Shown piece after piece: positions 1-14,712 of a stretch of 14,712 bases of DNA. The position numbers were made by a program, and so were the translations under genes. Source of the DNA: Pseudomonadota bacterium (GTDB taxonomy: Bacteria; Pseudomonadota; Alphaproteobacteria; Acetobacterales; Acetobacteraceae); the NCBI GenBank assembly GCA_021845835.1, contig JAJZVE010000037.1, positions 1 to 14,712 on the forward strand. Reading direction: 5' to 3'. The first letter of the stretch is position 1. Every line of letters starts with the position of its first letter. The notes beneath the pieces are model-generated. The model was not told the DNA's origin, did no database searches, and saw only the letters and a program-made list of their open reading frames with translations.

Positions 1-1512
1 GACACGCTGGCGCTGACCGCCTCGACCAGCGCGCCGAACAACAGCACGGCGTTCGAGGTAGCGCGCACCACGCTGACCGCCGGGCAATCGTTGCTGCCGG
101 CCGGCAGCCTGGACACGTCGCACCAGATTCGCGCGGCGGGCTATGACGCGCGCCAACCGATCCTGTTCAATGGCAGTGCGGTGCTGCCGGTTACCGACAC
201 AACCGGCGCTTTTGTTGTCACCACGCCCGGCTACACGGCGACGTTGCCGAGCGCTGCGGCCTCGGTTGGGTTGTCGGTGCGCCTGGCCAACGCCTCGACC
301 GGCGGTTGGACGATCGCCGCCGGCGGCAGCGACACGATCACCGGCGTGCTGGGTGACGCCGCGCTCACATCGACGGTCCTGGCGGCCGGCAGCGCCGCCG
401 TCTTCTGGTCGGACGGCACGGCCTGGCGCTGCGTGGCAACCTCGATCACTGGCATCCTCGGCAACCTGCTGCTGGGTGAGCGCGCCATCAACGGCGACTA
501 CACGATCCAGCAGTCCGACAACAATACGCTGCTCGAGGCGGGCGGCACCGGCACGATCACCTTCCCGTCCGGGCTGCAGCAGGGCACGCGGGTCTGCGTC
601 TTCACCAACGCTGGCACGACGACGTTCGCGGTATCCGGCGCGAGTTTCTACGGCAACGGCGTGTTCCAGAGCACGCCGATCAGCGCGGTCAACTCCTTCG
701 CCTACTGGTTCTTCTTCGACGGGGCCAACTGGATCATCACCTCGGCGCCCTACGTCAACTCGCCCGCGTTCACCGGCACGCCGACCGCGCCGACCGCCGC
801 GGCCGGCACCAACACGACGCAGATCGCCACGACGGCATTCGTTGCCAGCAGCATCGCGCCGCTGGCGCCGCTCGCCTCGCCCGCGTTTACCGGCACGCCG
901 ACCGCGCCGACACCTGCGGCCGGGACCAACAACACCGACATCGCCACCACCGCCTTCGTCGCTGCCAGTTACGCGCCGCTCGCGTCGCCCTCGTTCACAG
1001 GCACTGTGTCGGTCCCGACGCTCGACCTTGCCGGTCTGAGCGGGTTTGCAATGTACTCGTCGGGCGGCAAACCGACGCTGAGCTTCGCGGCCAACAACTA
1101 TATCCAGGTGGCCGCCGGCGGTGGCAGCATGGCGTTCAGCGCCGGTTCGACCGCGATGGTGCTCAATTCGAGCGGGCAACTGGCGGTCGCGGCGGCCTCC
1201 GCCGATAACCAGGCAGTCAATCTCGGGCAATTCCCTGGCACCTTCGCCACCAACGGCTCGCTGGAATTGCCCGGCGGCTTCATCCTGCAATGGGGGCAGG
1301 CGACGGTCACGGCGCAGACGGCGCTGGATATCACCCTGCCGACGGCGTTCCCGAACGCGATCCTCGGCGGCGGCGCGACCTATGACGCGACTTCCTCGCC
1401 GCCCGGCTCCGGCCCGCTCGGGGTGCGCCTGCTGAGCACGACGCAGGTGCAACTCTACAGCGCCGCCGCGACCGGCAGCTACGTGGTTCACTGGATGGCC
1501 TGGGGATACTGA
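1..1512 (+). CDS. Tail fiber protein, C-terminal 503 residues (5' end outside window)
   Basis: The frame is open from base 1 with no stop, so the gene starts upstream of the window; a TTG at 91 is inside the gene. The visible part is Gly/Ala/Thr/Ser-rich and has almost no charged helices, as expected of a beta-structured trimeric fiber. Residues ~60-140 and ~160-250 (counted from base 1) look like two copies of one beta-domain: each has a TLPS/TFPS strand and ends in FWSDGTAW or FFFDGANW. From residue 254 come repeats of the type SPAFTGTPTAPT...GTN...IATTAFV, a common phage fiber motif. Residues ~418-503 (SLELPGGFILQWGQ ... VHWMAWGY end) match the C-terminal gp53-like fiber tip domain seen in many phages. 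The role is inferred as receptor binding at the distal tail. The next gene starts one base after the stop, so the two are probably co-translated. The fiber call is firm; its receptor is unknown. Confidence 0.87.
   Translation, partial: DTLALTASTSAPNNSTAFEVARTTLTAGQSLLPAGSLDTSHQIRAAGYDARQPILFNGSAVLPVTDTTGAFVVTTPGYTATLPSAAASVGLSVRLANASTGGWTIAAGGSDTITGVLGDAALTSTVLAAGSAAVFWSDGTAWRCVATSITGILGNLLLGERAINGDYTIQQSDNNTLLEAGGTGTITFPSGLQQGTRVCVFTNAGTTTFAVSGASFYGNGVFQSTPISAVNSFAYWFFFDGANWIITSAPYVNSPAFTGTPTAPTAAAGTNTTQIATTAFVASSIAPLAPLASPAFTGTPTAPTPAAGTNNTDIATTAFVAASYAPLASPSFTGTVSVPTLDLAGLSGFAMYSSGGKPTLSFAANNYIQVAAGGGSMAFSAGSTAMVLNSSGQLAVAAASADNQAVNLGQFPGTFATNGSLELPGGFILQWGQATVTAQTALDITLPTAFPNAILGGGATYDATSSPPGSGPLGVRLLSTTQVQLYSAAATGSYVVHWMAWGY
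760..984 (+). repeat. In-frame tandem repeats of the tail fiber (FTGTPTAPT type)
   Basis: Two adjacent units of 39 codons (760-876) and 36 codons (877-984) start with SPAFTGTPTAPT and run through GTN, IATTAFV and APLA. A third, degenerate unit (SPSFTGTVSVPT) begins at 985. The DNA copies differ at many third positions, so the repeat is old and is kept at the protein level. Such repeats are known fiber shaft elements. Confidence 0.8.
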
Positions 1513-1513
1513 G

Positions 1514-2059
1514 ATGCCGAAATACGCCTGTTTCGATTCCACCGCGCCGGCGCCGGCGCCGGTGCTCGGTTGGTACGACACCGACCGGGCGAAGTACGCG
1601 AAGATGCCGGCCGCTGCGGACCTGCTGGTGCTGACCTACGAGCAGTGGCTGAACCGCCTCGGCAACCCTTCGGGGTGGGCGGTGAGCAACGGCGCGCTGG
1701 TGGCGCGCACGCCGGTTGCGGCGACCGCGACGCTGGCGCAGCAGGCACAGGCCGCGCTGGCGGCGGGGGTGACGGTCACCAGCGCCAGCACGCCCGCGCT
1801 CGACGGCACGTATGCCTGCGATTCGTCGGCGCAGCACCGGATCGCCGCCGTGTCGCTGTTCATCACCGTCAACGGGCGCTTTCCTGGCGGCGGTGCGACG
1901 CTGGCGTGGCCGGACGCGGCGGGCGCGGCGCGGGTGTTTCCGACCACGGCGCTGTTCCAGGCATTCGCGACGGCGGTGGCGGACCACGTCGCGGCGCTGG
2001 ACGCCGTGGTTCTCGGGACCGCGACGGTGCTGCCAGCGTCGTCGGTCGCGCTCGACTGA
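1514..2059 (+). CDS. Fiber-associated protein with DUF4376-like C-terminal domain
   Basis: This 181-residue protein starts at ATG 1514, one base after the fiber stop, with GGGGAT about six bases upstream. The N-terminal ~75 residues (YDTDRAKYAKMP ... YEQWLNRLGNPSGWAV) resemble the small proteins that follow fiber genes and record a position/step description. Residues ~78-170 (AAGVTVTSAS ... FITVNGRFPGGGATLAWPDA ... FATAVADHVAALDAV) follow the pattern of DUF4376: a beta-rich start, a W-x-D turn, then a helix with ADHV. DUF4376 proteins usually sit just after fiber genes and are thought to be fiber accessory or assembly factors; that role is inference from position. No catalytic motif, signal peptide or membrane segment is seen. 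Confidence 0.65.
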   Translation: MPKYACFDSTAPAPAPVLGWYDTDRAKYAKMPAAADLLVLTYEQWLNRLGNPSGWAVSNGALVARTPVAATATLAQQAQAALAAGVTVTSASTPALDGTYACDSSAQHRIAAVSLFITVNGRFPGGGATLAWPDAAGAARVFPTTALFQAFATAVADHVAALDAVVLGTATVLPASSVALD

Positions 2060-2064
2060 CCGGC

Positions 2065-2092
2065 TTGACGAACCTTCCGGAGCCGGCATAAG
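2065..2092 (+). promoter_or_regulatory. Predicted promoter for the 2121-3443 gene cluster
   Basis: TTGACG (2065-2070) and CATAAG (2087-2092) are 16 bases apart and match the sigma-70 type -35/-10 boxes at 5 and 4 of 6 positions. Transcription would begin near 2099, about 22 bases before ATG 2121. A dyad CCGGCT/AGCCGG (2060-2065, 2081-2086) fills the spacer and could be an operator, or a leftover terminator stem of the upstream gene, although no T-run follows it. Confidence 0.45.
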
Positions 2093-2120
2093 GTCGCTCC
2101 CACGGAGAGGTGATCAAGCC

Positions 2121-2405
2121 ATGACCACTTGTGAGTTGACGGGCTGCGATGTGTCGCAGCCCGAACAGACTTCCATTGCCGTCCGCCTGCCTAGCGCCGT
2201 CAGCACCGGCACCCTGATCGAACGCCGCGGCCCGCTGCTGGTCGCCTGGCGCGATCTGCGCTTCGGCGGCCTGCATCACAGCGACTGGTTCGACGCGGCG
2301 ACCGGCTACCGCTGGATGGATTTCGACATCGACCCGGACACGCGGGAGAAAGTGCCGCCGAAGCACGGCGCGGTGATGCCGCGCCTGGAAGTGCCAGCGG
2401 CGTGA
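2121..2405 (+). CDS. Small phage protein of unknown function (94 aa)
   Basis: The ATG at 2121 is preceded by GGAGAGG at 2104-2110, and the next gene overlaps its stop by four bases, so translation is coupled. The product is soluble-looking, with a Trp/His/Asp-rich middle (VAWRDLRFGGLHHSDWFD, then GYRWMDFDIDPD) and an early TTCELTGCDV stretch with two cysteines five residues apart. I do not recognise a family. Position between the fiber genes and an RmlC-like gene makes a tail-decoration or host-interaction role possible, but nothing in the residues shows it. The reading frame stays open upstream of this ATG, but that extension overlaps the previous gene and is not believed. Confidence 0.65.
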   Translation: MTTCELTGCDVSQPEQTSIAVRLPSAVSTGTLIERRGPLLVAWRDLRFGGLHHSDWFDAATGYRWMDFDIDPDTREKVPPKHGAVMPRLEVPAA

Positions 2406-2635
2406 CCCCGGCCGTGCTGCTGGTCGCGGCGCTGCCGCTGACCGACCTGCCGCCGGACCTGAAGGTCGCGGTGGAACCGCTCTACACCGATATCTGCACC
2501 GAACTCACCCTGCAGGTCGATCCCGGCCTGACTCGCAAGCAGATCGACGCGCTGCTGCCGGCGATGCGGGCCGAGTTCGAGCAGTTCACCCGCGACGCGC
2601 AAGCCTGCGCCGACGACGAGGGGGTGACCCGGTGA
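2402..2635 (+). CDS. Small phage protein of unknown function (77 aa)
   Basis: It starts with GTG at 2402, overlapping the upstream stop as GTGA, and ends in the same GTGA overlap with the next gene. This unbroken coupling is the main reason to accept it. The product is acidic and mostly helical (VAVEPLYTDICTELTL, KQIDALLPAMRAEFEQFTRDAQA). The N-terminus (AVLLVAALPL) is hydrophobic but too short for a convincing membrane anchor. I do not recognise a family. It may be a subunit or partner of its coupled neighbours. Confidence 0.6.
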   Translation: MTPAVLLVAALPLTDLPPDLKVAVEPLYTDICTELTLQVDPGLTRKQIDALLPAMRAEFEQFTRDAQACADDEGVTR

Positions 2636-3183
2636 ACCTGCGCGCGGTGCCGACCCTGCTGCCGGGTGTGCTGGTGATCGAGTCGGAGGTCTACGCTGAC
2701 GCGCGGGGCTGTTTCCTGGAGCACTACCGCAACGCGCAACTGGCCGATCTCGGCCTGCCGGCGCCGGTGCAGTGCGACGTGACGGTCTCGCAGCGGAACG
2801 TGCTGCGCGGCCTGCACTATCAGGTGCGCGAGCCGCAGGGCAAGTTGCTGCGCGTGCTGCACGGCGCCGCCTTCGTCGCCGCGGTCGATATGCGCGAGCG
2901 GTCGCCGACCGCCGGCAAGGCGGCGTGGCTGACCCTGGACCATCCCGGCCGGGCGCTGTGGGTGCCACCGGGCTTCGCCAGCGGGTCGCTGGCGCTGGCC
3001 GACGAGATGGTGCTGGCGACGGGGTGCTCGACGCATCACCGCACCGGCAGCGACCGGGTGGTGTTCTTCGACGACCCGGATTTCGGCATCCCGTGGCCGG
3101 TCGAACTCGACGCGGCGGTCCTGTCCGATGTGGACGCGCACGCGCCGCTGCTGACGGCGGCGGCGTTCGTGCCGGGGCTGTGA
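2632..3183 (+). CDS. rmlC: RmlC-like dTDP-4-dehydrorhamnose 3,5-epimerase family protein (phage-borne, divergent active site)
   Basis: At 183 residues this has the usual RmlC length and the family's cupin landmarks in order: GCFLEHYR (26-33), VLRGLHYQ (57-64), PQGKLLRVLHGAAF (68-81), AVDMRERSPT (84-93), LWVPPGFASG (109-118), DDPDFGIPWP (147-156) and LSDVDAHAPLL (164-174). RmlC enzymes epimerise C3 and C5 of dTDP-4-keto-6-deoxyglucose on the way to dTDP-rhamnose. The catalytic His62, Lys71 and the paired Asp168 are kept. Two normally conserved positions differ: the His of PPGFAHGF is Ser117, and the Tyr of the YKCTDYY segment is lost (ATGCSTHH here). It could therefore be a C3-only epimerase, a related sugar isomerase, or a structural cupin. 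It starts with GTG at 2632 in a GTGA overlap, and the next gene overlaps as TGATG. No other nucleotide-sugar gene is in the window. Confidence 0.85.
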   Translation: MNLRAVPTLLPGVLVIESEVYADARGCFLEHYRNAQLADLGLPAPVQCDVTVSQRNVLRGLHYQVREPQGKLLRVLHGAAFVAAVDMRERSPTAGKAAWLTLDHPGRALWVPPGFASGSLALADEMVLATGCSTHHRTGSDRVVFFDDPDFGIPWPVELDAAVLSDVDAHAPLLTAAAFVPGL

Positions 3184-3443
3184 TGCGGTTTGCCGAACGC
3201 CAGAAACTCAGTTGGCGGCCTACGGCGCAGGCGCTGCCGCGATTGTTCTGGCGCGGAGCGCCGCTGCGTGAGGTCGTGTTGTTGCGCGCCTTGTTTGCGC
3301 GGCGCCGGGCGCATCAGTTGCGCCAGCACCGCTGCCGGCCGCAAGCCGATGAGTGGCACACGATCCCGGTGGACCTCGGTCTCCCGCTCGCGAGAAAACA
3401 GATCAAGCGTCACAATTCTGTGTTGACGATCTTCGTCCGCTAG
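3183..3443 (+). CDS. Small basic protein of unknown function (86 aa)
   Basis: ATG 3183 shares one base with the epimerase stop (TGATG), a typical coupled start. The product is very rich in Arg and His (RLFWRGAPLREVVLLRALFARRRAHQLRQHR) with no family I recognise. Its C-terminal third covers the promoter-like region of the next gene, and GC content falls near its end, so the last residues may not be under strong selection. It could bind nucleic acid, or be a spurious extension of the cluster. Confidence 0.45.
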   Translation: MRFAERQKLSWRPTAQALPRLFWRGAPLREVVLLRALFARRRAHQLRQHRCRPQADEWHTIPVDLGLPLARKQIKRHNSVLTIFVR

Positions 3444-3451
3444 AGTAACAA
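3423..3451 (+). promoter_or_regulatory. Predicted promoter for the 3581-4857 gene pair
   Basis: TTGACG (3423-3428) and TAACAA (3446-3451) are separated by 17 bases; the -35 box matches 5 of 6 and the -10 box only 3 of 6. The surrounding DNA is less GC-rich than its neighbours. A small dyad CACA-ATTC-TGTG (3411-3422) lies directly upstream of the -35 box. The start would be near 3458, giving a leader of about 120 bases. Confidence 0.4.
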
Positions 3452-3456
3452 GCCTT

Positions 3457-3476
3457 TACCTTGCAGCCACAAGGTA
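3457..3476 (+). promoter_or_regulatory. Operator-like inverted repeat at the predicted transcription start
   Basis: TACCTTG (3457-3463) and CAAGGTA (3470-3476) form perfect 7-base arms around a 6-base centre. The site falls at the +1 position expected from the promoter at 3423-3451, where a repressor would block initiation. No repressor gene is recognised in the window. Confidence 0.4.
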
Positions 3477-3570
3477 AGCGCGATGATAGTATCTCGGAGC
3501 TTCATCGGCCCCGGCGATGCGTCATTGCATCCCCTGTGTTCGCGCCGGGCGTGGCTGGCCGGGCGCCGAT

Positions 3571-3575
3571 GGAGG
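3571..3575 (+). promoter_or_regulatory. Shine-Dalgarno site selecting a TTG start at 3581
   Basis: A full GGAGG lies five bases before TTG 3581 and overlaps the alternative in-frame ATG at 3569, which has no good ribosome site of its own. The leader also holds a far upstream in-frame TTG at 3461, judged unlikely because it overlaps the operator-like repeat. Confidence 0.5.
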
Positions 3576-3580
3576 CTATA

Positions 3581-4378
3581 TTGGCGGCCAAAGAAAAATC
3601 GACAGAAATTTCTGTTCTCGAAATCTCGCAGGGCGAGGTTTCATTTGCGATCGTCGGCAGCACGCCGCTCGTGTTCAACCGCATGTCCGAAAAGGCGAAG
3701 GAGATGCTGCTTTTGCCGCGAGGCCGGTTGACGGACGCGGACAAGGCGGCGCGACTGAAGCACAATCCGGTCGAGGAGTACCGCGCCAGCGTCTACCGCA
3801 ACACGGGTGACGCGCCGACAACGCGGCTCAAGTTTCCCGCAGCCGGTTTCAAGCGCACCATGCAGACAGCGGCGCTCGACCTGCCAGGCACGAAGAAGAC
3901 CGAGGTTGGTCGCCTGGCCTGGGCGGTTGGCGAATACGTGGACATCTACGGCGTGCCGGAACTGAAGATGGACGTGGTGCGCTCCGCCGACATCAACCGC
4001 ACCCCGGACATTCGCACGCGGGCGATCCTGCGCGATTGGGCCTGCACGATCACGATCCGGTTCGTGCAACCGAAACTGAACGCGCGCGGCATCGCCAATC
4101 TGCTCGCGGCCGGCGGTGTCATCGCCGGTATCGGTGATGGGCGGCAGGAAAAGGGCGCGCTGAACTTCGGCCAGTTCCGGCTCGTGGACCTCGACGACGG
4201 TGATTTCCTGCGAATCACGGCGGAAGGTGGCCGGGCGGCGCAGGATGCGGCGCTCGACCAGTATCACTGCTACGACGAGGAAACCGAGAACCTGCTCGAC
4301 TGGTACTCGGCGGAAGTGATTCGACGTGGCCGTGACAAGGACAGCGGTTCGCGACGCGGGAAGGATGAACCGGCGTGA
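3581..4378 (+). CDS. Conserved-looking phage protein of unknown function (265 aa)
   Basis: The start was chosen for the GGAGG at 3571-3575; ATG 3569 would add four residues. The first ~25 residues are a beta-strand (EISQGEVSFAIVGSTPLVFNRMSEKAKEM), followed by a Lys/Asp-rich stretch, a K-F-P-A-A-G-F-K-R-T segment, ELKMDVVRSADINRTPDIRTRAILRDW, and a glycine-rich loop near the C-terminus (GGVIAGIGDGRQEKGALNFGQFRL). I know this pattern (TPL-x-SEKAK, then GIG-x-R-x-EKG-x-FG-x-F) only as an unnamed family in tailed phages, often near DNA-metabolism genes; that is memory, not a search. The glycine-rich loop faintly recalls RAMP/ferredoxin-like RNA-binding proteins, but I do not claim that fold. The downstream gene is coupled by GTGA, so the two probably act together. 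Confidence 0.75.
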   Translation: MAAKEKSTEISVLEISQGEVSFAIVGSTPLVFNRMSEKAKEMLLLPRGRLTDADKAARLKHNPVEEYRASVYRNTGDAPTTRLKFPAAGFKRTMQTAALDLPGTKKTEVGRLAWAVGEYVDIYGVPELKMDVVRSADINRTPDIRTRAILRDWACTITIRFVQPKLNARGIANLLAAGGVIAGIGDGRQEKGALNFGQFRLVDLDDGDFLRITAEGGRAAQDAALDQYHCYDEETENLLDWYSAEVIRRGRDKDSGSRRGKDEPA

Positions 4379-4857
4379 ACGCCGCCGTTCGCGAGGCGCT
4401 GCTGACCCTCGCTGACCGGCACGGGGGTCATCTGACCCCCGAACTGGTGGTCGAGGCGGCGCGGCCAAAGGATTCGCCGCTGCATCCCTACATCACCTGG
4501 GACGCCCGTACCGCCGCTGAAAAGCAGCGGCTCTACGAAGCGCGCCGGTTGATCCGCTCAGTGCGCGTCGAGATCGTCACCACGCCGCTGCTGGTGAAGG
4601 CGCCTATGTTCGTGCGCGACCCGTCCGTGGATCATCAGCGGCAAGGCTATGTCAGCACCGGTCGCCTCCGCACGGAGGCGGATCAGGCACGCGACGTGCT
4701 GGTAGCCGAGTTTACCCGCGTGCTCGGTGCCTTGCGCCGGGCGAAGGCCGTCGCGGCGGTGCTCGGTATGGACGACGCCGTGATGGAGATCGAGCAGCGT
4801 GTCAACGCGGTGCTCGGGCGTGCGCAGCAGGAAGAACCGCAGCGTGCGGTGGCTTGA
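4375..4857 (+). CDS. Conserved-looking phage protein of unknown function (160 aa), partner of the 3581 gene
   Basis: GTG 4375 overlaps the upstream stop by four bases. The N-terminal half reads LTPELVVEAARPKDSPLHPYITWD, then EKQRLYEARRLIRSVRVEI. The second half contains RDPSVDHQRQGYVSTGRL followed by a long helix (DQARDVLVAEFTRVLGALRRAKAVAAVLG). The TPE-x-VVEAA ... SPLH ... WD ... A-R-x-LIRSV pattern is familiar from unnamed tailed-phage proteins that sit beside homologues of the preceding gene. The function is unknown. The helical C-terminus could oligomerise. It is the last gene before a 379-base non-coding repeat tract. Confidence 0.72.
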   Translation: MNAAVREALLTLADRHGGHLTPELVVEAARPKDSPLHPYITWDARTAAEKQRLYEARRLIRSVRVEIVTTPLLVKAPMFVRDPSVDHQRQGYVSTGRLRTEADQARDVLVAEFTRVLGALRRAKAVAAVLGMDDAVMEIEQRVNAVLGRAQQEEPQRAVA

Positions 4858-4860
4858 GGC

Positions 4861-5236
4861 GACGCTGACTGACACGGCCGACGCGACATGGCGCGGCTGG
4901 GTGGGGCCTGACTCGGCCGGATACGGCGAGGCCGACAGGGTACGGCTGGGTGTGACGAGGCACGAGTCGGCGCGGCGGGGTGAGGCCGACAGGGTACGGC
5001 GCGACAGGACGGGGGCCGGCGGCGCGGGGTAGGGCCGTCGTGGCGGACTGAGGCTTAACGTGGCGAGGTGTGGCGAGTTACGGCGGGGCCGACGAGGCCT
5101 GGCCAAGCGACACGTGGTTCGGTTGGGTGTGGCGTGGCCAGGCGCGCTGCGGCCGTCTTGGCAAGACTAGGCGTGGCCAGGCGCGCTGCGGCCTTGGCAA
5201 GACTAGGCTAGGATTGACCAGGCGCGGATTGACACG
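4861..5236 (+). repeat. Non-coding tract of degenerate 5-base GGNNN repeats
   Basis: The 379 bases between two genes hold no convincing gene. The plus strand is strongly G-rich, with GG recurring every five bases over long runs. From 5101, eight of the first twelve pentamers begin with GG; after 5160 the phase shifts by one base and continues. Two exact 19-base copies lie 54 bases apart (4928-4946 and 4982-5000), and there is a longer tandem duplication at 5131-5205. Open frames crossing the tract on either strand are Arg/Gly- or Pro/Ser-rich shadows of the repeat. The function is unknown; candidates are a recombination-prone spacer, a packaging or replication-related site, or a G-rich RNA/DNA structure. 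Confidence 0.6.
5131..5205 (+). repeat. Imperfect tandem duplication, units of 39 and 36 bases
   Basis: Unit 1 (5131-5169) and unit 2 (5170-5205) are identical except for three bases missing from unit 2 after the shared 24-base start. Both end in TTGGCAAGACTA. They lie in the GGNNN repeat tract and look like a recent slippage or recombination product. Confidence 0.8.
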
Positions 5237-5713
5237 GTGAACCGAACGGAGACGCTGGGTTGCCCCGCGCAGCCCGGCGTCATTTTTTCTGCGGCGTCTG
5301 CGGCAAAAACCGCACGGCAGTCAGCCTACAAACGAAAAACCGCAGTCATCAACGGCCTGAGCGCGCCGCACGGGGTAAAGCAGTGGACCGCCGCGGACGC
5401 GGACATACTGCTGGAGCGGGTTCGAGCCGGGCGCAGGGTGAAGGACGTGCTGCGGGACCCTGACATGCCCGGCGCGACGTGGCTGCATGATTTCATGCGT
5501 GAAAAGCCCGACTACCGTCAACGCTTGCTGGACGCCGTTGACACATTACCGTTCAGCGTTCAGGCGCGCAACCACATGGGCATGGGGCCGCGGTTCACTG
5601 CGGCAGTTACCGATCTACGCCTGCGGGGGTTGAGCGACAAAAGCATAGCAGCGCGCCTCGGTGTGACGGCGATGACTGTTCACAAGCACCGGAAAAAGCA
5701 CAGCATCGCGTGA
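5237..5713 (+). CDS. Helix-turn-helix DNA-binding protein (158 aa), possibly terminase small subunit-like
   Basis: GTG 5237 is the only reasonable in-frame start, with GGAT seven bases upstream. Residues 1-45 are a low-complexity basic leader. Residues ~50-100 (WTAADADILLERVRAG ... DVLRDPDMPGATWLHDFMREKPDYRQRL) look like a helix-turn-helix of the kind found in small terminase-like proteins, where a DPxMP turn precedes the recognition helix. Residues ~122-153 (AVTDLRLRGLSDKSIAARLGVTAMTVHKHRKKH) are a clear second helix-turn-helix with a basic end. Two such domains suit a DNA-site-recognising packaging or regulatory protein. Against the terminase reading, no large terminase gene follows: the next gene is on the other strand, ending three bases away. 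It lies directly beside the GGNNN tract, which could be its target (inference). Confidence 0.7.
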   Translation: MNRTETLGCPAQPGVIFSAASAAKTARQSAYKRKTAVINGLSAPHGVKQWTAADADILLERVRAGRRVKDVLRDPDMPGATWLHDFMREKPDYRQRLLDAVDTLPFSVQARNHMGMGPRFTAAVTDLRLRGLSDKSIAARLGVTAMTVHKHRKKHSIA

Positions 5714-5716
5714 CGC

Positions 5717-7465
5717 TTACTTCGTCTGCGGGCTGACATACGCCTGCGCGATCTGCCCCAGGAACGCCATGATCTGCTCCGGCGCCCCGAACAACTGCGC
5801 GGTCGGGCCTAGCCCGGCCGGCACGCCGGAGACATACGACCCGTTCAGGCGCTGCGCGTTGCCGACATGCACGTTGCGGAGCATGCCGCTCGCGCCGCTG
5901 TCCTGATAGACCGAACGGGGCAGCCCGCGCGACAGGCCGAGCGCCGTCACCGACCCTTCCGGCCGACCGCCGAACACGAAGCGGTGGCTGACGGAATCGA
6001 TGTAGAACTCCCACTCCGTGTTGTCGTCCTTGAATGGTTGGTAGTGGAACCGATCGCCGGGCAGGATGTCCGGGCGCAGCGGCAGCACCACCTGCGCCGA
6101 CGCCATCAACGGCTGCGGCTCCCACCACGACATCAGATGCGCGGTCAGCGTCGCCGTGGTGGCCTTGATATCGACCGCTGGGTTCTGCGCGGCCTTGCCG
6201 TCCGGCGACAGGTCCACCAGCCAGTAGAACGTGCCGATCTCCGGTTTGAACCCGTAGCGATGCACCGAAGCGACATCGACCCCGCCGCAATAGAAGAACA
6301 TGTAGGGGCCGAACGCGGTGTTGGTGTCACCCCAGCGCGGCAGCAGGTTGGTCGGGTTCAGCATGTAGAAATTGCGCGCGCCCGCCGACGAGAAAGAGAT
6401 GCTGGACTGGATGAACCCGCCCGGATGCGGACTGTGCGTGTCCAGTTCATTCCAGCGCGTCGCGTCAATGCCCGCGAGCGCGACCTGCTGGCTGGCCCCG
6501 CCGGTCGAAGTCAGCAGCGGCGCCGGGTTGACTCGCGCCACCACGACCGGCGACACTGGTTGCGCCCCCGGCAGCGACTGCATGGTGAAGGAAAAGCCGC
6601 CGGACACCGCCGCGTTCGAGAAATAGGCGCTCTTTGGTGCCGTGGTGACGAAGAACTCGTACCAGGGAAACGGGAAGATGCCGGCGAACTTGGCGGCCCA
6701 GGTGCCCTCCGCCGCCCAGAAGTTGTCACCCGCCGGGATGTAGACATGCGGGTAACTCTCGAACGACTGCGCCAGCGCGTCGCGCAGCAGCACCTGCCGC
6801 CCCTGGTAAGGGACGAACGTGTTCGCCATCAGGCTCTGCGGCCCGACCATCATGGTGTTGAGCCACGCACTGCCGACCTGCGCCGGGCCGCCGTTCTCGG
6901 GGTTGTTGCCACCGATCAGGCCCTGGCCGAGACTGACCGGCAGCGCGTTCGGCAGGTCGCCGAGATACGCGGCCTCCGCCGTACCGGCGACGAGGCCGGA
7001 AAACGCCTGCAGAAAATAATTGAAAGATGTGAAGAACCAGGTGAAGTCCTGGCCGCGGATCACCTGTGTGCGCTGCGCCTGCGACCCGCGCTCGGCGGTC
7101 AGCCATTGCTGCGATTCGGTGACTGAGGTGACGATGCCGGCCATGACGATCGCGGGTGCCGCGCCGCGCTGCATGCCGATCAGCACGAACGAGTTCGGGG
7201 TGACGATCTCGCTCCAGGTCGGCACCGATTCCGCGCCGTTCGGGCCGCCCGGCGCCAGGTCGATCTCGAACGTGCCGGGCGTGATGCCGCGCACGCTCTT
7301 GTCGGTGGCGAGTGAGAGGATCTGGCCGCCGGTCAGCACATATTTGCCGCCCTCGTACGGATAGACCTCGACGACGCAGGTCGGCGCCGCGAAGGTCGCG
7401 ATGGCCGGTGGCGCGAGCGAGGTCGCGGTGACGACGACTTCGGGGAGGCTGGCTTGTCCGGACAT
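5717..7465 (-). CDS. Baseplate/tail hub-like structural protein
   Basis: About 582 residues. ATG 7465 shares one base with the tape measure stop (TGATG); a GTG one codon earlier (7468) is an equal alternative. The N-terminal domain (~30-140: VEVYPYEGGKYVLTGG ... GTFEIDLAPGG ... FVLIGMQRG ... VMAGIVTSV) is beta-rich and has the layout of tail hub proteins that first define an axis and then a correction function. The C-terminal part (QVVLPLRPDILPGDRFHYQPF ... WEFYIDSVSHRFVFGG ... VTALGLSRGLP) resembles the hub/late-control family segment in which a PGD turn precedes a field converting to local coordinates. Position directly after the tape measure gene supports a hub that closes the tail tube. 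The middle ~250 residues, rich in aromatics, are not assigned and may carry an inserted domain. It ends three bases from the convergent plus-strand gene, with no visible terminator. Confidence 0.72.
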   Translation of the reverse strand: MSGQASLPEVVVTATSLAPPAIATFAAPTCVVEVYPYEGGKYVLTGGQILSLATDKSVRGITPGTFEIDLAPGGPNGAESVPTWSEIVTPNSFVLIGMQRGAAPAIVMAGIVTSVTESQQWLTAERGSQAQRTQVIRGQDFTWFFTSFNYFLQAFSGLVAGTAEAAYLGDLPNALPVSLGQGLIGGNNPENGGPAQVGSAWLNTMMVGPQSLMANTFVPYQGRQVLLRDALAQSFESYPHVYIPAGDNFWAAEGTWAAKFAGIFPFPWYEFFVTTAPKSAYFSNAAVSGGFSFTMQSLPGAQPVSPVVVARVNPAPLLTSTGGASQQVALAGIDATRWNELDTHSPHPGGFIQSSISFSSAGARNFYMLNPTNLLPRWGDTNTAFGPYMFFYCGGVDVASVHRYGFKPEIGTFYWLVDLSPDGKAAQNPAVDIKATTATLTAHLMSWWEPQPLMASAQVVLPLRPDILPGDRFHYQPFKDDNTEWEFYIDSVSHRFVFGGRPEGSVTALGLSRGLPRSVYQDSGASGMLRNVHVGNAQRLNGSYVSGVPAGLGPTAQLFGAPEQIMAFLGQIAQAYVSPQTK

Positions 7466-9879
7466 CACATACCGCCCGCAGCGTACGGGCTACTCATCGC
7501 CTGCCCCGCCAGCGATCGGCTGACGCGCCGGAGATGCTCCGCAAAACTGTCCAGGGCGCTATTTACGCTAGCGACGTGTTTTCCGATTTCCTCGTAGTCC
7601 AATCTGCCCGCCGAAATATCGTTGTTCTCCGGCGCCGCCTTGTTCTGATTTTCCTTCAGGATCGGCGCCATGCCGGCTTCTTCCTCGCCCTCCAGACCGA
7701 GCCGCATCAAGTTGCTGAACTTGTTCCGGCTTCCCGGCGACAGCGGCGCGTTGCTGCGGGCGCCCTTGTTGTAGAGCCGGTACGCCTCGACCGCGTTGCC
7801 GCCGGCCTGCCGCAGATTGCCGAGATAGTGCGCGGCGCCGCCTTCGATGCTCTCCTGCTCGGTGCGCGGCGTGCCGTCCAGCCAGTGCATGACGTTGGCC
7901 GGGTTCTTCATGCCCTTCGTGTCGGTGCCGCCGGAGGATTCCATCCCCAGCACGGCGCCGAGCAGAACCGGGTTCATGCCCTGCCGCTTGGCCGCCGCCA
8001 GCATGCCGGGGATCAGGTCGGGCCGCACGCCCTGCGCGCGCAGCCCGGCGGCGTAGGCAGCCTCCTGACCCGCCACGTAGGGTGACGCACCGGCGATGCC
8101 AGCGCCGTTCTGGTAATTCAGCAGTGGCAGCGCCGAGTGCTGCAAGGCAAGCCCGGCCGCCGCCGCCGGGCGCGCGAGTTCCGGTTGACCGTTGATGATC
8201 GCCTGGCTGAACGGACTTCCTTCAACGATCGCGTACTGCGCGGTCTGGTTGCCGTTGATCAGGTCAGCCGTGTATTTGGCCGCCAGCGTCGTGTTGCCTG
8301 CCTGCACCGACTTCGTCAGCACGTCGATCAGCGCGCCACCGCCGGGGTTGTCGCGCAGGAACGTGGCGTACGACCCGGCGCCCATCGTGCGCTCCATGAA
8401 CGCCTTGACGCCGCCTCGGGTGCGGAAATGCCGCATCGCGAACTGACCGTAGATCATGGTGTGCAGCGGGTCGGACCCGACCGAGGCGTTGGCCGACTGC
8501 AACCCGGCCGCGACGCTCATACCCATTTCGCCGCTGCGCGCGGAGGGTGAGTTGCCGAAATGGAACAGGAAATCGGCGAGGCCCTGCGTGTTGATCACGC
8601 CGGCGCCGTTGCGCGACATCATGGCGACGCCGGCGTCGATCGAGCGCAGCACGTCGGCCTTGTTCATGCCGCGGGCGGTGGCGTTGGCGAAGATGTCGGA
8701 CAGCGCGCCGGCGTGCTGGGTGATGGCGTCGCCGTTGGCGCCGACCAGCCCGAGGCTGCCCATCAGGCGCATATGCGCCGAGGTGTCCACGCCGCCCATG
8801 AACGGCAGATACTCCATGCCGGTGAGCGCCTTGCCCACGCCGGCCATGTTCCCCCCGGTCGGCGACACGCCGAACCCCTGGATCAGTTTCAGCGCGCCGA
8901 GCGAGGAGTAGCCGGCGTTGGCCGCCCATTCGGCCGGGCTGAGACCGGGCTTCAGCGTGTCGTAGAGGCCAGCGCCGCCGAAGCCACCGGAGCGCGCGGC
9001 GGCGAACACGCCGCGCCGGAAATCGATGTAGGGCATCGACGCGCCGACCGCGCTGCTCTCCAGGCCGAGCAGGGTCTGCGGCGCGGTGACGACCTCCTTG
9101 ATGACCTCGCCGGCGATGTAGGCGCCGACGCCGACGCCCAGCATCCGGCCGAGGCCGCCCGCCGCGCGGGGGAACCCGAAGCCGCCGAGCAGCGGGACCG
9201 GGCCGTGGCCGCCGCCTCCACCACCTGCTCCGCCGCCTCCACCACCTGCTCCGCCGGCCCCCGCCGCCGGTGACATAGGCACCGGCAGCATGCGGTTCTC
9301 GTCCCAGGCCCGTTGGTACTGACCGGGATAGCCGAATACCTGCACGCCGGCGTTCGCGGCGTGCGCCGCGTCGTATTGCCCCGGTCGCCCGAACACCCGA
9401 CGGTGTTTCTGGTCCCGTTCGCGGTTTTCTGCCTCTGCGTTCTGCCGGTCCAGCGAAATCGTTCGTTGACGCTCGGTGGCCTCCCGCTCAATCGTGGTCC
9501 GCCGGATACGTTCGACGTGCATCCGTCCCGCGAGTTCGTCGCTCAGCAGGTTGGTTTCAACACGGATGTAGCGGCTGTTCGACTCGCGCTGCTGATTGAA
9601 AAAATCGTCCTGCAACCTGCGAACGGTGTGGAACCCGCGGATACTGTCGGCGAGTTGCGCCCGCATCTGCCTGTCGGCTGCATAGCGGTCGCGGTTCTCG
9701 TAATTCGCTTCGCTGTACGCTTGCTGGAACCGCAGGTCGCGATCTCGGTTCTCGTAACCCGCCTCGCGGTAGGTCTTGTTGTACGCGAGATCGACGTTGC
9801 GGTTTTCGTAATTGGCTTGCTGGTAAACCTTCGCCGCGGCCGGTGGAATCGCGCGCCCGGAGATGGTGATCTTAGGCAT
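7465..9879 (-). CDS. Tail tape measure protein with C-terminal lytic transglycosylase-like domain
   Basis: This is the longest gene of the window (804 residues), placed after the chaperones and before the hub. ATG 9879 has GGAGGG eight bases upstream and overlaps the chaperone stop by eight bases. Residues 1-160 are highly charged helix and include three 18-residue repeats (19-72). Residues 204-226 are a Gly-rich linker. Residues ~230-265 are hydrophobic (MLGVGVGAYIAGEVI) and could enter a membrane. Residues ~270-600 are Ala/Gly-rich. Residues ~622-708 (LIPGMLAAAKRQGMNPVLLGAVLGMESSGG ... AHYLGNLRQAGGNAVEAYRLYNKG) match an SLT lysozyme-like fold with Glu647 as likely catalytic acid. Tape measure proteins set tail length; at the known ~0.15 nm per residue the tail would be near 120 nm at most. 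The wall-cleaving domain would help DNA entry. Confidence 0.88.
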   Translation of the reverse strand: MPKITISGRAIPPAAAKVYQQANYENRNVDLAYNKTYREAGYENRDRDLRFQQAYSEANYENRDRYAADRQMRAQLADSIRGFHTVRRLQDDFFNQQRESNSRYIRVETNLLSDELAGRMHVERIRRTTIEREATERQRTISLDRQNAEAENRERDQKHRRVFGRPGQYDAAHAANAGVQVFGYPGQYQRAWDENRMLPVPMSPAAGAGGAGGGGGGAGGGGGGHGPVPLLGGFGFPRAAGGLGRMLGVGVGAYIAGEVIKEVVTAPQTLLGLESSAVGASMPYIDFRRGVFAAARSGGFGGAGLYDTLKPGLSPAEWAANAGYSSLGALKLIQGFGVSPTGGNMAGVGKALTGMEYLPFMGGVDTSAHMRLMGSLGLVGANGDAITQHAGALSDIFANATARGMNKADVLRSIDAGVAMMSRNGAGVINTQGLADFLFHFGNSPSARSGEMGMSVAAGLQSANASVGSDPLHTMIYGQFAMRHFRTRGGVKAFMERTMGAGSYATFLRDNPGGGALIDVLTKSVQAGNTTLAAKYTADLINGNQTAQYAIVEGSPFSQAIINGQPELARPAAAAGLALQHSALPLLNYQNGAGIAGASPYVAGQEAAYAAGLRAQGVRPDLIPGMLAAAKRQGMNPVLLGAVLGMESSGGTDTKGMKNPANVMHWLDGTPRTEQESIEGGAAHYLGNLRQAGGNAVEAYRLYNKGARSNAPLSPGSRNKFSNLMRLGLEGEEEAGMAPILKENQNKAAPENNDISAGRLDYEEIGKHVASVNSALDSFAEHLRRVSRSLAGQAMSSPYAAGGM
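9211..9252 (-). repeat. Perfect 21-base tandem duplication in the tape measure Gly linker
   Basis: Two identical 21-base units (9211-9231 and 9232-9252) encode a doubled AGGGGGG heptapeptide. Identity at DNA level shows a recent duplication, which keeps the frame because 21 is a multiple of three. Confidence 0.85.
9664..9825 (-). repeat. Three 18-residue coiled-coil repeats at the tape measure N-terminus
   Basis: Residues 19-36, 37-54 and 55-72 each begin with Tyr and share the core Y-x-x-A-N/G-YENR, with charged heptad-like remainders. An 18-residue spacing is five helical turns, which would put the Tyr and Asn-Arg positions on one helix face. Confidence 0.75.
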
Positions 9880-10585
9880 CCTTCCGGCCCTCCGGCGCCC
9901 GCGTGCGAATCCCCGGTTTCAGGCCGCCCTGACCGCCGCGCCGCGCCCGCCACCGCGCCACCGCGTCGAAGGCGATCCCCGACAGCGACTGCGCCAGCGA
10001 CCGCCCGGTCAGCGCCGAGGCCCAGGCCGCGCGCACGGCGGCGTTGTGCGACCCGTCGCTCGCCACGCCCTCGCGCTCGAAACGGAACTCGCGCGGGTTG
10101 TCCAGCGCCTCCATCTCCAGCACGAAATCCAGTTCGGCCGGGTTGTAGTCGATCAGCGCCTTGCCGAACGGATTCTTGTGGCCCTGGATCTTAGCTGCCT
10201 GCCACAGTTTCCGCGCCAGCAGCGTTGTCGTCGGCAGCCCGGTCTTAGCAAGGGACGCGTACGCTTCGTAAAAGGCATCACCGACTTTGCAAACCGTAGA
10301 CGCTTTTCCAGTGGCGAACGCGGCGAAATCTACGGCGCCCGTCGTAGTGAAAGGCCATGTAACGTCGCTGTCTACAAGATACAACTCCAATATAGCGCAG
10401 CATCTTGCAAAATACAAAGCGCGGCCGTCTAGCGCGTTAACATCAACTGGCGTGCCGCCAATCGCGCGACGAATTACGCTTTTAACGCGGGTGTCTACTT
10501 CCGAGTCAAATCGGATTGAAGGAATACGGAACGCGTACGTGGCGCCATCGACGTACACCTCTAGTTGGTCGCGGAGGATATCCAC
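9872..10585 (-). CDS. Tail assembly chaperone, chimeric G'-T form (237 aa)
   Basis: GTG 10585 (upstream GGTGGG) opens MDILRDQLEVYVDG. Residues 1-112 are a paralogue of the chaperone at 11184-11576: FRIPSIRFD against FRVPSIKFD, NALDG against LDALDG, AILELYL against ALLELYL, VGDAFYEAY against VGGAFRDAF. Residues ~113-237 have no counterpart there and fill the place of the T extension (WQAAKIQGHKNPFGKALIDYNPAELDFVLEMEALDNP ... basic end). In tailed phages the longer chaperone (GT) binds tape measure and tube subunits, and this gene overlaps the tape measure start by eight bases. The G-like part is ~50-55% GC and the T-like part ~65%, so the gene looks spliced. Without a start at 10585 the frame stays open far upstream, antisense to the endonuclease, which is not taken as coding. 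Confidence 0.72.
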   Translation of the reverse strand: MDILRDQLEVYVDGATYAFRIPSIRFDSEVDTRVKSVIRRAIGGTPVDVNALDGRALYFARCCAILELYLVDSDVTWPFTTTGAVDFAAFATGKASTVCKVGDAFYEAYASLAKTGLPTTTLLARKLWQAAKIQGHKNPFGKALIDYNPAELDFVLEMEALDNPREFRFEREGVASDGSHNAAVRAAWASALTGRSLAQSLSGIAFDAVARWRARRGGQGGLKPGIRTRAPEGRKDA

Positions 10586-11190
10586 CGTACACCCACCGTT
10601 GACGCACCCAAGTGTGTGGTGCAATATGATCGCATGAAAAACAAACCACTCCCGGATGTCAACTACTTGCACCTTTGTTTTGCTTACGATGCACAGTCCG
10701 GGAACCTGGTGTGGCGTAGCCGCCCTCTCCGTCACTTTGCGTCGAAAAAAGTCGGACTCGGCTGGAACACCAAATATGCAGATCGCATTGCCGGGCACGT
10801 TGACCACAGCACAGGGTACAAAAAAGTCATATTGAACGGTGTTAAATACAGCCAGTCGCGTATTATATTTAAAATGCAGCGCGGTTACGATCCAGATTAC
10901 GTAGACCATCGCAATACTAACCGGAGAGACAATACACCCGCAAATATACGTAATTGCACCAAAGCGCAAAATAACTACAACCGCCGCGCCAGTTCGCTTA
11001 GCAACACCGGGGTAAAAGGGTGCCACTGGAACAAAAAAGCCGGCAAATTCAAGGCAGAAATAACCAAAGACGGCAGCAAACACTACCTGGGTTTGTTTGA
11101 CGCCATAGAGGACGCAAAAGCGGCTTATTACGCCGCCGCTCAGCGCCTCTTTGGAGAATTTGCTCCGCTGCCGCGCAGTGTTACTAACTG
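10250..11190. mobile_element. Low-GC imported tract: HNH endonuclease plus foreign chaperone G domain
   Basis: Hand counts give ~52% GC in line 10261-10320, ~47-55% to 10560, and ~37-42% over 10861-10980, against ~67% in 10201-10260 and ~70% in 11221-11280. The left break falls near the G/T junction of the chimeric chaperone; the right break coincides with the stop codons of the endonuclease and of chaperone G. No terminal repeats or transposase are seen. The tract is best read as a homing endonuclease with co-converted flanking DNA (inference). Confidence 0.5.
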
Positions 11191-11191
11191 A
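10634..11191 (+). CDS. HNH homing-type endonuclease with C-terminal AP2 domain
   Basis: A 185-residue protein in the opposite direction to the tail operon. The N-terminus (LHLCFAYDAQSGNLVWRSR) is the usual lead-in of phage HNH/AP2 enzymes, followed by AGHVDHSTGYKKVILNGVKY. The HNH core is YVDHRNTNRRDNTPANIRNCTKAQNNYN (Asp91-His92, Asn100, Asn104, Asn113/114). The first basic/His position before RIIF is Ser75, not His, so full activity is uncertain. Residues ~124-176 form the AP2 DNA-binding domain (NTGVKGCHWNKKAGKFKAEI ... HYLGLFDAIEDAKAAYYAAAQRLFGEFA). Such enzymes cut an endonuclease-free allele and spread by repair. ATG 10634 lacks a strong ribosome site. TTGACG (10599-10604) with CAATAT (10622-10627) is a possible promoter that would place +1 at or near the ATG. 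It starts 48 bases from the divergent G'-T gene and overlaps chaperone G by eight bases tail to tail. Confidence 0.9.
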   Translation: MKNKPLPDVNYLHLCFAYDAQSGNLVWRSRPLRHFASKKVGLGWNTKYADRIAGHVDHSTGYKKVILNGVKYSQSRIIFKMQRGYDPDYVDHRNTNRRDNTPANIRNCTKAQNNYNRRASSLSNTGVKGCHWNKKAGKFKAEITKDGSKHYLGLFDAIEDAKAAYYAAAQRLFGEFAPLPRSVTN

Positions 11192-11576
11192 CAGGACTAT
11201 CTTCCGCAGCCTCGCCGCGAAATCGCTCGAAGGCGTCGCGGAAGGCGCCTCCGACCTCCCACACCAGCGCGCTCGCCTTGAGCGGGAACTTCTCGTGATC
11301 GACGACCGGTTTGCCGCCGGCGCCGGCCGACCAGCACCACGCCGGCCCGGCCTTGAGGTAGAGTTCCAGCAGCGCGCAGTTGAAGGCGAAGGCGGCGGCC
11401 ATGCCGTCCAGCGCGTCGAGGTTGCCGCGGCCCTCCGGGTCGGCCTTGCGGCGGATCGCCGCCGCGCGGTAGCCGACCTCGATGTCGAACTTGATCGACG
11501 GGACGCGGAAGACGTAGTCCTCACCGCGGACGTTGACGGTGATCTCGTCCTGCAGGACATCGCCGGAACCGGACAT
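11184..11576 (-). CDS. Tail assembly chaperone, short G form (130 aa)
   Basis: It lies just downstream of the tail tube gene, as G-type chaperones do. The sequence opens with a beta-hairpin (DEITVNVRGEDYVFRVPSIKFDIEVGYRAAAIRRKA) and continues with a helical part (LDALDGMAAAFAFNCALLELYLKAGP). It ends at TAG 11184 after EAAEDSPVS. The size and fold pattern suit G-like chaperones that coat the tape measure. A typical X-XXY-YYZ slippery site is not visible near its end, and the frame reached by -1 slippage was not followed. The G'-T gene lies in the +1 frame relative to this one and is separated from it by the endonuclease. GC is high, like the rest of the tail operon, so this copy is probably the native one. 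Confidence 0.78.
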   Translation of the reverse strand: MSGSGDVLQDEITVNVRGEDYVFRVPSIKFDIEVGYRAAAIRRKADPEGRGNLDALDGMAAAFAFNCALLELYLKAGPAWCWSAGAGGKPVVDHEKFPLKASALVWEVGGAFRDAFERFRGEAAEDSPVS

Positions 11577-11595
11577 GCGCTAGTCTTTCGTGTTG

Positions 11596-12123
11596 CTACG
11601 GGGAGATGCCGAGCGTGTTGGCGACCGTGCTGACCGCCGACGAGGCCACCGCCAGCGCGTTCTCGCCGGTGTCCATGATCGAGTTGCCGCTCGGGTCGAG
11701 CACGTCCATCGCCAGGAACGAGTAGCTGTCCCGCACGATCGCGTTGGCCGGCACGTTCTGGCTGAAGTTCGAGCACTTGCAGCCGACATAGGCGAACAGC
11801 GTCTGCTGCGCGTTCAGCCCGTCGAGCAGGTAGATGTCGAACTGGTTGCCGGCGAGCAGGTAGTTCAGGTTCTGGCCGCCGGCGAGCATCTTCAGCCCGT
11901 TCTCGGTCAGCGCGAAACTGTCCAGCGTGATGCTTGGCGACATGCGCAGTTGCTGGACTTCCTGCGGCTTGCTGGAGCCGATGCCGTAAAGCTGCTCGGC
12001 GCCCATCGGCAGCGCGAGGCCGACCGTCTGCGCGAAGGCGACGGTGGTGTCGCCGATCGCCACCGCGACGGTGTTGCCCGACCGGGCCTGGGAAGCGGTC
12101 GCCTGTGCGGAGAAACCGGGCAT
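11596..12123 (-). CDS. Major tail tube protein
   Basis: 175 residues, directly after the sheath gene, as in most contractile-tail phages. ATG 12123 has GGAGG (12133-12137) nine bases upstream. The protein is beta-rich with alternating hydrophobic strands (NTVAVAIGDTTVAFAQTVGLALPMGAEQLYGIG, SPSITLDSFALTE, FDIYLLDGLNAQQTLFAYVGCKC, DSYSFLAMDVLDPSGNSIMDTGENALAV). Tube proteins stack as hexameric rings inside the sheath. The assignment rests on position, size and strand pattern; I see no signature that names a specific family. Confidence 0.72.
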   Translation of the reverse strand: MPGFSAQATASQARSGNTVAVAIGDTTVAFAQTVGLALPMGAEQLYGIGSSKPQEVQQLRMSPSITLDSFALTENGLKMLAGGQNLNYLLAGNQFDIYLLDGLNAQQTLFAYVGCKCSNFSQNVPANAIVRDSYSFLAMDVLDPSGNSIMDTGENALAVASSAVSTVANTLGISP

Positions 12124-12139
12124 GTGCTGTGTCCTCCGC

Positions 12140-13948
12140 TCAGGCGTTCGCGACCGACGCGGCGGTCAGCGTGATCGACAGCGCCTGGATCGGTACGTAG
12201 ACGGGGATGTAGCGATTCTGCGAAACCAGCGTGGCGTTGAAGGAAATCGCCGCCACCTGCGTCGTGCCGTTGAACACGAGTTTCAGCGACGCACGGTCCC
12301 ACGACGCCAGCACGCCGTTCGAGGCGCCCCCGGTGAAGACCAGCGCGTTCAGCGTGCGGATCACCGTCTGCAGGATCAGCGCCTCAGTCGGCGGCGAGGC
12401 GATCGTGCCGACCCATCGCTGCAGCGCGGAGACCACCGAGTAGGCGAGCCACCAGCGGCAGGCGACCTGCTGGCTGGAGGTGTTCTCGACGTTGTTGTCC
12501 ACCTGCCAGGTGGTGACATCGGACAGGATGGTCGGCACGCCGCCGTTGGTGCCGGTGCGCGGCGGCTGCCAGATCGCCATCACGCCGGCGTTCTGCAGCG
12601 CGCTCAGTTGCGACTGGGTCAGCGCCACCTCGACGCCGTTGGCGTTCAGCGGCTTGTTGGTCAGCGGCAGCGCGATCTGGTTGCCGCACGCCATGCCGGC
12701 CGCTGCCGCTGCGGCGTACAGGCCCGAGTAGAGCGTGTTCAGGCCGGTCGCGGTGTCGGTGCGCCAGATGCCCGGATAGAGGTAGCAGGTCTCCAGGCTG
12801 TCCAGCGCCTCGGCGTTGGTCTGCGTGGTGGCGACGGAATCGCCGAGCGCGGAGCCGGTGAAGCCGCGGCGCCACATGCCGTAGGGCGGCGAGGAGGCGG
12901 TCGCGCAGTGCTGCGCCAGCAGCGCCGGCACGCCGGCCGCGTTGCTGTCGAGGAACACGGCCCAGCCCGGCGTGTTCAGCGCCACGTTCAGCGCGTTCGC
13001 ATAGTCGCTGTTGATCGGCGGCACGCCGCGGGCGCCGGTGAACGGCGTGGACGGGATCGCGACCGGGAAATAGGTCGCGCTGTTCACCGCCCCGCTCGCC
13101 AGCGCGCCGGAGGCGAGCGACGAGGCGAACTGGTTGACCCAGAACGGGATGTCCTGCGCCGAGACGATGTCGGCATAGGTGTAGGTGGTGCCGGAGGCGG
13201 CGGCGAGGGCGCCGGACACGCTGCTCAGCAGGCTGGTCGGCAACTGGCCGCCGGTGCCGGACAGCGACTGCGCCACGTAATAGGAGGTGCCGTTGATCGC
13301 CGCGACGAGTTGCGCGACGGTGGTGTAGCCGCCGGAGCCGATCGCGAACGACACGCTCTGCCCGGAGACCGGCGAGGACAGCGCGAACACGCCGGAGGCG
13401 GCGCCGGTGGCCGGCGCGCAGTTGTAGGTGACGCCTGTCGCCGCGCCGGTGTAGGCGACGAGGAACGGCACGCCGAGATTGTCGCCGGCGAAGGTCTGGT
13501 TGGCGTAGCCGTCGTACAACGTCAGTTTCACGCCGGCGGACGAGCCGGCCGCGACCGCCGCCTGCAACAGATTGCTCGGCGGCCCGTAATTGGTCGAGGT
13601 CAGCGTCACCGCGGCGGCGCCGGACGCATTGGTCAGCGTCAGCGCCGACTGCGTGTTCTCGGAGGCGTCGATGAAGGTGATGTACTGCGCGCCGTTCAGC
13701 GACGGCGACGGCTGCGTCAGGAACGGCACGAACGCCGCCGCCGGGCCGCCGCGCAGCGCGTTCAGCAGGTCCTGTGGGTTGGTGAACGTCACCGGCGTCT
13801 GCGGCTTCGGCCCGTAGCCGTAGCCGATGAACACCAGCGGCGGCGTCACCGGCGGCGTGTTCGGCGCGGCGGCGCTGACGTTGTCCTGGTAGTAGGCGCC
13901 CGGCAGGCTGATGTAATAGCCGCCGACATTGGTGCCCTGCTGCGGCAT
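12140..13948 (-). CDS. Contractile tail sheath protein
   Basis: 602 residues. ATG 13948 is preceded by AGAGGT about eight bases upstream. The N-terminus (GGYYISLPGAYYQDNVSAAAPN ... PPLVFIGYGYGPKPQTPVTFTNPQDLLNALRGGP) has the sheath layout of an entry strand followed by a phage-general first domain. The C-terminal third (MAIWQPPRTGTNGGVPTILSDVTTWQVDNNVENTSSQQVACRWWLAYSVVSALQRWVG ... IPVYVPIQALSITLTAA) matches the conserved sheath end that forms the inner ring contacting the tube. The middle ~80-280 is Ser/Gly/Ala/Thr-rich and is probably the outward-facing variable domain. Sheath subunits contract to drive the tube through the envelope. The presence of this gene marks the phage as contractile-tailed. 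Confidence 0.85.
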   Translation of the reverse strand: MPQQGTNVGGYYISLPGAYYQDNVSAAAPNTPPVTPPLVFIGYGYGPKPQTPVTFTNPQDLLNALRGGPAAAFVPFLTQPSPSLNGAQYITFIDASENTQSALTLTNASGAAAVTLTSTNYGPPSNLLQAAVAAGSSAGVKLTLYDGYANQTFAGDNLGVPFLVAYTGAATGVTYNCAPATGAASGVFALSSPVSGQSVSFAIGSGGYTTVAQLVAAINGTSYYVAQSLSGTGGQLPTSLLSSVSGALAAASGTTYTYADIVSAQDIPFWVNQFASSLASGALASGAVNSATYFPVAIPSTPFTGARGVPPINSDYANALNVALNTPGWAVFLDSNAAGVPALLAQHCATASSPPYGMWRRGFTGSALGDSVATTQTNAEALDSLETCYLYPGIWRTDTATGLNTLYSGLYAAAAAAGMACGNQIALPLTNKPLNANGVEVALTQSQLSALQNAGVMAIWQPPRTGTNGGVPTILSDVTTWQVDNNVENTSSQQVACRWWLAYSVVSALQRWVGTIASPPTEALILQTVIRTLNALVFTGGASNGVLASWDRASLKLVFNGTTQVAAISFNATLVSQNRYIPVYVPIQALSITLTAASVANA

Positions 13949-13960
13949 CTCGCGCTACCT

Positions 13961-14143
13961 CTAGATACGGTGCGCGGGTTCGCGCCGCGCCGCGTCGATC
14001 AGCGCGCGCCACTCCGCCGTCGTGTGCTTCTCCATGCCGTGCCGGATACGCAACAGCTTGGTGTACACCTCGTCGGACGTGCCCTTGAGGCTCGCCGCGA
14101 ACGCGGCCAGCGGGATGGGATGCTCAACGACGGTTTCGCTCAT
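13961..14143 (-). CDS. Small protein of unknown function between neck and sheath genes (60 aa)
   Basis: ATG 14143 to TAG 13961, in the same direction as its neighbours and ending 12 bases before the sheath start. The product is helical and charged (LAAFAASLKGTSDEVYTKLLRIRHGMEKHTTAEWRALIDAARREPAHRI). A weak ribosome site (GAGAGCGG) lies inside a hairpin. I do not recognise a family. Its place in the operon supports a real gene. Confidence 0.55.
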   Translation of the reverse strand: MSETVVEHPIPLAAFAASLKGTSDEVYTKLLRIRHGMEKHTTAEWRALIDAARREPAHRI

Positions 14144-14181
14144 CGGGCCGGGCCGCTCTCATGCATGCGGCCGGCACGTTA

Positions 14182-14203
14182 CGGGGCGGTTTCGTCCGCC
14201 CCG
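14182..14203 (-). promoter_or_regulatory. Strong intercistronic hairpin after the neck gene
   Basis: Arms of eight perfectly paired G/C-rich bases (14182-14189 and 14196-14203) enclose a six-base loop, nine bases past the neck gene stop. No T-run follows on the minus strand, so it is not a standard intrinsic terminator. A weaker hairpin (14151-14156 with 14167-14172) follows and covers the ribosome site of the 60-residue gene. Likely roles are mRNA end protection, attenuation or translation control (inference). Confidence 0.5.
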
Positions 14204-14212
14204 ATGCGGAAC

Positions 14213-14712
14213 TCAGGCGACGCCGGCGCCGGAATACGGCGTGAGCGTGACGCCAGTGGTGTCCGGCGCGACCGTCGGCGCGACCGCGAAGGACTGGATC
14301 ACGCCGTAGCCGGTCAGCAGGGCAACGCTCATCGGCCCGCTCACCGTCATCAGCACGTCGGCGAAGTAGAAGCCGGGCGAGCGGCCTTCCCATTCGTTCA
14401 CGTCGGTGCCGGACGCGGCCTGGAAATCGTGCCGGTTGTCGAGGCCGATATTGGCGAACACGGTCGATTTCAGCGACTGGAAGATCGCCAGCAGCGAATC
14501 GCGGTAGAAGTCGCGCTCGGCGGCGCTGCGCGACAGCACCGTCACCCGCCAGACACGTTTCGCGTAGGTGACGATCTCCCAGGTGTTGCCAGCGTCGGGT
14601 TGCGGCATGTCCTGGCCGATCGGCACCTCGTCCTGCTGGATCAGGTCAAGGTTGACGACGACGAACGGCAGCGCCTGCCAGCCGCCGACCGGCATCTGCG
14701 TCGAGATCGGAA
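14213..14712 (-). CDS. Neck/tail terminator-like protein (5' end outside window)
   Basis: The frame is open to the window edge; the first internal ATG is 14695, but PISTQ precedes it in frame, so the gene probably begins outside. The visible ~165 residues include GWQALPFVVVNLDLIQQDEVPIG, NTWEIVTYAKRVWRVTVLSRSAAERDFYRDSLLAIFQSL, and WEGRSPGFYFADVLMTVSG. A beta-sheet edge, a helix with A-x-x-F/Y-R-D and a final R-x-x-FYFADV strand suit the small terminator/completion proteins that cap the tail tube before sheath genes. The family assignment (gp12-like neck terminator) is from pattern and position only. Confidence 0.55.
   Translation of the reverse strand, partial: PISTQMPVGGWQALPFVVVNLDLIQQDEVPIGQDMPQPDAGNTWEIVTYAKRVWRVTVLSRSAAERDFYRDSLLAIFQSLKSTVFANIGLDNRHDFQAASGTDVNEWEGRSPGFYFADVLMTVSGPMSVALLTGYGVIQSFAVAPTVAPDTTGVTLTPYSGAGVA

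Follow-up and report, generated by a model that had tools for sequence, protein, structure and literature searches.

A nuclease block with a second chaperone domain at the candidate frameshift site of a phage tail operon

The DNA analyzed in this study, referred to as the window, is a stretch of 14,712 nt from contig JAJZVE010000037.1. A segment of approximately 972 nt interrupts the G-T gene pair of tail assembly chaperones in the window. It is probable that a homing-type nuclease block separated G and T and brought a replacement G domain (G') that is fused in frame to T. At the sequence level, the analysis demonstrated how related viral contigs are arranged, that a segment has been inserted, that the nuclease and G' are alike in their foreign composition, that G' has diverged from G, and that G' and T are fused in frame.

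Results and Discussion

Organization of the Tail Locus

The features of the locus are as follows.

11596..12123, minus strand: gene of the tail tube, next upstream (match to PHROG 985, virion structural protein; E value, 5e-19)
11184..11576, minus strand: G, resident short tail assembly chaperone of 130 aa, whose 3' end the insert has displaced
11217..11225, minus strand: candidate shift site CGA_TTT_CGC, close to the end of G and intact (from conservation in relatives)
10240..11211, no strand assigned: inserted foreign block, about 972 nt long and divisible by three (from composition and flank joining)
10634..11191, plus strand: HNH-AP2 endonuclease gene (Pfam HNH_3 and AP2; PHROG 99)
10250..10585, minus strand: G', second G domain, apparently imported and provided with a GTG start of its own (E value to G, 2e-20; GC3)
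9872..10585, minus strand: fused G'-T gene of 237 aa in one frame, GTG start
9872..10239, minus strand: resident T domain (GC3 of 0.89; identity to T proteins)
10191..10238, minus strand: remnant of the native G tail (AADDNAAGAETVAGS, then stop) in the G frame, overlapping T (matches the end of P0009)
7465..9879, minus strand: tape measure protein, downstream neighbour (from position and identity to genes of relatives)

The order on the minus strand is tube, G, plus-strand HNH-AP2 nuclease, G'-T fusion, and tape measure, with the chaperone genes placed between tail tube and tape measure, as G/G-T chaperones are. The open reading frames of the original prediction, which had called this order non-standard, are present at these positions, and the order differs from that in all 18 distinct relatives. 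The tail tube gene showed 45–64% identity to its counterparts in eight relatives, and the tape measure protein showed 22–34% identity to the gene after T in the relatives with a match. The resident G was 96% identical to protein P0009; the resident T was 59–66% identical to T proteins P0002, P0003, and P0004 and 88% identical to P0022.

Profile searches gave no Pfam or PHROG match for G. The predicted model of G had a mean pLDDT of 80, and two of the five models were good. The comparison of this model with viral structures yielded 459 matches, two of which had E values ≤ 0.001 (both unnamed), and nine of the best 50 of the 459 were annotated tail assembly chaperones with weak E values of 0.011–0.18. 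No PDB match was obtained at E ≤ 0.001.

The Candidate Frameshift in Related Phages

The chaperone frameshift is reported to be widely conserved in long-tailed phages, with the exception of T4, and the ratio of G to G-T that it sets in lambda has been described as crucial for tail assembly (PMC5009743). G directly overlaps T, with nothing between the two, in all 18 of the distinct viral contigs related to the window, and T lies in the +1 frame of G. An in-frame TTT_CG was present in the G/T overlap of every relative (18/18), and the longer CGA_TTT_CG was found in 14 of the 18; among the other Phe codons of the same G genes, TTT_CG occurred in 5 of 120. The T frame opens only 5 nt ahead of TTT in three of the 18 relatives. 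Start codons also occur in the T frame close to the candidate site in most relatives, and the absence of a start codon alone is therefore no proof of a shift. It is likely, judging from this conservation, that TTT_CG marks the frameshift site of the relatives. Bacterial ribosomes are described as especially prone to +1 shifting at UUU_Ynn (PMC5009743), and we infer that the relatives make G-T by a +1 ribosomal shift at UUU_CG.

The relatives resemble the lambda-type G/G-T system, in which a short G and a G-T form are encoded between tube and tape measure, and place T out of frame with G, with a candidate shift site that is conserved. The lambda shift is −1, whereas that of the relatives would be +1 at UUU_CG. 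Unlike the lambda type, the window encodes its T-bearing form in one frame, as a gene of its own that carries a foreign G domain.

The count of 18 contigs leaves out same-contig duplicates (L005, L011, L013–L015, L017–L020, L051–L054, L058–L060, L062, L063, L066, and L067); L065, a different contig that is identical to L064 over the 1500 bases compared; L008 and L016, which are the other end of the contig of L056; L022, which ends 530 bases past the tube match and has no G/T match; and L026–L049, which are distant sheath matches with no G or T matches. The only genome-contig match (L001) lies in a contig of cellular genes and was discarded as due to chance. Searches of the protein database yielded 34 related proteins, including the window's own, and the sole G-T fusion was that of the window; one of these searches was limited to the 7996 candidates with the most words in common. 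A tblastn search with both chaperones against 50,697 phage records gave no match, and single-sequence chaperone scans of genome contigs and viral contigs yielded nothing useful. Bacillus phage G gp181/gp182 was considered as a two-chaperone precedent and rejected, as the record joins gp182 from two pieces and was read as a frameshift case.

The Insertion and Its Junctions

The edges of the inserted block were located to within some bases, and its GC content is about 0.52 versus about 0.70 in the flanks. The nuclease was missing from the G-T site in 18/18 related contigs, and the G of P0009 is uninterrupted. Joining the flanks of the block gave a G of 137 residues with the same C-terminus as P0009, from which it differed by five substitutions and one missing residue (codon), with the frame the same to the last residue. 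The G frame is in phase on both sides of the block. An identical T of 80 residues, P0033, was called from an internal start on a 1570-bp contig and hints at an empty allele in the same population. In the window, G ends in AAEDSPVS in place of its native tail, the coding sequence of which survives at 10191–10238, unreached from G and identical to the last 15 residues of P0009. The G gene had been predicted as a complete short chaperone; its position was confirmed, but it is not fully native because of this replaced end.

The G'-T junction reads TCC CTT GCT with no TTT_C in frame, and G'-T aligns without gaps across the junction with the +1-shift products of the relatives. T is not joined to G by a frameshift in the window, G'-T being one open frame. 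The extension of approximately 125 residues predicted for the second chaperone is present but not new, as it is the resident T, which follows G in the +1 frame in the relatives. The signs of an endonuclease mobile ORF with a replacement gene part are present, namely a foreign segment beside the nuclease, an in-frame fusion to a resident gene, and a remnant of the displaced part.

A nuclease residing in a self-splicing intron or intein, with G and T rejoined after transcription or translation, would also interrupt the gene pair. Homing nucleases often sit in introns, and phage ICP1 is reported to splice its tape measure and terminase transcripts (PMC10448857). This explanation is extremely unlikely. 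Rfam detected no intron in 9800–11700, where the only row with E ≤ 1 was a microRNA family scoring 20 bits (cut-off, 66); the nuclease runs antisense to the tail genes; and splicing of G to T would leave a second G domain without purpose. The RNA fold of two stretches tested at the insert showed nothing beyond shuffled sequences. No promoter-like site was found, the single terminator-like site was fewer than in shuffles, and no strong ribosome-binding site was seen for G'.

Origin and Condition of G'

G and G' shared 43 of 112 residues (38%; E value, 2e-20), far above chance, in agreement with the predicted paralogy over the first ~112 residues. The GC3 values were 0.885 for G and 0.893 for T, compared with 0.554 for the nuclease and 0.554–0.585 for G'; the tail genes ranged from 0.85 to 0.95, and the lowest value among 181 native windows of 112 codons was 0.705, above that of G'. 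A foreign composition is common to the nuclease and G' and absent from G and T on either side, as expected from joint arrival. A tree grouping G' with the resident G, P0009, and P0010, a group that was named after the tree was seen, was rejected (18 rows, p = 0.009; 28 rows, p = 0.034). The placement of G', which forms a long branch, in a wider group with the resident G was not rejected (p = 0.37). By these sequence comparisons, G' is a divergent G from another lineage and no recent copy of the resident G.

These results bear on a tandem duplication of the resident G followed by a later nuclease invasion, a scenario with which the paralogy of G and G' is consistent. It is highly improbable: G' is only 38% identical to G, against 96% for P0009, its composition is that of the nuclease and not of the phage, the grouping with G, P0009, and P0010 was rejected, and none of the 18 relatives has two G genes; an old, fast-changing duplicate within the wider group was not rejected by the tree test. 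The proposal that a selfish element brought a duplicate G domain into the tail operon is supported by the shared foreign composition and by the 18 relatives without the endonuclease at this locus, 0/18 of which carry two separate G genes. The word duplicate holds for a second G domain and fails for a copy of the resident G, and the new arrangement would also replace a ribosomal frameshift.

Among the 14 columns that are invariant in the 21 other G domains, G' keeps 10, while each of the other G domains lost at most one invariant residue in the same test. The residues lost are the shift-site Phe, one Arg, and two Pro. Loss of the Phe is as expected of a fused form; loss of the Arg and the two Pro suggests relaxed or altered function. 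An earlier count of 10/10 invariant columns in alignment A13 was rejected as support for function because G' was itself a row. The recount against the other 21 rows is evidence against function and favours the possibility that G' is decaying debris or an assembly artefact, with T supplied otherwise, such as by a shift at the old site and read-through of the block. No stop interrupts the T frame between the old shift site and the T stop, and the predicted G-antisense-G'-T protein would have about 567 aa. The probability of a stop-free T frame through the antisense nuclease was 0.006 under the third-position composition of the nuclease but 0.54 under phage codon usage, and the antisense nuclease of one relative has six stops in that frame; the open frame was therefore set aside as evidence. 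The arrangement is known from a single assembled contig and is one example. However, G' is full length and stop-free with the other 10 invariant residues kept, and both flanks resume in register, which is hardly expected of a chimaeric contig. Debris or artefact is thus considered quite improbable.

The Nuclease and the Route of Insertion

The nuclease ORF spans 10565–11191 on the plus strand, with a likely ATG start at 10634. The gene is antisense to the tail genes and has an 8-base tail-to-tail overlap with the end of G. Its identification as an HNH-AP2 endonuclease between the chaperones was borne out by a Pfam HNH_3 match above the cut-off (E value, 5e-9) and a match to PHROG 99 "HNH endonuclease" (E value, 1e-52), with an AP2 match below its own cut-off (E value, 2.5e-5; 24.9 bits against 33.3). 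Nucleases of the same family occur elsewhere in or near the tail genes of four of the 18 relatives, on the opposite strand in three of these.

Direct repeats at the edges of the insert (GGCTGCGGAAGATA and GGCTGCCGACGACA) were considered as a footprint and rejected, as 69 of 150 random pairs matched them (pairs closer than 150 bases were skipped, not redrawn). The flank repeats are not above chance, and a repair or target-site footprint is therefore unproven. No donor with the order G, nuclease, G' was found among the relatives and databases searched.

In ordinary mosaic recombination, a donor phage would have had the nuclease upstream of its single G gene, and both would have been acquired together through crossovers where the resident G ends and T starts, with the nuclease as a passenger and G' never part of a mobile unit. 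The lack of a homing footprint at the insert edges agrees with this, as do the nucleases at other tail-gene borders of relatives, such as that between sheath and tube in L056, and published phages with nucleases beside tail genes (PMC4351075, PMC12846349). This route would require a left crossover without evident homology within a few bases of the shift site, a junction that by coincidence puts G' and T into one frame, and a G frame in phase across the block, which is one chance in three. It is accordingly regarded as rather unlikely.

In the preferred explanation, insertion of a homing-type block, the ancestor would have been a contractile-tailed phage that translated G in the ordinary way and produced a small amount of G-T through a +1 shift at CGA_UUU_CG. 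The block of approximately 972 nt would have entered just downstream of the shift site, bringing an opposite-strand HNH-AP2 homing-type endonuclease and a divergent G' with its own start codon. It would have given G a new stop codon and joined G' in frame to the resident T, so that both products should still be made, as two separate genes: the resident gene would provide G, and G'-T would be the T-bearing form, presumably produced and working as a chaperone. The likeliest course is that the nuclease made a cut in a block-free phage, at its G-T junction, and that repair copied the block from a carrier phage; the nuclease may thus have driven the insertion, with the block mobile by homing and G' making the insertion tolerable. 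More tentatively, and with doubt prevailing, the block may be a dedicated mobile unit, in which the nuclease targets the strongly conserved frameshift junction of tail chaperone genes and the pre-fused G' is an adaptation that, with a second gene in place of recoding, renders harmless the invasion of an essential gene with overlapping frames.

Comparison With Known Mobile Elements

Mobile ORFs of fungal mitochondria (Allomyces atp6; Glomus atp6, atp9, cox2, and nad3) are reported to be similar in that the endonuclease block carries a foreign replacement for the displaced part, and the displaced native part survives downstream (PMC3630166). The fungal cases described there involve replacement of the C-terminal end and a nuclease of the LAGLIDADG or GIY-YIG type, whereas in the window an N-terminal domain is supplied beside an antisense HNH-AP2 nuclease. 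The window also differs from them as described in that it is a phage tail operon, the resident and the foreign G both stay, and a programmed frameshift would be bypassed.

In phages, mobE in Aeh1 nrdA and mobA beside the T4 topoisomerase genes are likewise free-standing homing nucleases in a phage gene encoded in two parts (PMC2988022). These inserts split the protein, and the accessible part of that account mentions no added spare domain, in contrast to the insert in the window, which supplies the lost domain. Mycobacteriophage Corndog has an HNH gene between the tail chaperones and tmp and an unusual expression of the tape measure; unlike in the window, the HNH gene follows the chaperones, which are still described as made by frameshifting, and the available passages mention no duplicated domain (PMC4351075). 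The HNH-AP2 homing endonucleases of phages (IPA-HNH, in ICP1 and relatives) have the same order of HNH then AP2 and often lie beside essential genes; a replacement coding segment is not mentioned for them in the sections available (PMC10448857). A phage nuclease block with a spare chaperone domain was not found in the portions of the open-access literature covered, which is no proof of its absence from print.

Implications for Tail Assembly and Homing

The arrangement of the relatives appears to have been replaced by two genes in the window, a natural case in which one can ask whether the shift itself is needed or only both products. A homing nuclease may settle inside an overlapping gene pair by bringing a substitute domain, as has been reported in fungal mitochondria. 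If the block is indeed a dedicated mobile unit, a homing element would bring along the means of mending the gene that it disrupts and would uncouple the dosage of G from that of G-T. A further outcome of the comparison is CGA_UUU_CG, a conserved motif and candidate +1 shift site in a family of environmental phages with contractile-tail genes.

Gene organization of the tail operon

The tail genes of the window lie on the minus strand, with a plus-strand nuclease gene among them.

Open reading frames around the chaperone genes
12140–13948, minus strand, tail sheath
11596–12123, minus strand, tail tube
11184–11576, minus strand, chaperone G
10634 (ATG) to 11191, plus strand, nuclease (HNH_3, weak AP2, PHROG 99)
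10585 (GTG) to 9872, minus strand, G'-T, a 237-residue protein
7465–9879, minus strand, tape measure

The nuclease contains a Pfam HNH_3 domain (E value, 5e-9) followed by a weak AP2 match (E value, 2.5e-5, under the Pfam cut-off) and matched the HNH endonucleases of PHROG 99 (E value, 1e-52). As the original prediction had claimed, the two chaperones align: the first ~112 residues of the 237-residue protein (G', a second G domain fused to domain T) share 38% identity with G (E value, 2e-20). In translation, the tape measure N-terminus (9480–9879, minus strand) carries near-repeats around YENRDRDLRFQQAY and NYENRDRY. A dTDP-4-dehydrorhamnose 3,5-epimerase gene (2632–3183, plus strand; PF00908; E value, 3e-43), a sugar-nucleotide gene, lies near the tail fibre gene (91–1512). 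The latter has a Gp53-like C-terminus (PF21882) and a 117-bp tandem repeat (759–988; two copies, 80%) encoding a repeated FTGTPTAPT...ATTAFVA segment.

G had no Pfam or PHROG match. Its predicted structure, based on 15 sequences, had a mean pLDDT of 80, with two of the five models being good; it had no PDB match at an E value of 0.001, and two unnamed proteins of a viral library matched it with E < 0.001. Annotated tail assembly chaperones made up 9 of the 50 matches listed for the model (E values, 0.011–0.18), and Bacillus phage G gp182, whose record notes a tail assembly chaperone, was also among the matches listed (E value, 0.003). Gene position, the relation of the G and T frames and the weak structural similarity all point to G and T as a predicted tail assembly chaperone pair.

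Conserved overlap and candidate shift site in related phages

Scanning IMG/VR with sheath, T and G yielded 18 distinct phage contigs of the same family that hold the G-T region. T directly follows G as an overlapping ORF in the +1 frame (formally +1 or −2) in all 18, with no gene or insert between them, and the order seen in the window is thus non-standard, as predicted. TTT_CG was found in the G frame at the same place near the 3' end in every contig, preceded by CGA in 14, and at only 5 of the 120 other Phe codons of these genes. In three contigs (L021, L057 and L064), the T frame is open from just 5 nt 5' of the TTT, so that T would be entered there or later. Most contigs have T-frame start codons close to the site, and on start codons alone separate initiation of T would be possible; a shift is favoured because the frame is fixed and the site conserved. 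An excerpt of PMC5009743 describes bacterial ribosomes as particularly likely to shift +1 at UUU_Ynn and gives TCC_TTT_CGT, the nine bases present at the L064 site (4979–4987), as the influenza PA-X frameshift cassette.

The protein database contributed 34 proteins including the window's own, namely 14 of G alone, 19 of T alone and a single fusion, that of the window; one of these scans scored just the 7996 candidates with most shared words. At the protein level, where codons are not seen, the site in every one of the 14 G proteins carries a Phe whose next residue is Arg, Leu or Cys. Three G/T pairs (P0010/P0034, P0011/P0026 and P0012/P0017) share a source and equal-sized contigs. We conclude that the family probably produces G and, through a putative programmed shift, G-T.

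Four T proteins (P0002, P0004, P0015 and P0026) have an ATG or GTG start right at the junction, which places the usual preceding Asp-Phe outside the called protein. P0002, at least, has a different reading there, and the junctions of all four may differ from CGA_TTT_CG. Tandem tail sheath genes, 58% and 50% identical to that of the window, occur in one related contig (L008, 8001–11017), the second truncated by the locus end.

Insertion of a foreign block into the gene pair

In the window, the shift site of G is intact (CGA_TTT_CGC, 11225–11217), and the frame ends eight residues past FRGE. Approximately 970 bases downstream, the same frame reads AADDNAAGAETVAGS and then a stop. P0009, a G protein 96% identical to that of the window, has this C-terminus. 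Removing 972 nt and joining the flanks gave a 137-residue G matching P0009 to the last residue, with five substitutions and one Gly missing. The arrangement is known from one contig; the restored P0009-like G shows that a block was inserted into an overlapping gene pair that had been intact, and it makes a chimaeric contig an unlikely source. An 80-residue protein on a 1570-bp contig (P0033) has the same sequence as the end of T in the window and was called from an internal ATG, like the uninterrupted pair P0010/P0034; it perhaps represents an allele without the insert.

The GC content of the block is 0.52, compared with 0.69 for G and 0.71 for T. GC3 was 0.554 in the nuclease and 0.585 in G', against 0.885 in G, 0.893 in T, 0.85–0.95 in other tail genes and 0.77 and 0.80 in two further genes of the window, both on the plus strand. 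Measured over a somewhat shorter segment, G' had a GC3 of 0.554, and the minimum of 181 native 112-codon windows was 0.705. Nuclease and G' thus have one foreign composition in common.

In G-domain trees, resident G, P0009 and P0010 formed a group that did not include G', which sat on a long branch. Placing G' in that group, defined once the tree was known, was rejected both with 18 rows (p 0.009) and with 28 (p 0.034), and a wider grouping was compatible with the test (p 0.37). The joint foreign composition fits the predicted selfish element with a duplicate G domain, whereas the placement of G' speaks against a recent copy of the resident gene.

G' retains 10 of the 14 columns invariant across the other 21 G domains, departing at the shift-site Phe, one Arg and two Pro; every other row lost at most one column in the same test. 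By its sequence, G' is therefore complete and recognisable, yet unusually divergent. The column count keeps alive a lesser rival, that G' is decaying. The Phe would be dispensable in G', since the fused gene requires no shift. The end of G' reads TCC CTT GCT and aligns without gaps with the +1 products of the relatives, and no TTT_C is left anywhere in the G'-T frame. The junction looks as though the shift were written into the DNA.

Related nucleases and possible mechanism

Four of the 18 relatives carry related HNH genes within or close to their tail genes, and in all four G-T is uninterrupted.

HNH genes in relatives
L056, 186–773, antisense, between sheath and tube, 38% identity to the window's nuclease
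L009, 4632–5162, antisense, around the tail operon
L004, 3537–3890, antisense, around the tail operon
L012, 3185–3649, sense, around the tail operon

Their differing positions suggest several settling places, mostly against the operon direction. In the codon-aligned frame of the tail-gene strand, two of three antisense nuclease copies had no stops and the third had six.

Excerpts of published work describe phage genes split by homing nucleases (Aeh1 mobE and T4 mobA; PMC2988022), an HNH gene adjoining the tail chaperones of Corndog (PMC4351075), a GIY-YIG gene that separates sheath from tube in phage Adele and some of its relatives (PMC12846349), and, in fungal mitochondria, blocks of an endonuclease plus a foreign replacement gene end (PMC3630166). 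The block of the window would work like these fungal mobile ORFs, but by its location and the end replaced it lies outside that group. The excerpts searched contained no phage nuclease block supplying a severed domain or making a tail chaperone frameshift unnecessary.

We infer that the nuclease would cut the G-T junction of a block-less phage and that repair would copy the block in. The chief alternative is ordinary mosaic recombination, the partner being a phage whose own G gene had the nuclease upstream of it; neither a donor of the block nor a homing footprint was found, and sequence therefore does not part the two. Once in place, the block gives G a new stop, so the resident gene would yield G only. 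T would otherwise be lost; G' would restart at 10585 and carry it. Slippage at the surviving old site would read through the antisense nuclease into G'-T, a hypothetical product of 567 aa that is conceivable because that frame is open. The dosage of G'-T would be set by initiation at the GTG start instead of by shift efficiency.
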